Positions 1-64,000 of a DNA stretch of 64,000 nucleotides are shown in pieces. Both the position numbers and the translations under genes were made by a program. The notes under the pieces are model-generated. The model had not been told where the DNA came from, did no database searches, and was given only the letters and a program-made list of their open reading frames with translations. The first letter of the stretch is position 1. Each line of letters opens with the position of its first letter. The DNA comes from Planctomycetia bacterium. Its GTDB lineage: Bacteria; Planctomycetota; Phycisphaerae; UBA1845; UTPLA1. The stretch spans positions 1,240,001-1,304,000 of the forward strand of contig JABTTW010000001.1 of assembly GCA_015075745.1 (NCBI GenBank), read 5' to 3'.

Positions 1-2
1 CG

Positions 3-1841
3 GACGTTGGCGATCGACAGATTCGCCCTGCGCTGGATTGGTTCTTTGCGAACTCGATGTCGAGCGTGATGGGTGACACCGACGCCTATTGGCAAAGCTG
101 GCTTAACGAAGGCGTGCTACTGGATACGCCGGACACGACTTATGACGAACTATTCAAGCGCGGGCTCCTGGCAACAGCGCTGCACCTCGACGGTGTGAGC
201 GGCGCTGTGGCGGCGGGCTATCACAACGGTGCGTATCCATTCTGCTGGCCGCGCGACGCGGTCTACGCGGCGGTCTGTCTGGCCCGTGTGGGACATCTGC
301 CCGAGGCGGACAAGGTTTATCAGTGGATGCGTGACGTGGCCTATCGCGACAACGAATCGTGGGGCAAGGGATTCTGGAAGCAGAAATACACCATGGACGG
401 CCATGTCGTCTGGCCCTCGCCGCAGATCGACGAAACGGCGGTCTTTCCATGGGGTGTTTATTACCAGTACTTGATCACCGGCGATCTGGCGTTTCTGAGC
501 AGTCACTATGACGAAGTGCGCGACGCCGCGTTTACATGCAGCACGAGTCCGGGAGATGCGGGTCTGCATGCATTGCTGAATTACAACGCGACGGAGCGGC
601 TGATGTGGAGCAACAACGTCTGGGAGGATCAATACGGGTTCTTTATCTACTCGAATGCCAACGTGGTGCGCGGCTTACTGGATGCGGCAGCCATTGCCGG
701 AGCGTTGGGGAACAATGCCGACTCGCTGGATTTCGGCAATCGCGCGGACACGATCCGTAGCGGACTGACCGACAAGCTCAACGCCAATGCCGAGGTGACC
801 GACATTTCGCAACTGGGCATCGTCTATCCGTTCAATATCTTCGGGGCGACCTCGTCACAGGCCGCCAATTACATCGACCGCGTGAACGGCGTGGCGAATG
901 ACACAACCGGCAACAGCCACCCGCTCGTCAATTTCAATGACGACTACGGCTGGTTGAATCTCATCAATCGCTATTGGGGAGATTCATATTGGGGCGACGG
1001 GAGCCCTGCGTCACCGTGGGGAGCCGGCCCGTGGTTCCTGAGTACGCTGTGGTACGGACTCTACTACGCGGAGCGCGCCGACCATACCGGCGACAAGGCC
1101 GACATCGACAATCACAAGTTCCGCATCGATCTGTGCATTGACGAGCTGGGCCCGATCGGCTTCGGCGCGGAGCAGATGGCGCCGGCGTGCAACCCGTGCA
1201 CCTGCCCGAACTGCGGAAGTCTCCTGTATCCGGGGCAGACGGATTTCGTATTGCAGACGGCATGGCCAAACGCCTGGGAGTCGATGTCGACGTTTGTCGA
1301 TGCGTTGATGGCCTTTCTGGACTACAAGCCGATGGCGCCGACGGACAGCTTCATCATCGAGCCGAACCTGCCGACCGGCTGGAACACAATGACGTTTAGC
1401 GGGCTGCGACTGAAGGACAAGCGATTTAACGTACGATGTGACGAGGAGCAGGGGCTCAACACGCACACGCTGACCAATGTAACCGGCGGTACGCTTCACT
1501 ATACGACGCAGCTTCGCGTGCCGACGTCGGCCAACGTCTTTGCAGTAACGGCCGATTGCCAGTACGTCGCCGCGGTTCTTCATCCAGCCAGCGGACGATT
1601 GCAGATCAGCGGCACGATGAACGCCGGGCCGGGCAGCGACACCGTCATTCGGGCTTACTATGGGCTGCGCGGCGATTTTGATCTGAACGCGGCGGTGGAC
1701 ATGGCCGACCTGCCAGTATTTGTGAATGTGCTGCTGGGGCTCGACCCGGACTGCGCGAACAATCCCATCGCGGACATGGACGGGGATTTTCTCAACGACG
1801 GAGGCGATATTCAGCCGTTCATCGACGCCCTTCTGCCATAG
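3..1841 (+). CDS. GH15-like (six-hairpin) glycoside hydrolase with C-terminal dockerin-like domain, 5' truncated by window edge
   Basis: The reading frame is open from base 3, in frame with the ATG at base 57, so the true start lies upstream of the window. Glucoamylase-like (GH15 or related alpha/alpha-toroid) features are WPRDAVYAA near the visible N-terminus and DETAVFPWG about 65 residues later, the latter holding a candidate acidic catalytic residue. The region from about residue 400 looks like a beta-sandwich extension. The last 60 residues contain two EF-hand-like loops separated by hydrophobic helices, resembling a dockerin. The protein is probably exported and acts on alpha-glucan or related oligosaccharides; substrate specificity is not readable from the sequence. 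Its 3' end overlaps the convergent phosphatase gene by 31 bases. The family call is a motif judgement; another toroid family (GH63/GH37-like) is possible. Confidence 0.7.
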   Translation, partial: DVGDRQIRPALDWFFANSMSSVMGDTDAYWQSWLNEGVLLDTPDTTYDELFKRGLLATALHLDGVSGAVAAGYHNGAYPFCWPRDAVYAAVCLARVGHLPEADKVYQWMRDVAYRDNESWGKGFWKQKYTMDGHVVWPSPQIDETAVFPWGVYYQYLITGDLAFLSSHYDEVRDAAFTCSTSPGDAGLHALLNYNATERLMWSNNVWEDQYGFFIYSNANVVRGLLDAAAIAGALGNNADSLDFGNRADTIRSGLTDKLNANAEVTDISQLGIVYPFNIFGATSSQAANYIDRVNGVANDTTGNSHPLVNFNDDYGWLNLINRYWGDSYWGDGSPASPWGAGPWFLSTLWYGLYYAERADHTGDKADIDNHKFRIDLCIDELGPIGFGAEQMAPACNPCTCPNCGSLLYPGQTDFVLQTAWPNAWESMSTFVDALMAFLDYKPMAPTDSFIIEPNLPTGWNTMTFSGLRLKDKRFNVRCDEEQGLNTHTLTNVTGGTLHYTTQLRVPTSANVFAVTADCQYVAAVLHPASGRLQISGTMNAGPGSDTVIRAYYGLRGDFDLNAAVDMADLPVFVNVLLGLDPDCANNPIADMDGDFLNDGGDIQPFIDALLP

Positions 1842-3508
1842 CGGCGAACGGTGCAAAGCGGGATAACCGCCATCGCGCAGATGGGAAGCAGGAATCCCTG
1901 GCCGCAGAGGTTTGCCTGCGCATCCGGCAAGACAGCCGTGTGCAGTGTTTGAGGTTGCGGCGACGGGGCGGATGAGTCCGGTTCGATGCCGCGCCAAGTC
2001 ACGTTCACTGCGTCGGCGGAAACATCGATGACCGCGTAGCCGAACTTGTTCGGCTCGACAAAGCGCAGCCCGTTCATTTCGATGATCTTGTTTCGCAGAA
2101 AATCGAATCCGAGCCCGAACAGCAGCGTTCCCCGAAACTCCGCCCCACTGACGCCGGCGAAGCCAGCGATGAAATCGCCGATCTCATTTTGCAGCGTATC
2201 GGTCGCGATGGGCCCGGCGATGATTTCAGGCACCTTGAAGCACGGCGAGAATTCCTGGCGGATGGTGTTGCGCAGGAAGTAGGTGACATCCGGGTTGTAC
2301 ACGCTGGCATGAATGTCCGCCGACATGAGGACGACGCCGGTGATGCCGTTAACGTCAATATAACGGAGCAGGTCGTATCGCTCGGCGACATAGCCGTCCC
2401 AGCGGTCATACGGGATGAACAGAAGCGATGTAAACGGGACGGAGCTAAGCACGAATTTCCAGGTAGCAGTCGAGTTCTTCAGCCCATTCTTGAGCCACGC
2501 CAATTGCTCTGCGCCAAGCATGGATCGGGCAGGATCCGCCAGGCGAGTGATCGTCTCGATCTCCAGCGTCGGCAACAAAAACGCCCGGGGATCGGGCCCA
2601 CCACCCTCGCGGCCTACGTCGCGCGAGCGGTACTGTCGACAGTCAAGGATGAAGAACTCGGCGAGCGAGCCGTAGCGCACGGAGCGATAGATGCGTGATT
2701 CGTCACCGGCGACGTCTTGCGGACGGATGGGCATGTAGTCGAAGAACGCGCGATAGCCGGCCTGTCGCTGCGCCTCGGTGATATGTGCCTCGAGGTCGCC
2801 CCCGTCATAGTCGTTCGCTACTTCGTGGTCGTCCCACTGAACATAGGCGGCGCTGGAGCCGAGGAGGGTCTGCAGGAACGGGTCATTGCGATTTTGAAGG
2901 TGCTTGGCGCGATAGCCCTCCAGATCAGACGCTCTCGGGATGCCGCCCGCGACTCCGTCAGCGTAGGCCGTGTCGCCCGCCCAGAACCAGATGTCCGGCT
3001 GCTCCTGGGCAGCCTTGCCGAGGACCTCAAATGGCTGATGAGCGGCGTTGGAATCACCGGTATAGACGAATCGAAACGGGCGTGCCGCGTCGGCGGCCGG
3101 CACCGTGCGAAAGGAACCGAGCGGGCTTACCGCTGCGGTCGCCAGATCGACAAACCGGTAAAAGTACAGGGTCGCCGGTGTAAGACCATCGACATCGACC
3201 TTGACCGTGCCGTCGCTGTCGGGCGATCCGGTGACACTGACAGATTGGAGAATTATCGAGAATGCCTGGTCAGAGGCGATCTCGAGCCGAACCTCGCCGG
3301 GCGGAGTCGCGCGTGTCCAGATCATCGCCGTCGTGTCCGTCACATCGCCGGATGCGACGCCCTGAGCGAAAGGGCTCTGTGCCTCGGAGGGCGAAACGAG
3401 ACCGACAAGGGCAAGGAGAGTCAGGACGGCGGTAAGGGCGTTTTTCAAGGTTTCTGTCCCGTTTTCAGTGGTGTTGCCGATTGTAACTGGAGGATGGATT
3501 GCGGCCAA
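1811..3508 (-). CDS. PhoD-like alkaline phosphatase/phosphodiesterase, exported
   Basis: This 565-residue protein has an N-terminal hydrophobic signal ending near SEAQ, a PhoD N-terminal beta-sandwich (residues about 45-140, with ASGDVTDTTAMIWTRA) and a metallophosphatase domain. Metal-binding signatures are WAGDTAYAD, QWDDHEVANDYD and MSADIHAS, in the order expected for PhoD (Fe/Ca-dependent phosphomonoesterase or diesterase). It probably acts outside the cytoplasm to release phosphate. A shorter start at a TTG 60 bases downstream, directly before KNALTAVLTLL, would give a more conventional signal peptide. The C-terminus has a short hydrophobic stretch followed by basic residues, resembling a sorting tail, and overlaps the GH15-like gene tail-to-tail. 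Confidence 0.85.
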   Translation of the reverse strand: MAAIHPPVTIGNTTENGTETLKNALTAVLTLLALVGLVSPSEAQSPFAQGVASGDVTDTTAMIWTRATPPGEVRLEIASDQAFSIILQSVSVTGSPDSDGTVKVDVDGLTPATLYFYRFVDLATAAVSPLGSFRTVPAADAARPFRFVYTGDSNAAHQPFEVLGKAAQEQPDIWFWAGDTAYADGVAGGIPRASDLEGYRAKHLQNRNDPFLQTLLGSSAAYVQWDDHEVANDYDGGDLEAHITEAQRQAGYRAFFDYMPIRPQDVAGDESRIYRSVRYGSLAEFFILDCRQYRSRDVGREGGGPDPRAFLLPTLEIETITRLADPARSMLGAEQLAWLKNGLKNSTATWKFVLSSVPFTSLLFIPYDRWDGYVAERYDLLRYIDVNGITGVVLMSADIHASVYNPDVTYFLRNTIRQEFSPCFKVPEIIAGPIATDTLQNEIGDFIAGFAGVSGAEFRGTLLFGLGFDFLRNKIIEMNGLRFVEPNKFGYAVIDVSADAVNVTWRGIEPDSSAPSPQPQTLHTAVLPDAQANLCGQGFLLPICAMAVIPLCTVRRYGRRASMNG

Positions 3509-3537
3509 TTGACTGCCGCAGTCGCCCGGACCCTCGC

Positions 3538-3566
3538 TGTAAAAGCAGCGGGAGAGCCGCTATGAT
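3538..3566 (+). promoter_or_regulatory. Possible sigma-70 promoter of the GroES-like gene
   Basis: TATGAT at 3561-3566 matches the -10 consensus at five of six positions. A weak TGTAAA lies 17 bases upstream. Transcription would start near 3573, which favours the ATG at 3619 over the GTG at 3574 as start of the downstream gene. The -35 match is poor, so this is tentative. Confidence 0.3.
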
Positions 3567-3618
3567 CTAAGAAGTGGAGCGACTCAATCAGAGACCTCCC
3601 ATTCCACGAGAGCAAATT

Positions 3619-3948
3619 ATGAGCCGCGAAGAGGCCAAAACGCGAACACCGAAGCTGGAGACTGTGGAGCCGATCGGCAAGCGCGTCCTCATTCGCAAGG
3701 ATGCCGACAAGAAGCAGACCAAGGGCGGTATCCAGCTTCCGGACAACATTGAGATTCCGACGATCACCGGGCGGGTCGTGGCCGTGTCCACCCAGGTGGA
3801 CAACGACGAGGACTTTCCGCTGAAGCAGTACGACAAGGTACTGTTCAATCCGAAGCACGCAATTCCGGTGGATTTTGAGGGCGACAATCAACTCTTCGTC
3901 GTCCCGGTAGAGGATGTCGTCGCCGTCTTTCGCAAGGCAGGCGCCTGA
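3619..3948 (+). CDS. groES: GroES-like co-chaperonin (cpn10 fold)
   Basis: A 109-residue protein with the cpn10 layout: VEPIGKRVLIRKD at the N-terminus, KGGIQLPDN before the mobile-loop region, GRVVAVS, then YDKVLFNP and VPVEDVVAVF at the C-terminus. GroES caps the GroEL ring in protein folding in the cytoplasm. The ATG at 3619 is preceded by a purine-rich stretch (CGAGAGC). A GTG at 3574 would add 15 residues with no cpn10 similarity. No groEL lies next to it in this window, so it is an orphan or secondary copy. Length and motifs fit the family, though the mobile loop is divergent, so its partner chaperonin is uncertain. Confidence 0.8.
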   Translation: MSREEAKTRTPKLETVEPIGKRVLIRKDADKKQTKGGIQLPDNIEIPTITGRVVAVSTQVDNDEDFPLKQYDKVLFNPKHAIPVDFEGDNQLFVVPVEDVVAVFRKAGA

Positions 3949-4049
3949 TTCTGCCCCTGCCCAGAGTGCCCCCCCGAGTTACACCTTCAATCAACTGCCT
4001 GGTCACGGTTACAATGCTCCCTTGAACTACTTGTTCGAGGGAGGCGGCA

Positions 4050-5024
4050 ATGACCATTCGCAAGTACGCCGTTTCTGGCCGGAGACCTTCTCGGCTTGTT
4101 GTCATTCTGATCGCCTTTGGGCTGACAGCGTCGGCAACCGCAGTCGCGTCGGCCGCGGTGATGGGCGCGAAGAAGAGTAAGGTCTACCACACTCAACCGG
4201 ATCGCTGCGGCGCGGCGAAGACCATCGCCTCGGGTAATCGCGTCTTATTCAAGTCCGTGCAAGAGGCGGAGACCGAGGGGCGAAGACAGTGCAAATCGTG
4301 CGCGCGGATTGAAGAGAAGTTAAAAGAGGAGGCGTCGAAGCCGAAGGAGCCGGAGACGCCCCCCGGTGATGACAAAAAGTCAGAGCCGCGGAAGACTGAT
4401 GCGGAATCCGGCAAGGGCAACGAGGCCGGCGGAAAACAAAGTCAACCGGCAGGCGACGAAAATGCCGAATCGGGCATTGTAGAGACCGTGAAAGTTTCGC
4501 GCGTTCTGCCCGGTGCAACGCTGGAACTGGAGGGCGGCGAGCGCGTGCGACTGACGGGGATCGGCGCTCCGATTAACGGGCAGCCAACCGCGCGAGAGAC
4601 CCAGAAAAAACTTGAAAAGCTGGTGAAGGGTCGAAAGGTGACGGTCGTATGGGCCGCCGAGGACGAATCCATTCGCGATCGGTACGGCCGTCGCGCGGCG
4701 TATGCAGCAATTGGATCCGACCGGGAAGACATCGGCGGGACGCTGATCCAAGAAGGCCTCGCATGGGTCGATCGCTCATCGGACTTCTCACAACTGAGTG
4801 AGTACTTGCGACGCGAGGACGACGCGGCCTGGGGGCAGCGCGGCGTCTGGAAGCGTCTAAAGGGGAGCCATGGCACGGCCAAGGTGATCGTCGGCAAGTT
4901 TACGCGAGAGTATCATTCGCCGTATTGCCCCCATGCGACGCTGCTGACTGAACCGGCGACAATCAGCGTCAACGAAGCGAAGGGGCGCCGCTTGGCCCCG
5001 TGTGAGTTCTGGCGGCCGGAATAG
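4050..5024 (+). CDS. Exported staphylococcal-nuclease-fold protein with two Ada-like Cys/His modules
   Basis: The 324-residue protein has a membrane/signal segment (about 14-37), then a module with YHTQPDRCG and CKSC resembling the Ada-type metal-binding domain often fused to secreted nucleases, a charged low-complexity linker (about 90-145), an SNase/OB-fold domain (about 150-275), and a second YHSPYCPHA-type module at the C-terminus. Against staphylococcal nuclease, the arginines corresponding to R35 (VRLTG) and R87 (DRYGRR) are kept. The positions of D19, D21, D40 and E43 appear as P, A, G and I, so calcium binding and general-base catalysis are probably lost. It may bind nucleic acid rather than cut it. 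A GAGGGAGG RBS precedes the ATG. Its tail overlaps the ORF extension of the next gene. Confidence 0.75.
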   Translation: MTIRKYAVSGRRPSRLVVILIAFGLTASATAVASAAVMGAKKSKVYHTQPDRCGAAKTIASGNRVLFKSVQEAETEGRRQCKSCARIEEKLKEEASKPKEPETPPGDDKKSEPRKTDAESGKGNEAGGKQSQPAGDENAESGIVETVKVSRVLPGATLELEGGERVRLTGIGAPINGQPTARETQKKLEKLVKGRKVTVVWAAEDESIRDRYGRRAAYAAIGSDREDIGGTLIQEGLAWVDRSSDFSQLSEYLRREDDAAWGQRGVWKRLKGSHGTAKVIVGKFTREYHSPYCPHATLLTEPATISVNEAKGRRLAPCEFWRPE

Positions 5025-5073
5025 TCAAAGGTCTCGCGATCTGTCGCGACGAATCAATGGCAGTAAGGATGAC

Positions 5074-5895
5074 ATGGCGAAATTAAGTCGATCACGCAGG
5101 ACGGGCGAGACGCTCGACATTTCCAAATTGAGGCTCATCGGGATGGTTCATCTGCCCCCCCTGCCCGGCTCTGCGGGGTCGAAACTGAGCATGTCGGCAA
5201 TCATCGACCGGGCAGTCATTGAGGCGCGGCAATTAGGCAAAGCAGGATTCGACGCGGTCATCGTTGAGAACTTCGGCGACGTGCCCTTTGCGGCGGACCG
5301 CGTTCCGGAAGAGACAATCGCCGCGATGAGCATTGTCATCGCCCAGGTTGTGCAGACGTGCGGCGTGCCGGTGGGCGTCAACGTGCTTCGTAATGACGCA
5401 CTATCAGCCTTGGCCATCATAGCGACGACGGGGGCAGCCTTCGTCCGCGTGAATGTGCTTTCCGGCGCTTACGCCACAGATCAGGGCATCATTACGGGAA
5501 AGGCCAATGAGGTGCTGCGGAAGCGAGCGGCGATCGCCCCGCATGTCGGCATCGCCGCGGATGTGCATGTCAAACACGCGACACCGATTAGCCAGCCGGA
5601 TATCACCCTGGCCGCCGAGGAGACGGCCCATCGGGCGGGCGCGGACGTGCTGATCGTCAGCGGAACCGGCACCGGCAAGGCAACCGATCTTGCCGCCGTA
5701 CGCCGAGTCAAGGAGGCCGTCCCGAAGACGCCGCTATGGATCGGCTCGGGCGTGACTGCCGAGACGGTTTGTGACTATTTGGACATCGCGGACGGGTTGA
5801 TCGTCGGAACGGCTCTGAAGCGCGGCGGGCAGACAACGGCAGCGCTGGATGAGAAGCGGATTCGCGAATTCGTCCGCGCCGCGAAGCGCGTATAG
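5074..5895 (+). CDS. btpA: BtpA/SgcQ family TIM-barrel protein
   Basis: This 273-residue protein matches the BtpA/SgcQ family: GMVHLPPLPGS at the N-terminus, DAVIVENFGDVPF, PVGVNVLRND, DVHVKHA and IGSGVTAETV, ending with a phosphate-binding-like GLIVGTALKRGG. Family members include cyanobacterial BtpA, linked to photosystem I stability, and enterobacterial SgcQ, in a sugar cluster; the reaction catalysed is not established. The ATG at 5074 was chosen because AAGGAT sits seven bases upstream; an in-frame ATG at 5002 overlaps the previous gene. No photosynthesis genes are nearby, so the photosystem role should not be transferred. It is followed by a convergent PQQ protein 40 bases away. Confidence 0.85.
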   Translation: MAKLSRSRRTGETLDISKLRLIGMVHLPPLPGSAGSKLSMSAIIDRAVIEARQLGKAGFDAVIVENFGDVPFAADRVPEETIAAMSIVIAQVVQTCGVPVGVNVLRNDALSALAIIATTGAAFVRVNVLSGAYATDQGIITGKANEVLRKRAAIAPHVGIAADVHVKHATPISQPDITLAAEETAHRAGADVLIVSGTGTGKATDLAAVRRVKEAVPKTPLWIGSGVTAETVCDYLDIADGLIVGTALKRGGQTTAALDEKRIREFVRAAKRV

Positions 5896-5934
5896 ACTGC
5901 CTTTAGGCAAGACGATCACCGTGGCCGCCGAGGA

Positions 5935-7212
5935 TTACTCCTCCCCGCCTGCTTTCGCCGCGCCTTCGATGCGAAGATCAAGGCAAACCACCGTGGTGTG
6001 ATCGCGGGCATACAGTAAACCGTCCACGAAGACCGGTACGGTCCAGCATCGCTCGCCTTGTCGCTGCTTGGTCACTGTCTGCCACAGCGAGCGCGTGTTT
6101 CCCTCAAAGATGCTCGCCGTGGAGATCGGCTCAAAGCCCACAGGCGAAGCCTCGGCAACTTGCAATTCACCCGATTCACGGAGCAGGAACAGGTACCGCC
6201 CCACCGCGAGCATGGGACCGTGGACGATGCGCCGCTTGAGCCATTCCACCTTGCCGGTGGCGAAGTCCACGCATTTGAGGCCCGTCTCGTCACAGGTATA
6301 GATTTTTCCGTCGATCAGAATCGGCGTCTGGAATTTGTTTCGTAGCTTGAGGCTCTTCCAGAGTTCTTCGGCGGCGAGATTGTCTCCATCTTTCCGCAGC
6401 TTAAAGAGCGCCGCGCCGTAGCCATAGCCGGAGCTGATAAGCAGTCGGCCGTCGTGAAAGATCGGCCCGGCAACGTTGACGCCTGAGTGTGAAGGCCAGG
6501 GCAGCCGCAGGACCAACCGGCCGGTATCTCGCTCAGCAATGAGAATGCTCTCCGCCATAAACCCGCAGATGTAGCGCTTGCCCTCGAAATCGAATGGATA
6601 TGGTGTGGCGTATCCCGCCGGGTCGTCCCCGCAGGTCCACACGAGTTTGCCGGTCGTCTTGTCCACCGCTCGAAGCGAGCCGTCCTTGCCGCCGGCCGTG
6701 AAGATCGCGAGATGGCCGTCGATCAGAACCGAGCCGGAATAACCCCAGTGCGGCTTGCCGTGCAGCTCGTACTCCCAGACTGTCTCGCCCGTCGCAGCAT
6801 CGAAGCAGAACACCCGGGCGTGCGACCCCATCATGTAAACGCGATGGTCGCTCACGGTCGGCGTCGCGCGAGGGCCGTGGAGATTCGGATCGGGATCGGT
6901 CATCTCCGGCTCAAAGGGACGCTCCCAGATCACCGCGCCGGTGACCGTGTCGAGACAGATGACGGTCTGCTGCTTGTCCCTTGTCCCGCCGGTGTAGAGC
7001 CGGCTGCCGACGATGGCGAATGAACTGAAGCCCGGTCCGACTTCGCGGGACCACAACTTCGGCGGTCCTTCACTGGGCCAGGTCTTCAGGAAGTTGGTAG
7101 CCGGGGCCGCACCGTCGTATCGCGGCCCGCGAAGGTGCGGCCAATCTCCGGCGTTGAGACTCGCGGAAGGAGTGGCAATAGCAAGCAGGCATGCCCAAAT
7201 CGGCGTTCGCAT
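5935..7212 (-). CDS. PQQ-like beta-propeller protein, exported
   Basis: A roughly 425-residue protein with a signal peptide (MRTPIWACLLAIATP... to about residue 22) and repeated propeller blades of the PQQ/BamB type: GAVIWERPF, GETVWEYEL, GKLVWTCG, GKVEWLKR, each preceded by a strand of the LYTGG or VYMMG kind. The opening WPHLRGPRYDG is the typical planctomycete quinoprotein-like start. Such proteins are usually predicted periplasmic scaffolds or dehydrogenase-like propellers; residues for a PQQ enzyme are not identifiable here. Upstream in-frame ATGs at 7221 and 7248 are alternatives. It lies 25-60 bases downstream of the phosphatase-like gene on the same strand and may be co-transcribed with it. 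Confidence 0.8.
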   Translation of the reverse strand: MRTPIWACLLAIATPSASLNAGDWPHLRGPRYDGAAPATNFLKTWPSEGPPKLWSREVGPGFSSFAIVGSRLYTGGTRDKQQTVICLDTVTGAVIWERPFEPEMTDPDPNLHGPRATPTVSDHRVYMMGSHARVFCFDAATGETVWEYELHGKPHWGYSGSVLIDGHLAIFTAGGKDGSLRAVDKTTGKLVWTCGDDPAGYATPYPFDFEGKRYICGFMAESILIAERDTGRLVLRLPWPSHSGVNVAGPIFHDGRLLISSGYGYGAALFKLRKDGDNLAAEELWKSLKLRNKFQTPILIDGKIYTCDETGLKCVDFATGKVEWLKRRIVHGPMLAVGRYLFLLRESGELQVAEASPVGFEPISTASIFEGNTRSLWQTVTKQRQGERCWTVPVFVDGLLYARDHTTVVCLDLRIEGAAKAGGEE

Positions 7213-7272
7213 GGCGAACATCGTATGAGTGAGGAAAAACCCGGTCAAACGGCGGGCGACTTCGCCCCGACC

Positions 7273-8547
7273 CTAGTGCGTGCCGACGATGTCGAGAATC
7301 ACCATCGACGCGTCGTCCGCCTCAGAAAGTCCGCCGGGCAGGGTGTCGAGTATCTCCGTGAGCTCGGCTCGAAGCTCGTCCGGGTCGCCTACCAACTTGG
7401 CTGCGACATTCGGCTGGAGGCATGGCATCGCGGGCATGGGCGGGCGCTGCTCGATCAGGATCGACTCTAGACCGTCGCTGTAGAGAACAATTCGCTGGCC
7501 GGGCTTGAGCATGATGGATTCATCCGTGAACTGCTGGCCGGCGCAGAGACCGAGCAGGCTGCCGTCACCATGCAATTCGCCGATGAGCCCGGAACGGTCG
7601 ATGAGCATGGGCGGCGGATGACCGGCGACGGAGTAATCGAGTCGCAGTGTCTTGCAGTTGATGATGCCGTACCAGCCGGTGATGAACTGCGAATCGGGCA
7701 GGCCCTGTGCGGCGAGTTGATCGTTCAGTGCGCTGAGCACCTCGGACGGCCTGGCAATCACATAGTCATTGCCATCGATACGCTTGGGCTGGATAGCATG
7801 CTTGATGTACATGGTCAGCAGCCCGGCGGCGACACCGTGCCCGACGGCATCGGCAAGATAGAAACCGTAATGATTCTCGTCGAGCCGAAAGATGTCGAAG
7901 ATGTCTCCGCTGACCCATGTGCAGGGCCTGAAGAATGTCGAAAATCGCAGCGGCCCCGCGGCAACAAGATCGCGCGGCATGAAGTCGCGCTGCAGCCGCG
8001 AGGCCAGGCGAAGCTCGCGGTCGATGGCGTCGAAATGCTTGTGCAGGCTTGTATGCAGGCGATGCATGCCGCTGACTTCGCGGGCGAATGCCTGAAGTGC
8101 GGGCTGAAACTGCGTGACCGCGAGGATGGCGCCGCGGAGGACGTCCATTCCCGAGTCCACGGGCAGGCAGACGAAGCCGACACCGACATTGGCAAAGCGG
8201 TCAGGACGCGCGGTAAGGACAATGACTCCGATTTGAAGCTCGCCCAGGGCCGCGAAGCACTCGCTGAGGCGCTTGCGATCGCCTGTCGATTCCGCTTGTT
8301 TCGCTTCGCCTGCGTCGATCCAGATGGCGACATCGAAACCGGGAAGCGACCAACCGGCGGGAATCTCAGCCGGAAGTTCGACCAATCGGGCAGCGCAAAA
8401 TTCGCTCGCCGCCGACAACCGGCCCGCGACAACTTGCGCCGACGTCCGATCACCCAAAACGGCGATCCGGTATATCGGACTCCGCAGCAGACGGTCCGCT
8501 GATTGACCGGCCGTCGTGACTACTCGAGTGGTTGTCGTGGTTGCCAT
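7273..8547 (-). CDS. SpoIIE/RsbU-type PP2C serine phosphatase with receiver-like N-terminal domain
   Basis: The C-terminal half (about 185-424) is a SpoIIE-type PP2C phosphatase: GDIFDIFRLDENHYGFYLAD supplies the metal-binding Asp motif, followed by AVGHGVAAGLLTMYIKHA and, near the end, SEADDASMVILD. The first 150 residues look like a Rossmann/receiver-type fold (IAVLGDRTSAQVVAGRLS, VDVAIW-type strands) but a clear phosphoacceptor aspartate is not obvious. A short helical segment near 165-190 (FDAIDRELRLASRLQRDFMP) is the usual signalling linker before the phosphatase. Family members dephosphorylate anti-sigma antagonists in partner-switching pathways. No anti-sigma factor or STAS protein is adjacent, so the partner is unknown. 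Confidence 0.85.
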   Translation of the reverse strand: MATTTTTRVVTTAGQSADRLLRSPIYRIAVLGDRTSAQVVAGRLSAASEFCAARLVELPAEIPAGWSLPGFDVAIWIDAGEAKQAESTGDRKRLSECFAALGELQIGVIVLTARPDRFANVGVGFVCLPVDSGMDVLRGAILAVTQFQPALQAFAREVSGMHRLHTSLHKHFDAIDRELRLASRLQRDFMPRDLVAAGPLRFSTFFRPCTWVSGDIFDIFRLDENHYGFYLADAVGHGVAAGLLTMYIKHAIQPKRIDGNDYVIARPSEVLSALNDQLAAQGLPDSQFITGWYGIINCKTLRLDYSVAGHPPPMLIDRSGLIGELHGDGSLLGLCAGQQFTDESIMLKPGQRIVLYSDGLESILIEQRPPMPAMPCLQPNVAAKLVGDPDELRAELTEILDTLPGGLSEADDASMVILDIVGTH

Positions 8548-8703
8548 TTGACTTTCAGCCGATAAGTACCGCCGCGCAATCGATGCTGCGTTGTTACTTC
8601 GGCTGGGATGAATGGCAGGTTCACTTAGCGAATTGAAGCGTCCCGCGATGGGGACTCGGCGTGCCGGGTTTGCCGGCCGGCCACGTCCGAAGGCGGATAG
8701 CGA

Positions 8704-9906
8704 TTAGACCTCCGCGACCCGCTCGGGGTGGGCCGCCAGCGTCTCGCCGATGGTCATGCGCTGCATCTCGCTGGTGCCCTCGTAGATCTCGGTAATCTTG
8801 GCATCGCGGAGGTACCGCTCGACTTCACTCTCGCGGCAGTAGCCCATGCCGCCGAAGATCTGAATCGCCTGATTGGCGCAGAAGCTGGCCGTCTCGGCGG
8901 CGAAAAGCTTGGCCATCGCAGGAATGTGCAGCGAGTGGCCCGCCTGTCCCTTGACCCAGCAGCCCTTATAGATCAGGGCTCGACTGGCGGCGATGCGTAC
9001 GGCCATGTCGGCGACCTTCCACTGAATCGCCTGAAACTCCGAAATGCTCTTGCCGAATTGGCGGCGCTCCAGGGCATACTTCGCCGAGCGATCGAGCGCA
9101 GCCTGGGCAATACCAAGGGCCTGAGCGGCGATGCCGAGTCTGCCGCCGTCGATGGCGGTGAGGGCAATCTTGAGGCCGTGGCCGCGCTCGCCGAGCAGGT
9201 TCTCGGCGGGGACCTTGCAATTCTCGAAAACGAGCTCGGTCGTGCTGCTGCCGCGGATGCCGAGCTTGTCTTCGTGCTTGCCGACGGTCAGACCGGGTGT
9301 GTTCTTGGGGACGATGAAACAACTTGAATTGCGCCGGTCCCCATCCTCTGTACGGACGAAGAGAAGGACGATGTCAGCTTCCGAGCCATTCGTCACCCAG
9401 AGCTTCGTGCCGTTCACAACCCACTCGTTGCCCTTGAGGACGGCGCGACATTTGATCGAACCGGCGTCGGAGCCGCTGCCTGCTTCGGAAAGGGAGAAGC
9501 AATTGAGCCACTCGCCGGATGCCATGCGCGGCAGCCACTTCTTCTTTTGGGCTTCAGTGCCGAACTTAAGTATCGGGTCGATGACGAGGGAGTTCTGAAC
9601 GCTGTTGATGACGCCGACGGAAGCATCGGCGTAAGACAGTTCTTCGACAACGATGGCCGACGCAAGCGCGTCCATGCCGGCGCCGCCGTACTCCTCGGGG
9701 ACGCAGATGCCTTGATATCCCATTTCGCCAAGCTGCTTGATAACCTCGTGGGGAAACTCGCCCTTGATATCGCGCGCCATCGCGCCCGGCGCGATGACGT
9801 TTCGGGCAAAGTCGCGAATGCTGTCTCGCAACATGCGATGGTCTTCATCCAACTCGTACCCGAATGCGATGACGTCTTCCATGGTCGCGGCGTCTTCCTT
9901 CATCAT
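8704..9906 (-). CDS. Acyl-CoA dehydrogenase
   Basis: This 400-residue FAD flavoenzyme has the full family length, with CFSLSEAGSGSDAG (FAD/substrate loop), the middle domain WVVNGTKLWVTNGSEAD, and C-terminal QIFGGMGYCRESEVERYLRD. The IYEGTSEMQRM motif contains the likely catalytic glutamate of the MCAD/SCAD type. It oxidises acyl-CoA to 2-enoyl-CoA and passes electrons to electron-transfer flavoprotein. Chain-length preference cannot be read. A start at the internal Met of MEDVIAFGYELDEDH is also plausible. A second, clearly paralogous acyl-CoA dehydrogenase lies about 100 bases upstream on the same strand, so the two probably form one transcription unit for fatty-acid or branched-chain amino-acid degradation. 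Confidence 0.93.
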   Translation of the reverse strand: MMKEDAATMEDVIAFGYELDEDHRMLRDSIRDFARNVIAPGAMARDIKGEFPHEVIKQLGEMGYQGICVPEEYGGAGMDALASAIVVEELSYADASVGVINSVQNSLVIDPILKFGTEAQKKKWLPRMASGEWLNCFSLSEAGSGSDAGSIKCRAVLKGNEWVVNGTKLWVTNGSEADIVLLFVRTEDGDRRNSSCFIVPKNTPGLTVGKHEDKLGIRGSSTTELVFENCKVPAENLLGERGHGLKIALTAIDGGRLGIAAQALGIAQAALDRSAKYALERRQFGKSISEFQAIQWKVADMAVRIAASRALIYKGCWVKGQAGHSLHIPAMAKLFAAETASFCANQAIQIFGGMGYCRESEVERYLRDAKITEIYEGTSEMQRMTIGETLAAHPERVAEV

Positions 9907-10005
9907 GTTGCGGCCTTCAGAGGTATATGTTCGTTTCCGGTATTCGCAGTCGAACCGCCCTTTGTCGCGGCTTGGTTATTCAGATCGAGCAACACTTCGG
10001 CCTGG

Positions 10006-11157
10006 TTAGGCGCTGAGGCGTTTGAACTCCGCGCGGGCAATGAGCATTCGCTGCACTTCGCTGGAACCCTCGCCGATCTCGCAAAGCTTGTTATCGCGGA
10101 GCAGTCGCTCGACGCAGACATCCTTGGTATAGCCGGCGCCGCCGAAAATCTGAATGGCATCCCAACCGACCCGGCTGGCCATCTCAGAAGCGAACAGCTT
10201 GGCGATGGAGGACAACTCCTTGTCCGGGCGGCCGGCGTCATGGGTGCAGGCGGCCTGACGAACGAGCAGTCGAGCGGCCTCAATCTGAGTTTCCATGTCG
10301 GCGAGCTTGAACTGAATCGCCTGGTGGCTATGAAGCGGCACGCCAAAGCTCTTTCGCTCGGCGGCGTAGCGCACGGCCTCCTCCAGGCAGCCTCGCGCGA
10401 GACCGACCGAGAGGGAGCCGATGGTGACGCGACCGCGATCGAGAACGCGCAGGGCGTCGATGTATCCCTCGTTCAGCTCACCGCACAGATTCTCGGCGGG
10501 GATTTCGCAGTTCTCGAAATTCACCGGTACCGTGTCGCTGGCACGCATGCCCATCTTGTCTTCAGGCTCGCCGATGATCAGGCCGGGCGTTCCCTTCTCA
10601 ACGAGGAAGGCGGAAATCGTCCGGGCCCCGCGCTCGGGTTTCGTCCGGGCAGTGACGACGAAAACGTCGGCGCGCTTGCCATTGGTAATCCAGAACTTGC
10701 GACCGTTGATGACCCAGCCGGCAGAGGTTTTCTCGGCGCGGGTGGTCATGGCCTCGGCATCGGTGCCGCATTCCGGCTCGCTGAGACACCAGGCGCCGAT
10801 CGCCTCGGCGGAGGCCAGCTTGGGGAGCCACTTCTGCTTCTGCTTATCGTTGGCGGCAAGGCGAATGTGCGTCGAACAAAGGCCGCTGTGCGCCGCGATG
10901 AAAAGGGCGGTCCCGCCGCACCACCGGGAGATTTCCTCGACGACAACCGTCATGCCGAGAAGGCCCTGACCTGAGCCGCCGTACTCCTCTGGGAAGGAAA
11001 CGCCGAGGAAGCCGACCTTACCCATCTCACGGGTGACCTCATCCGGCAGCCACTTTTCCGCGTCCCATTTTCTGGCGTGGGGCGCGATCTTTTCCGCGGC
11101 GAACTTACGCGTGAGATCGCGAAATGTCGTCAATTCGTCCGAAAGCGTGAAATTCAT
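10006..11157 (-). CDS. Acyl-CoA dehydrogenase (second paralogue)
   Basis: A 383-residue acyl-CoA dehydrogenase starting MNFTLSDELTTFRD. It shows WCLSEPECGTDAEAMT (FAD/substrate region), WVINGRKFWITNGKRADVF, QIFGGAGYTKDVCVERLLRD and IGEGSSEVQRM, the last holding the candidate catalytic glutamate. The ATG at 11157 has an AGGA RBS six bases upstream, whereas the longer ORF extension to 11280 is arginine-rich and unlike the family. It precedes the other dehydrogenase gene on the same strand by about 100 bases. The two differ enough in the substrate region that distinct acyl-CoA substrates are likely; specificity is not determined here. Confidence 0.93.
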   Translation of the reverse strand: MNFTLSDELTTFRDLTRKFAAEKIAPHARKWDAEKWLPDEVTREMGKVGFLGVSFPEEYGGSGQGLLGMTVVVEEISRWCGGTALFIAAHSGLCSTHIRLAANDKQKQKWLPKLASAEAIGAWCLSEPECGTDAEAMTTRAEKTSAGWVINGRKFWITNGKRADVFVVTARTKPERGARTISAFLVEKGTPGLIIGEPEDKMGMRASDTVPVNFENCEIPAENLCGELNEGYIDALRVLDRGRVTIGSLSVGLARGCLEEAVRYAAERKSFGVPLHSHQAIQFKLADMETQIEAARLLVRQAACTHDAGRPDKELSSIAKLFASEMASRVGWDAIQIFGGAGYTKDVCVERLLRDNKLCEIGEGSSEVQRMLIARAEFKRLSA

Positions 11158-11429
11158 GTCGTCCTGCTCACAAGATAGAAATTCTGCAGCCGGGATCAGG
11201 CATCGAACCCGACAAATCCTCCTCCGATATGTCCTATCGGGTGAGGTTTGCATAATAAGGTTCGCCGCAAGGTGGGTCAAACGGGGCGACTCAATGGAAC
11301 TTGCGATGGGACAGATGATTAGAGCGAATATGGAGCAGCCCGCGACGGCTTCTCTACCGCGAGTTCAGGGTTTGTGAATTTGATTCTCGCCTCAAAGAAA
11401 AAACGTATTACCTGCACTGATTTTGAGGG

Positions 11430-12314
11430 TTATCGCTCGTAAAGCCGAAATCCCTTTCCGCGAATCTTTTCCGCTCGCCATGAAACCGTGTCGGGATCCT
11501 GCCCCAACAGGATCGTCCAATCGCCATCAGACGTCTCTTCGAGCAGAGATTCCTTGTTGACCATGTTTTCGTAGGGCAGGAGGTCATACGCCATGTTGTA
11601 ACGCAGGCCGGCGTGGGCGCTCGTCGGTATGAGATCCGCCGGAAGAATCGCCCGCTTGCCGCCGCCCTCAAGGATTACCCCCTGCTGATGCCGCGTGTGG
11701 CCGGGAAGAATGCGCGTCGAAATGCCTTCGGCGATCTGCGCGTCGCCGGACAACAACGTGAGAAGGCCCGACTGTTCCAGCGGCTCGAGATTCTCCCGCC
11801 GATATGTGCCGGTCATAACGGCATGGCCCTCGACTGCGTCGTCCCACTCGCCGCGCTGAACGAAATACCGAGCTTTCGGAAACGTCGGCTGCCAGCCGCC
11901 CTGACCATCGGACATGGTACCGCCACCTGCATGATCGAAATGAAGGTGCGTGAGTATCACAATGTCGATCGACTCTCGATCCACCCCGGCCGCGGTCAGC
12001 GAGTCGAGCAGCCAATGCGACCCAAAGCTGAAAAACCCATGCTCCTTTTCCGCGTATTTGGCGTTCTCGCCGCAGCCCGTCTCGATGAGAATTCGGGCAC
12101 CGGACGTCTCGACAAGCATACAGCTCGTCGCCAGCGGAATCCGGTTCTGCTCATCAACCTGAACGGCTCGGGCCCACACCGGCTTGGGGATAATGCCGAA
12201 CATGGCCCCGCCGTCCAGCGAAAAGGTGCTCCCATCCAGGACGCGTATCGTCAGGTCACCGAGATGAAGCGTCGGCGGCGTCGGGGTCGGTCCCTGTCTG
12301 GCGGCAAGCGGCAT
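11430..12314 (-). CDS. Metallo-beta-lactamase-fold hydrolase
   Basis: The protein (about 294 residues) carries the MBL-fold zinc signature THLHFDHAGG (HxHxDH), followed by the distal histidine in LPGHTRHQQG, the bridging aspartate in ILPADLIPTSAH, and the last histidine there. The overall layout resembles AHL-lactonase/quorum-quenching and related hydrolases of this superfamily, but the substrate is not identifiable. The ATG at 12314 is preferred because the fold begins at LHLGDLTIRVLDG; an in-frame ATG at 12362 adds 16 residues of no known similarity, and neither has a strong RBS. It is divergent from the MmgE/PrpD gene, sharing a short intergenic region. Confidence 0.8.
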   Translation of the reverse strand: MPLAARQGPTPTPPTLHLGDLTIRVLDGSTFSLDGGAMFGIIPKPVWARAVQVDEQNRIPLATSCMLVETSGARILIETGCGENAKYAEKEHGFFSFGSHWLLDSLTAAGVDRESIDIVILTHLHFDHAGGGTMSDGQGGWQPTFPKARYFVQRGEWDDAVEGHAVMTGTYRRENLEPLEQSGLLTLLSGDAQIAEGISTRILPGHTRHQQGVILEGGGKRAILPADLIPTSAHAGLRYNMAYDLLPYENMVNKESLLEETSDGDWTILLGQDPDTVSWRAEKIRGKGFRLYER

Positions 12315-12397
12315 AACCGCGAGTCTAATCCCGCCGCGCCAATCGAGCCACCGAAAACGCATCGGCCGATCGCTTCGCGGAATCCGGCCGCCGTCGA

Positions 12398-12403
12398 TAT
12401 AAT
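12398..12403 (+). promoter_or_regulatory. Perfect -10 hexamer TATAAT upstream of the MmgE/PrpD gene
   Basis: TATAAT lies 75 bases before the ATG at 12478, in an otherwise GC-rich stretch. No convincing -35 hexamer sits 16-18 bases upstream, so it may be an extended or regulated promoter, or chance. It would serve the plus-strand gene. Confidence 0.3.
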
Positions 12404-12477
12404 CCGCCGCTCACGGCTCCGGCACGCGCCGGGCATTCACGCTGAGAGTGACCAGGAAAACCACACGGAATCACATC

Positions 12478-13869
12478 ATGCTGCTGGCTGAAAAACTCGC
12501 TCACTGGACAAACAAGCTCAAATACACCGACCTGACCAAGGACGCGATCCACGAAACAAAGCGGCGCTTCATCGACTCATTGGGCACTGCCCTGGGGGCC
12601 TACGGGTCGAAGCCGGCAACGATCACGCGAGCAACGGCGACCGCCGTGCCCTACCCGAAGGGCGGTTCCGCCATCGTCGGCACGATGGCGCGTACGACGC
12701 CCGATCTCGCCGCGCTGTGCAACGGGGCACACATCCGCTACCTGGACTATAACGACACATACCTTTCGAAGGAGCCGGCCCATCCTTCAGATAACATCGC
12801 GGCCACACTCGCCGTGGCACAGGCCGCAAACCGCCCCGGCAAGGACCTCATCCTCGCAACCGTCATCGCATATGAAATCCAGTGCCGGCTCTGCGATGCC
12901 GCCTCACTTCGGGCTCACGGCTGGGATCACGTCACCTATGGGGCATTCAGCTCGACGCTGGGCGCATCCAAGCTATGGGGACTCACTCCCGATCAGATGG
13001 TCCACGCACAAGGGCTGGCCGGCGTCTGCAACATCGCAACGCGCCAGACGCGGACCGGTCAGATTTCCATGTGGAAGGCGTGCGCTTTCTCCAACGCCGC
13101 TCGAAACGCGGTCTTCGCTGCAAACCTCGCGCGGCAGGGTTTCACCGGACCCAATGAGATCTTCGAGGGGCCCAAGGGCGTATTCAAGATGCTGACGCGC
13201 TGCAAGTTCGACGTGGCACTGGGCTCGAAGAGCGCCGGCTACATGATCAACAAGACTTACATCAAGTACTGGCCCGCGGAGTACCACGCCCAGAGTTCTA
13301 TCGACGCCGCACAGCAGATTCGCAAGGCGTTCATGGCCGACGGGTACAGTTGGAAAGACATCCGCAAAATGGACATGGAGTCATTCGAAGCGGCGGTGTC
13401 GATCATCGGCAGCGAACCGGAGAAATGGCGACCGACGAGCCGGGAAACTGCCGACCACAGCATGGGATACATGACCGTAGCCGCGCTGATCGACGGAGAT
13501 GTCACCCGCGATACCTTCTCCCCGAAGAAGTTCACCAACAAGAAGTACCTGGACTTGCTCGACAACACGACCATCGTCGAGGCGAGTGACCTTAACAAGG
13601 GCTACCCCGACGGAATACCGAACCGGCTGAAAGTTCGCATGGCCGATGGGAAGGTTTACGAGAAGACGGTAAAGTACCCGCGCGGCCACGCCGGCAACCC
13701 CATGTCCGACGACGAGGTCGAGACGAAGTTCCACACACTCGCCGAGGGCGTCATCCCCACCAAGCTGCAAAACCAGTTGCTTTCTCAGTTGTGGTCGCTG
13801 GACAAGGCCCGCGACGTACGAAAGCTCTGGAATTTCAAAGTGTCCGGCAAAGGAGTTCGAGCACACTGA
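12478..13869 (+). CDS. MmgE/PrpD family protein (2-methylcitrate dehydratase-like)
   Basis: This 463-residue protein has the MmgE/PrpD layout: an all-helical N-terminal domain starting LLAEKLAHWTNKLKY, with DSLGTALGAYGS, CNGAHIRYLDYNDTY, and HPSDNIAATLAVAQ, and a smaller C-terminal alpha/beta domain with DHSMGYMTVAALIDG and YPRGHAGNPMSDDEVETKF. The family includes 2-methylcitrate dehydratase of propionate metabolism and cis-aconitate decarboxylase. No other methylcitrate-cycle genes are adjacent, so the substrate is open. The ATG at 12478 is preferred over an in-frame ATG at 12448. It ends about 100 bases before a strong hairpin. Confidence 0.88.
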   Translation: MLLAEKLAHWTNKLKYTDLTKDAIHETKRRFIDSLGTALGAYGSKPATITRATATAVPYPKGGSAIVGTMARTTPDLAALCNGAHIRYLDYNDTYLSKEPAHPSDNIAATLAVAQAANRPGKDLILATVIAYEIQCRLCDAASLRAHGWDHVTYGAFSSTLGASKLWGLTPDQMVHAQGLAGVCNIATRQTRTGQISMWKACAFSNAARNAVFAANLARQGFTGPNEIFEGPKGVFKMLTRCKFDVALGSKSAGYMINKTYIKYWPAEYHAQSSIDAAQQIRKAFMADGYSWKDIRKMDMESFEAAVSIIGSEPEKWRPTSRETADHSMGYMTVAALIDGDVTRDTFSPKKFTNKKYLDLLDNTTIVEASDLNKGYPDGIPNRLKVRMADGKVYEKTVKYPRGHAGNPMSDDEVETKFHTLAEGVIPTKLQNQLLSQLWSLDKARDVRKLWNFKVSGKGVRAH

Positions 13870-13967
13870 TCGAAGGAATCACGCCGTTAATCATGCACAG
13901 GCCGGGTAGGAGCCGGGCATACGAACCCACGCGGTAAATCCGGGATCAACAATCACACAAAATAGAC

Positions 13968-14001
13968 GACGGCCGTTGAAGCTCTCACTTCAACGGCCGT
14001 C
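13968..14001. terminator. Bidirectional hairpin terminator
   Basis: A perfect 14-bp stem (13968-13981 with 13988-14001) encloses a six-base loop. It separates the convergent MmgE/PrpD gene and the minus-strand gene remnant. On the minus strand it is followed by TCTATTTTG, a short T-rich tract; on the plus strand there is no T-run. It probably terminates transcription from at least the minus side. Confidence 0.6.
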
Positions 14002-14041
14002 TGTCGTATATCGATCTGGACTTGAGTCGATTCTTCTCTAA

Positions 14042-14398
14042 CTAGAGCGGCTTGCGCATCTGCGTAGCGTCCGGCGCCTCTGCCGGACGTGAATCGCAAG
14101 GAACATTTCCTGATATACAACGCTGCATCAACGCGCAATCTGCCATAGATTGTTTTTTTATTCGGTCGTCTCGGTCCTGGGGGTCGCCGCTGTGATAAGA
14201 GGCGTCATGAAATCCGATGTTTGACATGCCGATACACTCGGGAGCGGAAACGGAGAAGAACCGGCCGCTGCGGCCGGAGTTCATGTTGTAGCGGGCATAC
14301 TCATAATGCCATGTCCCGTTTCCCAAGTCTGTGACACGGCGGCCGAGTGTCATGCGACCGTCGCCTGGGAAGTCGATGTACGTGAGGGTGACGGAGGC
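14042..14398 (-). pseudogene. Truncated remnant of a paralogue of the adjacent secreted protein
   Basis: An open frame starting just after the stop of the 14400-15872 gene encodes residues resembling an internal part of that protein. VTDLGNGTWHYEYARYNMNS matches its TNLGGGIYHYEYAVQNLNS, and NIGFHDASYHSGDP matches its NIEFRDVDYHDGDG. The remnant has no signal peptide and no dockerin-like end, and its last third (after about residue 75) is unrelated. It looks like the surviving middle of a tandem copy whose ends were lost. A short functional protein from the ATG at 14353 cannot be excluded but has no evident RBS. Confidence 0.55.
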
Positions 14399-14399
14399 A

Positions 14400-15872
14400 C
14401 TAACAGCCGCTGTTCAGCAGGCAGTCACCGAAATTGGGGACATCGTCCAAGTTAATAATGCCATCGCGAACGGCCTCGACGTCGCCGGCGCACAATTCCT
14501 GAAAGGACGGACCACCGAAGAGCAGCCGGTCAACAAAGATCTTGATGTCCAAGCCATCCACCACGGCGTCGCCGTTCAGGTCGCCATTGATGCAGGGATA
14601 CGGCGTGACGGTCTGTGCTGTCGCCGTCGAAGTCGTACCCGGCTTGAAATAGCCAAGCGTCACCGTCCCCTTGCCGGCCCAGGGCGCGACATCGGCATCA
14701 AAACGGAAATTGTAAAGCGTGCCCCAGCGAAGCGCATTGGCATTGGCGTTGACCGAAAAATCCTCGGTCGACCAGGTCACGCTCGAATTTGCGACGACCG
14801 GCGGCCAATCGGTGCCGTCGTAGTTGACGTTTCCGGGGCCGTCGCCGTCGTGGTAATCCACATCGCGAAACTCAATGTTTGTAATGTTGGCATCGGGACG
14901 AATGGGAATGGAAACTGATCCGATGGACCGGTCGGAATTGAGATTCTGTACGGCGTATTCGTAGTGGTAGATTCCCCCGCCGAGGTTCGTGGCTTGTGCG
15001 GCAACGATCACCATAGCGGTCAGCCCCCCGTCTTCCTGGGTAACAATGTCTACCTCGCTGACGGTGGGGTCGGTATCCTTCCAGGCCCTGATACCGGCTT
15101 GCTCTCTCTGGGTCGAACCGATCGCGGTAAAGCTCCAGGCGGTACCGCTGCCGGTCACCGAAAGGGGTCGATAAGAGGCGTTGTTATTCTTGTGACCCGC
15201 TGAGGCATCGTCGGCGGCGATATACTGTCCCTCACCAAAATAGCGCGTCGCATTCACATCGCCCGAGCCGTTAGAAACTTCAAGGTCAACGATCTTTGCC
15301 TGGCAGCGGCGAGCGACCGGGCCGGAAAAGCCCGGGTTGGCCACGGGGTGGATATGAACACCGGTCGTCGGATTGACCTGCCACTTAGGGCCCAGACTGC
15401 CCTGTCCGCCGTTGCGACCGGACGCATAAGGGTCTGAACAGCCGACCCCAAGGGCGTTGCCGCTGGTTCCGGAGCAAGAGGCACAACAAACATGGTCGCT
15501 CAAAGCGTAGAATCCGTGCTTGAGCCAGCTCTGTCCAAGCTGCTCAAAGCGGCGGGATCCATTGACCAGTTTCATTCGAAAGATGTTCTGACCGATCACC
15601 GGGTGCATGTTGCTCGGCTGGTCAATCCAATTGAGATTGACGTTGCCCAGGTTGCAGGAGGTGGTGCCCATCGAGAATGCCTCGATCCCGCTCGCGCTGT
15701 TGTAGTTCGAGACGGAGTCGTGGGATAGGACACCCACGACGACATCGGGGCCAATGGACTGTGTGGGTGATCCCGGACAACCGGAGCCCAAAGCCGGGCG
15801 AGGTTGAAGAACGACCATTGCAGCGATAACAACACACGAAAGTAAGAACGATCGAGTAACCGGCTGGGACAT
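14400..15872 (-). CDS. Secreted protein with C-terminal dockerin-like EF-hand pair
   Basis: A 490-residue exported protein: signal peptide MSQPVTRSFLLSCVVIAAMVVLQ cleaved near ALGSG, then a cysteine-bearing beta-rich body of unknown function, ending with two calcium-loop-like repeats, GDLNGDAVVDGLDIKIFVD and DGIINLDDVPNFGDCLL, as in dockerin domains. The ATG at 15872 was chosen because an AAAGG RBS lies upstream and it begins the signal peptide. The larger frame to 16130 includes non-coding leader. No catalytic motif is recognised. It may be a surface or matrix protein, as these calcium-binding tails are common in planctomycete exoproteins. A decayed paralogue follows directly downstream. Confidence 0.75.
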   Translation of the reverse strand: MSQPVTRSFLLSCVVIAAMVVLQPRPALGSGCPGSPTQSIGPDVVVGVLSHDSVSNYNSASGIEAFSMGTTSCNLGNVNLNWIDQPSNMHPVIGQNIFRMKLVNGSRRFEQLGQSWLKHGFYALSDHVCCASCSGTSGNALGVGCSDPYASGRNGGQGSLGPKWQVNPTTGVHIHPVANPGFSGPVARRCQAKIVDLEVSNGSGDVNATRYFGEGQYIAADDASAGHKNNNASYRPLSVTGSGTAWSFTAIGSTQREQAGIRAWKDTDPTVSEVDIVTQEDGGLTAMVIVAAQATNLGGGIYHYEYAVQNLNSDRSIGSVSIPIRPDANITNIEFRDVDYHDGDGPGNVNYDGTDWPPVVANSSVTWSTEDFSVNANANALRWGTLYNFRFDADVAPWAGKGTVTLGYFKPGTTSTATAQTVTPYPCINGDLNGDAVVDGLDIKIFVDRLLFGGPSFQELCAGDVEAVRDGIINLDDVPNFGDCLLNSGC

Positions 15873-16037
15873 TCTGCGCCTTTCTTTTGAAGAGATGTGC
15901 TCAAGCTTGCTTGAGCGACGAGCCATGGCGGAGTCGACCACGCAGCGAACATATCCATCGGAATGATGGATCGGTTGGCACATGCGCAGTGGTTTGTTTG
16001 GACCTCCCGCCGCTAAAAAATTAACTCGCAGTGTTCC

Positions 16038-16066
16038 AGTGTACCATGCCGATATTTCCCCATCAA
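16038..16066 (-). promoter_or_regulatory. Candidate sigma-70 promoter of the 14400-15872 gene
   Basis: On the minus strand, TTGATG (16061-16066) and TACACT (16038-16043) are separated by 17 bases, with four of six matches each. Transcription would begin near 16031, leaving a leader of about 160 bases before the ATG at 15872. The rest of the 300-base gap (15873-16175) shows no gene. Confidence 0.45.
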
Positions 16067-16175
16067 GCATTTTTGACGAATCTGAGTGGCAATTCTCGGA
16101 CCCCGAGCGGCGCGAATTAGGCGATAGCACACAGTATGCGCGGAAAAAATAATCCTTGCGGATAATTTCGGCCGT

Positions 16176-18194
16176 TCAACGCGTCGAATTTCGGACTACG
16201 CTGGTCCGAGCAGTGGAATATGCCGAAACGGCGCAGTGGATCGCGCCGAACCGTCGCTGGCTTTCTCCGCAGAGGATCGTCTCAACCTTCACTTCAGGAC
16301 CGAGTTCCTGGGTGAGCCGCTCAACGGCGATTTGGTCATATTCCTCGAAAAACCCGCCCGAGCCGGGCATCAGGAAACTCACCGCTGTTTGAATTCCGTT
16401 GATGTGGTTAAGGCCACGATTCTCTTCGGCCAGACTTGGTATAGGCACGATCTTAAAGCGGACATCCTCCAACTTCTTCAGAAGTGCTCGGCGTGCCGCG
16501 TCTCGCCTGCGGATGGCCGAGAGGTATTCATCGAATTGGGCATCGCCCGTCGAATTGCCGGCCGGTCGCGATTCCGCTTCGGCGAGATCCATGGCCAGTA
16601 GAAAGGTCTGAAAGTTACCCACCCCGGAGTCAACTGTACCGGCGCTGAAATAGTCGCAGAGCGCCTCAGGGTACTGGCCCATCCTGACCGCAGCCGCATT
16701 CAGCCGCGGTCTGGCGATCGCGAGAAACCCCGACAAGCGGCCCGCCTCCAGGTGCGCGATGCATTGGGCGAACTGCTCGTCACTCAAGACCTTTGCCGCG
16801 TACAGGGCCTTGGTGCTGATTCGCAGAATTGTGCGAACGGCCGCACCGGTGTCGTTGACAAAGGCGGTGAGTCCGTCTTTGCGAGCACGAACCGACAATT
16901 CATAATCGATGTGATATGAAACAGCCGGCAGAACGACGACAGCATCGGCGTCGAATTCCACTTTGAACGCGTCAATCACCTGATCCGCCGTCAGTCCCAG
17001 CGCGAAATTACGAAACACCTCGGCCTCGCCGATGAGCAGGTATCGCCAACCCATCTGCGGATCGGCGACCAGCATGAGATTCCCGCCCTGGAACAGCAGG
17101 GGCGATTGAACGATTGTGTGGCCGGACGCCTTCAGCCCTCCCCATAAATGGCTCTCGCCCGGGGCAAAGATACTGCCTTCTTCGCCACGGCTGGCAAATC
17201 GCGGAACGATGGTCGCGGGCTCGGGGGCGGATTCATCCGTCGATTGGTAGAGACCAGGTTTCCCGTTGTCCTGGGCCCATTCAGAAACGTCGAATGGCTC
17301 GGCAATCACAGTGAGCTGATCGAGGCGCTTAAGCGGCCATAGCCGGGCAAAACCAAGCATCAACTTGAGTTGGTCCTTTTCGATGCTGACGACGAAGCGC
17401 GCATCCGGTACGGCACTGGACAACTGACGAGCGATGTCGAGCGAACTGCCGTCTCCCACTCCCCGCCAATAGTCGCCGCGCGCCAGTTGAAGCCGAAAAA
17501 GGGCGATCTCGCCCTCACCGGACTCCGTCGCCGCCCGGAATCGCTGTTCACCCTTGTAGAATTGGAATGGAAGATTCTGAACCTCGTCTCCGATCTGATC
17601 GGCAGTTCGCCGTGACATCAGAAGGCCAAGAACATAGCGGACGATCGTGTAGTCATCATCCGGCCCCGCACCGGGAATCGGAAAGTACCTCAGCAGATCA
17701 ACCGGCATTCCCACCTGCCTCAAAACGGCAAGGTCCTCCGCTTCTCCGCGGCTCAGATTCGCCGGACCGATGATGGCCAGGACGTGCGTAAGCGTCTTTA
17801 AGAGTCCGTCGCGTGCAAGACGCGTGGTGACATGGTCCGCCGCCGCCCGCAGATACGGCGCCGAATCTTCCGCCGGAAGCGCATAGGGCCAGGCAGGGCC
17901 GGCATCATCCACGACGGCGCGATAGCCAAGGAGCGAAGGCCGAGCCTCGGGAATACTTGACCAATACACGCTGGCTGCCCCTGATGGCGCGTGGTGAACG
18001 ATCTTGATTTCTGCATCGACGGGAAGCCGAGAGTCCTGGCCTGCAACTGCCGGAGAACCTGCATGAAGCGGGGCGACACTCAGGAACATCGGTATAGCTA
18101 TGCAGACCAGGCTAACGCATGCGGCGAGTGTACTGATTCGAAGGCCCCCGGCATCAAACCGGGAAATCGGATGGTAACGAACGCGTGCAGTCAT
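16176..18194 (-). CDS. Exported guanidine-modifying-superfamily protein, agmatine deiminase/peptidylarginine deiminase-like
   Basis: A 672-residue protein with an N-terminal hydrophobic signal/anchor (about 20-45). Its second half contains signatures of the agmatine deiminase/PAD-like fold in the right order: SEWAQDNGKPGLY near 305 (cf. WxRDxGP), FQGGNLMLVAD near 369 (cf. GGN...D), YHIDYE near 428 (HxD) and GAIHCAVS near 653 (the catalytic cysteine position). Family enzymes hydrolyse guanidines such as agmatine or arginine through a cysteine thioether. The first 260 residues and the 220-residue stretch between HxD and the cysteine are longer than in standard agmatine deiminase (about 350 residues). 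It overlaps the upstream small membrane gene by ATGA, indicating coupled translation. The superfamily call is by motif only; the substrate is unknown. Confidence 0.6.
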   Translation of the reverse strand: MTARVRYHPISRFDAGGLRISTLAACVSLVCIAIPMFLSVAPLHAGSPAVAGQDSRLPVDAEIKIVHHAPSGAASVYWSSIPEARPSLLGYRAVVDDAGPAWPYALPAEDSAPYLRAAADHVTTRLARDGLLKTLTHVLAIIGPANLSRGEAEDLAVLRQVGMPVDLLRYFPIPGAGPDDDYTIVRYVLGLLMSRRTADQIGDEVQNLPFQFYKGEQRFRAATESGEGEIALFRLQLARGDYWRGVGDGSSLDIARQLSSAVPDARFVVSIEKDQLKLMLGFARLWPLKRLDQLTVIAEPFDVSEWAQDNGKPGLYQSTDESAPEPATIVPRFASRGEEGSIFAPGESHLWGGLKASGHTIVQSPLLFQGGNLMLVADPQMGWRYLLIGEAEVFRNFALGLTADQVIDAFKVEFDADAVVVLPAVSYHIDYELSVRARKDGLTAFVNDTGAAVRTILRISTKALYAAKVLSDEQFAQCIAHLEAGRLSGFLAIARPRLNAAAVRMGQYPEALCDYFSAGTVDSGVGNFQTFLLAMDLAEAESRPAGNSTGDAQFDEYLSAIRRRDAARRALLKKLEDVRFKIVPIPSLAEENRGLNHINGIQTAVSFLMPGSGGFFEEYDQIAVERLTQELGPEVKVETILCGESQRRFGAIHCAVSAYSTARTSVVRNSTR

Positions 18195-18604
18195 GATCCC
18201 GCCTTTCCCCGTCGTGCCAGAAGGATGCCGGAGAAGACAATGATCGCCACCGCGATCCAGATAGGCAGGTAAGAGACGGCGGGGGATCGCCGAACATGCG
18301 ACGGTTGAGTTGTTCCGCGGGGTACGGCCGTCGAATCCCGGACTGGGATGCCGTCTTTGGTCTCGCGGACGACAATTCGGAATTGCGTTTCAAACGCCGA
18401 GCGGATCATTCGGTCGGCAACGCGATGCAAGTACTCATCGGGCAGGTTTAAGACATCCAGCGTGTGGTTGCCAACGGGCCGAGAACGCAACTCTTCTACA
18501 ACCCTGGAGGCAAACGGTGTAGGCGATGGGCCCGGTTGTCCGGCGGCGACGCAGGGCATCCATAGGGATAACAGCAAGACCAGATATAGCCAACGTCTCA
18601 TCAC
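18191..18604 (-). CDS. Small exported protein with C-terminal membrane anchor
   Basis: A 137-residue protein with signal peptide MMRRWLYLVLLLSLWMPCVAAG, a short extracytoplasmic domain (about 25-105, containing LPDEYLHRVADRMIRSAFE) and a C-terminal transmembrane helix (LPIWIAVAIIVFSGILL) followed by RRGK. The topology suggests an exported domain tethered by its C-terminus. No family is recognised. Its stop overlaps the start of the deiminase-like gene (ATGA), so the two are probably made together and may be partners at the membrane. Confidence 0.65.
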   Translation of the reverse strand: MMRRWLYLVLLLSLWMPCVAAGQPGPSPTPFASRVVEELRSRPVGNHTLDVLNLPDEYLHRVADRMIRSAFETQFRIVVRETKDGIPVRDSTAVPRGTTQPSHVRRSPAVSYLPIWIAVAIIVFSGILLARRGKAGS

Positions 18605-18699
18605 AACTCCGCAAGGCGCGGCATCATACCACGCCGATCGGAAGACTATCCGGTCAGTAGTCGGCAGGAAAGGGCGAGAGGGGCCCGGGTCAAACTCAA

Positions 18700-19209
18700 T
18701 CAGCGAACAGTCGAGGCAAGAATCGGGCCGCGAAACGATGCGTGGCAGGCATTACAAGTGGCGATGATCTCGCTCAGCTTGGTACCAACGGCTGCGGTAT
18801 CATTTCTCTGGGAAACCTCGACCAGGTCAAAACATTGACGTTCCATCCTGGCTGCGAGGCGATCGAAGACGCGGCGACTCTCATCGTTCATTTCATTGTT
18901 CTTGAAAAGGTGTGGAATCAATCGGGCATCCTTCGATAGAGCGGCCGCAAGCCGCGACACCCGTTCCATGTTCTCGGGCATCTCACCCATATCGGCGCGA
19001 TGTGCACGGCGGTCCAAATTAAGCTCGCAAAGCTCTTCCATGACCGCGCGGAGCCGCTCGCTGTTGACGACGTGCAGACCGTGCTCGTCGTCTGCGGGGA
19101 CCAGGGAAACGGTCGGCGCGGAAGAGCCGTCGGAACACGTTCCAATTCCGAGAAAGGCGATGGCGATAAACGGTATCAGGCACTTACATGTAGTATGCGG
19201 ATTTTTCAT
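18700..19209 (-). CDS. Cytochrome c'-like (class II) exported heme protein
   Basis: A 169-residue protein with an N-terminal signal (LIPFIAIAFLGIG) and a helical body ending with CNACHASF, a CxxCH heme-attachment motif very near the C-terminus, as in cytochrome c' and c-556. Position and helix-rich character fit class II c-type cytochromes, which act in the periplasm. The ATG at 19209 is preferred over one at 19242 that overlaps the preceding gene. It directly follows porB (30 bases), so it may be co-transcribed with the oxidoreductase genes, though whether it takes electrons from them is speculative because that complex is cytoplasmic. Confidence 0.72.
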   Translation of the reverse strand: MKNPHTTCKCLIPFIAIAFLGIGTCSDGSSAPTVSLVPADDEHGLHVVNSERLRAVMEELCELNLDRRAHRADMGEMPENMERVSRLAAALSKDARLIPHLFKNNEMNDESRRVFDRLAARMERQCFDLVEVSQRNDTAAVGTKLSEIIATCNACHASFRGPILASTVR

Positions 19210-19238
19210 GGCGTATGAAAACTCAGAAAGCTTCAATC

Positions 19239-20180
19239 TCAAACGAGCCGGTCTCCCACGTTGTTCTCCGTCAGACCATCCTTATTATCGGCAGGAAACA
19301 TCTTTGCCATCGCGTCAAGATGCGTCCACTGGAGGTCGATTTCGCGCCTGATGCCCGCCAGATCCATCGACGAACGCGTGTACCTTGTTTGACGCATCGC
19401 ATACTCTTCAAGCGGTACTCCGTCGGGTCGAGCGTTGATACGGTAGCGCAAACCATCGAAGATTTCATAAAGGGGGAAAAGTCCGCATCCCACCGCGTGG
19501 CGGACGAGGTCAACGCTCTCTTCGGCTTCCGACTTCCAACCGGTAGGGCAGGGCGAGAGCATCACCATAAACCGGAATCCTCGCACTCGGCGGGCGAACC
19601 TCACCTTCCGAAGGAAGTCGTCCCGATGGGCGACGGAAAGGGTAGCGGCGTACGGTATGCGGTGGGCGGCCATGATCGACATGATGTCCTTTTTACGCTC
19701 GCCCTTTCCGAAGGGTGACGTGGTGGTGGCGATGCCCATTGGGGTAGCGCTACTTCGCTGGCCGCCCGTGTTTCCATATATCTCGTTATCATAGCAGATG
19801 TAGATGATGTCCTCGTTACGCTCGGCCGCTGCGGAGAGGGTGGCGATCCCAATGTCGAAAGTGCCGCCGTCGCCCGCCCAGCAAATGACGGGAGCATCTT
19901 CGTCGCACAGCCGCTGCACTGTGCTCAGGCCGGTAGCCACCGCGGGACTGCTCGCAAAGGTCGTTGCGACGACGGGGGCGCCGTAAGCACTGCCCGGAAA
20001 CGCGCCGGCGGTAACGATTCCACAGCACGCTGGAATTGCCATAATGGGCTTCTCACCGCCCAGTCCCTGGTCGAGAAGCTGCAGGCCGAGGGACATCCCG
20101 CAGCCGGCGCAATTGGTGTTCCCGCAGCGAAGAAGATGTTCGCCTTGGATTTGCAGGCTTCCTGTCAACGTCTGGGTCAT
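19239..20180 (-). CDS. porB: 2-oxoacid:ferredoxin oxidoreductase, beta subunit (TPP-binding)
   Basis: A 313-residue beta subunit: CGNTNCAGCGMS near residue 19 and the later CPTGW provide [4Fe-4S] ligands typical of the pyruvate:ferredoxin oxidoreductase beta chain, and GDGGTFDIGIAT with the downstream YDNEIYGNTGGQ is the thiamine-diphosphate/Mg motif. NTGGQRSS is characteristic of the PorB group. The enzyme converts pyruvate (or another 2-oxoacid) and CoA to acyl-CoA, CO2 and reduced ferredoxin in the cytoplasm. It overlaps porA by ATGA, fitting stoichiometric synthesis. Pyruvate is the likeliest substrate by subunit composition, but not proven. Confidence 0.9.
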   Translation of the reverse strand: MTQTLTGSLQIQGEHLLRCGNTNCAGCGMSLGLQLLDQGLGGEKPIMAIPACCGIVTAGAFPGSAYGAPVVATTFASSPAVATGLSTVQRLCDEDAPVICWAGDGGTFDIGIATLSAAAERNEDIIYICYDNEIYGNTGGQRSSATPMGIATTTSPFGKGERKKDIMSIMAAHRIPYAATLSVAHRDDFLRKVRFARRVRGFRFMVMLSPCPTGWKSEAEESVDLVRHAVGCGLFPLYEIFDGLRYRINARPDGVPLEEYAMRQTRYTRSSMDLAGIRREIDLQWTHLDAMAKMFPADNKDGLTENNVGDRLV

Positions 20181-21349
20181 ACAGTCGCCTCCTCCCAGAT
20201 CGGTTCTGTTTCCGATCTGCGGGCTTCCAGGTCGTCGATGATTCCCTCGATGATCTCCGGTGTAACGTCGCCGCCCCCAAGACCGACGATGTAATCCTGC
20301 AGAATGACGTCCCGGGGACCTCGAAGGCTCGCGGCCGCTTCCTGCCAGAAGATTCCGCCGGAGCCGGGAGAGTGGTTCCGATCCAACACGCCAATGCGCT
20401 TAGCCGTCGTGACCGCGGCCCTGAGTTCTTTGCGCGGGAATGGTCTGAACTGCTTTACTTTAATCATTCCGACGCGTCGGCCGCGCTCGCGCTGCCGGGG
20501 GATAACGCGCCGCAGAGTGCGGGCCATCGTATTGCACGCAACGACGATCGTATCGGCGTCATCAGTTTGAAGGGTCGTCAGGGGGCCATCCGGACGGCGC
20601 CCGAAGACCTTTTCGAATTCGTCAATGGCCTGGTTGAGAACTTCGGGAACGCGTTCCATCGCGATCTGAATCTCGCGACGATGGTGCGCTGTTTCTCGCG
20701 GCCAGGTAAGCCCGCCGACGGTGACCGCCTTTCCGGGGTGCAGATAATGCGGCACCTTGCAGGCGGGAAGATATCGATCGACCTGCTCCTGCGTAGGCAG
20801 TTCAACGACCATTTGAGTGTGGGAAATGATGAATCCATCCATCGCGACCATGACCGGGAGGAGCACGCGAGGATCTTCCGCCACGCGAAAGGCGAGGAGA
20901 ATGGTGTCGACGAGGTCCTGATGGGATTCGGTGTAGAACTGAATCCATGCCGCATCACGAAGAGCGAGGCTGTCGCCCTGATCCACCCAGATATTCCATG
21001 GCGGACCGAGTGTGCGGTTGACGGCGATGAGCACAATGGGGAGGCGATAATAGCCGGCGGCGAAAATGTTCTCTGTCATGTATGCCAGCCCGTTGGCGCT
21101 GGATGCGGTGAACGAGCGGGCGCCGCCCAGGGAGGCGCCGATGCAAACGCCCATGGCGGAGTGTTCCGATTCCACCGGAACGACGCGACCTTTGGTGAAC
21201 GCAAAACTACTGAGATACTCAATGATCTCGGTCTGTGGCGTGATGGGGTATGCGCCGGCACAGCAGCCCCGTGCCGCGCGATTAGCCTCCCCTGCAAGCG
21301 CCAGTGTCTGACCCGCAGCGTTATTGCCTGTTACAAGTGCTCTAGCCAT
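20177..21349 (-). CDS. porA: 2-oxoacid:ferredoxin oxidoreductase, alpha subunit
   Basis: A 390-residue alpha subunit with the pyrimidine-domain start GCCAGAYPITPQTEIIEYLS, the conserved ESEHSAMGVCIGASLGGARSFTASSA region (residues about 58-84), the PIVLIAVNRTLGPPWNI loop and the C-terminal FRPFPRKELRAAV and LDRNHSPGSGG stretches typical of PorA. It pairs with PorB to make the catalytic TPP unit. Its stop overlaps the porB start, and it begins 47 bases after the fused gamma/flavoprotein gene. All three therefore read as one operon. The alpha/beta/gamma organisation is the heterotetramer type rather than the single-chain enzyme. Confidence 0.92.
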   Translation of the reverse strand: MARALVTGNNAAGQTLALAGEANRAARGCCAGAYPITPQTEIIEYLSSFAFTKGRVVPVESEHSAMGVCIGASLGGARSFTASSANGLAYMTENIFAAGYYRLPIVLIAVNRTLGPPWNIWVDQGDSLALRDAAWIQFYTESHQDLVDTILLAFRVAEDPRVLLPVMVAMDGFIISHTQMVVELPTQEQVDRYLPACKVPHYLHPGKAVTVGGLTWPRETAHHRREIQIAMERVPEVLNQAIDEFEKVFGRRPDGPLTTLQTDDADTIVVACNTMARTLRRVIPRQRERGRRVGMIKVKQFRPFPRKELRAAVTTAKRIGVLDRNHSPGSGGIFWQEAAASLRGPRDVILQDYIVGLGGGDVTPEIIEGIIDDLEARRSETEPIWEEATV

Positions 21350-21396
21350 TCGGCACCTTCATTTGGTCGCATGAGCGGAGTGACGCGATCGTTGCG

Positions 21397-23607
21397 TTAA
21401 AGTTCCGCCATATAGATCACACCGCGCGGACACTGCGTCGCGCAGATGCCGCAGCCTTTGCAGTAGTCGTAGTCAAAAAGATATCCGTCGCCGTCCCGGC
21501 GGAGGATCCCCTCGGGGCAATACTCCACGCATCGATCGCAACCGTTGCAGACGCCGCAACTCATGCAACGGGCCGCCTCGAGCATTGCGTCGGGCTTGTT
21601 GTCTTCGTACCCCAGGCGGACTTCTGAAAACGTATGCCGTCGTGTCGTGGCAGATAGATGCCGGCTACGGTAGGCGGGGACCCGGGAGAAAACATGCATG
21701 TGCATGGCATCCGGTCCCGCCACCCCTACCGACTCGGCCGCCCCCACGGTTTCGTCGGAAAGCGTGCGATGAATGTGCTGTGCGGCGCGACGCCCGTTAC
21801 CAATGGCCGCGGCGACGGTACCGTCATTCGTCGCAAAGTCGCCGCCGACAAAGATAGGCGAACCCGAAAGACCAAGCAGACGCGTGCGATCGGAGATCTC
21901 CGCTCCCTCGGGCAAAATTGAAAGATCGGAGGACTGACCGAGCGCAAGAATGATACGGTCACAAGGCAGCTCGAACTCGTTGCCCTCCGCGACTTCCGGA
22001 ATCGGCTGACGACGACCGCTCTTATCCGGTGGGCCAAGCGTCATTCGTCGGCAGGAAAGAAGCATGGAATCTCTGACTTCACGAAGCCGAACGGGCGCGA
22101 CCAGTTCACGCAGGGTGACGCCCTCTTCGAGAGCCTCGTCGATTTCCTCGCGGATCGCAGGCATCTCCCGCCGGCTTCGTCGATAAACAACCTCCACCGC
22201 CGAGGCGCCGACGCGCAGCGCCGAACGTGCTGCATCGATAGCGGTGTTTCCGCCGCCGATGACAATCACGCGCTCGCCTCGCAGGGCCACTTTGTCATGC
22301 TTGATGCGATCGAGAAAGTCGATGCCCTCAATAACCCGGCGGGAATTTGCAGGACCCAGATCGAGAGATCGAATCTGCTGCAGGCCGGTGGCCACGAATA
22401 CGGCATCGTACTGTCGCGATAAATCCATGAGGCGCGCGCGGTCGACCTGCGCTTTAACGTGAAGATTCACGCCATGCTGCACGACGTAGTCGATCTCCGC
22501 ATCAAGCACTTCCGGCGGCAGGCGATATGAAGGAATGCCGTAGCGAAGGAGACCCCCGGCCTCTTCAGCACCGTCAAACGCGTCCACGCGGTAGCCGAGC
22601 TTCGCCAGATGATACGCCGCGCTGAGCCCGGCGGGTCCGGTACCGATCACCGCGACTCGGTGCACACGCCACGGCCTCGACGGTTTCGGGCGAGTCCCCT
22701 TGTCGGCGGCCGCCCGCTCAAGGTCTCGAATCTGCACGGGCTCATCGAAGATCGCACGATTGCACGAATCGATGCAGGGCGCGGGGCAGACTCTGCCGCA
22801 GACTGCCGGAAGCGGTGTGGTCTGCAACAGCGTCGAGAGTGCCTCGTCGTAGTCGCCGCGCCGCAGGCAGCGAACCAAGGACTGAATGTCGTTTCCCGCT
22901 GGGCATGCATGCGAGCAGGGCGAAAGCAACTCATGTCGGTGCGGTTGGCGGTTCGCCCACGATCCCGTACGGATGGCCGACTGCTCGCCCACGTGTTCGT
23001 CGAGCAAGTCGATGGGCGGCGGCTTTTGAGGTGCCCGGCGTGTTTCAATGGGCGTGCCCGGAAGCTCTATTCCGCAGATCGCGTCAAATGCCTCGCGGGC
23101 CGCGCCGACATTCGCCCCGTCAAAGCGCAGATCGCCCAGTGAATCGGCAACCGACTCCCACGGCTCGCCGAGGATTCTCAGAACGGCGCCCAGCATGGTC
23201 GTGTTCACGATCGGGACCGACTTGGTTCCGAGCTTGTGCTTGATGGCGATGCCCGTGGCATCGATGGAGGCCACGTGTCGCCCCGCGAATTCCGGACCGA
23301 GGCTCTCTGGGTCTTCAGGGGTGTTAAGGATGATCCAGCCGTCCGGTTTGAGACCCGTGAGAATCGACGGGCTGATGAGTGTGCGATCGAGGACGATGAC
23401 GTGATCGGGCGTTCGAACCTGATTGTGATTGACTATTTCGTACTCGTCGACCCGGACATAGGCCTGAAGCGGCGCCCCTGATCTTTCCGCTGCATAAACC
23501 CCAAAGGCCTGGGCAAACTGTCCCCGAAGGAAATAGGACGTGGCGATGAGCTTTGCCAGCGTGACGCCGCCCTGCCCGCCACGGCCGTAGATGGTCATTT
23601 CGATCAT
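21397..23607 (-). CDS. porG: Fusion: oxoacid oxidoreductase gamma subunit - GltD-like FAD/NAD(P) flavoprotein - 2x[4Fe-4S] ferredoxin (delta)
   Basis: This 736-residue protein joins three units. Residues 1-185 are the PorG gamma domain (IYGRGGQGGVTLAKLI). About 225-300 is a Fer4_20-type segment (CSHACPAGNDI, CGRVCPAPCIDSC). About 315-620 is a GltD/BCR-like flavoprotein with an FAD dinucleotide fold (VIGTGPAGLSAAYHL) and a second nucleotide fold (VIVIGGGNTAIDAAR). The last 55 residues are a PorD ferredoxin with CMSCGVCNGCDRC and CKGCGICATQCPRG. Such a fusion could pass electrons between the oxoacid oxidoreductase and NAD(P)H. The ATG at 23607 is chosen because the gamma domain starts there; 44 upstream in-frame residues are unlike it. 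First gene of the porG-porA-porB run. Confidence 0.88.
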   Translation of the reverse strand: MIEMTIYGRGGQGGVTLAKLIATSYFLRGQFAQAFGVYAAERSGAPLQAYVRVDEYEIVNHNQVRTPDHVIVLDRTLISPSILTGLKPDGWIILNTPEDPESLGPEFAGRHVASIDATGIAIKHKLGTKSVPIVNTTMLGAVLRILGEPWESVADSLGDLRFDGANVGAAREAFDAICGIELPGTPIETRRAPQKPPPIDLLDEHVGEQSAIRTGSWANRQPHRHELLSPCSHACPAGNDIQSLVRCLRRGDYDEALSTLLQTTPLPAVCGRVCPAPCIDSCNRAIFDEPVQIRDLERAAADKGTRPKPSRPWRVHRVAVIGTGPAGLSAAYHLAKLGYRVDAFDGAEEAGGLLRYGIPSYRLPPEVLDAEIDYVVQHGVNLHVKAQVDRARLMDLSRQYDAVFVATGLQQIRSLDLGPANSRRVIEGIDFLDRIKHDKVALRGERVIVIGGGNTAIDAARSALRVGASAVEVVYRRSRREMPAIREEIDEALEEGVTLRELVAPVRLREVRDSMLLSCRRMTLGPPDKSGRRQPIPEVAEGNEFELPCDRIILALGQSSDLSILPEGAEISDRTRLLGLSGSPIFVGGDFATNDGTVAAAIGNGRRAAQHIHRTLSDETVGAAESVGVAGPDAMHMHVFSRVPAYRSRHLSATTRRHTFSEVRLGYEDNKPDAMLEAARCMSCGVCNGCDRCVEYCPEGILRRDGDGYLFDYDYCKGCGICATQCPRGVIYMAEL

Positions 23608-23987
23608 GCTGCACCACCGATTGGGTTGGTATCTCCGCCCCGCGCCGCCCAGGAGAAGCCTCCCCAGTGAGAGTAAGCAATGCGACGCGGGGGGCCGACA
23701 CTTGGAGACACGGCAAACGGCATGCCGCTGAGGCTCCATATCGTGCCTAAAGGCCGAGCATTCGTCCCGATGCGATCCTCTCCACCCTGAAAACGGGCGG
23801 TTCAGAAATCCTCAGGGCGGGCAGACCCGTGATTTCGCGGGGTCGGATGCTGAACTTCCCTCAACGCATGGAGAATTGAGGGCAGAAACGGCTGCGGAGG
23901 GGGTACCTGAAATGACACGTGATTTTGCAGTCCGGCCGGTTTTTGAATTCGTGCCAATAAACAGGAGACAACAAACGGGAGATTGCC
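23608..23987. other. Intergenic region between divergent por operon and small gene
   Basis: This 380-base stretch holds an in-frame but unconvincing 5' extension of the fused por gene (to 23739) and a 7-bp stem hairpin CCCTCAA/TTGAGGG at 23858-23882 with an 11-base loop. No clear promoter hexamer pair was found. It must contain the minus-strand promoter of the por operon. Confidence 0.4.
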
Positions 23988-24152
23988 ATGAGCGCCAGAC
24001 GAATTCGACAAATCCGAAGGGCAAGCCAAAGGCGGTCGGACAACCGAAACGGACTCGGCGTAAGCGAACTCTTTACGGCCCCGCCGAAGGACGCACGGGT
24101 AATTCTCGAGGTCCGGGATCCGCGATTTAAGAGGTATCTGCTTGGATATTAA
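23988..24152 (+). CDS. Small basic hypothetical protein, 54 residues
   Basis: An ATG with a GGGAGA RBS seven bases upstream opens a 54-codon frame ending in TAA ten bases before the end of the convergent citrate synthase gene. The N-terminal 20 residues are very basic (MSARRIRQIRRASQRRS), followed by a mixed segment VSELFTAPPKDARVILEV and an aromatic end RFKRYLLGY. The arrangement of a basic head and a compact end could suit a nucleic-acid or ribosome-associated peptide, but no family is recognised. The good RBS, full use of the intergenic space and non-overlap with neighbours are the evidence for a real gene. Confidence 0.5.
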   Translation: MSARRIRQIRRASQRRSDNRNGLGVSELFTAPPKDARVILEVRDPRFKRYLLGY

Positions 24153-24161
24153 GCCGCGTTG

Positions 24162-25361
24162 TTACCGCTGGTCGATCGGAACGACCTTCAGGTCCGTCGG
24201 ACCGTCGTACACCGCACGCGGCCGGAAGATGCGGTTCTCCGGCAAATATTCCAGCACACGGGCAGCCCATCCGGCAGTGCGGGACACGGCGAAGATCACT
24301 GGGAAAAGCGGGGTCGGGAAGCCCAGCGCGTGATAGACGATGCCGCTGTAGTAGTCCACGTTTGGATAAATCGGCTTGCCCTTGGCCTTCATCTCGCCCA
24401 GAAACAGATTCTCAACCTCGACCGCCGTTCGGTACAGCGACTCCATGCCCTTTTCTTTACAAAGCGCCTCGGCGTGCTTCTTGAGAACGAGCGCCCGCGG
24501 GTCATACGCCTTGTACACCCGGTGCCCAAAGCCGATGACCTTTTGACCTTTTGCGATTCGATCGGCGACCCAGGCGGCGGCCTTCTCGGGCCCGCCGATG
24601 GCTTTCAGATCATCCAACGCTGCCTCGTTTGCCCCGCCGTGCAGCGGCCCGCGGAGTGAGCCGATCGCCGCCGCGATCGTAGAGTACATATCCGCCAACG
24701 AGCTGTGGACGACCATCGCGGTGAACGTCGAGGCGTTCATGCCGTGATCCGCCTGAAGAATCAGGCAGATGTCCATGAGCTTCTCGGTGACCGCGGTCGG
24801 GCGCTCTCCGGACATCTGATAAAGATAATTCGCGGTGAACGACAGCGAAGGATCGGGCTGGATGATCGGCAGCCCCCTGCGCGCTCGGGCAATCGCGGCG
24901 CCGATGCTCCGCGTGCGTGCCATGATTCGAATGGCAATCTCGGTCTCCATCTCGACGGCGTCCGCGGCATTCGACACGCTATGCGTAACAACAAGCGAGT
25001 CCTTATCGAGACAGGCAAGAGCGGCAACCGCTGCCTGTAGTACATTCATCGGATGCGCGTCGCGCGGCATGGACTCAATAAACTTGATGATGACATCGGG
25101 CAGATCGCCGCTCTTGGCGAGACGCTCACGAAAACCGGCGAACTCCTTCTTATTAGGCAGCTTGCCGAAGATGAGGAGATAGGCGACTTCATCAAATGCG
25201 CAATGATCGCTGAGGTCGGCAATGTCGTAGCCGCGATAGTTGAGGTGACCGGCCTCGCCATCCACGTAGCCGACCTTGCTGACGTTGGTGATGGCGCCTT
25301 CGAGCCCTCGACCCAACTCAATCGTGCAGGGGAACTCAACTCGGCCAAGGAACTTCGGCAT
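24162..25361 (-). CDS. gltA: Citrate synthase
   Basis: A 399-residue citrate synthase of the type without a long N-terminal NADH-regulatory domain: it begins GLEGAITNVSKVGYVDGEAG, LNYRGYDIADL, then GPLHGGANEAALDDL and GFGHRVYKAYDPRA with the catalytic and oxaloacetate-binding histidines, and ends with FAVSRTAGWAARVLEY. It condenses acetyl-CoA with oxaloacetate in the TCA cycle. An AGAGG RBS precedes the ATG by eight bases. A methylcitrate synthase role is possible from the short length, but the TCA role is more likely next to succinyl-CoA synthetase, from which it is divergent by 294 bases. Confidence 0.93.
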   Translation of the reverse strand: MPKFLGRVEFPCTIELGRGLEGAITNVSKVGYVDGEAGHLNYRGYDIADLSDHCAFDEVAYLLIFGKLPNKKEFAGFRERLAKSGDLPDVIIKFIESMPRDAHPMNVLQAAVAALACLDKDSLVVTHSVSNAADAVEMETEIAIRIMARTRSIGAAIARARRGLPIIQPDPSLSFTANYLYQMSGERPTAVTEKLMDICLILQADHGMNASTFTAMVVHSSLADMYSTIAAAIGSLRGPLHGGANEAALDDLKAIGGPEKAAAWVADRIAKGQKVIGFGHRVYKAYDPRALVLKKHAEALCKEKGMESLYRTAVEVENLFLGEMKAKGKPIYPNVDYYSGIVYHALGFPTPLFPVIFAVSRTAGWAARVLEYLPENRIFRPRAVYDGPTDLKVVPIDQR

Positions 25362-25410
25362 CTGGCTAACCTCTGTTTCGGAGGGATCTCATCGCTGCAA
25401 TCTCGCACAC

Positions 25411-25439
25411 AGTATAGTGCCTTTACGCAAGTCGCAAAA
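25411..25439 (-). promoter_or_regulatory. Candidate promoter of citrate synthase
   Basis: On the minus strand TATACT (25411-25416) matches the -10 consensus at five of six positions. TTTTGC lies 17 bases upstream and TTGCGA 15 bases upstream as weak -35 options. The start would fall near 25404, about 43 bases before the ATG. Confidence 0.45.
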
Positions 25440-25655
25440 CACACGGCCATTTCGGGGCGATGCAGCCTTCTCCAACCCGCCCCGGCGACGATCGGCGCAG
25501 TTTGCAAACAGCAAGCAGCTCCGCTTCTCCGGAGCCCGACGGCTTTTTGCAACACCGGGCCACGCCGTCTAGGATATCGGCTTTCCATGGCCGGCTGATT
25601 TGCTTGTGCCGGCCACAGACCTTCGCACGAGTACCGACCATCTGGAGTGACCACC

Positions 25656-26831
25656 ATGAAAGTCCACGAATATCAGGCGCGACAGCTTCTCGCGGCCGCT
25701 GGGGCGCCGGTCCCCAGGTTTGAAGTCATCGACTCACCCGATCAGGCATCGTCAGCCATCAAGGCGCTGGGGGGCGGCAAGCTGGTCGTCAAAGCACAAG
25801 TCCATGCCGGCGGACGAGGCAAGGCCGGCTACGTCATCCTCTCCGACAACCAGGCCGAGATCGAAAAAAATTGCGCGCGGATGCTCGCCGAGCCCATGGT
25901 CTCCAAGCAGACCGGGCCGCAAGGCGTCAAGGTGCGAAAGATCCTCCTGGCCCCGGCCGTCGAGATCGAGAAAGAGTACTACGTCGGCATGGTGCTCGAT
26001 CGGGCCAAAGGCTGCCCGGTCATGATGGTGTCGAAGGAAGGCGGCGTGGAGATCGAAGAGGTCGCCGCCAAGAACCCGGACGCCATCGTCAAGGAATGGC
26101 TGCACCCGCTCCTGGGCTTGCAGCCGTATCAACTCCGGCGGCTCACGACCGCCCTGGGACTCGAGGGCGACCACGCCAAACAGGCGGCACGGACGATGGA
26201 CGTGCTCGCTCGAATCTACCTGGAGAAGGACTGCACATTGGCGGAGATCAACCCACTGGTCCTGACCAAGGGGACCAACGGAAAGCCCGGCGAGATTCAG
26301 GCGATCGACGCGAAGTTCAGCTTCGACGACAGCGCCCTCTTTCGTCACGCGGACATCGCGGAGCTCTTCGATCCGACCGAGGAGAACCCGAACGAGATCA
26401 GGGCCTCGAAGCACAACCTGAACTACATCGCCCTCGACGGAAACATCGGCTGCCTGGTTAACGGCGCCGGTCTGGCGATGGCCACCATGGACATCATCAA
26501 GCTCCACGGCGGAGACCCGGCGAACTTCCTGGACGTGGGCGGTAGCGTCACCAAGGACGGCGCCATCGAGGCATTCCGCATCATCCTGAGCGACGAAAAG
26601 GTAAAGGGCATCCTCGTCAACATCTTCGGCGGCATCGCCAAGTGCGACGTCATCGCCGACGCCCTCATCCACGCGGCTCGGGAAATCGGCTTCAAGATTC
26701 CCGTCGTCGTGCGGCTCGAAGGCACCAACGTCGACAAGGCCCGGGCAATGCTCAAAGAGGCGGCGATCCCGCAGCTCATACCCGCGGCCGACCTAACCGA
26801 CGCGGCGAAAAAAGTCTGCGCGGCGGTCTAA
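25656..26831 (+). CDS. sucC: Succinyl-CoA synthetase (ADP-forming), beta subunit
   Basis: A 391-residue ATP-grasp subunit starting MKVHEYQARQLLAAAGAPVP, with VVKAQVHAGGRGKAGYV (nucleotide loop), LAEINPLVLT (Mg/ATP site), NGAGLAMATMDIIKLHGG and GILVNIFGGIAKCDVIADAL (phosphate and CoA-ligase beta region). It couples succinyl-CoA hydrolysis to ATP or GTP formation in the TCA cycle. The ATG at 25656 has GGAG at a suitable distance; a GTG nine bases earlier is the alternative. The partner alpha subunit gene sucD does not follow. The next gene is a convergent methyltransferase, so sucD must lie elsewhere. Confidence 0.95.
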   Translation: MKVHEYQARQLLAAAGAPVPRFEVIDSPDQASSAIKALGGGKLVVKAQVHAGGRGKAGYVILSDNQAEIEKNCARMLAEPMVSKQTGPQGVKVRKILLAPAVEIEKEYYVGMVLDRAKGCPVMMVSKEGGVEIEEVAAKNPDAIVKEWLHPLLGLQPYQLRRLTTALGLEGDHAKQAARTMDVLARIYLEKDCTLAEINPLVLTKGTNGKPGEIQAIDAKFSFDDSALFRHADIAELFDPTEENPNEIRASKHNLNYIALDGNIGCLVNGAGLAMATMDIIKLHGGDPANFLDVGGSVTKDGAIEAFRIILSDEKVKGILVNIFGGIAKCDVIADALIHAAREIGFKIPVVVRLEGTNVDKARAMLKEAAIPQLIPAADLTDAAKKVCAAV

Positions 26832-26951
26832 ACTTGTCTTTTCTGTTGAACCCCGACGACTCCCGTTGCAAATAGGCGACAAGTGCTTTGCCGACGATTA
26901 TCGCAGCTCTTGGGCCGCAGATACGGATCGTCACCGTGTCGAGTTTCCAAG

Positions 26952-27830
26952 TTACCGAACTCGGCGCAGTTGAGGATTCCGATCGTCTATCCGCCGCAGT
27001 ATCACATACACCATCGCAGAAAAATATCGACCCACGATGGGAACCTTGGTCACTAGGTCGGAAATCAACCCAAGTGGCTGATGCCTTCTTAGTTGCGGAT
27101 TCACGTTGATGAAGTCTATCCTGAGACCTGCTTGGCGAATGTAACGGAGCCATTCGCTGTATTTCATCTTGTTCAATCCGCCCACAATATCTTCAAGCCG
27201 CTCTGCCGGGTCTGTCGGCCGAAAGCACTCCCGCCTCAGCCGCATCAAGGCCTCTTCAGAAAAGATCAACCCCCGCCAGGGAATGGGAATTCGGAAAAAC
27301 GCATTCAGATGATCGCCCCTTGGGGCCTGAAACGGCTCGAAACTGAGTAACGCTGCGCCGCCCGGCTTCATCAAGCCCGGCAAACTGGCCAGCAGCCGGT
27401 CCGGTTCGTTGACATGCTCCATGAAGCCGAGACCAAAGAGGATGTCGAACTTTCGATCGGTCTTCCACTGATTCACGTCGGCACAGTAGAACTCCGGGCG
27501 ATTACCACTGAGGAGCCGCTCGGCAACGATTTTCGCCTCATCAACCTGTCGTGGCACCACTTCGACGCCGACGACATCTCGCACGCCGGCATCAGCCAGG
27601 GCGATCGAGAGTCGCCCCATCCCACATCCGACATCCAGATAACTGAGATTGGGGTCAACCTTCAGCTTTCCGTCAAAGTACGTGTGGATGACTTTTTGCA
27701 GGTGCGCCCTGGCATCCGCAAGTGTATACGAGGACTGCGCCGCACGTTCGTTCAGTTCGGCCTCAGTCGCACGGTTACGCGTATGCGTGAAGGGCTTCAA
27801 TAAGAAGTAGTCAATGGTCTGACCAAACAT
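26952..27830 (-). CDS. SAM-dependent class I methyltransferase
   Basis: A 292-residue protein with the SAM-binding motif LDVGCGMGRLSIALADAG (residues about 65-82), an acidic loop VVGVEVVPRQVDEAKIVAE, and FDILFGLGFMEHVNEPDRLLASL, the usual post-motif of UbiE/Methyltransf_11-type enzymes. The C-terminal 100 residues (LRRECFRPTDPAERLEDI, then IVGRYFSAMVYVIL) include a hydrophobic, possibly membrane-associated end. Substrate is unknown; membrane lipid or glycan methylation would suit the tail. It is convergent with sucC and divergent from the sialidase-like gene. Confidence 0.8.
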   Translation of the reverse strand: MFGQTIDYFLLKPFTHTRNRATEAELNERAAQSSYTLADARAHLQKVIHTYFDGKLKVDPNLSYLDVGCGMGRLSIALADAGVRDVVGVEVVPRQVDEAKIVAERLLSGNRPEFYCADVNQWKTDRKFDILFGLGFMEHVNEPDRLLASLPGLMKPGGAALLSFEPFQAPRGDHLNAFFRIPIPWRGLIFSEEALMRLRRECFRPTDPAERLEDIVGGLNKMKYSEWLRYIRQAGLRIDFINVNPQLRRHQPLGLISDLVTKVPIVGRYFSAMVYVILRRIDDRNPQLRRVR

Positions 27831-28314
27831 TTTGATACTCTGCTGGGAATCCCGGTCGCGGCGATTATAGCATATTTTTTTTTGTCCAATAGATGCCTGA
27901 TGCCGGCGATTGATGCCCTATCGACTCGCCTTCATACTTCGATCTTGAAACGCTCAAGTGCAAAGCCTCATGCAATGTACACCACGAACTGCGACTTCTG
28001 TCACCAACCGATTTCCATCACACCTCCATCTTCATTGCCTCCCGAGTCGCTCGACTGCTGCAAGGGTGCCGCTTCGTTGCCGTGGCCACCCAGGTTCGTG
28101 GCAAGACCGGGAAAGTCAACTGGATGCTTGCTCACTTGGGCATCGCGCTGCGACTTTCATGGCTGATTTGCATTGCCCGGGCCGTTTTGGCTACGATAGG
28201 ATCATGCAGGGGTGGGGCAATCCGTCGTCACTTGATCCTGACTTGACGCAGCTCCCGTCGAATAACATTCCGTTCTGCTCGTGCGCTCCACGAGAACGAA
28301 AGGACACCGCTTCC
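27831..28314. other. Intergenic region between divergent methyltransferase and sialidase-like genes
   Basis: This 484-base gap contains a run of nine T at about 27880 and open frames without RBS or family similarity. One of them continues into the downstream secreted protein, whose signal peptide starts only at 28315. No strong promoter pair or RNA structure was identified. Confidence 0.4.
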
Positions 28315-31011
28315 ATGAGTTCAAGACGCCTTGCCGGCTTCGCATTGATCGTTGCCTGTCTCATCCTGTCTCCGGTCGCCTCGAAAGCCCAACCCGCCGC
28401 TTCCATCAAGGCCGGTCCGTCGCCTCACAAGGAGCAATTCGGCGATCCCTACCTCCCTCCGGATACCTCACCCGGCGCTCCGCGCGCCACCACACCGCGA
28501 GCACCCGCAGGAAGTGTCCAGGTCAACACAAACGCAATGGGACTGAACATCCCGAACGACGCGGCCAACGAGCCCTCGTTAGCGATTGACCCGTCTGACC
28601 CGAACCGGATCGTGATCGGCTGGCGACAGTTCGACAACATCGCCTCAAATTTCCGGCAGGCGGGCTGGGCCTATTCAAACGATGCCGGTGCGACTTGGAC
28701 GTTTCCCGGTGTCCTGCAGCCCGGCGTGTTCCGCAGCGACCCCATCCTGGGAGCGGATGCTTTCGGCCGGTTCTTCTACAACAGTCTGCAACAGAATTTC
28801 TGCATTGATGTCTGGCGCTCGCTCGATGGCGGTGTGACCTGGCCGATTCATCCCGATGCCGTCGGTGGTGACAAAGCCTGGATGGACGTCGACCAGCGAG
28901 ATTACGGCTACGGCGCGGGCCATCTCTATCAGGCCTGGAGCACCGGCGCGAGCTGTTCGGGGCCCGGCACCTTCACCCGATCCACAAACGGCGGCCTCTC
29001 CTGGGAACCAACCCTTTCAACGCCGCTCCCGTCGGTCTTCGGAACCGTGGCCGTCGGACCCGACGGCGAACTCTACATCGGCGGCGTGGACGGACCGTTT
29101 TTCTTTAATCCGGACTTTGTCGTACTCCGCTCGTCCAATGCCAAAAACCCCAACGTGACGCCGACCTTCGACGTGGTCGTCACCGGTAACTTCCTCGGCG
29201 GCGCGCAGATCGGCGGCGGCGGCCCCAATCCCGACGGCCTCCTGGGTCAGACATGGATCGCCGTGAACAAAACCGCCGGACCCAATCGCGGCCACGTCTA
29301 CATGCTCGCCTCGGTCCAACCCGCCGGCGGCGATCCGCTCGACGTACGCTTCACGCGCAGCACCGACGGCGGCCAAACCTGGAGCCCGTCAATTCGCGTC
29401 AACGATGACCCCACCAACAACGGGGCCTATCAATGGTTCGGCACCATGTCGGTCGCCCCCAATGGACGCATCGATGCGATCTGGAATGACACGCGCGATG
29501 ACCCGTCGAACCAGTTGTCTCGAGTGTACTACTCCTACTCGACCGACGAGGGTGTCACCTGGACGCCCAATCAGGCCATGACGCCGCAGTTCGACTCCAT
29601 GGTCGGCTTCCCGAATCAAAATAAAATCGGCGACTACTACGATATGGAGTCCGATCTGACGGGTGCGAGCCTCGCATATTCAGCGACGTTCAATGGAGAG
29701 CAGGACGTCTATTTCATGCGGATCACGGTGGACGACTGTAATACCAACGGCATCAGCGACGTCGACGACATCGCCAACATGACCAGCGAAGACTGCAACG
29801 CCAACGGCGTGCCCGATGAATGCGAAAATGACTGCAACACCAACGGGATCGCCGACGCCTGCGACATCGCAGCCATGACCAGCGAAGATTGCGACCTGAA
29901 CGGCCATCCGGACGAGTGCGAAGTCGGCGGCCTTCTTGACTGCAACACCAACGGCAATTCAGACCTGTGCGACATTTACACCGGCGTAAGCCAGGATTGC
30001 AACGGAAACCAGATCCCCGACGAATGCGACATCGCGGCCATGGTCTCCGAAGATTGCAACACCAACGGCATCCCCGACGAGTGCGAGCCGCCCGACGATT
30101 GCAACACCAACGGCATCGCGGACATTTGCGACCTCGCCCAGGGCACGAGCTTCGACTGCGACAATGACGGCATCCCGAATGAGTGCCAGCTTGACGGAAC
30201 GCATGTCCTCTTCTCTGAAAACTTCACGTCGGGGCTCCCTGTGGGATGGACGGCGACAGGGCTCTGGCACACGACGGCGGCTTGCCCGAGAGCCGAGCCG
30301 TGCGAAGCCTCGCCGTGGGCGTATTACGGCATCGACGCCGCCTGTAACTTCAGCACCGGTGCGACAACAGCCGGCGTCCTCACCGCGCCGCCGATCGCCA
30401 TCCCCGCCAACGCATTGCAGGCCACGTTGTACTACTGCTCGGCCTACGGCGGCCAAAGCGGCAATTCAAACGCCAGCGGCATGGACTGGGCCTGGATCGC
30501 CGCTAACGGCATCGAGGTGGATGACGTCAGTGCCGGACTCTCGCAGCTCACCTGGGAAACTCGTGCGGTCGATCTCTCCGCATTTGCCGGACAGAACGTA
30601 ACGCTCACGTTCAATTTCGATTCGCGCGGCGCGTTCCTTAACACCTTCCTCGGTTGGCAGTTCGACGGACTCCGGCTGGAAGCGGTGCTTCAGGGTTCCT
30701 TGGACTGCGACGACAACATCGTGCCGGACCTCTGCGAAATTCAGAACGACCCCACATTGGACTGCAACAACAACGGTGTACTGGATGTCTGCGAAGGTCC
30801 TGTTGTATGCGTCTGCCAGGGCCTGCTCGGCGATGTCGACGGCGATTCCAACCGCGATGGACTTGACATCGGCCCGTTCACGGCGTGCTATCTGGCCGGC
30901 GTGCCGACGACGCCGAGCTGCGGCTGTGCCGACATGGACGCCAACGGAGTTGTGGATGATCTGGACGTCGATCTCTTTGTGGATTGCCTCCTCGGGCTGG
31001 GTTGCCCGTGA
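28315..31011 (+). CDS. Secreted sialidase-like (BNR) protein with DCNTNG calcium repeats, jelly-roll module and dockerin-like end
   Basis: An 898-residue protein. Signal peptide SSRRLAGFALIVACLILSP is followed by a BNR propeller (about 60-465) with Asp-box sequences such as SNDAGATWTF, STNGGLSWEP, STDGGQTWSP and STDEGVTWTP. About ten DCNTNGI(P/A)D-type loops follow (about 475-625), which resemble thrombospondin type 3 calcium repeats. Next is a beta-sandwich module (about 630-790) and a C-terminal dockerin-like pair (DVDGDSNRDGLDIGPF and DANGVVDDLDVDLF). AAAGGA precedes the ATG at 28315; the open frame extends upstream without a signal peptide. The BNR fold binds or cleaves glycans, but no sialidase arginine triad could be confirmed. 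Confidence 0.82.
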   Translation: MSSRRLAGFALIVACLILSPVASKAQPAASIKAGPSPHKEQFGDPYLPPDTSPGAPRATTPRAPAGSVQVNTNAMGLNIPNDAANEPSLAIDPSDPNRIVIGWRQFDNIASNFRQAGWAYSNDAGATWTFPGVLQPGVFRSDPILGADAFGRFFYNSLQQNFCIDVWRSLDGGVTWPIHPDAVGGDKAWMDVDQRDYGYGAGHLYQAWSTGASCSGPGTFTRSTNGGLSWEPTLSTPLPSVFGTVAVGPDGELYIGGVDGPFFFNPDFVVLRSSNAKNPNVTPTFDVVVTGNFLGGAQIGGGGPNPDGLLGQTWIAVNKTAGPNRGHVYMLASVQPAGGDPLDVRFTRSTDGGQTWSPSIRVNDDPTNNGAYQWFGTMSVAPNGRIDAIWNDTRDDPSNQLSRVYYSYSTDEGVTWTPNQAMTPQFDSMVGFPNQNKIGDYYDMESDLTGASLAYSATFNGEQDVYFMRITVDDCNTNGISDVDDIANMTSEDCNANGVPDECENDCNTNGIADACDIAAMTSEDCDLNGHPDECEVGGLLDCNTNGNSDLCDIYTGVSQDCNGNQIPDECDIAAMVSEDCNTNGIPDECEPPDDCNTNGIADICDLAQGTSFDCDNDGIPNECQLDGTHVLFSENFTSGLPVGWTATGLWHTTAACPRAEPCEASPWAYYGIDAACNFSTGATTAGVLTAPPIAIPANALQATLYYCSAYGGQSGNSNASGMDWAWIAANGIEVDDVSAGLSQLTWETRAVDLSAFAGQNVTLTFNFDSRGAFLNTFLGWQFDGLRLEAVLQGSLDCDDNIVPDLCEIQNDPTLDCNNNGVLDVCEGPVVCVCQGLLGDVDGDSNRDGLDIGPFTACYLAGVPTTPSCGCADMDANGVVDDLDVDLFVDCLLGLGCP

Positions 31012-31030
31012 GTCGCGGAGACTCACTCGA

Positions 31031-31966
31031 ATGACGCCGCGATCGGTTTGTTTCGCCGTTGCCCTCTGGGCGTGCATCATCGCTGCGCCGGTGCAGGCGG
31101 CTGATCCGACCACCCAGCCAACGAGCACGACCGCACTCCCGAAGGGATTTAAGCCGCACGTCACGAGTGTCCCAGGCGGCAAGGTCGACTGGGCGAGCGG
31201 CCACCTGCTCGTCGAAGGCATCGGCAAAGCGCGCGGAACCGACGAACAACAACAGCAAATGGCGGAGCGCGCGGCCACCGTCGTCGCGGCACGAAACGCG
31301 CTCGCCCTCGCCGCAGGCATTCAGATCAACCGGTACGGTCGCTTCTCCGACGTCCGCGACGGCACGGTTCAAATTGAGGGACTGCTCAAGGGGCATTTGG
31401 CGGTCGACGTAAATTGGGACCCCGCCGCGAAGCCGCCGAGTTGCACGATCACGCTGAGCGTTCCCTTATGGGGAATCAAGGGCCTCTCAGCGACCGTGTT
31501 TGAAGAGGAGCGGCAACGGGCACGCTCAAGCGCTCATATGCCGATCGCCGGTTCTCAAGGCACGAAAGCGAGCGATGACGAGTACTTGCTCATCGACTGC
31601 CGCGGGACACACATTGAACCGTGCCTGTTCCCGATCATCATCAATTCCGACGGCAGAGTGCTGTACGACGCATCGGTTCGCCGGCAATACCACGGCGGCA
31701 TCCTGCAGACCGTTCGCTATGTGGAACTCGATGACCAAACAGCGTCAGGTGCGACATCGCGCCCGGCCCTTGATACCGGCGATCACCTTCATGTCTTCAA
31801 ATCGCAGGCACTCAAACGGTCGAGCAAGACCGACATCGTCCTGGGCCGGGGAGACGTCTTGCGCATCGCAGATGATGCCCGGCTTTCTGAATTGCTTCGC
31901 GACGGTCAGGTGCTTGTGCTGCTTGATCCGGCAGCCGCGGCACAAGCAATATCGCCGACGCGCTAA
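31031..31966 (+). CDS. Exported LPP20/FlgT-like domain protein
   Basis: A 311-residue protein with a signal peptide (SVCFAVALWACIIAAPVQA) and, at about 50-115, a domain with the signature HLLVEGIGKARG followed by a long helix MAERAATVVAARNALALAAG, typical of the LPP20 lipoprotein/FlgT N-terminal fold. It continues with CTITLSVPLWG and a beta-rich end. Such proteins are periplasmic; in some bacteria related domains belong to flagellar-assembly proteins, but no flagellar gene is nearby. It starts 19 bases after the sialidase-like gene, with GGAG before the ATG, so the two are likely one operon. Confidence 0.65.
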   Translation: MTPRSVCFAVALWACIIAAPVQAADPTTQPTSTTALPKGFKPHVTSVPGGKVDWASGHLLVEGIGKARGTDEQQQQMAERAATVVAARNALALAAGIQINRYGRFSDVRDGTVQIEGLLKGHLAVDVNWDPAAKPPSCTITLSVPLWGIKGLSATVFEEERQRARSSAHMPIAGSQGTKASDDEYLLIDCRGTHIEPCLFPIIINSDGRVLYDASVRRQYHGGILQTVRYVELDDQTASGATSRPALDTGDHLHVFKSQALKRSSKTDIVLGRGDVLRIADDARLSELLRDGQVLVLLDPAAAAQAISPTR

Positions 31967-32026
31967 TCTGCGTTCGCAGATCTGATTCCCCGCTCACCCT
32001 TAATACGCTGACCCCGACCTTGCGCG

Positions 32027-33334
32027 CTACTTCTGCGACAAGTCCGCGCAGACGATTTCCTCGTCATTTCTCGCAAACACATGCCGATCGGCGAAGGCCG
32101 GATGCGACCAGCAAACGCCGCCGCGTCTTGAAGGAAGCTGGTCCCGCGTCGGCTTGATCAGCTTGGCACGACTGACTTCCTTGAAGCCCTGCGGCGACAG
32201 GCGGCTGATGATGAGTTCGCCCTTTTCATTGAACATCCACACATCGTCGCCATGTTCGACAAAATGAATCGTCGCCCATCGATCGTGTGGTACGGCCTCG
32301 GCGCTTTCCCAGACCCGATCGCCGGTAAGCAAATCGAGACAGCGCAATTCGCCGTAACTATCGACCCCGTAGATGTACTCCCCCTTCAGATATGGCGTGG
32401 AGTTAATCGAGTGCAGCGCATCGGTCTTCTGCTCGCTCTCGCCCGCTCGCTTCCAGACCAGTTCAGCCGTCGGTTCCTTCTTTCCAAGCCGAATCAACAT
32501 GGAACCATCAAAAAAGTTCGACACGAAAATATAATCGCCACGGTGAACGGGCGTCGCAATCCCGATGACCATCCGCGTCGGCGGGAACGGAATACTCCAG
32601 TACAACGAGCCGTCCGCGGGATTCAAGCCGACGACATTCGCACCGGTATAGCAGACCAGCACGCGCCGCCCGGCCTGCTCGATGATGATCGGCGCGGAAT
32701 ACGATGCAGGATCCTTCAAGGCGTGCCACACCTCTTTCCCGCTTTTTCGATCAAATGCGACGATGTCGTACTCGCCCTCGCCCCCGATCTGCAGAATGAC
32801 GAGGTCCCTCTCAATCAACGGCGCGCACGCCAGCCCCCAGATCGGCATGCGAACTTTGTACTCCGCCAAAACATCCTTTTGCCAGTGAATCTTCCCGCTT
32901 GCGGCATCGAAACAGAAGAAGTTCCCCATGGCCCCCAACACATAGGCCCGGCCGTCGTGGACGGTCACCGACGCGCGCGGACCGGCGTCGTAGCCGATGT
33001 CCTTGTAAACGCAGTCGTAATCGTGGCTCCAGATGGTCTTGCCCGTCTTGGCATCGAAACAATGCACGCGCTCAACCTGCTTGGGCTCGATCAGGCGATC
33101 GGTGACATAGACTCGCCCATCGGCCACGGTCGGCCCACAGTATCCGCCGCCGATCTTTGCCCGCCAGGCGATGTCGAGCTGGGGCTTGTCGAAGCGCGTA
33201 ACTACTCCCGACTCGCGCCAGACCCCGTCGCGTCCCGGCCCGCGCCACTGTGGCCAGTCGTCCGCGAAGGTCGCCGTGGAATTTGTCGGAACTGCAGCGG
33301 CTAAGGCCAATAGGACAATGGCGGTCGATCGCAT
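32027..33334 (-). CDS. PQQ-like beta-propeller protein, exported
   Basis: A 435-residue protein with a signal peptide (STAIVLLALAAAVPTNSTATFA), the opening WPQWRGPGRDGVW, and propeller blades of the PQQ type: GKTIWSHDYD, GKIHWQKDVL, GKEVWHAL, GSLYWSIPF and DRVWESA. It is paralogous in layout to the PQQ protein at 5935-7212. It is likely a periplasmic scaffold or sensor rather than a proven quinoprotein dehydrogenase. It lies 62 bases after the glycosyltransferase gene on the same strand and is convergent with the LPP20-like gene. Confidence 0.8.
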   Translation of the reverse strand: MRSTAIVLLALAAAVPTNSTATFADDWPQWRGPGRDGVWRESGVVTRFDKPQLDIAWRAKIGGGYCGPTVADGRVYVTDRLIEPKQVERVHCFDAKTGKTIWSHDYDCVYKDIGYDAGPRASVTVHDGRAYVLGAMGNFFCFDAASGKIHWQKDVLAEYKVRMPIWGLACAPLIERDLVILQIGGEGEYDIVAFDRKSGKEVWHALKDPASYSAPIIIEQAGRRVLVCYTGANVVGLNPADGSLYWSIPFPPTRMVIGIATPVHRGDYIFVSNFFDGSMLIRLGKKEPTAELVWKRAGESEQKTDALHSINSTPYLKGEYIYGVDSYGELRCLDLLTGDRVWESAEAVPHDRWATIHFVEHGDDVWMFNEKGELIISRLSPQGFKEVSRAKLIKPTRDQLPSRRGGVCWSHPAFADRHVFARNDEEIVCADLSQK

Positions 33335-33396
33335 AATGGCTTCTCCGTCGTGTTATGGCCCTTCAGTTGAATGTAGCGGCTCTCTCCAGCCCGAGA

Positions 33397-35400
33397 TCAT
33401 AGCCGGTGACGAGGTAGTTGGCACCACATGCTTGCATACAAAGGGCGCCGCCCAAAGTGATGCACGGGATTACCATCGCGACACTTCTCAACAGCGGATA
33501 ACGATGGATCTACGTTCTCGTTCGTGATGACCAGCCAATCCTCGCCGTCCTCGCCGATCTCACCGCGATCGAGGCTGAAAAGAATCCGCGACGGCGGGCG
33601 CATGATACTCATAAGCAATTGGTAGTCCTCGCGCTGCATCACCATGTAAACCGTTGTCGACCCTCTTAGCAGATCTAAAATACGCGCCGCCACCATCATG
33701 CGAAGATCGTCTCCATCAGCGCGGTCGCGGTGCTCGGCAATGAGACGATACGGATCAACCACCTGCCGCAGTTCGCGGCCGCCATAGAAGGTCACTCTCC
33801 CGTCCGGCCGGTTACTCGCCCAGTAAAGCGGCGTGGCGTCGTCGATGCCGGCGGCATGGAGCTTCTTGACCAGGGCCAGTGGATCGTCGATGTTGGACAA
33901 TTGCGGCCCCATCAGACACCAGGTGACGGCAAACGCCACCAGCGACGTCAGGCCGATCCCCACAAGACTTCGCCGGCGAAGGCCGCGGACGAACCATGTC
34001 GCCGACAACGACAGACCGATCAGGATCGCGATGCAGATCACGATTCCCTGCAGAGGAGCCGGGCCGTGCCATTCTTCGGGGTACATCTTCGGCAGAAGAA
34101 ACCACCCGACAATCGGGATCGACGCGATGATCGACAAGATCGCCGCAAGGATGCCCCACATCAGTCGCGCATTGAACTTCTCCGTCCTGAAGAACAGCCG
34201 CTCAAGCACGACAGCCAGCAACAGCGAGCAGCCCGGCACAATCGGAAGGATGTAATAGGGCTTCTTGAAGCTCATCATCGTCGCAAACAAGAACGGGACG
34301 ACGACCCAGCACCATGCGTAGATCAGTGGCCTGCGATGTCCCGAGTATTTCCGAAGGAATGGCGCTGCGATCGCCTCCGGAAGCGACAGACACCACGGAA
34401 GCAGCATCCCAAACAGGATCGGGAAGTAGTAATGCAGCTTGCCCCACTTGCATCCCGGATAGCTCCCCCTGGCTCGATCGAGAAACTCATAGTCCCAGAG
34501 CCGCCACGCATAAGGCTCCCTCCCGGCAACGAAGATCATCCACGGCAGGAACACTAACAAAAACAGCGGAATGCCCCACCAAAGACCGTGACGGCGCAGT
34601 GACATCAAAAAACGCGACCCAAATTCCCTGATCCCCTTCATCAATGCCGGCCCTATGGTCGCCGGTCCGCCCGCGGCCACAAGCCGAATACTTCGCTGGG
34701 CCCACCACCAGAACGCGATGGGCAGGCAAACCATGGCCATCGGCATCGGCCCTTTCGCCAGCATGGCCAATCCCAGCGCGATATAAAAGCGAATCAGATG
34801 CGACCGCCCTTCTCTCGGGCTCTCGGCCGTCTGCGAGTACCAGAACTCCGCAAAGGCCCACGTGCACAACAGTGTCAGCATCGCCTCGGCCGTGGCGTTG
34901 ACGCTGAACAGAAGCATGCCGAACGAGGTCGCAGTGACGAAGGCGGCGATGTCCGCCGTGCGAGTGTCGAACATCCTTCGCGCAAGCCGTCGGACAATCA
35001 GGATGGTCAGTACGGTTGCCGCGAACGAGGGCAGCCGCGCAGTCACATCTGTGACGGCGTGTCCAGTCATCGAATCCGTTGGAAAAAACTCCGACAGTGT
35101 CGCCACCGTCCAGGCGGGCAGCGGCGGCTTCACCAGAAATGGCGTGTCCAGGTAATGAGGTACGAGCCAATGATTTGAATCGACGATCTGCCGGGCAGTC
35201 TGCGCGACGATGACCTCGTGATCCGCGAGATGCGGCCCTTCAGTCAAGAGGACCGCTCCGAGAGCGAGGAAAGCCGCGAGACCGATCAACATCGTTGACG
35301 GTGCAAAAAGGCGGCTATCCGCCAAGTCAGCATTCTGAGTCGAAAACGTCAGCGAGATATCTCCGGAATGGAGAGGAAGTTCCCTGGATGATCGGATCAC
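33397..35400 (-). CDS. GT39/ArnT-like membrane glycosyltransferase
   Basis: A large polytopic membrane protein (667 residues from a GTG; from an internal ATG at 35292 it would be 631). Following the first transmembrane helix is HEVIVAQTARQIVDSNHWLVP with LVKPPLPAW, the acidic-plus-KPPL signature of the dolichyl-phosphate-mannose/ArnT glycosyltransferase superfamily (GT39/GT83). At least ten further hydrophobic helices follow, then a soluble C-terminal domain (from about 500). It would transfer a sugar from a polyprenyl-phosphate donor to a lipid or protein on the outer face of the inner membrane; acceptor unknown. It lies 24 bases after the DAHP synthase gene. Start choice is uncertain. Confidence 0.8.
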   Translation of the reverse strand: MIRSSRELPLHSGDISLTFSTQNADLADSRLFAPSTMLIGLAAFLALGAVLLTEGPHLADHEVIVAQTARQIVDSNHWLVPHYLDTPFLVKPPLPAWTVATLSEFFPTDSMTGHAVTDVTARLPSFAATVLTILIVRRLARRMFDTRTADIAAFVTATSFGMLLFSVNATAEAMLTLLCTWAFAEFWYSQTAESPREGRSHLIRFYIALGLAMLAKGPMPMAMVCLPIAFWWWAQRSIRLVAAGGPATIGPALMKGIREFGSRFLMSLRRHGLWWGIPLFLLVFLPWMIFVAGREPYAWRLWDYEFLDRARGSYPGCKWGKLHYYFPILFGMLLPWCLSLPEAIAAPFLRKYSGHRRPLIYAWCWVVVPFLFATMMSFKKPYYILPIVPGCSLLLAVVLERLFFRTEKFNARLMWGILAAILSIIASIPIVGWFLLPKMYPEEWHGPAPLQGIVICIAILIGLSLSATWFVRGLRRRSLVGIGLTSLVAFAVTWCLMGPQLSNIDDPLALVKKLHAAGIDDATPLYWASNRPDGRVTFYGGRELRQVVDPYRLIAEHRDRADGDDLRMMVAARILDLLRGSTTVYMVMQREDYQLLMSIMRPPSRILFSLDRGEIGEDGEDWLVITNENVDPSLSAVEKCRDGNPVHHFGRRPLYASMWCQLPRHRL

Positions 35401-35424
35401 TAGACACGTGGGGTGTTGTTGAGG

Positions 35425-36438
35425 TTAGCGCCGCTTCGCGCGCCATTCCGCCAGCTCCGCCATTTCGACGGCAAGCTGCCGGTAAACCTCAAAGGAAAGG
35501 GCCTGCTGGCCGTCGGAAAGGGCCTTGTCGGGCTGTGGATGAGTTTCGACCATGATGCCGTCGGCGCCAGCGATGACTGAGGCACGAGCGAGCGGCGGTA
35601 CCGCCCAACTGATGCCCACACCGTGCGAAGGATCGGCGATGACCGGAAGGTGGGTGTAATGTTTGATTAGGACGACGGCCGACAGATCAAACGTATTTCG
35701 GGTCATCGTCTCAAATGTACGAATGCCACGCTCGCAAAGGATGACCTGATAGTTCCCCAGAGCGAGAAGGTACTCAGCCGCCATGAACAATTCCTGCAGC
35801 GTGGCGCTGATGCCGCGCTTGAGCAGGACCGGCTTGCGGATCCGGCCCGCGGCCTCAAGCAGCGAGAAATTCTGCATGTTCCGCGCACCGATCTGGAGAA
35901 CGTCGGCCACCTCGGCGACTGCGTCCAGTGTCTCGCTGTCCTTGACCTCGGTCACGATGCGCAAGTCGAAGTTCTTCTTCACCTCGGCGAGAAGCTGAAG
36001 GCCCTCCTCCTTCAATCCCTGGAAGGCATAAGGCGAAGTGCGCGGCTTGAACGCCCCGCCGCGAAAAAACCTCGCGCCGCTGGCGGCGACAAGCTCCGCC
36101 GTCTTGAAGACCTGATCGCGCGACTCCACCGAGCATGGGCCCGCCATCACGGCCAATGAACCATCGCCCACTTTCGCGCCGCGCACGTCCACAATCGTGG
36201 CTTCCGGCTTGACCTCCCAACTGACCAGCTTGTACGGCTTTGAAACCGGCACGCATTCCCCGACGCCGGGCAGTAGTAGGAATTGCTCCGCGGATACCGC
36301 CCCCTGGTTGCCGGTAATACCGATCGCCGTTCGGATCGAGCCGGGTATCTCGTGCGGCTTGTAACCCAACTCCTCAATCCGTTGACAAACGGCTTTGATC
36401 TGGGCGGGGGTCGCGGATTTTTCCATCACGATCAGCAT
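35425..36438 (-). CDS. aroF: 3-deoxy-7-phosphoheptulonate synthase (DAHP synthase, type I-beta) with FXD-type regulatory domain
   Basis: A 337-residue enzyme with an N-terminal ferredoxin-like regulatory domain (1-75, IVMEKSATPAQIKAVCQR) and the DAHP synthase barrel: MAGPCSVES (metal-binding Cys), RGGAFKPRTSPYAFQGL, LQIGARNMQNF, VLLKRGISAT and VIADPSHGVG (metal-binding His). It condenses erythrose-4-phosphate with phosphoenolpyruvate, the first step of aromatic amino-acid synthesis. The regulatory domain suggests feedback control. Neighbouring genes are not of the shikimate pathway, so it stands alone in a mixed minus-strand run. Confidence 0.93.
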   Translation of the reverse strand: MLIVMEKSATPAQIKAVCQRIEELGYKPHEIPGSIRTAIGITGNQGAVSAEQFLLLPGVGECVPVSKPYKLVSWEVKPEATIVDVRGAKVGDGSLAVMAGPCSVESRDQVFKTAELVAASGARFFRGGAFKPRTSPYAFQGLKEEGLQLLAEVKKNFDLRIVTEVKDSETLDAVAEVADVLQIGARNMQNFSLLEAAGRIRKPVLLKRGISATLQELFMAAEYLLALGNYQVILCERGIRTFETMTRNTFDLSAVVLIKHYTHLPVIADPSHGVGISWAVPPLARASVIAGADGIMVETHPQPDKALSDGQQALSFEVYRQLAVEMAELAEWRAKRR

Positions 36439-36502
36439 GGTGTTCTACCAGTCGGCCCGGCCGCCCGATGCCTGCCGCCATAAACGAGTTTCGATTCGTT
36501 GA

Positions 36503-37090
36503 TCATTTTTGGGATGGCGCCGTTGACGGCTCTTCTCGGCTAAGGCGTCGCGCATAGCCCTCAATGTGCTCCCAGAGCGATCGCTCCTTATCGTCGGACT
36601 GGTCAAGGTCGTGTCGATTCTCCAACTCGTCCTTAACCTTCCCGATCGGCCAGTGGCAGTATCTTAGTCGGTAGGCGGCAAGCACCGCATTGGATCGCTG
36701 CTTGCCCGCAGCGCAGTGAAAAAATACCGGCCAGTTCGCCTCATCCGCGACCGCCGCGGCGGCCCGATCCATGGAAACATAGTCGCCGCGGCCGTTGCCC
36801 GGCATCGGAAACCGATACATTTTCAGGCCGAGCCGCTTGGCCTCGGCAAGCATGGCCGCCTCGTTCTCACGATCGGTCGGACCCGTGAGACTGACGATGG
36901 TCCGAACGCCCTTGACCCGGCTCAGATACTCGATATCCCCGACGTCGGGAAAGCCGCCGCGGTAGATCTTGCCGGACTCGACTTCGACAAAACGCCGCGG
37001 AATGTTGCGCAGCTCCAACAGATGCGGCATGGCGATGGTCGCGGCCGGCGGAACGATCAAAAGCAGAATGAGCAGGATGGTTCGTCGCAT
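36503..37090 (-). CDS. Membrane-anchored dual-specificity/tyrosine phosphatase
   Basis: A 195-residue protein with an N-terminal membrane segment (ILLILLLIVPPAATIA) and a DSP/PTP-like domain: GKIYRGGFP near the start, VRTIVSLTGPTDRENEAA, and the catalytic HCAAGKQRS (HCX5R) about residue 125. The general-acid aspartate would be in the loop preceding it. Its membrane anchor implies action at the cytoplasmic membrane, likely on a periplasmic or membrane substrate, since the predicted orientation leaves the domain outside. It is 64 bases before the DAHP synthase gene on the same strand. Confidence 0.8.
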   Translation of the reverse strand: MRRTILLILLLIVPPAATIAMPHLLELRNIPRRFVEVESGKIYRGGFPDVGDIEYLSRVKGVRTIVSLTGPTDRENEAAMLAEAKRLGLKMYRFPMPGNGRGDYVSMDRAAAAVADEANWPVFFHCAAGKQRSNAVLAAYRLRYCHWPIGKVKDELENRHDLDQSDDKERSLWEHIEGYARRLSREEPSTAPSQK

Positions 37091-37149
37091 GATTCGCGAT
37101 CGGCGATCGCTCGTTGCCGGGCGACGCCGCCAGGTTTCTCCGCGCCGCC

Positions 37150-38235
37150 TCAGTGCGCCGCCGCGATGGAGGGCGTCCCCACGGTGTTGATGTAGTTGAT
37201 CATCTGACGCAGGCGACCGTGTGATCGCCGGTTGAAGTTCATCACCAGGCGTGGCTTCTCCGGGACATCATCGCCCTCTTCCGGCAGCGGACCGGTCAGC
37301 TCGATGGACCCGCTGCTGATGATGTCGGAGAACTGCTCCTGAATATGCAGGATTGCTTCCTTCGGAAGCGATTCGTTCAGCCGAATAATTAGCGTGTCTC
37401 GCACATACCGGTAGGAGTGAAATCGCCGGTAAAACGTCAGAATCTCCTGAACCGCCACCTCGACGTCGTCCGTCACCTTGATCAGGTTCATATCCTCGGC
37501 GCTGATCATGCCGGTGTGGAGGAGTTCGGCCTTCACGTACGTCCGCCAGTGTTGCCAGTAGGTTCCGCCCGGCGCGTCCACCATCACGATGGGAACCAGG
37601 TTCGCCTTGCCGGTCTGCACCAGCGTCAGCACCTCAAAGCCTTCGTCCTGCGTACCGAAGCCCCCGGGAAACAGGACGACGGCCTTGGCTTCCTTCGTGA
37701 ACATCAGTTTTCGCGTGAAGAAATACTTGAAGTTCACCAGCTTCTTGTCGTCGGCGATGATCTCGTTTGTCTTCTGCTCGAAGGGCAACCGAATCGCCAC
37801 GCCGAAGCTCGCTTCGACGCCCGCGCCGCCGTGGCCGGCCTTCATGATGCCGTCGCCAGCCCCGGTGATGACCATCCAGTTCGACTCGCGCATCCGCTGG
37901 GCGAATTGAATCGCCTGCAGATACTCCGGCGCGTCTTCCTTGGTCCGCGCCGAGCCGAAGATGGATACCTTGGGAATATCTTCGTACGGAGCAAAGGTCT
38001 TGAATCCGTACCGCAACTCGGCAAGGGCCTTGTCCACCAGCTTCACGTCGGCACGGCTCGTCGCGTCGCGCGACATCCGGCAGACCGTCTTGATCATGCT
38101 GGCGTAAAGGTCGGAATCGAGGCCCGGCGCGTACTTGCGGACGAATTCCTCAATCGCCGCGTCACGGGCCGCCCTCTCCTCGGTCGTCAACATGCTGGGC
38201 TCACTGGGCGGGGGAACTTTGGCTTCGTTAATCAC
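37150..38235 (-). CDS. LOG-family Rossmann-fold nucleotide-binding protein (TIGR00730-like)
   Basis: A 361-residue protein with the LOG/lysine-decarboxylase-like signatures VSIFGSARTKEDAPEY, VITGAGDGIMKAGHGGA and the nucleotide-binding PGGFGTQDEGFE, plus a helical 90-residue N-terminal extension. Members include cytokinin-activating phosphoribohydrolases that hydrolyse nucleoside monophosphates; bacterial members often have a broader or unknown nucleotide substrate. It is larger than the small LOG enzymes (about 200), with an extra C-terminal domain (about 280-361) ending GRLRQMINYINTVGTPSIAAAH. First gene of the minus-strand run to 32027. Confidence 0.85.
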   Translation of the reverse strand: MINEAKVPPPSEPSMLTTEERAARDAAIEEFVRKYAPGLDSDLYASMIKTVCRMSRDATSRADVKLVDKALAELRYGFKTFAPYEDIPKVSIFGSARTKEDAPEYLQAIQFAQRMRESNWMVITGAGDGIMKAGHGGAGVEASFGVAIRLPFEQKTNEIIADDKKLVNFKYFFTRKLMFTKEAKAVVLFPGGFGTQDEGFEVLTLVQTGKANLVPIVMVDAPGGTYWQHWRTYVKAELLHTGMISAEDMNLIKVTDDVEVAVQEILTFYRRFHSYRYVRDTLIIRLNESLPKEAILHIQEQFSDIISSGSIELTGPLPEEGDDVPEKPRLVMNFNRRSHGRLRQMINYINTVGTPSIAAAH

Positions 38236-38654
38236 TTCAACTCACCTCAATGCATTCTCTTTTTCGCAAACCGAGCGAGTATAACCGCACTGGGCCGAAG
38301 GGCCAAAGGCCTCGTCGCCGTCACGAGCAGGATGCACATGATCGCCTCCCCGGTAAAGCCACGCGCAAATTGAATCGGACAATGACCTTACAGCGAATCC
38401 CTCGGTCGGGGTCGGTTAGCCACCATGACACGTTATCGGATGAGACGGAATTCGCAATGTGTTCACCTCGTCTTGGCCTGGGCTGTGACCGGCTCGGCTA
38501 CGGGTCACCGGTCCGACATCCGCCGAGGGTTCATTTCTTGGGGGGTGCTCGTTTGACGCACCGGCCGATGTCGGGGCGCTCGCGGGTGTCCCCGGTGCGG
38601 AGGCAGTAGTACGATGTCTCGAAACCGTCGTCACTGTTACGGGAGAAACGGCAC
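38236..38654. other. Intergenic region between divergent LOG-family and BNR lipoprotein genes
   Basis: This 419-base gap contains only short overlapping open frames with no RBS or family resemblance. It must carry divergent promoters, but no good -35/-10 pair was seen on either strand. Confidence 0.4.
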
Positions 38655-41432
38655 ATGCAAAAGACGCTTCTCGTTCGATTCGCGGCTTTCAGTCTCGTCC
38701 TCGGTTTGTCCGGCTGCACGGAGCCGCAATACGCCGTCGCCGAACCGGCGGAGACAACCGTCATCGTCACGCGGAACACGACGCCCGTCGATCAGACGCC
38801 CGACCCGAATCGCCTGCTTAAGGCCAGCGATCTCAAATCGCTTTCCTGGCGAAGCATCGGCCCGGCGAATATGAGCGGGCGTGTCGCGGCGATCGCGCAG
38901 ATGCCGGGCAGCAGCAAGTCGTTCTTCGTTGGCTTCGGCACCGGCGGGCTGTTCAAGACGGACAACCACGGCACGACATTCGCGGCGCTCTTCGAGAAGG
39001 AGGCGACCGCTTCCATCGGGTCCGTCGCAGTGTGCAAGGCGGCATCCGACGAGGGCAAAGACGGCGAAGATGAGAAGCTCATCGTGTGGGTCGGAACCGG
39101 CGAAGGGAACGGGCGCAACTCGTCGTCGTGGGGGGCGGGCGTCTATCGCTCGACCGATGGCGGCGGGACGTGGGAGTGCGTCGGGCTGAAGGACTCGCAC
39201 GATATTCCGCAGCTCGCGGTGGATCCGCGGAATCCCGACGTCTGCTACGTCGCGGCGCTGGGTCATCTGTGGGGACCCAACGAGGAGCGCGGCGTCTATA
39301 AGACCGACGACGCGGGCAAGACGTGGAAGCCGATGTTGCAGATTGATGAGAACACCGGCGCTTGCGATGTGCGCATCGATCCGCAGAGCCCGGACACGGT
39401 TTATGCGGCGATGTACATGCGGCGGCGGACTGCGTGGAGCATGATGAGCGGTGGGCCGGAGGGCGGCATCTACAAGTCGACCGACGCCGGAGCGACGTGG
39501 AAGAAGCTGGGCGGCGGGTTGCCGCCGCAGACGGGTCGCATCGGGCTCGACATCTATCTGAAGAACCCGAAGGTGCTCTACGCCGTGGTCGAGTCCGACG
39601 TCGGGGGATCGGGCGTCGACATCTTTGACAATCGCCAGACTTCGGGCGGGCTCTTTCGCAGCGAGGACGGCGGGGATAATTGGACGCGGGTCAGCGAACT
39701 CAACTTCCGGCCGTTCTACTTCTCCAAGGTGCGCGTCGATCCGGTCGACGATAACCGCGTGTACATGCTCGGCTGGGGCCTGGCGATCAGCGATGACGGC
39801 GGGCGTAACTTTCGCGCGGGCGGGGCGAAGTTGCCGCACGGGGATATGCACGAACTGGTCGTCGATCCTGCGGACAACGAGCACCTGCTCATGGGAACGG
39901 ACGGCGGCATCTACACCTCCTTTGACCGGGCGAAGACCTGGGTCTTCCACAACAACATCGCCGCGGGCGAGTTTTACAACATCGCCTTCGACATGAGCGA
40001 CCCCTACCGCGTCGGCGGCGGCCTGCAGGACAACTGCACCTGGATCGGCCCGAGTGCAACCATCATGTCATCCGGCTCCAGCGAAGTGGCCGCGGCCGAG
40101 GGCGTGACCGAGGGCGGCATCACCAACTCGGATTGGCGGCTGCTGTGGGGTGGCGACGGCTATCACGTCGCGTTTGACCCGACCGACAAGAACATTGTCT
40201 ATGGCGAATGGCAGGGCGGCGAGGTCGGCCGTATCCATCTCGACACCGGATTCCGCAAGCGGATCAAGCCTTCGCCGAAGGAGGGGCAGGAGCGATTCCG
40301 CTTCAACTGGAACAGCCCCTTTTTCATCTCGCCGCACAACCCCACGACGCTTTATCTCGGCGGCAATCACGTCTTCAAGCTGACGGACCGCGGCGATCGG
40401 TGGGAGAAGATCAGCCCGGACCTTTCGACGCGGGATATTGAGAAGATCATGACGGTGGGCAGCGAGGCGGAGACGCACGGGACGGTGGTGTCGCTGGCGG
40501 AGTCGCCGCTGGCGGCGGGCGTGCTCTGGGCCGGGACGGACGACGGACGCGTTCATGTGACGCAGGACGACGGCGGATCGTGGCAGGATGTCACGCCGCC
40601 GCAGACCGAGGGCATGTACGTTTCGAGAATCGAGGCCTCGCACCACGACCGCGACACCGCCTATGTCTCGATCGACGGGCATCGCAGCAATCGGTTCTTC
40701 CCGGTGCTGATGGTGACGACCGACGCGGGCAAGACGTGGACGCAGATCACCGGCGAGGGCGATGGGGCGCTGCCGGCGGATGAGGTCGTCAAGGTGGTCC
40801 GCGAGGATCGCAAGAACGCCGACGTGCTTTACATCGGCACCGAGCGGGCGATGTTCGTCAGCATCGATCGCGGGGGGCACTGGGTGAAGCTGAACGCCGA
40901 CAGCCTGCCGACGGTGGCGGTCGATGACATCCAGCAGCATCCGCGGGAGATGGACCTGATCGCCGGGACGCATGGCCGATCGATCTATATTCTCGACGAT
41001 GCCACGCCGCTGTCGCAGCTTACGCCGGACATCGTTCGCAGCGAGTTTCACCTGTTCGAGAGTAAGACCGGCAGGCCGCAGTACTACCTCCCCTACGAGG
41101 GGCTTTGGGGCGATCAGATCTTCCGCGCGCCGAACCCGCCGAAGGGAATGCAGATCAGCTACTGGGTCCGCGACTTCAACCACGAAGAGGTGAAGATCAC
41201 CATCGCCGACTCGGCGGGCAACACCGTCCGCGCCTTGTCCGGCTCCAGCGCGCCGGGCATCCAGCGCGTGCTTTGGGACCTGCAACCGGAAAAGCACGAC
41301 CGACTTGAGACACCGGACACGGGGCTGGGCATTCTGCATTTTGTCCCGCCGGGCGATTATAAGGTGACGGCGACCTTCGGCGAAGCGAAGTCGGAGATCG
41401 CGATCAAGGTGCTCCCGCCGCCGGGGAAATAG
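38655..41432 (+). CDS. BNR/VPS10-like beta-propeller lipoprotein
   Basis: A 925-residue protein with a lipoprotein signal ending LSGC (lipobox cysteine at residue 22). Its body consists of two BNR/VPS10-type propellers with Asp-box blades: STDGGGTWE, TDDAGKTWKP, STDAGATWKK, SEDGGDNWTR, TQDDGGSWQD, TTDAGKTWTQ. The C-terminal 120 residues are a beta-sandwich FlgD-Ig-like fold (IRLSW... not seen; instead VKITIADSAGNTVRAL). Sialidase-type hydrolysis or ligand binding is possible, but no catalytic residues are readable. It is probably anchored to a membrane facing the periplasm or outside. Confidence 0.85.
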   Translation: MQKTLLVRFAAFSLVLGLSGCTEPQYAVAEPAETTVIVTRNTTPVDQTPDPNRLLKASDLKSLSWRSIGPANMSGRVAAIAQMPGSSKSFFVGFGTGGLFKTDNHGTTFAALFEKEATASIGSVAVCKAASDEGKDGEDEKLIVWVGTGEGNGRNSSSWGAGVYRSTDGGGTWECVGLKDSHDIPQLAVDPRNPDVCYVAALGHLWGPNEERGVYKTDDAGKTWKPMLQIDENTGACDVRIDPQSPDTVYAAMYMRRRTAWSMMSGGPEGGIYKSTDAGATWKKLGGGLPPQTGRIGLDIYLKNPKVLYAVVESDVGGSGVDIFDNRQTSGGLFRSEDGGDNWTRVSELNFRPFYFSKVRVDPVDDNRVYMLGWGLAISDDGGRNFRAGGAKLPHGDMHELVVDPADNEHLLMGTDGGIYTSFDRAKTWVFHNNIAAGEFYNIAFDMSDPYRVGGGLQDNCTWIGPSATIMSSGSSEVAAAEGVTEGGITNSDWRLLWGGDGYHVAFDPTDKNIVYGEWQGGEVGRIHLDTGFRKRIKPSPKEGQERFRFNWNSPFFISPHNPTTLYLGGNHVFKLTDRGDRWEKISPDLSTRDIEKIMTVGSEAETHGTVVSLAESPLAAGVLWAGTDDGRVHVTQDDGGSWQDVTPPQTEGMYVSRIEASHHDRDTAYVSIDGHRSNRFFPVLMVTTDAGKTWTQITGEGDGALPADEVVKVVREDRKNADVLYIGTERAMFVSIDRGGHWVKLNADSLPTVAVDDIQQHPREMDLIAGTHGRSIYILDDATPLSQLTPDIVRSEFHLFESKTGRPQYYLPYEGLWGDQIFRAPNPPKGMQISYWVRDFNHEEVKITIADSAGNTVRALSGSSAPGIQRVLWDLQPEKHDRLETPDTGLGILHFVPPGDYKVTATFGEAKSEIAIKVLPPPGK

Positions 41433-41448
41433 TGCGGCGGGTCCGTCA

Positions 41449-41869
41449 AAACCCAGGTGACAATAGGCGAAAAAAGTCGGCGCGAACGCTTGTAAGTCGT
41501 TTATTGATAGTGGCTTGCGGCGGTCGTGATTTTGGGTGAAAAACGGCGCCGGGGCGCGGGGATTGTGTCTCACCTTCGCGAGTTGAGTGACAGCCGGTAT
41601 GGCACCGGTGAAACGCCGGCGGGCAGGCGCCGACTGTAGCGCTGACTTTTGTGGTTGGCGGTGCGAAAATTGATTCTCGCGCCCACGCCGCCGCGAGGCC
41701 TTTCCCGCGCACATCAGTGCGAGGTGAAAACCCGCTTCCCTGCTTCTGGAGATTGCCGAAGACCTGCAAAAACCAAGGTGACATATAGTGACACACGGGA
41801 TTTTTTTCGGTTGCAAGTCTTGTGGCGGACATGTGTTGGGGCGACTCGCGTTTTGGGTGAAAAACGGCG
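41449..41869. repeat. Imperfect 321-bp-period direct repeat
   Basis: Two blocks recur at exactly 321 bases: AGGTGAC (41455 and 41776), within an AAAACC context, and TTTTGGGTGAAAAACGGCG (41530 and 41851, 19 of 19 identical). Between them the copies are diverged, with a faint shared TTG(T/C)AAGTC segment. It lies just after the BNR lipoprotein stop, in a gene-free stretch. No open frame covers both copies. Confidence 0.6.
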
Positions 41870-41983
41870 AGAAACGGCGGGGGCCGTACTTTTTATCTGC
41901 GATCAGTTTGATGCGTATGCCGGGCATGTGGCACCCCTTTGATGGGCGGCGGCAGTGGAGTCTCTACAGGTAGACTTGCTCCC

Positions 41984-42155
41984 TGTCCGCGCGGGGGAGC
42001 GGTGATCGCGCGTGCCGGGATACGACCCCGTTGGGGTCGATATGGATTGGGGGCTTGCTGTCGTACAGGGGCGATGCCCCTGCCTACTGACTTTTGGCCC
42101 TACGGGCCGAGGCTGAGTTCGCTCGGAGTCCTGCCCCGTGTCCGCGCGGGGGAGC
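41984..42155. repeat. 17-bp direct repeat flanking three short palindromes
   Basis: TGTCCGCGCGGGGGAGC occurs at 41984-42000 and 42139-42155. Between the two lie three small hairpins with three-base loops: CGACCCC/GGGGTCG (42023-42039), CAGGGGC/GCCCCTG (42066-42082) and GGCCC/GGGCC (42096-42108). The cluster resembles extragenic palindromic elements and has no credible gene. Confidence 0.6.
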
Positions 42156-42204
42156 TTGAGGGAGGGTTTCTGCGACGTGGATTTTCGGGAATCCAGGGAC
42201 AGGA

Positions 42205-42315
42205 TCAGGGGACGAGGAGCTTCCAGTATCGGATGACGACGAATAGGACGGCGAGGACGGCCGCGCCGATGAGTAAGATCAGCGGGGTGTTTCGGTCTGC
42301 CCATAGGAATCGCAA
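42205..42315 (-). CDS. Tiny single-span membrane protein, 36 residues (candidate)
   Basis: A TTG-initiated frame of 36 codons encodes a short polar head (RFLWADRNT), one strongly hydrophobic helix (LILLIGAAVLAVLFVVI) and a basic aromatic end RYWKLLVP. It follows the next tiny membrane frame by seven bases, in the same direction. The evidence is the hydrophobic pattern with flanking charges and the tandem layout; there is no ATG and no strong RBS, so it may be a remnant. Confidence 0.35.
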   Translation of the reverse strand: MRFLWADRNTPLILLIGAAVLAVLFVVIRYWKLLVP

Positions 42316-42321
42316 GGTGAA

Positions 42322-42420
42322 TTACTCGACAATCGATTTAATGGCCGGGAAGATGTTTATGATCGTGCAGAGCAGCATAACACCTGTCATGATTGTGATC
42401 CACCAAGTGTATCGCAGCAT
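42322..42420 (-). CDS. Tiny single-span membrane protein, 32 residues (candidate)
   Basis: From ATG at 42420 a 32-codon frame encodes MLRYTWWITIMTGVMLLCT and then IINIFPAIKSIVE, a membrane helix with aromatic boundary residues. The frame stays open upstream for another 25 or so codons (ending PPRQLRDLDRQTQA), which suggests a longer ancestral protein whose start is gone or unconventional. It is transcribed away from the interrupted zinc-ribbon gene. Confidence 0.35.
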   Translation of the reverse strand: MLRYTWWITIMTGVMLLCTIINIFPAIKSIVE

Positions 42421-42494
42421 GGCCTGGGTCTGGCGGTCGAGATCGCGTAACTGCCGTGGCGGTGCGTCGAGTAGAATTGTAGCCTGTGGCCGCG

Positions 42495-42676
42495 ATGAGT
42501 GACAAACGACGAATGTGGATGAGGCGGCTTGGGATGCTCGGGCTGGCCAGCTCCGTAGCGATCACGGTTGCGAGTGCGCTTTCGTTCAACAGATACCCGG
42601 CGTGCTGGATTCGGGGACTGAGTATTTGTCTGATCAATGGCGGATTATGGGTGCAGGACGATCCAACGAACAGGCC
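42495..42676 (+). pseudogene. 5' part of a zinc-ribbon membrane protein gene, interrupted by IS
   Basis: ATG at 42495 opens MSDKRRMWMRRLGMLGLAS followed by a first membrane helix (SVAITVASALSF) and GLWVQDDPTN. The frame runs into the left inverted repeat of the insertion element at 42677. The matching end, with a second membrane helix and the CxxCGYDLTGN...CxxC zinc ribbon, resumes after the element. Together they make the planctomycete-type two-helix, zinc-ribbon protein of roughly 150 residues. Function unknown. Confidence 0.6.
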
Positions 42677-42699
42677 CTTAGCCCGAATATTTCATCAGG
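42677..42699 (+). repeat. Left terminal inverted repeat of the IS
   Basis: CCTTAGCCCGAATATTTCAT plus CAG, read on the plus strand. It pairs with the reverse complement of 44256-44278, differing at four positions. Confidence 0.75.
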
Positions 42700-42720
42700 T
42701 CGGCGTTGAATAGGAATAGA

Positions 42721-42788
42721 AAAAGCCTCGAAGCCTTGTAGACTGGGGTTTCTTAAGAACATTCCGGTCCATAGGCAGGGAGGCTTTT
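42721..42788 (+). promoter_or_regulatory. Hairpin in the transposase leader
   Basis: AAAAGCCTC (42721-42729) and GAGGCTTTT (42780-42788) form a 9-bp perfect inverted repeat whose second arm ends two bases before the GTG start of the transposase. Such a fold would sequester the start region and could limit transposase translation from read-through transcripts, as known for IS10-type elements. Function here is inferred. Confidence 0.45.
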
Positions 42789-42790
42789 TC

Positions 42791-44134
42791 GTGACAGACT
42801 GTAACAGCAAACCGATGTTCTTTTCCAGTCTCGGCCGCAAGAAAATCGTGGCCGATTTCACAGGCGGAACGCTCACCTCAGACGCCGGGGGTCTGCTGCT
42901 TCGGGAGGTCGAGCGGCGTCTGGGCCTGGTCGATCAACTGGCCGGGGTCATCAACGACCCGCGTGATCCGGCCCGAATCAACATGACCAGCGGGTCATGC
43001 TGGCCCAGCCGCATCTTTGCCATTGCGATGGGCTACGAAGATCTCAACGACCATCAAGCCCTGCGGAGCGATCCCGTGCTGGCGGTCCTGACCGGGCGGC
43101 CGCCGAGCGCGGATGAGCCGCTGGCCAGCAGTCCGACCTTGTGCCGGCTGGAGAACCGCGTCACGCGCGGCGACCTGGCACGAATGTCGCGTGTGCTGGT
43201 GGAGCAGTTCATCGCGTCCTATGAATCGCCGCCGGAGGAATTGATCCTCGACTTCGACGCGACCGACGATCCGATCCACGGCAACCAGGAAGGCCGCTTC
43301 TTCCACGGCTATTACGACCACCACTGCTTCCTACCGCTGTATGTGTTCTGCGGCTCGCGGCTGCTGGTCTCCACCTGCGGCCCAGCAACATCGACGGGGC
43401 CCATCACGCCTGGCCCATCCTGAAGCTGCTGGTGCAGCGGCTGCGACAGGCGTGGCCCGGGGTGCGGATCATCGTCCGCGGGATTCCGGCTTCTGCCGCC
43501 GGCGAATGATGAAATGGTGCGACCGGCACGGCGTCAAGTACGTGCTGGGCCTGGCCCGCAACACCGTCCTGGAGAAAGCGGCCGAGTCCTTCATGCAGGC
43601 GGCCGAGGCCCAGTTCGCCACCACGCAGCAGAAGGTGCGGAACTTCCACGAGATCGAGTACGCGCGCAGACCTGGGATCGCCCGCGCCGCGTGATCGTCA
43701 AGGCCGAGCGGCGGCTGGTTCAGGGGCCCAACGTTCGATTCGTGGTGACCAACCTGACCGACCGCACGCCGAACGATATCTACGACGGTCTGTACACGGC
43801 CCGCGGCGACATGGAGAACCGCATCAAGGAGCAGCAGCTCGGGCTCTTCGCCGATCGCACCAGTTGCCACGCCTTCCTGGCCAATCAGTTCCGGCTGCTG
43901 TTGTCCTCGGCGGCCTACGTCCTGGTGGAAACGCTGCGCCGCACGGCCCTGGCCGGCACCGAACTGGCCGAGGCCCAGGTGAACACCATTCGCCTGAAAC
44001 TCCTCAAGGTCGCCGCGCGGGTGGTCGTCTCCGTGCGCCGCGTCGTACTGCGACTGTCGAGCAGCTGCCCCCTGCAGGACCTGTGGCGATCCCTGGTTCC
44101 ACGACTCCGCCTGATCCCGCCCGCCCCATCATGA
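42791..44134 (+). pseudogene. IS1380-like transposase with three frameshifts
   Basis: The product reads MTDCNSKPMFFSSLGRKKIV, DFTGGTLTSDAGGLLLREVE, LILDFDATDDPIHGNQEGRF, SGFCRRRMMKWCDRHG, YTARGDMENRIKEQQLGLFA, FRLLLSSAAYVLVETLR, all typical of IS1380-group transposases. The frame shifts three times, at about 43373, 43482 and 43665. Each needs one added base to restore YLRPSNIDGAHHAWP, GDSGFCRRR and EYAAQTWDRP. The acidic catalytic residues lie in the separated pieces. The copy should therefore be inactive unless the shifts are sequencing errors. Confidence 0.8.
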
Positions 44135-44255
44135 CCCGAAAAACAACCTGATCACCGCTTGGGGGTAAGGGGGCCCTGCGCGCTCCAACCTCCACCTTCG
44201 TCCCTCCGCTCACGCACAAAGCCGAAAAACTCCGTCCATCACCATTCGAAGATCA

Positions 44256-44278
44256 CTGATGAAATATGCGGGTTAGGG
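44256..44278 (-). repeat. Right terminal inverted repeat of the IS
   Basis: Reverse-complement reading is CCCTAACCCGCATATTTCAT plus CAG, pairing with the left repeat at 42677-42699. Confidence 0.75.
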
Positions 44279-44560
44279 TTTGTGATAACCCGCGTTGATG
44301 TCGTTAAAGACGTCTTCGGTGCTCTCTTGAATGTATGGTTTCGACTTCCCAGAAGCCGAGACGATGGAACGATCTACATTCCGCTCGGTTTGCCAGTGGT
44401 GATGCTTGCGGGTGTTTCAACAAGTGTGATCTGGAAGACCCGAAAGCGCATCCCCGAGGGGCATTGCCGGCAGTGCGGATACGATCTGACCGGTAACGAG
44501 AGCGGGGTTTGTTCGGAGTGCGGGGCGAGCGATAGGCCCGGGCATGGGGCCATGGATTAA
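44279..44560 (+). pseudogene. 3' part of the interrupted zinc-ribbon membrane protein gene
   Basis: Directly after the right inverted repeat the frame reads FVITRVDVVKDVFGALLNVW, then a membrane helix (IPLGLPVVMLAGVSTSVIW), a basic stretch KTRKRIPEG and a zinc ribbon HCRQCGYDLTGNESGVCSEC. The CxxCGYDLTGN...CxxCG tail is a hallmark of small planctomycete membrane proteins. Since no start with an RBS remains, this fragment is probably not expressed on its own. Confidence 0.6.
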
Positions 44561-44564
44561 TCGC

Positions 44565-45439
44565 GGATTCGAGCACGCGATTTGATCGGGGGCATTTCGT
44601 TCGCCCTTTCGGGCGGTGGGGAAGAAGAGAGAATAATTGGGGAGCCTGCTTTCCAGAGGTTGAAACCGTCTGGCAACCATCGTGCGCCCTGCCGGGCGAT
44701 AGGCGGAGGATGACTTCGATCGCCTGCGAGGGGAATCAAATCTCCAACGCCCCTGCCCGGGGCTTGTTAGACATCTCAACACTTTACCACGGGTTACGCA
44801 TCGCCCCGGCCTGCGGCGTGGCGATGCTCCACCCGCGGTTACATTCCGTTGCCCCTATCCGGGGCTAAGCGGGGGACGCTGCTTCGTGTGCGGGCGAGCG
44901 TCGATGCGGTTCAAGCAGCCGTGAATGAGTCACGGATGCGGGCACGCGATTGAACCGGTGGCATTTCGTCCGCCCTATCGGGCGGTGGGATGAAGAGAGA
45001 ATAATAGAGGGACCTGCTTTCCAGAGGTTGAAACCGTCTGGCTACCATCGTGCGCCCTGCCGGGCGATAGGCGGAGGATGACTTCGATCGCCTGCGAGGG
45101 GAATCAAATCTCCAACGCCCCTGCCCGGGGCTATTCAGACATCTCAACAGTTAACCACGGGTTGCGCATCGCCCCGGCCTGCGCCGTGGCGATGCTCCAC
45201 CCGCGGCTACATTCCGTTGCCCCTATCCGGGGCTAACCGGGAGTCGCTGCTTCGTGTTCGCGCGAGAGTCGATGCGGTTCAAGCAGCCGTGAATGAGTCA
45301 CGGATCCGGGCACGCGATTGAACCGGTGGCATTTCGTCCGCCCTACCGGGCGGTGGGGAAGAAGAGAGGATGTTTTGGGGGGCTGCTCACCAGAGGTTGA
45401 AACCGTCTGGCTACCATCGTGCGCCCTGCCGGGCGACAA
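44565..45439. repeat. 368-bp tandem repeat, about 2.4 copies
   Basis: Three copies start near 44574, 44943 and 45311 (each from CACGCGATT...GGCATTTCG), with period 369 then 368 bases. The third is cut at about 45439. Copies share GAGGTTGAAACCGTCTGGC, the palindromes CGCCCTATCGGGCG and GCCCTGCCGGGC, CCCCTGCCCGGGG and GCCCCTATCCGGGGC. The minus-strand frames through them encode arginine/serine-rich peptides with no family and are regarded as spurious. No gene is supported between 44561 and 45448. Confidence 0.8.
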
Positions 45440-45448
45440 GCAGATGAA

Positions 45449-45658
45449 TCAGTTCAAGAGGAATTCGATTGGGGAAGGTGATTTGATGGAACTGACTTTG
45501 AGGATGGAGAACCCGATGACATTGCCCTGATCGTCAATTTTCTCCATGATGCGGTCGTCCTTGGTTTCGCGGAAGTAGCCGGGGCGGGAGCGGTCAAAGA
45601 TGACCTCCAGGAAATCCCCCTCGGGATCCAGCCAGATACTTACGGACTTGGCGGCCAT
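45449..45658 (-). CDS. DUF2283 protein, candidate antitoxin
   Basis: A 69-residue protein, SVSIWLDPEGDFLEVIFDRS at the N-terminus and a later DDRIMEKIDDQGNVIGFSIL, matches the DUF2283 layout (short beta-rich domain). Family members are small and often lie next to toxin-like genes; this one overlaps the upstream PBECR-like gene by 19 bases and follows it in the same direction. Toxin first, DUF2283 second, is a known arrangement in type II toxin-antitoxin-like pairs. Role inferred from context. Confidence 0.65.
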   Translation of the reverse strand: MAAKSVSIWLDPEGDFLEVIFDRSRPGYFRETKDDRIMEKIDDQGNVIGFSILKVSSIKSPSPIEFLLN

Positions 45659-45954
45659 AGGACGACTCCCTGCTTGGGCTTGTCAGTCAGATAGGCGGTC
45701 ACCACGAATGCATCATTCCGTTCGTGCTTGACCACCACACAAAGCCACTTATCGCCGACGCGCGTGCCCAAGTAATAACGGTAGAAAAGCTCGGCCTGCG
45801 GGTCACTGATAGATTGTATCACGGTTTGCGGGTTTAACAAAGTTTCGGCGATAGCCGAGTCGAATCCCGCCATCTCGGGGTGCTGATGGATGTGGGCCAA
45901 TCGTTCGTCGGTCAGACGGATGGCGAGGCCTCGATAATCAGTGATGATTTTCAC
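45640..45954 (-). CDS. PBECR-like (RelE/BECR fold) RNase-type toxin candidate
   Basis: A 104-residue protein starting with GTG. It contains RLAHIHQHPEM near residue 20, a middle segment YRYYLGTRVGDKWLCVVVKH, and NDAFVVTAYLTDK near the end, a layout seen in phage/plasmid-type BECR-fold nucleases. The histidine pair HIHQH and the late KHERND region may form the active site. It is downstream of a 25-residue frame (GTGA overlap) and overlaps the DUF2283 gene. A role as ribosome-independent RNase toxin is plausible; identity within the BECR group is not firm. Confidence 0.55.
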   Translation of the reverse strand: MKIITDYRGLAIRLTDERLAHIHQHPEMAGFDSAIAETLLNPQTVIQSISDPQAELFYRYYLGTRVGDKWLCVVVKHERNDAFVVTAYLTDKPKQGVVLWPPSP

Positions 45955-46028
45955 GGACGCAGTTTCCTGGGTTCGACGGTCGCCTCATCGACGATGCGGA
46001 TTCCTTCGTCGAACAGGGGTGGAATCAT
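45951..46028 (-). CDS. 25-residue leader frame before the toxin-like gene
   Basis: ATG at 46028 opens MIPPLFDEGIRIVDEATVEP RKLRP. Its stop TGA overlaps the GTG start of the PBECR-like gene as GTGA, the classic sign of translational coupling. AGGG lies about ten bases before the ATG. It could be a short leader peptide, or the remnant of a third component. There is no family match. Confidence 0.35.
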   Translation of the reverse strand: MIPPLFDEGIRIVDEATVEPRKLRP

Positions 46029-46137
46029 AATGCGTAGGCCCTGAAGTTAGAAATGTTTGCATTCCCGGAATGCGTGGGTGAAAGCAGGGGCTCTCATACC
46101 ACCGAGGGAAACGGCCATGCCGCAGGGCAAGCGTGTG

Positions 46138-47136
46138 TCAGGCCGCGCCGTCGGCGGCTTGTTTGCAGAGGAACATGACGGCCATGCGGATGGCGAGGCC
46201 GTTGGTGACTTGCCGCAGGATCGCGCTGTTGGCGCCGTCGGCCACCGCCGCCGACATCTCGATGCCGCGATTGATCGGGCCGGGGTGCATGACGAGCACA
46301 TCCGGCCGGGCGCGCTTCATCCGCTCGGAGGAGAGGCCGAAGAGCCGCGAGTATTCCTGGAGGCTGGGGAAGACGTTGGAGCTGATGCGCTCGCTCTGGA
46401 TGCGGAGCATGTTGATGACGTCGAACTGGCCGATGACCTTGTCGAAATCGTGGGCGATCTTCGCGCCCATGCGCTCGAAGGCGCGGGGGACCAGCGTCGT
46501 GGGCCCGACGAAGGTGACTTCGGCGCCGAGCTTGAGCAGGCCGTGGAGGTTGGACCTTGCAACGCGGGAATTGGCGACGTCGCCGACGATGGCGACCTTG
46601 AGGCCGGCGATGCGCCCCTTGACCTGGCGGATGGTGAAGATATCGAGGAGGCCCTGGGTGGGGTGCTCGTGGCGGCCGTCGCCGGCGTTGATGACGGAGC
46701 AGCTCACGTTTCGGGCGATGAGGTGCGGGGTGCCGGCGACACTGTGGCGGACGATGAGCAGATCGACGCCCATGGCCTCGATGTTGCGAACGGTGTCGCA
46801 GATGCTTTCGCCCTTGGAGAGGGAGCTGGACTCGGCGGTGAAGTCGAGAACGTCGGCGGAGAGGCGCTGGGCGGCGAGGACGAAGCTCATCTTCGTGCGG
46901 GTGGAGTCCTCGAAGAAGAGATTGACCACGACGCGGCCGCGCAGGGCGGGCACTTTCTTGACGCTGCGCGTGGAGACATCCTCGAAGGCCAGGGCCGTAT
47001 TGAGGACCAGCTCGATCTGCCCGGCGGAGAGGTCTTCGATGGCGAGGAGATGTCTGTGCGGCCAGACGACGGCGTCAGGCTCCGGTGCTGCGGCGACGCG
47101 TTTGGTTGGTTCGGGCATGTTTTGGGTCCTGGTCAT
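46138..47136 (-). CDS. pyrB: Aspartate carbamoyltransferase, catalytic subunit
   Basis: A 332-residue enzyme: FFEDSTRTKMSF is the carbamoyl-phosphate-binding STRT loop, and SVAGTPHL, INAGDGRHEHPTQGLLD, IVGDVANSRVARSN and MHPGPINRGIE follow in the conserved order. It condenses carbamoyl phosphate with aspartate in pyrimidine synthesis. The usual FEPSTRT is FEDSTRT here, a conservative loop variant. It overlaps pyrR by ATGA, so both are coupled. No pyrC or pyrI follows. Confidence 0.93.
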   Translation of the reverse strand: MTRTQNMPEPTKRVAAAPEPDAVVWPHRHLLAIEDLSAGQIELVLNTALAFEDVSTRSVKKVPALRGRVVVNLFFEDSTRTKMSFVLAAQRLSADVLDFTAESSSLSKGESICDTVRNIEAMGVDLLIVRHSVAGTPHLIARNVSCSVINAGDGRHEHPTQGLLDIFTIRQVKGRIAGLKVAIVGDVANSRVARSNLHGLLKLGAEVTFVGPTTLVPRAFERMGAKIAHDFDKVIGQFDVINMLRIQSERISSNVFPSLQEYSRLFGLSSERMKRARPDVLVMHPGPINRGIEMSAAVADGANSAILRQVTNGLAIRMAVMFLCKQAADGAA

Positions 47137-47654
47137 GGGACGATCTCCACGAGATCGTGGCCGTCTGTTTCGCGGAGCGACACCGTGACATGTGCATCGT
47201 CGGAGCCGGTGCAGATGCCGACGAAGTCGGGCTGGATCGGGTATTCGCGACCGCCGCGATCGACGAGGACGACCAGCCGGATGGCCTTGGGACGGCCGAG
47301 GTCAATCAAAGCGTCGAGGGCGGCGCGGACGCTGCGGCCGGTGTAGATGACGTCGTCGATGAGAAAGAGAAATCGGCCGGCCACGTCGAAGTCGATCTCG
47401 GTTGTCCTGACGACGGCGGAGGGACCGATCTCGGCGAGGTCGTCGCGATAGAGGGTGATGTCGAGCGAGCCATAGGCGACGTTTGATAGTCCGCAGTTTT
47501 CGAGAAGGGGCATCAATCGTCTGGCGAGCTTATCGCCGCGGCGACGAATGCCGACCACGCCGACCGGACAGCCGGCCGGAATGGACGCAGCCATTTCACC
47601 GGCAAGACGTTCAAGGGTTTGCCGAATCGCGTTTTCGTCAAGGAGAGTTTTCAT
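47133..47654 (-). CDS. pyrR: PyrR: pyr regulator/uracil phosphoribosyltransferase
   Basis: A 173-residue PRTase-fold protein. It has VGIRRRGDKLARRL, LDITLYRDDL and the PRPP-binding FLIDDVIYTGRSVRAALDAL. In other bacteria it binds pyr mRNA anti-antiterminator loops to attenuate transcription with UMP, and has UPRTase activity. The ATG at 47654 has AAGGAG four bases upstream, clearly better than the in-frame upstream frame to 47900, which is not conserved-looking. No PyrR-binding loop could be seen in the leader. It is upstream of and overlaps pyrB, a minimal pyrRB unit. Confidence 0.92.
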   Translation of the reverse strand: MKTLLDENAIRQTLERLAGEMAASIPAGCPVGVVGIRRRGDKLARRLMPLLENCGLSNVAYGSLDITLYRDDLAEIGPSAVVRTTEIDFDVAGRFLFLIDDVIYTGRSVRAALDALIDLGRPKAIRLVVLVDRGGREYPIQPDFVGICTGSDDAHVTVSLRETDGHDLVEIVP

Positions 47655-47742
47655 CGGGCTCCTTAAGTGAGCTTTAGGATACGCGGCGGCGGCGGCAGGA
47701 TCAACGCAGGCAGCAGCGAGGTCGCGATGATGTTCCGGCGCG

Positions 47743-47776
47743 TTGCTGGCGACGCTGACGGCTGGGCTGCTATAAT
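47743..47776 (+). promoter_or_regulatory. Possible promoter upstream of the MacA-like adaptor
   Basis: A perfect TATAAT (47771-47776) lies 154 bases before the ATG at 47930. A TTGCTG at 47743 is 22 bases upstream, too far for a standard spacer; TGGCGA about 17 bases upstream is weak. It would drive the adaptor and ATPase pair. Confidence 0.3.
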
Positions 47777-47929
47777 CCACGCCCCGAGCGTGAAATGACG
47801 ATTCACAGGGAACTTGGCGCGTTGGCAGAGTAGTCCGGCGCGAAGGTCGGCGTCTGGCCGCAGGCCCCTTTGAGGTTTCCACGTCACCGCAGGCATCCAT
47901 TACAGAGAGACACGCACAGCGGAATCATC

Positions 47930-49120
47930 ATGAAAGCCATCGGAACGCTGATAATCATTGGGGTGCTGGTGGGCGGCAGCTACTTCGGCTACGCAAAGTT
48001 CATCGCCGATCAGCAGGAACCTGGGTTTGTCCTTGCGCCGCTCGATCGCGGCGACATCATTCAGACCGTCTCGGCGACGGGGACGATCGAGCCGATTACG
48101 AAGGTGATCGTCGGCTCGCAGGTCAGCGGAAGAATCATCAGGTGGCACGCGGACTTCAACGATCGCGTGACCGAGGGCTTCGTCCTCGCCGAGATAGATC
48201 AGGATCGCTTCAAGACGGCGCTCAACCAGGCGACGGCGGAACTGGCGCTGGCCCGGGCGCGGGAGGAGGAGGCGCTGGTGCGATTCAAGGACGCGCAGCG
48301 CGAGGCCGACCGCATCCAAAAGCTGTCGGAGACCAATACCGCCAGCAAGAATGAATTCCTGGTGGCCCAGGCCGCGGCGGAGGCGGCGCAGGCGGTCTGG
48401 CACGGGACACAGGCCTCGGTGGAGGCGGCTCAGGCGCAGCTGAATGCGGCATCGGTTGATCTTGATCGCACGATCATCCGCTCGCCGATCGACGGGGTGG
48501 TCATCTCGCGGACGATCGACGTCGGGCAGACGGTGGCGGCATCGCTTCAGGCGCCCGAGCTGTTTCTGATCGCCAATAAGCTTGAGCAGATGCAAGTGAA
48601 TGCCAACGTGGCCGAGTCGGACGTGGGCTTGATTGAAGAGGGCAAGCATGCCCATTTCCGGGTTGATGCCTATCCGGACCGCGATTTTACGGGGACGATT
48701 TCGCAGATTCGATACAACGCGACGATCGTCGATGCGGTGGTGACGTATGTGACGCTGATCGAGGCGGAAAACGACGATCTGGCTCTTCGGCCCGGCATGA
48801 CGGCGAACGTGACATTTGAGGTCGCCAAGGCGGAGAAGGCCGTGCGGATTCCCAATTCTGCGCTTCGTTTTTCACCGATTCCGCCGGATGCCTCGGGACG
48901 AGGGGGGAAATCGAGCCGGATGGCTCCGTCGCCGACCGTATGGATTCTGGACGCCAAGGGCGAGCCTCAGGCCGTACAGGTCGAGACGGGTCTGAGCGAC
49001 GGAACCTACACAGAACTCGTCGGCAGCGCGCTGGCGGAGGGCGACAAGGTCATTACGGAGCGCAACTGGCGCGGCGGGCGCGGCGGCGGTCGGTCTGATC
49101 CGTCCCGAACGATGAGGTGA
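47930..49120 (+). CDS. MacA/HlyD-like periplasmic adaptor of a tripartite efflux system
   Basis: A 396-residue membrane-fusion protein: N-terminal membrane anchor (IGTLIIIGVLVGGSYFGYA), the lipoyl half-motif VSATGTIEPITKVIVGSQVSG, a long helical hairpin (residues about 85-180), the second lipoyl half IRSPIDGVVISRTIDVGQTV, then beta-barrel and membrane-proximal domains ending with VETGLSDGTYTELV. These features match MacA-type adaptors paired with MacB ABC transporters. The start at 47930 excludes a poor 20-residue extension. The following ATPase gene begins seven bases after its stop, so they form one operon. Confidence 0.88.
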   Translation: MKAIGTLIIIGVLVGGSYFGYAKFIADQQEPGFVLAPLDRGDIIQTVSATGTIEPITKVIVGSQVSGRIIRWHADFNDRVTEGFVLAEIDQDRFKTALNQATAELALARAREEEALVRFKDAQREADRIQKLSETNTASKNEFLVAQAAAEAAQAVWHGTQASVEAAQAQLNAASVDLDRTIIRSPIDGVVISRTIDVGQTVAASLQAPELFLIANKLEQMQVNANVAESDVGLIEEGKHAHFRVDAYPDRDFTGTISQIRYNATIVDAVVTYVTLIEAENDDLALRPGMTANVTFEVAKAEKAVRIPNSALRFSPIPPDASGRGGKSSRMAPSPTVWILDAKGEPQAVQVETGLSDGTYTELVGSALAEGDKVITERNWRGGRGGGRSDPSRTMR

Positions 49121-49127
49121 GGCGGTC

Positions 49128-49880
49128 TTGGAAGCAACAGTCGAATCGGTAGCCGCCCCACCTCGGCACACGGGAGTCATCATCCGTGTGCGCGATATGT
49201 ACAAGACCTATCACATCGGCGAGATCAGCGTGCCCGCGGTCCGCGGGGTGAGCCTGGAGCTGCTTTCGGGGCAGTTTGTCGCCATCATGGGGCCGAGCGG
49301 ATCGGGCAAGTCAACCTTTATGCACTTATTGGGCTGCCTGGACCGGTGCGACAAAGGGCAATACGAACTGGGCGGGGAGGACGTCACCCGGCTGTCGAAG
49401 AAGGAGCTGGCCGCCCTGCGAAATCGCAAGATCGGCTTTGTGTTTCAGAGCTTCAATCTGCTCTCGCGGACGACGGTGCTCGACAACGTGGCATTGCCCT
49501 TGAGCTATGCAGGCGTGCGGCGCAGGGAGCGACGAGCGCGCGCGGCGGAGATGCTGACGCTCGTCGGTCTGGGCGATCGGATGATGCACCTGAGCAACCA
49601 GCTTTCCGGCGGCCAGCAACAGCGAGTGGCGATAGCGCGAGCATTGATTACGCGGCCGATGATCCTCTTGGCCGACGAGCCGACGGGCAATCTCGACAGC
49701 AAGACGGGCATTGAGATCATGGCGATTCTGCAGAAGCTCAACCGCGAGACCGGGTTGACGATCGCGCTGGTGACGCACGAGCCGGACATCGCGGAATACG
49801 CCGAGCGCGTGGTGACGTTTCGCGATGGCGAGATCTGCTCGGACGTGACGAACGACGACGTGCGGATCGCGGGCCATTGA
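49128..49880 (+). CDS. MacB/LolD-type ABC transporter ATP-binding protein
   Basis: A 250-residue ATPase, starting at a TTG preceded by GAGG. It has Walker A GPSGSGKSTFMHLLGC, Q-loop FVFQSFNLLS, signature LSGGQQQRVAIARAL, Walker B ILLADEPTGNLD and the H-loop VTHEP. Sequence character places it with MacB/LolD/FtsE lipoprotein or peptide efflux ATPases. In MacB the ATPase is fused to the permease; here only the ATPase half is present and no FtsX-type permease follows. Permease is probably encoded elsewhere. Confidence 0.92.
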   Translation: MEATVESVAAPPRHTGVIIRVRDMYKTYHIGEISVPAVRGVSLELLSGQFVAIMGPSGSGKSTFMHLLGCLDRCDKGQYELGGEDVTRLSKKELAALRNRKIGFVFQSFNLLSRTTVLDNVALPLSYAGVRRRERRARAAEMLTLVGLGDRMMHLSNQLSGGQQQRVAIARALITRPMILLADEPTGNLDSKTGIEIMAILQKLNRETGLTIALVTHEPDIAEYAERVVTFRDGEICSDVTNDDVRIAGH

Positions 49881-50011
49881 GTCAACGCTGAGTCACCAGG
49901 ACTCCACTTCATAACAACAATTACAAGTTGCAATCCTGAAGGGGGCTGTCCGCGCCGTGGTCAGGCGGCCACGTAGAGTGGAACAAAGCAATCGCCGGAC
50001 CAGTAAAAAGA

Positions 50012-50047
50012 AATCGGCCCCGCCGGCAGTAGCTGACGGGGCCGATT
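50012..50047 (-). terminator. Rho-independent terminator of the giant secreted gene
   Basis: An 11-bp stem (AATCGGCCCCG paired with CGGGGCCGATT) and a 14-base loop. On the minus strand it is followed by TTTCTTTTT. It lies 30 bases beyond the stop of the 50077 gene and also faces the converging ATPase gene. Confidence 0.7.
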
Positions 50048-50076
50048 GAGTTAACAGAACCTATCGGGCAACTCTC

Positions 50077-53000
50077 TTACGGCTGCTCGATAGACAGGGT
50101 GAACACGCCGTCCGGCGTATTGTTGCTCGGGCCACCCTTGGTCTCACCCGTGATTCGGAGGAGGAACTGGGTGTTGGCCGGGAGCAGGTTCGGGGCCTGT
50201 CCAGGAGTGACGCGGAGTCGCGGCTGGCGTCCCTGGAAGAACAACTGGTTGGTTCCAAGGCCCGTCGGGCAACCGTCCGCGTTGCAACCACCATTGACCG
50301 CAATCTGCGAATCGCTGGCGGAGGTAGCGGGACAACCCATTGCACCACTGGTGGTCTTGTGGACCGAGATCGTTGCGTCGAACGTTGTATTGATCGTGCA
50401 CAACTGGAAGATGGTCTCACGAGCCACGGGTCCCTGAGTCCAGCGGTAGTAAACGTCTCGTGCGTTGAATGCCGCCGAACAGCCGGCGTTTGAACCCGGA
50501 TCGGCGGTTGCGCCGATCGTGGTACCCGCGATCGGTCCCTGAGCACCGACACCAAGGTTGGTGGCGTTGGCACACTGATCGTTCGCGGGAATCGGCGCCG
50601 CCGGGAAGGTACAGCCGGCGGAGTTGAGGTTCATCGGACCCAGGCACCATGAGAGGTCGCGATCCAGCAACTGGTAATTGAACGCATCGCCACCGGCCGT
50701 CTTGGTGATGGCTGAGCGCTGGTTACCACCCTCGTTGGAAGTTGACCAGAGGAACACGCAACTCGGATCCACGTTGACCTGCTGGATCTCAATCCAGAAG
50801 CAGGCATTCGGCGTCAGGTTCACGACCGCGTGGTTGACTTCGTACTGGTACTGGACACCACCGTTCAACACACCTTCGGGGTTGCCGAGTGTATCGAGCG
50901 CCACGCTCTTGAGCGGCGTGACCATGAACGGTCCACCGACAATGCTGGCCGTATTCGGCAGGTTGTTCGCACCGTTGCTGTAGTACGTGATGACGAAGTT
51001 CTCAGTCTGCACCAGCGGGCTGCAGTCCTGAGTACCTGAGCGGTGGAAGCCGCGGAAACAAACCTGGTTGATGAAGTTCGCGCCGTTCGTGAAGACGGTG
51101 CGGAAATCGTCAGCAACCTTAGCGGCATTGTCCCCATCAGCGACGTAACCGCCCTGCTGCAAGCCGTTGATCAAATGCGGCAACTGGCAGCGGCTCACAC
51201 TGTTGCAGATACCCGTCGGGCACTGCTGCGAACAATCCGCACCGGCTGTCCAGATACCATCCTGCTGGCGACAAGCAACCTCGGTCACCATGGAAGTGCA
51301 GTTGCCCTGGATGCAACAGCGGCCTGTCGGACACGGACAGCTTGCACCGCTGGCCCAGATTCCGTCGAGGGCCTGCTCGCACGTTGCCTGGATGGTACTG
51401 ACGCACTGAGTTATCAGTGCCTGATCCAGGTAGCAGCAGCGGCCGACCGTGCACGCCGGATTGACCGGCGAACAAGTGCCGTTTTCGTTCCATTCGCCGT
51501 TGAGCACGGCAACGCAAACGTCTTCCGTGGTAACCTGACAATCAAGCGTCCCAAGCGGCGGAACGTCGTAGCAGCACCGACCGGTGGGCTTGCCACATCC
51601 GTCCTTGGCGATTCGGACATTCAGGCTGAATGCCAGATCTCGCTGCTGAACGTTGGCGGGCGTGCATGCCGTGTAGTCCGACGGGAGATCGTTGGAGGCC
51701 GGGAGGGATGTTACCGCGTGGCGCGTGTCGCCCTGCGGTGACTGCTCCCAGAACCACTGGCAATCGTTGACCGGGGTGTTGTTGGTGATTTCCATCCACA
51801 TCGGGACGCCCGCGGTTACGGCAACCGGGGTGACGAGGGTGGCGGTGTAGAAGAACTCGGTGGCCACGGCCGCCGGCAGAATGATTCCGCCTCCGGTGGT
51901 GACGCGTGTCAGGTTCGTCGCGGTCGGAATGTGCTGAGGCGCACCGATCGCAGTGCCCGGACAGCGGTTGGCCGTGGTCTGGTAGAACTGAACATGGAAG
52001 CAATCCGGATCGGCGGCGACGCAATCGTCACCGGCAACCTGGATGTAGGTGCCCCACCAGCAGATGTTGGTGATGGTACCGGTCTCGAGCGGCACGAAAC
52101 AATCGGCGGCGCGGCCGGACCCGGACACGTCGAGGTCGCTGAGCGACGCGCCGACGTTGTCGAAGGGCGACTGGGTCGTCGAAGGATCCGAACAGGTCGG
52201 GGCGAGGGTGCAGACCGGCTTGTTCGAGGTGACGAGCAGGTTCACAAAGGCCGGAAGATCGGTCAGTGCAATCGAACCGTCGCCATTGATATCGCCACGA
52301 CAGAAGTTCGGGGCGAAGCATCCGAGGAAGTCATCAAAGACGGTCGGCGGGGTGAAGAGGACACTGATCCATTTCTGGATGTCCTTACCGTTGACCTTGC
52401 CGTCGGCATTGAGGTCGCCGGGGCAGCATGTCGTGAGCTGGCTAAACGGCTCACAAGAAGCCTCGACGGAGTACTCAGAGCTGCAATCCGTGTTACCCAG
52501 TCCTCCGAAGACCGACGGGCGAATTCGCAGGTAGTAGGTACCGGCACAAACGGCCGCGGTGACTTCGAGGGTCGACGGCGTTCCGGCAGGCGGATCACAG
52601 GCAAAGTCAACGCTATCCGCAGCGAACAGGAACAGATCAGTGCAGTCACCACCCTGATCCGCCAGAATGCCGAGTTCAGCGGCGAAGGCCGAGCTCAGCA
52701 CGCGCCAGCGAATCGTTGACGGCTGGGTGACCGTCATGCGGAACCAGTCCTCGTCGCGATTGACGAAGCGAGCCGTTCCGATACAGGAACCGCCGGAACC
52801 GGTGCAAGGCTCGCCGTTCGGACAGTCGATGGGATTGTCACAGGGGAACGGCTGCTCAAAGTTACCCGCACGACCACAGATGACCACCGGACCGCCCGAG
52901 CAATCAATGTCCGGACCGTTGAAGGACGGCGGCGTCGCATTGCAACCACCGTTGTGAAGGTCCTGGGGATTGGGGTCGCTCGTATCGGCACAGATGACGT

Positions 53001-55911
53001 CGTTGCCTTCCTGCAGCGAGCCGCCCGGACAGGACGTCGGACAGGTGAAGCAGGCAGCGGTCGTCGTCACGGTCAGCATGATCGGGGCAGGGGCGCCGGT
53101 CGCGTTGGTGACCGGGTCGAAGACGACACGCGGCGAGTCGCCGTAGAAGAAGTCATTGTTGAAGCCACCGGTACCGCCGAGGGCGATGTAGATGATGGAA
53201 CCCGGCGAGAGACCCGGGCCGCCGCCGATCGGCAAGCACAAACAGGAATTCGAGGTCGAATTCAAGCCGCCGTAGCAAGCGGCGGCGCCGAGCGCGCCGT
53301 CAGCCGACGACTCGGTATTGGCACAGTTGTCATTCTGAAGGATCAATGATCCGAGGTCACAGTCTCCATAGCGCTCGCCGGCGCCTGGAGAATTCTCGAT
53401 CGTGCTGTAAATGGCAAGGATCGTGTTAAATCCCGTCGTGCCGCAGGTGTCGATGACGACAGCGCCGCTGGCGGGCAACTCGTACTTGACATAAAGCACA
53501 TCGCTGATGCTTCGGGTCAGCGTGCCGGAAGTACCGACAAGCGCGTTGAAGTCCAAAGCCGTGTAGCAAGCATCGCCAGGGCCGGGACAAGGATCGGTCT
53601 TGCAACCCGCCACCTGCTCGGAAACGGCCGGATCGCCTTCATTGAAGTCGGCTGCCGGTCGCGGGTTGCCGCCCATACCGATACAGGTTCCTTCATCCAG
53701 GGTGATAGAACAGGTGCCGTTGGCAAAGCAGCAACGACCGGTTTGGAGTGAGAACGGCGAGCTTCGCGGGATGAAATCGACGTTGAAGACGCCGTTTCCA
53801 CGACCTGCTGGAGCGGTGCCGGCGCCGCCGATTCGAACCTTGATGCAGTCACCGGGATCAAAGAACTGGGCGCTTCCCGCTTCGATCGGGAGGGTAAGGT
53901 ACGACAACGAGTTAAACTTCAGGGCCATCGAATCGCTGGCCAGAATGTCGTCGTTGCAGGTCGCCTGCGGGGCACCGCAAAGGCCAACGCCGCAGTTGTT
54001 GACCTGATTCGGCTGACCGTAGATGACAACCCAGGTGTCGAAATTGGCGCCCGCGGTGCTGATCACAAGGTCACCCGCGGTGACGGCGGTGCCATTGAAA
54101 TTGGTCGGAATTCGGTAGTTGTAGAAGACGTCGGCGACGATCTGGGCATTGGGCGCCGCGAGTTCGCCAATGGGGCAATCCGCGGGGATGTCCGCACCCG
54201 GGTGGGCGGCGAGATCGTCGGTGGTGGCCAGACTGGAGTTGTAAGTCACCGAGGCCATGACGCCGGTGATCTGAATCTTGTTGCCGCAGGTATCGTTCGG
54301 GGGAACGCCCGGACAAGTCAGGCCCTCAACGGCACAGGTGGTGCCGTCGCCGAGGTAGAAGCCGCCCGCACCGGCGCAACCGATTTCCGGTCGCTCGCTG
54401 CAACCCGCCATCGAGGAGTCACAGCAGGCGCCATTGGGAAGGTTACAGGGCGAACAACTGACCGAGATGCGATACTTGGTGTTGCAAGGAATGCCGGCCA
54501 ACACGTCGGGACGGACGCGGAGGATCCAGGTTCCGGGCGGCAGACATCGCGTGACCGAAATCGGCTCGCAAGAGCGGGTGCTGTTGGCGAATTCGAGAAA
54601 AGCGAAGGCCGCCGTCGGGCACGTGGCGGACGGTGCAGCGCCTCCGTTGTTCATCAGCGAAATCTGCATCGGCAGACGACCTTCGACCGTCGCCGTGATC
54701 TCAGTGAGCTGAGTCAGGGTCAACAGATACCAGTCATTGTCGCGGGCAACCGCGGGACCGGTGCAGGTATTGCTATTGCATGACTGCCCGGGAACACAAT
54801 CAGCTTCTACGTTGCAGAAGGGAGCGTAGTTTCCGGAAGTCGCACAGATGGCCTGGCCGCAGCTAATCGAGGAGAAGGCAAATGGCGACTCGAGACAGCC
54901 CTGATTGAAAAGGTCGTGATATCCGCTGGAGCAGACGGCTTCACCTTCAGCCGTTGCGCCTGCCATACAGACAGCGTCAGAGATACACAGGTTACAGGAA
55001 GGATCGGCGCCGAAATCGGCACAGGCTCCGGGCTTAAACACGTTGACGGTGTTGACGATACAGGCGGAACGAGCGACGCCATCGGTGCAGGTACCCATGC
55101 CGCCCATGTTCACATCACGATTGCAGCAGGCACCGGGATCTCCGTCGGTGGCATTAATCTGGACGCTGAAGGCGGAATAGGGACTGCCACCGAAGAAGAA
55201 GAAATTACCGTTGCAAATCTCGCCTTCCGGATCTGAAAGATCTTCGACGACGAAGAGGTCGAGCGAGTGGCCCGCCGCGGGATAGCCGCCGATGCTCCAG
55301 AACGCATCGTTCGCCGGTGGCGGGGTCGACATACCAACCCAGACGAAGTCTTCGTTGACGTAAACCGGAGGATCAAAGAAAAAGGTTACAAGCTGCGGCG
55401 GATTGGACAGGGTGATGTCCTGAGTCGCCGAGAAGAGCAATTGCGACTGGGGACTCTCGGGACAAATCGGACTCGTGTTTCCGGAGAAAACGCTCACGGT
55501 GACCGGGGCGAGAATGCCCGAGTTGTTGATACCGCCGAGAATGAGGTTCATGCTGCAGACGAAGCGTGCGGTTCCCGTCAGGTAGACGTCGTCGTCAACG
55601 CGATCGCCGTTGTTATTCCCGAAAACAAAGCCGCCGCCGGTTCCACCGCCCGGAGCGTAAATGGTGTTCTCGCAAGGAGGAACCGTGCAGGTCGTCACTG
55701 CGCCGCGAGGCGTGACAACCGGCTCGGCCGTCGCGGGCATCGGCAGGTGCTGGACCACCTCCGCTAACCGAGGCTGAATTTCAAATTCGGTCGTCGAACT
55801 TGCCGGTGATGAGTCCTGCGGTCCTGCCGCAAGCACCCGCGAAGCTGTGAAACCGCACAAAGCCACCGTGGCCAGTACGGTTGCCGCGAACCAATTCCTT
55901 CGAATCTCCAT
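50077..55911 (-). CDS. Giant cysteine-rich secreted protein, 1944 residues, with internal dockerin-like domain
   Basis: Signal peptide NWFAATVLATVALCGFTASR cleaved near LAAG; the ATG at 55911 has AGGAG nine bases upstream. The body is built from repeated modules. At least six start with GACC or GRCC followed by spaced cysteines and a GxW or GG (e.g. GRCCYLDQALITQC, GRCCIQGNCTSMVTEVAC). Several domains start with NDxC (NDTCGNKIQITG, NDQCANATNLG). A pair of EF-hand-like loops at about residue 1165-1240 (GDLNADGKVNGKDIQKWI, GDINGDGSIALTDLPAFV) lies inside the chain rather than at its end. Cell-surface adhesion or matrix role is inferred; no catalytic domain is recognised. Confidence 0.8.
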   Translation of the reverse strand: MEIRRNWFAATVLATVALCGFTASRVLAAGPQDSSPASSTTEFEIQPRLAEVVQHLPMPATAEPVVTPRGAVTTCTVPPCENTIYAPGGGTGGGFVFGNNNGDRVDDDVYLTGTARFVCSMNLILGGINNSGILAPVTVSVFSGNTSPICPESPQSQLLFSATQDITLSNPPQLVTFFFDPPVYVNEDFVWVGMSTPPPANDAFWSIGGYPAAGHSLDLFVVEDLSDPEGEICNGNFFFFGGSPYSAFSVQINATDGDPGACCNRDVNMGGMGTCTDGVARSACIVNTVNVFKPGACADFGADPSCNLCISDAVCMAGATAEGEAVCSSGYHDLFNQGCLESPFAFSSISCGQAICATSGNYAPFCNVEADCVPGQSCNSNTCTGPAVARDNDWYLLTLTQLTEITATVEGRLPMQISLMNNGGAAPSATCPTAAFAFLEFANSTRSCEPISVTRCLPPGTWILRVRPDVLAGIPCNTKYRISVSCSPCNLPNGACCDSSMAGCSERPEIGCAGAGGFYLGDGTTCAVEGLTCPGVPPNDTCGNKIQITGVMASVTYNSSLATTDDLAAHPGADIPADCPIGELAAPNAQIVADVFYNYRIPTNFNGTAVTAGDLVISTAGANFDTWVVIYGQPNQVNNCGVGLCGAPQATCNDDILASDSMALKFNSLSYLTLPIEAGSAQFFDPGDCIKVRIGGAGTAPAGRGNGVFNVDFIPRSSPFSLQTGRCCFANGTCSITLDEGTCIGMGGNPRPAADFNEGDPAVSEQVAGCKTDPCPGPGDACYTALDFNALVGTSGTLTRSISDVLYVKYELPASGAVVIDTCGTTGFNTILAIYSTIENSPGAGERYGDCDLGSLILQNDNCANTESSADGALGAAACYGGLNSTSNSCLCLPIGGGPGLSPGSIIYIALGGTGGFNNDFFYGDSPRVVFDPVTNATGAPAPIMLTVTTTAACFTCPTSCPGGSLQEGNDVICADTSDPNPQDLHNGGCNATPPSFNGPDIDCSGGPVVICGRAGNFEQPFPCDNPIDCPNGEPCTGSGGSCIGTARFVNRDEDWFRMTVTQPSTIRWRVLSSAFAAELGILADQGGDCTDLFLFAADSVDFACDPPAGTPSTLEVTAAVCAGTYYLRIRPSVFGGLGNTDCSSEYSVEASCEPFSQLTTCCPGDLNADGKVNGKDIQKWISVLFTPPTVFDDFLGCFAPNFCRGDINGDGSIALTDLPAFVNLLVTSNKPVCTLAPTCSDPSTTQSPFDNVGASLSDLDVSGSGRAADCFVPLETGTITNICWWGTYIQVAGDDCVAADPDCFHVQFYQTTANRCPGTAIGAPQHIPTATNLTRVTTGGGIILPAAVATEFFYTATLVTPVAVTAGVPMWMEITNNTPVNDCQWFWEQSPQGDTRHAVTSLPASNDLPSDYTACTPANVQQRDLAFSLNVRIAKDGCGKPTGRCCYDVPPLGTLDCQVTTEDVCVAVLNGEWNENGTCSPVNPACTVGRCCYLDQALITQCVSTIQATCEQALDGIWASGASCPCPTGRCCIQGNCTSMVTEVACRQQDGIWTAGADCSQQCPTGICNSVSRCQLPHLINGLQQGGYVADGDNAAKVADDFRTVFTNGANFINQVCFRGFHRSGTQDCSPLVQTENFVITYYSNGANNLPNTASIVGGPFMVTPLKSVALDTLGNPEGVLNGGVQYQYEVNHAVVNLTPNACFWIEIQQVNVDPSCVFLWSTSNEGGNQRSAITKTAGGDAFNYQLLDRDLSWCLGPMNLNSAGCTFPAAPIPANDQCANATNLGVGAQGPIAGTTIGATADPGSNAGCSAAFNARDVYYRWTQGPVARETIFQLCTINTTFDATISVHKTTSGAMGCPATSASDSQIAVNGGCNADGCPTGLGTNQLFFQGRQPRLRVTPGQAPNLLPANTQFLLRITGETKGGPSNNTPDGVFTLSIEQP

Positions 55912-56617
55912 CGATCCTGCTCCTTCTGTTCGGAAGATACCCTTGCATTCTCGCATCAGGGAAAAATTCAGCTCGTTCCTCAATAGACGAAAGCTAGACG
56001 CGCGAGAGACCACAGGGTGTCCCGGCGTCCAATGTGATTCCTATTATTTGATAATTCCCGACTAAGCAATCCGTTCCCCAAACCGCCCCTGCAGGAATCC
56101 GATTGTTCGACTCCGCCCAGACACCCGACATTTTGCGAACTGCGACAGTGAAGGGTCACCGGAGGCGATTCGCGTAGCTGGGATTGAGTAGGTGAGGAGA
56201 GGTTGCCGCGAGCGGCACCGAACGAACAAAATTCCTTGCTTTCTCGGGTGAGGCTTCTTTTCTCGGCTCGCTCGCCATCGTTTGGCTGATTCACATAGTA
56301 CCTCATTTGCCGTGTTCCAGTCAAGACCTATCGGCCCTAAAATCGACATCCAATAGCCACTGTCCGGCTATTTCGACCGGTAAAAAATGCACGTGCATTC
56401 CCATAAATGAGGGCAGCACTTGCGCGAAGAGTGGCTCGGGAGGGCAAAGCTCAAGTCCGCATGGAGCGGGCTTATTCGGAGCAAACCCTACGACCGGAAA
56501 AATTGGACCCGCCAGTACTCAAAGGGTCCATTGGTGCGGAGGCCGTGAAAAATGAAGGTCGACCGAAACAGTGACCGACCGGCGAATTGCCGTATGGTCA
56601 CAGTCCGATAGCATGGG
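55912..56617. other. Intergenic region with divergent starts
   Basis: This 706-base region includes AT-richer stretches (around 56040-56060 and 56285-56310) where promoters of the giant secreted gene (minus) and the 56618 gene (plus) probably lie. I found no family-resembling frame or clear RNA structure. Confidence 0.4.
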
Positions 56618-57283
56618 GTGAACGTGAACCATCCGATCTCACTTCCCGCTTTGACACCCCGCTCGATGGAGGAAATCTCCGCCGTCGCGCGCGTTGTGCA
56701 GGCGAATCTCGTCGCGCTTCGCGTGGCATGGTGCAAGCGCGCCGGCGTCTCGCCTGAGACCCACGACATCAAGACCCCCCCGCCGGGTCCCGTTCGCCGT
56801 TGTCGCGAGTTGCTCATCCCGCGCGAGGTCATCGCGTCGTATGACGATCAGGACATCCAGCTACGTCTCCGCCAGGTGTGGGGCGAGTTTTGCGCGTTGT
56901 GCTGGTTGTTCCCTTTCGTCGATCCTCAGGACCCAATTGATTTCGATGCGCTCAAGCCGGAGCAAACGCTTCGTTGCCTCGGAGAAGTGGGCAGCAAGCT
57001 ATCTGAAGTGCAGACCGGGCTATGGCGGCTTCGCCATGAGCAGCGGCTTCGCTTCGACCCGACCGCACCGGCCGACCCGGCGTTCCAGCGCGACCATTCG
57101 CTGGCCCTTTCCCAGTCGATGACCGTTTTCGGCCGGCACATCTCGGTCTGCGAGAACTTTGAGATATTGACCTGCGCCTGCGAATATGCGGGGATGCTGG
57201 CCGCCCTGCGCTGGGCGACCGACGATCGCTGGGCCTGGGAGGGGCCGGGGATCATGGATGTCGCCTTGCCGATTCGGCCGTAA
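56618..57283 (+). CDS. Hypothetical protein, 221 residues
   Basis: A GTG-started soluble protein without signal peptide or membrane helix. It has a helical N-terminal half (SMEEISAVARVVQANLVALR), a tryptophan- and cysteine-bearing middle (EFCALCWLFPFVDPQDP) and a C-terminal helix region ending CENFEILTCACEYAGMLAAL. No family is recognised. Neighbours are a giant secreted protein and a GspE-type ATPase. Coding assignment rests on length and clean codon use, and no alternative frame covers the interval as well. Confidence 0.6.
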   Translation: MNVNHPISLPALTPRSMEEISAVARVVQANLVALRVAWCKRAGVSPETHDIKTPPPGPVRRCRELLIPREVIASYDDQDIQLRLRQVWGEFCALCWLFPFVDPQDPIDFDALKPEQTLRCLGEVGSKLSEVQTGLWRLRHEQRLRFDPTAPADPAFQRDHSLALSQSMTVFGRHISVCENFEILTCACEYAGMLAALRWATDDRWAWEGPGIMDVALPIRP

Positions 57284-57525
57284 CTTATGACGATATAGGG
57301 ATTAATGGCTGATTGACCAACGATCCGAGCCTGGTTTTTTCAGGACGCGTTTTTGGCAGGCTTCGGGGAATATCAGACCCAAACGAATCTTCCGCAACCG
57401 GATATCTGATAGAACATAGGACTTTAATAGAGTTGTTGCGCCTTGGGGATGGTCGGCGAGTACTTGTGGCGTGAACAGCGCCTGCGATCATGACCCTGGG
57501 GCGAGCTTTCTAGACTGGATAAGGC

Positions 57526-59196
57526 GTGAACCTCGGCGACATTCTCATCGAAAGAAAGGCGATCAGCGCGGAACAACTTAAGTCCGCGAACGATCAGTGC
57601 GGGCCCACCGACCGGCTCGATCGGGTGCTCGTGCGCCTCGGCTATTGCACCGAGACCGCCGTGCTCGGGGCCCTCGGCGAGCTTTATCACTTCGACGTGG
57701 TCGATCTGACCAGCGGCGACGTGCAGGTCAACGTCGAACTTCTCCGCAAGATGCCGTCGAAGCTGGTCCATCGGGCCAAGCTCATCCCGCTGGACCGCGA
57801 GAACGGCTCGCTCCGCGTCGCCACGCCGGACCCCTTCCAGATTTACGCCTTCGACGAGCTGCGCATGCTCTGCGGTCTCGAAGTAAGGCCGGTCCTCGCC
57901 AAAGAGAGCGAGATCAACGAGATCATCAAGAAGCACTTCGGCGTCGGCGGCGATACGGTCAGTCAGCTCATCGACGAAGACGGCCTGGAGGTGGTCAGCG
58001 ATGTCGGCGAGAGTGCCGGAGACCTGGCACAGATGGCCGCGGACGCCAGCGTCATCAAGCTGGTCAACGAAATCCTCCTTGAAGCCATCAACGAGCGGGC
58101 CAGTGACGTCCACATCGAGCCGTATGAGCAGGACCTGAAGATTCGCTATCGCGTGGACGGCATTTTGCGTAATACGAATGTCCCGCCGCAGATTCGCCAG
58201 CTCCAGGCGGCCATCATCAGCCGCATCAAGATTCTCTCGAACCTCAACATCGCCGAGCGGCGCGTCCCGCAGGACGGCAGCTTCAAGATCAAGGTGCACG
58301 GGCGCGAGATCGACCTTCGCGTCAGTATCATCCCGATGGTCTTCGGCGAAGGCGTGGTCATGCGTATCCTCGACAAGCAGTCGATTCTGCTTTCGCTCGA
58401 GGACATCGGCTTCGACCCGGAAATGCTCCAAATCTACCAGCACGTGATCAGCCAGCCGCACGGGATTTTGCTCGTCACCGGCCCCACCGGTTCGGGAAAG
58501 ACGACCACGCTGTACGCTTCGCTCAACAAGATCATTTCCGATGAGATCAAATGTCTCACCGTCGAGGATCCGGTGGAATATCATCTCGAAGGGATCAACC
58601 AGGTCGGCGTGAATCTCAAGGCGGGGCTCACCTTCGCAAAGGGCATGCGAGCCTTCCTTCGTCACGATCCCGACGTCATCATGGTCGGTGAAATTCGAGA
58701 CCTGGAGACGGCCGAAACGGCGGTGCAGGCGTCGCTCACCGGCCACCTGGTGCTATCCACGTTGCACACCAACGACGCTCCCAGCGCCACGACGCGACTA
58801 TTGGACATGGGCGTCGAGCCGTTCCTTGTGGCCAGCAGCGTGGAGGCCGTACTCGCCCAGCGACTTGTCCGATCCATCTGCAAACATTGCAGAGAGGAGT
58901 ACACACCGGAAAAAGTCGATGTGCCGCCGGACTTCAACTGGCAGGGCGAAAAGCTCTTTCGCGGCCGCGGCTGCCGCGAATGCCGGAGTTCCGGCTATGC
59001 CGGCCGAAAGGGCGTCTTCGAGCTGATGGTGCTCAACGACGAACTGCGGGAACTCGTCCTCCAGCGGGCCTCTTCCGGCAAGATTAAGAAGGCGGCGATC
59101 TCCAACGGAATGATCACACTCCGGGACGACGGCTGGCTGAAAGTCCGCAAGGGGCTCACCACGATCAGTGAAGTCGTGCAAGCGACCAAGGGGTAG
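57526..59196 (+). CDS. gspE: GspE/PilB-type secretion/pilus assembly ATPase
   Basis: A 556-residue ATPase with the GspE N-terminal domain (1-150, NLGDILIERKAISAEQLKSA), linker and catalytic core: Walker A GPTGSGKTTTLY (about 320), Asp box LTVEDPVEYHLEG, Walker B DVIMVGEIRD, His box STLHTNDAPS and the tetracysteine zinc motif CKHC...CREC (about 450-490). It powers type II secretion or type IV pilus assembly from the cytoplasmic face. GTG start has GAGCTTTC-type weak RBS. It stands without other gsp/pil genes in this window, so which machine it serves cannot be told. Confidence 0.92.
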   Translation: MNLGDILIERKAISAEQLKSANDQCGPTDRLDRVLVRLGYCTETAVLGALGELYHFDVVDLTSGDVQVNVELLRKMPSKLVHRAKLIPLDRENGSLRVATPDPFQIYAFDELRMLCGLEVRPVLAKESEINEIIKKHFGVGGDTVSQLIDEDGLEVVSDVGESAGDLAQMAADASVIKLVNEILLEAINERASDVHIEPYEQDLKIRYRVDGILRNTNVPPQIRQLQAAIISRIKILSNLNIAERRVPQDGSFKIKVHGREIDLRVSIIPMVFGEGVVMRILDKQSILLSLEDIGFDPEMLQIYQHVISQPHGILLVTGPTGSGKTTTLYASLNKIISDEIKCLTVEDPVEYHLEGINQVGVNLKAGLTFAKGMRAFLRHDPDVIMVGEIRDLETAETAVQASLTGHLVLSTLHTNDAPSATTRLLDMGVEPFLVASSVEAVLAQRLVRSICKHCREEYTPEKVDVPPDFNWQGEKLFRGRGCRECRSSGYAGRKGVFELMVLNDELRELVLQRASSGKIKKAAISNGMITLRDDGWLKVRKGLTTISEVVQATKG

Positions 59197-59251
59197 CCAG
59201 TGGCTTCGCGTTTTTCTTGAGCCTGAGCTTCTTCGAATATCCGAAAGCGAC

Positions 59252-59710
59252 TTAGTTCGGCGTATTGGGATCAGCCACCGTGCGATCGCGGACGATGACC
59301 CATTGCCCTTCGATCTGGCGCATGTGCAGGTAGAACCGGCCCGACTTGACGCCGTCTGAGAGTTCGAGCCGGTACACGCCGGAGACCTCGGCCGTGTCAG
59401 GCGTCGGCCGCGCGACCGTCAGCCGCGAGAAGCTGAGCTTTCCCATCTGTTCGGGCGTCGCATAGCGCGACTTGTAGCGATCGAGGGTCGCCTGCCAGCC
59501 GTGCGTATCGCCGTCGGGCGTGGAGAAGACCAGGTTGTCCGACTTCCAGTAGCCCTTCATGAAGCCGTCGATGTCGCCGACATTCCAGGCCGCCTGCTGC
59601 GACTCCAGGACGCTTGTAATTTCCGCGTAGTCGGGAGACCGGCAGCCGGAGGCGCAGGCCGCAAGCGACGAGAGCACGACAACAAACTTTCCTGACCATC
59701 GCGTGTTCAA
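59252..59710 (-). CDS. NTF2/SnoaL-like lipoprotein
   Basis: A TTG at 59710, with GAGAGG ten bases upstream, yields a short lipoprotein signal NTRWSGKFVVVLSSLAAC whose LAAC is a lipobox, followed by a roughly 130-residue NTF2-like/DUF4440 fold: LESQQAAWNVGDIDGFMKGY, SRLTVARPTPDTAEVSGVYR and QWVIVRDRTVADPN. Such domains occur in steroid isomerases and many unknown proteins. Alternative upstream starts at 59749 or 59788 add polar residues with no similarity. It probably sits at a membrane, role unknown. Confidence 0.65.
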   Translation of the reverse strand: MNTRWSGKFVVVLSSLAACASGCRSPDYAEITSVLESQQAAWNVGDIDGFMKGYWKSDNLVFSTPDGDTHGWQATLDRYKSRYATPEQMGKLSFSRLTVARPTPDTAEVSGVYRLELSDGVKSGRFYLHMRQIEGQWVIVRDRTVADPNTPN

Positions 59711-59845
59711 AATGGGGCAACCTCTCTGTCGGCCTCGCGAATCCCGCATCGTCGGATCGCCGCTCTGGATGCGCACATGAACAGGCAATCAGACCCGCGA
59801 GGAAGCGGAGTTAACCTACGGTAACTCAAAGCGCGCCAAAAGAAA

Positions 59846-59884
59846 AAGGCCGGCCGCATCGCAGTTGGATGCAGGCTCGGCCTT
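59846..59884 (-). terminator. Terminator of the FecR-domain gene
   Basis: On the minus strand AAGGCCG pairs with CGGCCTT, reinforced by an inner GCATC/GATGC pair, followed by TTTCTTTT. It lies about 25 bases beyond the stop at 59910. Confidence 0.7.
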
Positions 59885-59909
59885 GATGAGTCGTGAATGA
59901 AGAGGCGAC

Positions 59910-60977
59910 TTACCGGCGCGTGAAATTGCCGGCCTGAATCGGTGTGCCGGGCTTGCACAAGCCGCCTGTCGGTGTGCCGCAATCGCGTCGCAGTTGCAAC
60001 TTGGGCGGGCCGCCGAAGATGCCGGGCAGGCCGCCTTGTCCGACGCCGAAATCGCCGCCAGTCACGTGGCGAATCTGCGTCGAAGTCTGAAGCACGCCGG
60101 TCAGGTTATTTCCACTCTGGGGATTTGTATTCAAATCCGTGGTGGTCAGGCCATCGCGCTGGGAGGGACCGCCCATGAAGCCGGGTGTGTTGCTGCCCAC
60201 CGGCAGGAGGAATCCGACGCCGCCGTGGTTGTTCAAGAGAGTGAACAACTGGTCGACGCCCTTGAGACCGTAGATGTCGTTGACCATGACCTCGCGATCA
60301 AACTGCACGTTATCGATCGCTCGGATCATCTGGTGTGTGATCCACTGGCCGGGCGTCAGGAAACGCGAATTCATCCGGCTGCTGCCGAATGCGCCGGACT
60401 GGTTGATGATGCCCTGCACGAGTCCGCGACCGTTGGCGGTCAGGAACATCTTGAAGCGGCCGTCGGCCTGCACTTCAAAGCCAAAGATGTCGGTGCCTTT
60501 TTTACTCAGGGTCGCGGTCGGCGCTTCGATCTCCATGTCGCTGCGCGATGTGCCCTCGGCCACGCCGGCCTTGATCGCGCCGTATTGAATCTGGATGCGC
60601 GAATGGGCGGCCCCGTCGATCATGGCCAGCTCACCGACGTTGATGAGTGTCATTTGCTCAATGAGGATGACTGTGGGTGGATCGGCCGGGCGTGCGACCA
60701 TCTTGATGCGGCTGCGCGTGGGCACGCGCAACTGCTGGCCGGCGCTGATCGTTTGTCCTTTGGTAACCGGGGTCCAGCCTTCCTTCAATTGTGCATCCGT
60801 GCCGGTCGGCGAGACGGCGACCTTGCCGCCGACCTCGACGACTTCGTACACAAGCTCACCGGTCTTGACCGCGGGCTGCGAAGCCGCGCCGTCGCCGGCC
60901 TGCCCCATCACGATCGAAGGATCAAAAAATCCTGCTGTCAGGCAGAGTGCGGCCGCTGCCAGAAAGTGCTTTGTCAT
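59910..60977 (-). CDS. Exported FecR-domain protein
   Basis: A 355-residue protein with a signal peptide (KHFLAAAALCLTAGFFDPS) and a FecR-type beta domain (about 55-165): GQTISAGQQLRVPTRSRIKM, then LINVGELAMIDG and KKGTDIFGFEV. The C-terminal half is low-complexity, glycine and asparagine-rich. FecR domains usually sense or signal at the cell envelope; no partner sigma factor is adjacent. Role unknown. Confidence 0.78.
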   Translation of the reverse strand: MTKHFLAAAALCLTAGFFDPSIVMGQAGDGAASQPAVKTGELVYEVVEVGGKVAVSPTGTDAQLKEGWTPVTKGQTISAGQQLRVPTRSRIKMVARPADPPTVILIEQMTLINVGELAMIDGAAHSRIQIQYGAIKAGVAEGTSRSDMEIEAPTATLSKKGTDIFGFEVQADGRFKMFLTANGRGLVQGIINQSGAFGSSRMNSRFLTPGQWITHQMIRAIDNVQFDREVMVNDIYGLKGVDQLFTLLNNHGGVGFLLPVGSNTPGFMGGPSQRDGLTTTDLNTNPQSGNNLTGVLQTSTQIRHVTGGDFGVGQGGLPGIFGGPPKLQLRRDCGTPTGGLCKPGTPIQAGNFTRR

Positions 60978-61173
60978 ATCGCGTAGCCCTCGCTCGTCCT
61001 AGCGCCGCGGTCGGTTTTCGCGTCCGCGGCAAATCCAGCCGGAAATCCGGCTTCTTTCCGGTCCACTCCAAAAAATACGATATCATGCGGCCCTCGGCCA
61101 ACGCATTTTCCCCCGCTCGATCAATTTGGGGCCTATGGCGATCCTAAACCGCTTGCAATATAGCCACTTATGC

Positions 61174-61824
61174 CTAATTCGGCGAAGGCGGCACGATCAA
61201 CTCGCCGTGCTCATCGCGGTCGCCCTCGTCGGTCAGGTCGATGTTTTCGGACTCGTAGAGCCCCTTCTCCATCATCAAGGCGTCCGCCTTTCGCATCAGT
61301 CCGTGCAGGTCCGCCCCGGTTACGTACTGGTAGTCAATCATCTCGTCCACCATCCCTCGGTAGATCAGCTCGCGTATCGCGTATCGCCGATCACCCAGAC
61401 CCCAGGAACCAAACAGGGTTGCGTTCACGCCTCCGGAAATCTTGCATATCCGGCAAACCATGAAAGCCAACGAGCCGGCGTCGATCACGTTCTCCGCCTG
61501 GAGATTCCACGCCGCCCTGGCGATTCCGCGCGATTCCAGTTTCTCCTTCCGTTCGGCAAATCCCTGCGATGTATCCTCGCCGTCCGCGAGAATCAGCATG
61601 GCCCGATACGCCTCATCGACGGTGATGAGCGGAGCCCGGGCAAGGTACACCTGGAATCCCTGATCATCCAGTTCGGCCGGGTTCACCTCGGGTTCGCTCT
61701 GCCGTGGTTGCGCGCAGCCGCAAACGAGAGCCGAGACACTAAGGATCATTGCGAGGAAAAAAACGCGAGGACGGAAGCACCCGATTATAGGCGCCGCCCA
61801 GACCCTGAAGTCCAATGATTCCAT
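61174..61824 (-). CDS. Lipoprotein of unknown function coupled to outer-membrane barrel
   Basis: A 216-residue protein beginning MESLDFRVWAAPIIG, with a hydrophobic segment FFLAMILSVSALVCGC whose CGC is a lipobox. The body is helical (VDEAYRAMLILADGEDTS, SLAFMVCRICKISGG, AIRELIYRGMVDEMIDYQ) without a recognised family. The ATG at 61824 shares bases with the stop of the upstream barrel gene (TAATG), so translation is coupled. A role in barrel assembly or as a periplasmic partner of the porin is inferred. Confidence 0.65.
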   Translation of the reverse strand: MESLDFRVWAAPIIGCFRPRVFFLAMILSVSALVCGCAQPRQSEPEVNPAELDDQGFQVYLARAPLITVDEAYRAMLILADGEDTSQGFAERKEKLESRGIARAAWNLQAENVIDAGSLAFMVCRICKISGGVNATLFGSWGLGDRRYAIRELIYRGMVDEMIDYQYVTGADLHGLMRKADALMMEKGLYESENIDLTDEGDRDEHGELIVPPSPN

Positions 61825-63260
61825 TAGAACGACCATGTCACGCCCGTGAGGAGAAACGTCCGTGTCGTTTGATCGGAAAATGCCGAGCCAGGAAAGAAGG
61901 TCCCGAAACGGACTGTCCACGATAAGTCACTGAAAATACGATAGTTGGCGTAATAGTCCATTTCCCATCCGAGGTAGCCGGAACGCTCATCGGCCAGGAC
62001 GTCGCTGACCGCCGCGACGCTCTTATTCTTGTAATAGAGATAGTAATCCGCCCCTAATTCGAGCTCTTTGGCCGCTTCAACGTCGGGCAGCGGGCGGAAG
62101 GCGCCGCCCAGTCTCCAGATGTGGATGTTCGAGAGTCGCGGGGCAAAAGAAAGGCCCGTATCGCGGAAGCCGAATCCGGAAAAGCTTCGATCGACGTAGT
62201 CGTTTCGGTTGCCGCCCTCGGCATTGGTCGGGCTGCCGAGGCGATTGGAGTCACCGCTGGCAAACATGTACTCCGCCGACAGCACCGGCTTGGTCTTGTG
62301 TCTGAAGTAGTAGTCCAGCTTCTGATCGAAGGCCCAGGCCTTGATCTCGTCGGTGTAAAGGAAACGTCGGTCACCAAAGCTTGAGCCGCGTTCTATGACC
62401 CACTCCGTGCCGTAGCGCAGATTGTCAATCAACTCACCGGTCGATCCCCAGCCGATATAGGCCGAGTTGTAGTCGTAATTCTGAAGAAATCTCGGCGGGT
62501 CTTCGCTGGTGCTGTCGTTCTGCCATGCGACGTATGCGAACGGCTCGTGCTTGTCCCAGCCCTTGTAGCGCTCCTCGATGATCCAGAAGTCTCGATCGCT
62601 GTGATCGGCGACGGGCCTGCTGCGATCGATATTCGGCGTGCTGGAGGGCGTGCGGCCGTAGATGAAAGTGGTCTCAAAGTGCGCCACTTCGCCCTTCACC
62701 TGGACATGGTCCAGCGGCAGACTGATAGCGTAGCCCGTTCCGGCATTGACCAGATCGCGCCCGACTTTCACCTTGAACTCGTAAGGCGCCTGGTTCAGTT
62801 CATAGAGGCGCAGGGCCTTGGCGAAGTCGAACTCGTACCATCCGCGCTCGAGATTGAACCCGTCGAGGTCATCTTCGTTTCGCGTGAAGCTGTCCCCGGC
62901 GTTCCAATCCAGATAGGTGCCGCGCCCGCGAACGTAGCCGGTATGAATGCCGCGATCGGCGCTCAGCGACGCCCACAGGCGAAGCTCGTATTGTCGGAGC
63001 GTTCGGCTGCTGTTGAATCCGTCATCGAACAGGAAAAAGTAATTGTTGAACCAACCGCCGTAATCGACCCGAAGCCGCTGCGAAACGGGCAGTTCGCGCT
63101 GCACCTTCGCATCGTTTTCGCGCGTCAGTGCCCGCTGTCTTTCCAGGAATGCATTGGAGGGGCCGGAATCCAGGGCCATCTGGCCCAGCGAGGTCGTGCC
63201 GAAACCGTGCAACACAATCGTCGCACAGGCGAGAGTTAAGGCTGTTCGACGACGGTGCAA
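61824..63260 (-). CDS. Outer-membrane beta-barrel, alginate-export/porin-like
   Basis: A 478-residue exported protein: signal peptide about 1-25 then many amphipathic strands with aromatic girdles (DYGGWFNNYFFLFD, YEFKVKVGRDLVN, VAHFETTFIYGR, KLDYYFRHKTKPVL, ADYYLYYKNKS), ending in the C-terminal phenylalanine (TWSF) recognised by the BAM machinery. The family resemblance is to alginate-export (AlgE-like) and large porins. Substrate unknown. It is translationally coupled to the lipoprotein after it. Confidence 0.8.
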   Translation of the reverse strand: MHRRRTALTLACATIVLHGFGTTSLGQMALDSGPSNAFLERQRALTRENDAKVQRELPVSQRLRVDYGGWFNNYFFLFDDGFNSSRTLRQYELRLWASLSADRGIHTGYVRGRGTYLDWNAGDSFTRNEDDLDGFNLERGWYEFDFAKALRLYELNQAPYEFKVKVGRDLVNAGTGYAISLPLDHVQVKGEVAHFETTFIYGRTPSSTPNIDRSRPVADHSDRDFWIIEERYKGWDKHEPFAYVAWQNDSTSEDPPRFLQNYDYNSAYIGWGSTGELIDNLRYGTEWVIERGSSFGDRRFLYTDEIKAWAFDQKLDYYFRHKTKPVLSAEYMFASGDSNRLGSPTNAEGGNRNDYVDRSFSGFGFRDTGLSFAPRLSNIHIWRLGGAFRPLPDVEAAKELELGADYYLYYKNKSVAAVSDVLADERSGYLGWEMDYYANYRIFSDLSWTVRFGTFFPGSAFSDQTTRTFLLTGVTWSF

Positions 63261-63840
63261 AACCCTGCCTGCCTCCGTGACTCAGTGCCTCGGGTAAACC
63301 GTTTGCCGGGCCCACACATCCCGTTCGCGCCGGCAAGCCCGGCACAGACTCAACTCGGCATCGTTGTCACTCTGCGTCGATTCCGCAAGACCACCAGATA
63401 GCGAACTACCTGATGCGTCGATATCGTCACCCGTTGACCTTGTGCTACAAAGCACTTGCGCTCGACCGCCTCGGTGGTGGCACCGCGGAAGCGATAGGGT
63501 GCCCCAATCAAAGCATTGTTCCCGACGCCCCGACCATGACCCTCAGCGTTTAGAAGTCCTCGGCGGTATGCGTTCTCAGTGCTGATATTCCGGTCTTCGG
63601 GGACAGATGCCATGTGCTGATCGGAGGCCGCGGCAACCGTGCCGCCGTCATCCTCACCGGGAGACGAACAGCGGCGGGCCACTTTCGGGCGCAGCGACTC
63701 CGACACTCGACGGATCGGGTGTGCGGCGAACCTTTCTGCTACAATTGCCGCTCTTGCGCCTCGGTCAGCCGGCGGTACGGTTGGCGGCCGGAGCCGGACT
63801 GTGTTCCCGAGTTCGAGAATTCGTAAGCGGAGACGACCCG
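63261..63840. other. Intergenic region between divergent barrel gene and OB-fold gene
   Basis: A 580-base region with a minus-strand open frame (63350-63853) lacking family similarity and RBS. A -10-like TACAAT at 63740 might belong to the gene starting at 63841, but no -35 supports it. No repeat or RNA was found. Confidence 0.35.
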
Positions 63841-64000
63841 ATGATGCGTGCATGGCGGTTTGCGTTCCTTTCGGTGCTTTTGACTCCCACGATCCTGTGG
63901 GCTGGTGATGAAATCCTCCCGTCCGACGCCGGTCTTCCGGTTGTCGATTGGAAGGAAGCCCCGAAATATATGGACAAGGAGGTCATTGTTCAGGGGCGTA
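63841..64000 (+). CDS. Start of an exported OB-fold-like protein, truncated by window edge
   Basis: ATG at 63841 with GGAG seven bases upstream opens a signal peptide (RAWRFAFLSVLLTPTILWAG) followed by VVDWKEAPKYMDKEVIVQGR, the opening of a small OB-fold-type domain found in planctomycete exoproteins. The remaining part lies beyond the window, so the domain call is tentative. Confidence 0.6.
   Translation, partial: MMRAWRFAFLSVLLTPTILWAGDEILPSDAGLPVVDWKEAPKYMDKEVIVQGR

Follow-up and report, generated by a model that had tools for sequence, protein, structure and literature searches.

A divergent exported deiminase of Planctomycetota is associated with a single arginine in a co-encoded family of secreted proteins

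Across 694 genomes, the presence of an exported deiminase, encoded here in a 64,000-nucleotide stretch of a Planctomycetia bacterium genome (the window), is associated with one particular arginine, Arg153, in a family of secreted proteins, a member of which is encoded next to the enzyme. The near-perfect tracking of the enzyme by this arginine suggests a dedicated protein-citrullination system. We lean towards the view that the enzyme is a membrane-tethered, extracytoplasmic peptidylarginine deiminase (PAD) with a dedicated client. The wider proposition, a site-specific protein-citrullination system in free-living bacteria in which the client arginine would have been gained repeatedly in step with an exported PAD, deimination replacing a neutral residue (usually Leu), we regard as evenly balanced.

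The three genes lie on the reverse strand. The deiminase (672 aa; 16176..18194) comprises a signal peptide (residues ~1–46), an extra N-terminal region (~60–225) and a catalytic region (~230–660) with an insert of ~90 aa between His428 and Cys654. Upstream is the gene for a 137-aa protein (18191..18604) with a signal peptide, a conserved domain of ~45 residues and a C-terminal transmembrane anchor. Both open reading frames and their junction, a 4-nt ATGA overlap, had been reported in the initial annotation and were recovered at these coordinates in an ORF check of the window. The next gene downstream of the deiminase encodes a secreted protein of 490 aa (14400..15872), with a signal peptide, a ~400-aa core and a C-terminal dockerin-like tail; the listed ORF (14400–16130) starts too early, and the ATG at 15872 was taken as the start. 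Its Arg153 (codon CGC, 15414..15416) occupies column 108 of our working alignment and is the proposed deimination site. The initial annotation noted the coupling to the small gene and overlooked the secreted protein as a third component, along with its diagnostic arginine. A paralogue of the deiminase, 40% identical, is encoded 0.64 Mb away in the same genome and is likewise preceded by a small gene.

Searches with a seed profile identified relatives of the deiminase in the window genome's own order and in two other families, and 40 neighbourhoods were examined. Clustering of neighbours at 39 loci, on genes called with a coding score, showed that just one further neighbour, the secreted protein, recurs in many families: it is present at 28 of the 39 loci, in 26 cases on the strand of the deiminase. 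Because the window genome contains about six core copies of the family in 5 Mb, adjacency by chance is expected at ~1–2% per locus. No recognizable transport, catabolic or polyamine genes were found among the recurrent neighbour clusters of the 39 loci. The core of the secreted protein, marked by the motifs HPVIGQ, SWLKHGF and CSDPYxxxRNG, had no match in Pfam, NCBIfam or the PDB, and an AlphaFold2 model from a two-sequence input reached a pLDDT of 27.8. The tails vary (dockerin, GC-dockerin, choice-of-anchor J), as they do in other surface proteins whose anchors are interchangeable. The family as a whole is found in 94 of 392 genomes of the phylum.

Within the secreted family, a single column, column 108 (the arginine of CSDPYxxxRNG), completely separates the deiminase-adjacent copies from the copies in enzyme-negative genomes. 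Arginine is found there in 30 of 31 adjacent copies, in 23 of 86 non-adjacent copies from enzyme-positive genomes and in none of 46 copies from enzyme-negative genomes, 41 of which have leucine; these counts include 100 extra paralogues beyond the first comparison, that of adjacent with unlinked copies. The site was found post hoc and then tested on further genomes, in which the DNA was searched for the motif C-x-D-P-Y-x3-R-N-G/A. The motif was detected in 5/5 enzyme-positive versus 1/387 enzyme-negative genomes of the phylum sample (where, outside the profile-searched groups, absence of the enzyme was judged by single-sequence search), in 7/7 versus 0/74 genomes of family f38 (81 in total), in 8/8 versus 1/143 of family f8 and in 22/24 versus 1/77 of the window genome's order. 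Overall, 38 of 40 enzyme-positive genomes carry it, compared with 3 of 654 enzyme-negative ones (Fisher test, p ~1e-56, kinship ignored), and all seven enzyme-positive genomes unused in discovery of the site (G619, G644, G661, G665, G678, G498 and G540) are among the carriers. Twenty other f8 genomes have matches to C-x-DPYxxFRNA, a different motif that was excluded from the count; the one tested of these twenty (L263) matched the partner family only with an E-value of 0.0015 when searched alone. The exceptions run in both directions. Two genomes, G607 and G643, have the enzyme and lack the motif, and two others, G454 (88% complete) and G659 (75% complete), encode an R-type partner with no enzyme detected. 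The G123 match falls within an ORF of 101 aa that scores weakly on its own, in a contig region with no family match; it is probably due to chance, although we still count it as an exception.

To characterize the enzyme, we aligned 41 full-length or near full-length family members (alignment A3; start codons were set by rule and many of the genomes are incomplete). The motifs of the window protein are W306-AQ-D309, FQ-GG370-371-N, H428-I-D430 and H653-C654, and W306, D309, R332, Q369, GG370-371, R395, N396, H428, D430, D448, D536, N599 and C654 are invariant in all 41 sequences. Hence, among the signatures read at the outset, the W/D, GG, HxD and Cys elements hold throughout, whereas the His of 'HC' (34 H and 7 R at position 653) is not essential. 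Trp306, Asp309, His428, Asp430, Asn599 and Cys654 are the equivalents of Trp127, Asp130, His236, Asp238, Asn297 and Cys351 of PPAD, the peptidylarginine deiminase of Porphyromonas gingivalis, in which the catalytic set D130, H236, D238, N297 and C351 and the pocket residue Trp127 have been defined crystallographically (PMC4893104). The Pfam family PAD_porph (PF04371) is matched by 37 of the 41 relatives (best E-value 7.2e-13); the window deiminase alone scores 12.3 bits, below the gathering cut-off of 25, and we therefore place it on a divergent branch of the superfamily and not among the members by Pfam's threshold. A profile–profile comparison with ordinary planctomycete PAD_porph proteins (HHalign, probability 98.1, E-value 8.9e-14) paired the W-D, GGN, Asn and Cys motifs and slipped at HxD because of the insert in the deiminase. 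Given the invariant PPAD-type set, the PAD_porph matches and this profile–profile probability, the window deiminase is, as far as its sequence tells, an exported divergent member of the PAD_porph/GME guanidine-modifying superfamily, in line with the initial assignment, and we infer that the family consists of active Cys hydrolases. The narrower label of that assignment, 'agmatine-deiminase-like', found no backing in the NCBIfam search, which returned no match for the window protein; a phmmer search of the PDB with the same protein was also negative. The best PDB match of the family profile was 1zbr (E-value 0.13–0.2), deposited as a 'conserved hypothetical protein', which we take to be a putative P. 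gingivalis deiminase. An AlphaFold2 model of the deiminase from a two-sequence input had a pLDDT of 38.6, and no relatives were found in the viral contigs searched.

In nearly all members, His428 and Cys654 are spaced 226 residues apart, compared with ~130 residues in ordinary PAD_porph proteins (read by eye), so the long insert reported at first sight is real. The 260-residue N-terminal extension reported alongside it holds as an extra region conserved in the family, its length being approximate (~165 residues past the signal peptide, followed by the catalytic domain from ~230). The chain stops ~18 residues past the catalytic Cys, and neither an Ig-like domain nor a T9SS C-terminal domain is present in the window deiminase. 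Hydrophobic N-terminal export signals are found across the family, consistent with the export originally proposed; export had also been taken as an anomaly, which it is not, since PPAD is secreted and Planctomycetota have other exported-looking PAD_porph proteins, with Ig-like tails, so that export alone is not new. The window deiminase thus resembles PPAD in export, in the identity and order of its catalytic residues (W, D, HxD, N, C) and in profile homology over the catalytic region, but differs in the missing Ig-like/T9SS tail, the extra N-terminal region, the insert, the near-obligate small domain, a Q in place of the PPAD R in the WxxD motif and the co-encoded secreted partner. Ordinary PAD_porph proteins of the same phylum (for example, L035 and L054) share the catalytic core and are apparently exported; in contrast, they combine a short core with a C-terminal Ig-like region, lack the small domain and occur in genomes that do not have this system. 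Nor do we regard the window protein as an agmatine deiminase (AguA). AguA, of the same superfamily and chemistry, is cytoplasmic, whereas the window protein is exported, much larger, without an NCBIfam match and without recognizable polyamine genes among its recurrent neighbours. Two variant architectures were observed. A short subfamily of ~574–606 aa (L119 and L120 in G469 and G522, with further members of their clade in G498 and G540) has a His-to-Cys spacing of 183–187 residues, with the insert down to ~45 residues; the small domain was seen in L119 and L120, and all four genomes carry the R motif. At L096:2593-6447 and L115:3943-8043, which belong to two different families, a polytopic, electron-transfer-like 4Fe-4S membrane protein, TPR, the small domain and the deiminase form one chain of 1250–1330 residues.

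The coupling of the small gene to the deiminase, noted at the single locus, is general: in a search with a profile of its core, the small domain (~45 residues, consensus PxGxxTxxxLxLPDxxLxRxADRxIRxxFExQxRxVV) accompanies 39 of the 41 deiminase relatives. It is encoded by its own upstream gene in 19 cases, fused to the N-terminus of the deiminase in 20 and absent or cut off in 2 (the class of L112 was assigned by hand), and the tree requires 7 changes between the split and fused states. The split genes encode a signal peptide and a C-terminal transmembrane segment, and most overlap the deiminase gene by exactly 4 nt; in some fused proteins, a lipobox-like or N-terminal anchor, as read from the sequences, replaces the transmembrane segment. 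This arrangement suggests that the small domain docks or tethers the deiminase outside the cytoplasmic membrane. In L098 the domain was not seen and the locus ends at the contig end, and in L105 (G643) no small domain was found within 20 kb of the deiminase. The deiminase of G643 (L105/L268) thus lacks the small domain, and neither the R motif nor an R-type partner was detected in that genome, possibly a correlated loss. Tandem deiminases occur at L091 (G634; 5621-11861), one fused to and one split from the small domain, with an R-type secreted partner near each. A second, paralogous deiminase clade with the small gene (L083 at G000:C1:617.7 kb, L085, L087 and L090) has no adjacent secreted partner and instead neighbours a different exported protein that is also conserved (cluster #9).

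In the mechanism that we favour, the domain of the small protein would bind the exported deiminase and hold it at the membrane, the two being one chain in half of the relatives. By the chemistry of the GME superfamily, D309 and D430 would grip the guanidinium group, C654 would attack C-zeta and H428 would shuttle protons, with hydrolysis yielding citrulline and ammonia. The main client would be the R-type of the secreted CSDPY/SWLKHGF family, in which Arg153 would most likely be converted to citrulline before or during display outside the cell via the dockerin-like tail. Such deimination would neutralize Arg153, matching the neutral residue that enzyme-less relatives encode directly. The main tension lies in specificity. 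PPAD modifies C-terminal arginines through Arg152/Arg154 (PMC4893104), whereas the proposed client arginine is internal; unless cleavage of the partner exposes it, the specificity would have to differ. By analogy, R332 (41/41) and R336 (40/41), located in the aligned region, could play the role of Arg152/Arg154, which would require cleavage of the partner after Arg153. There is a precedent in Streptomyces for a bacterial PAD that acts on a specific client made by the ribosome, the citrulassin lasso peptides (PMC12971885). That client is a small RiPP peptide, whereas here it would be a secreted protein of ~490 aa from the neighbouring gene, and the system would include a membrane-anchor partner.

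Both the gene linkage and the Arg marker are as compatible with binding as with modification, and it is conceivable, although improbable, that the deiminase acts on another substrate, such as cell-wall peptides or other exported proteins, with the R-type protein serving to dock, activate or inhibit the enzyme, its arginine occupying the guanidinium pocket without turnover; the several unlinked R-type paralogues per genome could then be regulators. However, the catalytic residues of the pocket are invariant in all 41 sequences, and an arginine side chain held there is therefore expected to react. We give somewhat less credence to the idea that the exported enzyme deiminates small guanidino compounds (agmatine, arginine or free C-terminal Arg peptides) for nitrogen acquisition, the secreted neighbour being functionally separate. 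Agmatine and arginine deiminases do belong to the superfamily, and R332 together with the near-invariant R336 could bind a carboxylate, as Arg152/154 of PPAD do, but the co-occurrence of Arg with the enzyme (38/40 versus 3/654), the membrane-anchor partner and the absence of recognizable transport and catabolic genes from the recurrent neighbour clusters would all be left unexplained.

The reading to which we assign the lowest probability is hitch-hiking, whereby the arginine is an inherited mark of a partner lineage that moves together with the genes for the enzyme, with no functional link. Deiminase-adjacent copies indeed cluster on the partner tree (10 changes versus 21.6 in shuffled data). 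Nevertheless, arginine at column 108, the only fully separating column, requires 18 changes on this tree, with at least 11 changes forced by supported branches, in several lineages that include unlinked copies. In independent pairs, Arg and the enzyme go together, with essentially no pair showing the opposite; these contrasts are few, with sign-test p values of 0.03–0.4 for adjacency and no significance for presence in the genome.

If the enzyme does citrullinate Arg153, citrullination would be an ordinary modification of bacterial surface proteins, and the predicted site would provide the first handle on a widespread, unannotated secreted family of planctomycetes. To our knowledge, P. gingivalis and lasso peptides provide most of the known cases of protein citrullination by bacteria. 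Literature searches for peptidylarginine deiminase or agmatine deiminase family protein together with Planctomycetes found no papers, and those for agmatine deiminase with Planctomycetota yielded, by title and abstract, nothing on this system.

Directly upstream of the small gene, on the same strand, the window encodes an exported cytochrome c'-like protein (18700–19242; PF01322, E-value 4e-9), which is not among the recurrent neighbours of the deiminase system. It is followed further upstream (19239–23739, reverse strand) by a gene set that reads like subunits of a 2-oxoacid:ferredoxin oxidoreductase, including what appears to be a large Fe-S/pyridine-nucleotide oxidoreductase with a gamma-like part in the same chain.

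Follow-up and report, generated by a model that had tools for sequence, protein, structure and literature searches.

The porG-gltD/Fd fusion gene of the window (the whole stretch of 64,000 nucleotides that was analysed) and the porA and porB genes that follow it probably encode a ferredoxin-independent, CoA-acylating 2-oxoacid:NADP+ oxidoreductase. Oxoacid:ferredoxin oxidoreductases are commonly treated as ferredoxin enzymes; if the reading is correct, annotation as pyruvate:ferredoxin oxidoreductase is misleading here, and a widespread lineage that sends oxoacid electrons to NADP+ would change models of carbon flux and NADPH in planctomycetes and their neighbours. The gene, its domains and ligand residues, the gene order, their conservation and a single fused clade are observed directly; from them we infer the formation of a complex, the order of electron flow, the specificity for NADP, the substrate, the direction and the bypass of free ferredoxin. 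In the proposed mechanism TPP bound by PorA and PorB would serve to split a 2-oxoacid with CoA, the likeliest substrate being pyruvate or some other small 2-oxoacid; electrons would leave singly by way of the PorB [4Fe-4S] cluster and enter the fused protein, which would dock on PorAB with its PorG part and use its C-terminal ferredoxin domain in place of PorD. The electrons would then pass through the two ferredoxin-domain clusters and the distal and proximal flavoprotein clusters to FAD, which would reduce NADP+ by hydride transfer. The complex would run preferentially in the oxidative direction, from the low-potential oxoacid couple to NADP+; the potentials make oxoacid oxidation with NADP+ strongly downhill. 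The features are as follows.

21397..23607, minus strand: porG-gltD/Fd fusion gene, 736 aa with Met (Pfam, NCBIfam, translation; end-to-end matches in 40 of 101 genomes)
23077..23607, minus strand: PorG (gamma) domain, residues 1-176 (Pfam POR, TIGR02175, modelled-fold match to 9bt4_F)
22939..23076, minus strand: linker, residues 177-222, with a conserved TGxW (low pLDDT at 189-224; T213, G214 and W216 invariant)
22669..22938, minus strand: Fer4_20-like two-[4Fe-4S] domain with C230, C234, C269, C273, C277, C281 and E296 (Pfam, alignment to NfnB 4ylf_B, ligand list in PMC7596348)
21745..22668, minus strand: FAD and NAD(P) Rossmann domains, residues 313-620, with R361 and YRR at 474-476 (Pfam, alignments, fold match)
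21553..21744, minus strand: segment 621-684 with RC680xxC683G, a permuted counterpart of the CxxC segment at the NfnB N-terminus (a weak alignment to 4ylf_B and an alignment to the genome's own GltD)
21400..21552, minus strand: PorD-like two-[4Fe-4S] ferredoxin domain, residues 685-735, eight Cys (Pfam Fer4_7/Fer4_9; Cys invariant in 31 of 31)
20177..21349, minus strand: porA (alpha, TPP pyrimidine domain), 390 aa (Pfam POR_N and PFOR_II; adjacent in 17 of 18 loci)
19239..20180, minus strand: porB (beta, TPP diphosphate domain, proximal [4Fe-4S]), 313 aa (Pfam TPP_enzyme_C; adjacent in 17 of 18 loci)
24162..25361, minus strand: citrate synthase (Pfam), a neighbour only, outside the conserved unit

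The earlier note had described one polypeptide that joins PorG, a GltD-like flavoprotein and a PorD ferredoxin and is followed by porA and porB; its coordinates are exact, Pfam and NCBIfam confirm the domains, and the two genes lie next on the same strand. The gene is one frame of Met plus 735 amino acids and a stop (residue numbers used here exclude the Met), and a frame break between the gamma and flavoprotein parts was looked for and is absent. The gap from the fusion to porA is 47 bp, and porA and porB overlap by 4 bp. Both databases give the order PorG, GltD/DsrL-like FAD-NAD(P) flavoprotein, two-[4Fe-4S] ferredoxin: Pfam finds POR at 9-158 (E 2.4e-25), Fer4_20 at 229-303 (E 8.7e-18), Pyr_redox_2 at 316-498 (E 2.7e-21) and a 4Fe-4S dicluster at 686-729. 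Among NCBIfam models, PorC_KorC TIGR02175 matches residues 1-174 with 133.7 bits, above its cut-off of 81.1; PRK12771 (NF009410) covers 203-733 with 507.9 bits, narrowly below its cut-off of 516; and PorD_KorD TIGR02179 covers 685-733 with 47.0 bits, below its cut-off of 60.05. An alternative upstream ATG at 23739 would give a frame of 780 aa, but the homologues, including that of locus L038, begin with MIEMT/MTELT in the alignment and not at the longer ATG.

Conservation was searched in the bacterium's own genome and 100 relatives (101 genomes, both same-genus genomes included), and the survey of relatives for fusion and order that the earlier note had suggested bears it out. A match from end to end of the fusion (query residue 1-2 to 733-735) is present in 40 genomes and is stop-free in 39 of them, the remaining one (G068) having one in-frame TGA; six further genomes have the fusion in pieces, five because the contig ends within it and the sixth because of an insertion (789-codon frame). 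The 31 fusion sequences that were aligned are 52-68% identical to the window protein and share all 16 cluster cysteines, eight at 230, 234, 269, 273, 277, 281, 680 and 683 and eight in the ferredoxin domain at 686, 689, 692, 696, 715, 718, 721 and 725; T213, G214 and W216 of the linker are also invariant. Fusion, porA and porB occur together in 17 of 18 loci from other genomes. Misassembly or gene decay could in principle explain the fusion, and the TGA in one of the 40 full-length matches speaks for this, but stop-free frames in the other 39, invariant cluster ligands and the grouping of the fused rows in a deep single clade refute this reading. The fusion is real, inherited and widespread, not an artefact. 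Frame clustering of 26 loci gave no other real gene common to more than five of them, larger clusters being taken to reflect the same genes read in overlapping or antisense frames. A citrate synthase match near the fusion was found in only one of the 18 other loci (L049, about 7 kb off), and citrate synthase was rejected as a functional neighbour because the adjacency is not kept.

An AlphaFold2 model of the fusion, built from the 31-row alignment, has a mean pLDDT of 76.9, with a good Rossmann part, a poor first linker (189-224) and values below 50 for the ferredoxin domain (684-735). The PorG part matches chain 9bt4_F of Methanosarcina acetivorans POR (Z 22.0, rmsd 2.2 over 167). The flavoprotein part has the GltD-like FAD/NADPH fold, with Z of 31.6-41.5 to NfnABC, StnC, NfnI/NfnB and Xfn; it is nearest to the NADPH-side subunits of Nfn-ABC (9bov_A: Z 41.5, rmsd 2.6, 457 aligned) and StnABC (8oh5_C: Z 39.9, rmsd 2.7, 456 aligned), with NfnB/NfnI behind these (Z 32.5-33.2).

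The cluster ligands were placed by alignment to 4ylf_B, which we take to be Thermotoga NfnB. The NfnB ligands are listed as C39, C42, C47 and C100 for the distal cluster and C51, C90, C96 and E117 for the proximal cluster (PMC7596348). By the alignment and this list, the proximal ligands of the fusion are C234, C273, C277 and E296; C273, C277 and C281 correspond to C90, C96 and C100, two distal ligands map to C230 and C281, and C269 has no ligand counterpart. The usual sites of the other two distal ligands, C39 and C42, hold H222 and E225 in the fusion and therefore no Cys. Fusion residues 650-684 align instead to 4ylf_B 11-43, with C680 and C683 on C39 and C42, at a local score of just 5.8 bits; alignment with the genome's own canonical GltD gives the same relocation of the RCxxC motif, and in the modelled fold match StnC and NfnA(ABC) align through the RCxxC segment in the same order as the fusion. 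These placements suggest a distal cluster that is ligated across domains, which would keep the ferredoxin domain in the chain.

The YRR at 474-476 is invariant in all 31 aligned fusions. This motif is given as an indicator of preference for NADP(H) over NAD(H) in PMC7596348, and the same preference can be favoured, as a prediction, for the fusion. The last leg of the proposed chain also has precedent, since isolated NfnL shows some ferredoxin-to-NADP+ half-confurcation (PMC9503767). A GltD-type FAD might instead act in flavin-based confurcation or bifurcation, coupling NADPH to a high-potential acceptor in such a way that the complex would run in reverse as a CO2-fixing oxoacid synthase driven by NADPH. 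E296 and R361, which match the NfnB residues E117 and R201 discussed for bifurcation, occur in every locus compared, whether fused (33 of 33) or unfused (14 of 14). With E296 the fusion has the kind of ligand seen in bifurcating NfnB, where StnC has Lys, so the surroundings of the FAD do not by themselves exclude bifurcation. The Glu at the equivalent site is also present in glutamate synthase, however (PMC8097209), and in StnC, a near structural relative of the flavoprotein part, the FAD is described as non-bifurcating and as feeding a linear cluster chain (PMC10482914). The two residues do not decide the matter, but neither an NAD(H)-linked partner (NfnA or StnAB-like) for a high-potential branch nor any other such gene is conserved in the 26 loci, which makes a plain wire more likely and bifurcation very improbable.

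PorA and PorB have the TPP domains expected of an oxoacid oxidoreductase (Pfam POR_N, PFOR_II, TPP_enzyme_C). PorA of all 33 fused loci retains YPITP, the VNR Arg and the ESE Glu; in PorB, CxxC is kept in all 33 and the Cys of PCPTG or PCPIG in all 27 loci that reach it. YPITP and the VNR Arg of PorA and the GNTGG Asn of PorB align with Thr31, Arg114 and Asn996 of Desulfovibrio PFOR; oxalate oxidoreductase differs at the first of these motifs, with YPIRP. These residues suit pyruvate or a small 2-oxoacid, and a branched or aromatic one is also possible. Both subunits fall below every NCBIfam equivalog cut-off, and pyruvate/ketoisovalerate-type models score far above 2-oxoglutarate models. Attempts to name the substrate from NCBIfam equivalogs failed, as all scores are below cut-off, and so did attempts from gene neighbours, as porAB are the sole conserved ones.

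The preference for the pyruvate/ketoisovalerate type by far is one of three points against reading the operon as a 2-oxoglutarate-oxidising step of the TCA cycle. That reading draws on the window, where citrate synthase and a frame at 25647-26831 adjoin, the latter presumably succinyl-CoA synthetase-like by its sequence. The citrate synthase adjacency is not conserved in the 18 other loci, and the genome has an OGDH E1 that scores 1211.7 bits against a cut-off of 764; a TCA-cycle role is hardly credible. The genome also encodes PDH E1 alpha and an E1-beta-like gene, and its second POR_N locus is a single-chain PFOR (TIGR02176, 1777 bits); a 746-aa E1-like protein has no NCBIfam match at 1e-40. 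With PFOR, PDH and OGDH present, the fusion operon encodes an extra oxoacid enzyme and not the sole one, which counts against the proposed wire in that it leaves no evident need for it.

A further alternative is that the fused protein is a branching hub: electrons would leave its ferredoxin domain for free ferredoxin or another partner as well as for NADP+, NADPH could feed the pool backwards, and fusion would do nothing beyond raising the local concentration. The C-terminal domain is a complete two-cluster ferredoxin, and DsrL-like modules serve other partners, as in Desulforhopalus sp. IMCC35007 (L070), where a DsrL-like protein with 33.6% identity lies beside two NIR_SIR (dsrAB-type) genes. 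The single locus of the 18 that lacks adjacent porAB is also of this kind: in genome G004 (L038) the fusion lies beside FAD/NAD-subunit and [NiFe]-hydrogenase-like genes. Against the hub stands the adjacency of porAB in the other 17 loci, the hydrogenase case being one genome in 18, and this alternative seems unlikely. Several kinds of evidence argue for the NADP+-reducing wire, among them these: the ligands for a continuous cluster chain are all present, the module stays beside porAB, fused or unfused, across phyla, and the unfused forms mostly have the same order. The hard-wired oxoacid:NAD(P) oxidoreductase that the earlier note had raised as a possibility is accordingly retained as a prediction, being the best fit to the ligands, YRR, the porAB linkage and the lack of a conserved bifurcation partner. 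Further observations sit less easily with a wire. The poorly modelled ferredoxin domain could also dock free ferredoxin; and in G004, where the fusion is beside the hydrogenase-like genes, a POR-type alpha gene is on a different contig.

Among known systems, PorABCD enzymes such as the Methanosarcina acetivorans POR (PDB 9bt4) have homologues of PorA, PorB and PorG with the same fold and ligand motifs. In the fusion, by contrast, gamma and delta are in one chain with a FAD/NAD(P) flavoprotein between them, there is no separate delta subunit, the ferredoxin part being the C-terminus, and ferredoxin is presumably unneeded. DsrL-type and StnC/NfnA(ABC)-type flavoproteins (PDB 9bov, 9n5u, 8oh5) have YRR and an RCxxCG after the Rossmann domains, as in the fusion, and PMC7596348 gives DsrL the same order of two [4Fe-4S] clusters, FAD/NAD(P), linker and two [4Fe-4S] clusters. 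The fusion differs from DsrL in being joined to PorG and lying beside porAB, and a search of its own genome (97% complete) for dsrA found no TIGR02064 match at E 0.001. Nfn and Stn share the GltD-like FAD/NADPH fold, but no bifurcating StnAB-type partner is conserved in the 26 loci.

Hard-wired enzymes are already known. PadEFGHI carries its own NAD-reducing flavoprotein as a separate subunit, and the 2-oxoglutarate:NADP+ oxidoreductase of Azoarcus evansii likewise has its own NADP-reducing flavoprotein in a separate subunit; at the level of description the fusion resembles both Azoarcus enzymes, which differ from it in that separate subunit and in oxoacid specificity. PadEFGHI is named as a phenylglyoxylate:NAD+ oxidoreductase in PMC5109826. 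PNO, described in PMC6993867 as PFOR fused to NADPH-cytochrome P450 reductase, is the hard-wired oxoacid:NADP+ enzyme of Euglena, Cryptosporidium and some ciliates and arose by gene fusion, as is proposed here. The flavoprotein and the join are different in the present case, and a Pfam scan of the fusion, PorA and PorB found no NADPH-cytochrome P450 reductase domain. The fusion enzyme would work in the manner of PNO, using components of the PorABCD and DsrL-like kinds, and the features tested place it outside both PNO and DsrL. The apparently new element is the PorG-GltD/DsrL-Fd architecture; a literature search at the level of listings and passages found no description of a PorG-GltD/DsrL fusion. 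The earlier note had implied a more exceptional case than this one proves to be: a linked, unfused arrangement occurs in several phyla, and the DsrL survey left out genes linked with pyruvate/ketoisovalerate:ferredoxin oxidoreductase subunits (PMC7596348), so the linkage had been noticed before and was not followed there.

Elsewhere in the phylum, 24 of 392 sampled genomes match at E 1e-110 or better; their frames comprise 18 fused (the window's own included), five with separate porG and gltD/Fd (L159, L161, L162, L164 and L165) and one cut at a contig end (L160), and since this threshold favours fused over unfused forms, the two frequencies are not comparable from this sample. The 17 further fused loci all have porA adjoining, and the fusion of Phycisphaerales SURF_32 (L056) occurs with porA and porB. 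Fusion in Desulfomonilaceae, Methylomirabilis and Tectomicrobia was considered and dropped after a frame check showed separate genes: Desulfomonilaceae Ess09-10 (L059), Ca. Methylomirabilis (L062) and Tectomicrobia (L063) keep the parts in this order but as four separate genes. Ca. Hatepunaea (L058) also has this order, although about 1.7 kb separates porG from the next gene, while L060 and L061 have porG-porA-porB-gltD/Fd. The unfused GltD-Fd proteins carry TGxW at the N-terminus, as in the linker of the fusion. In a second phylum, that of the L059 genome, an uninterrupted fusion with porA adjoining is present in 3 of 198 genomes (L166-L168).

In a 47-locus tree of the joined parts, the 33 fused rows group together as a single clade (SH-aLRT 100) with one state change; this is a quick tree whose root was set by hand on L060/L061 and in which two unfused rows are long-branched; an earlier 41-row tree without the other-phylum rows likewise had its 30 fused rows in one clade. 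The three fused rows from the second phylum nest inside the fused clade beside a single planctomycete branch, a position that suggests transfer between phyla. A single origin is the simplest reading of the tree, not proof; the likely course is that a four-gene operon, porG-gltD/Fd-porA-porB, lost the stop between its first two genes on one occasion and so gave rise to the fusion. A broader interpretation is offered tentatively, as possible but doubtful in its full extent: the enzymes would form a ferredoxin-independent class of bacterial 2-oxoacid:NADP+ oxidoreductases of their own, with one origin by stop-codon loss in that operon and later passage between phyla; the DsrL-like module would be a swappable NADP(H) adaptor for sulfite reductase, oxoacid oxidoreductase, multihaem cytochrome and perhaps hydrogenase; and a cross-domain distal cluster (C230 and C281 with C680 and C683) would lock the ferredoxin domain into the wire. 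Relatives separated by a stop codon would provide a clean natural series on what fusion adds to electron transfer. In L164, L165, L169, L170 and L171, porG and gltD/Fd share a reading frame and are separated by one stop; the 198-genome search joins same-frame pieces, so the frequency of its single-stop cases is likewise not comparable.

The PorB proteins of the fused and the unfused loci differ in sequence near the TPP site. The relevant position in the window, and the other loci considered here, are as follows.

Features in the window and in related loci
Window PorB, residues 136-140: GNTGG motif near the TPP site
L050:6016-8619 (-): 867-aa protein, a second fusion type with the GltD-Fd module
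L051:1756-3327: a similar match (49%)
L038:4490-10659: PorG-GltD-Fd fusion gene and downstream genes, genome G004
L126:2396-7251: GltD match adjoining PorA and PorB matches, Lachnospiraceae MAG
L112:6040-10788: the same, Enterococcaceae MAG
L142:2424-4661: 746-aa protein, site of an E1_dh family match (L054)
L139:1097-5942 and L043:10756-15611: single-chain PFOR gene and dihydroorotate dehydrogenase-like gene

GNTGG is present in all 27 fused-clade loci that reach this position (33 fused loci in total), while the 11 unfused loci reaching it, from a total of 14, all have MNTGI or MNTGV. The Methanosarcina acetivorans POR has the motif of the unfused loci, unlike fused-clade PorB; the NTGGQ of single-chain PFOR is akin to GNTGG. 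In two genomes, the single-chain PFOR gene is followed by the dihydroorotate dehydrogenase-like gene, which in the source genome of the window belongs to the PRK07565 family, and at L043 this pair lies approximately 1 kb from the fusion operon.

The flavoprotein-ferredoxin module is not always joined to PorG. In the L050 protein, several CxxCH haem motifs and a likely membrane span precede the GltD-Fd part, and there is a weak Pfam match to MtrC/MtrF. The GltD-Fd part of this haem-motif fusion has 48-49% identity to the window protein, but lacks its YRR motif. Such a fusion could possibly link NAD(P)H to a multihaem cytochrome.

In G004, porAB is absent downstream of the PorG-GltD-Fd fusion gene. 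The genes that come next there encode an FAD/NAD subunit of the DHODB type and the small and large subunits of a [NiFe]-hydrogenase-like enzyme; a POR-type alpha gene is on a separate contig. The Lachnospiraceae and Enterococcaceae MAGs provide a further oxoacid enzyme-flavoprotein neighbourhood. The L142 protein, which has no NCBIfam match at 1e-40, is perhaps a fused oxoacid dehydrogenase E1.
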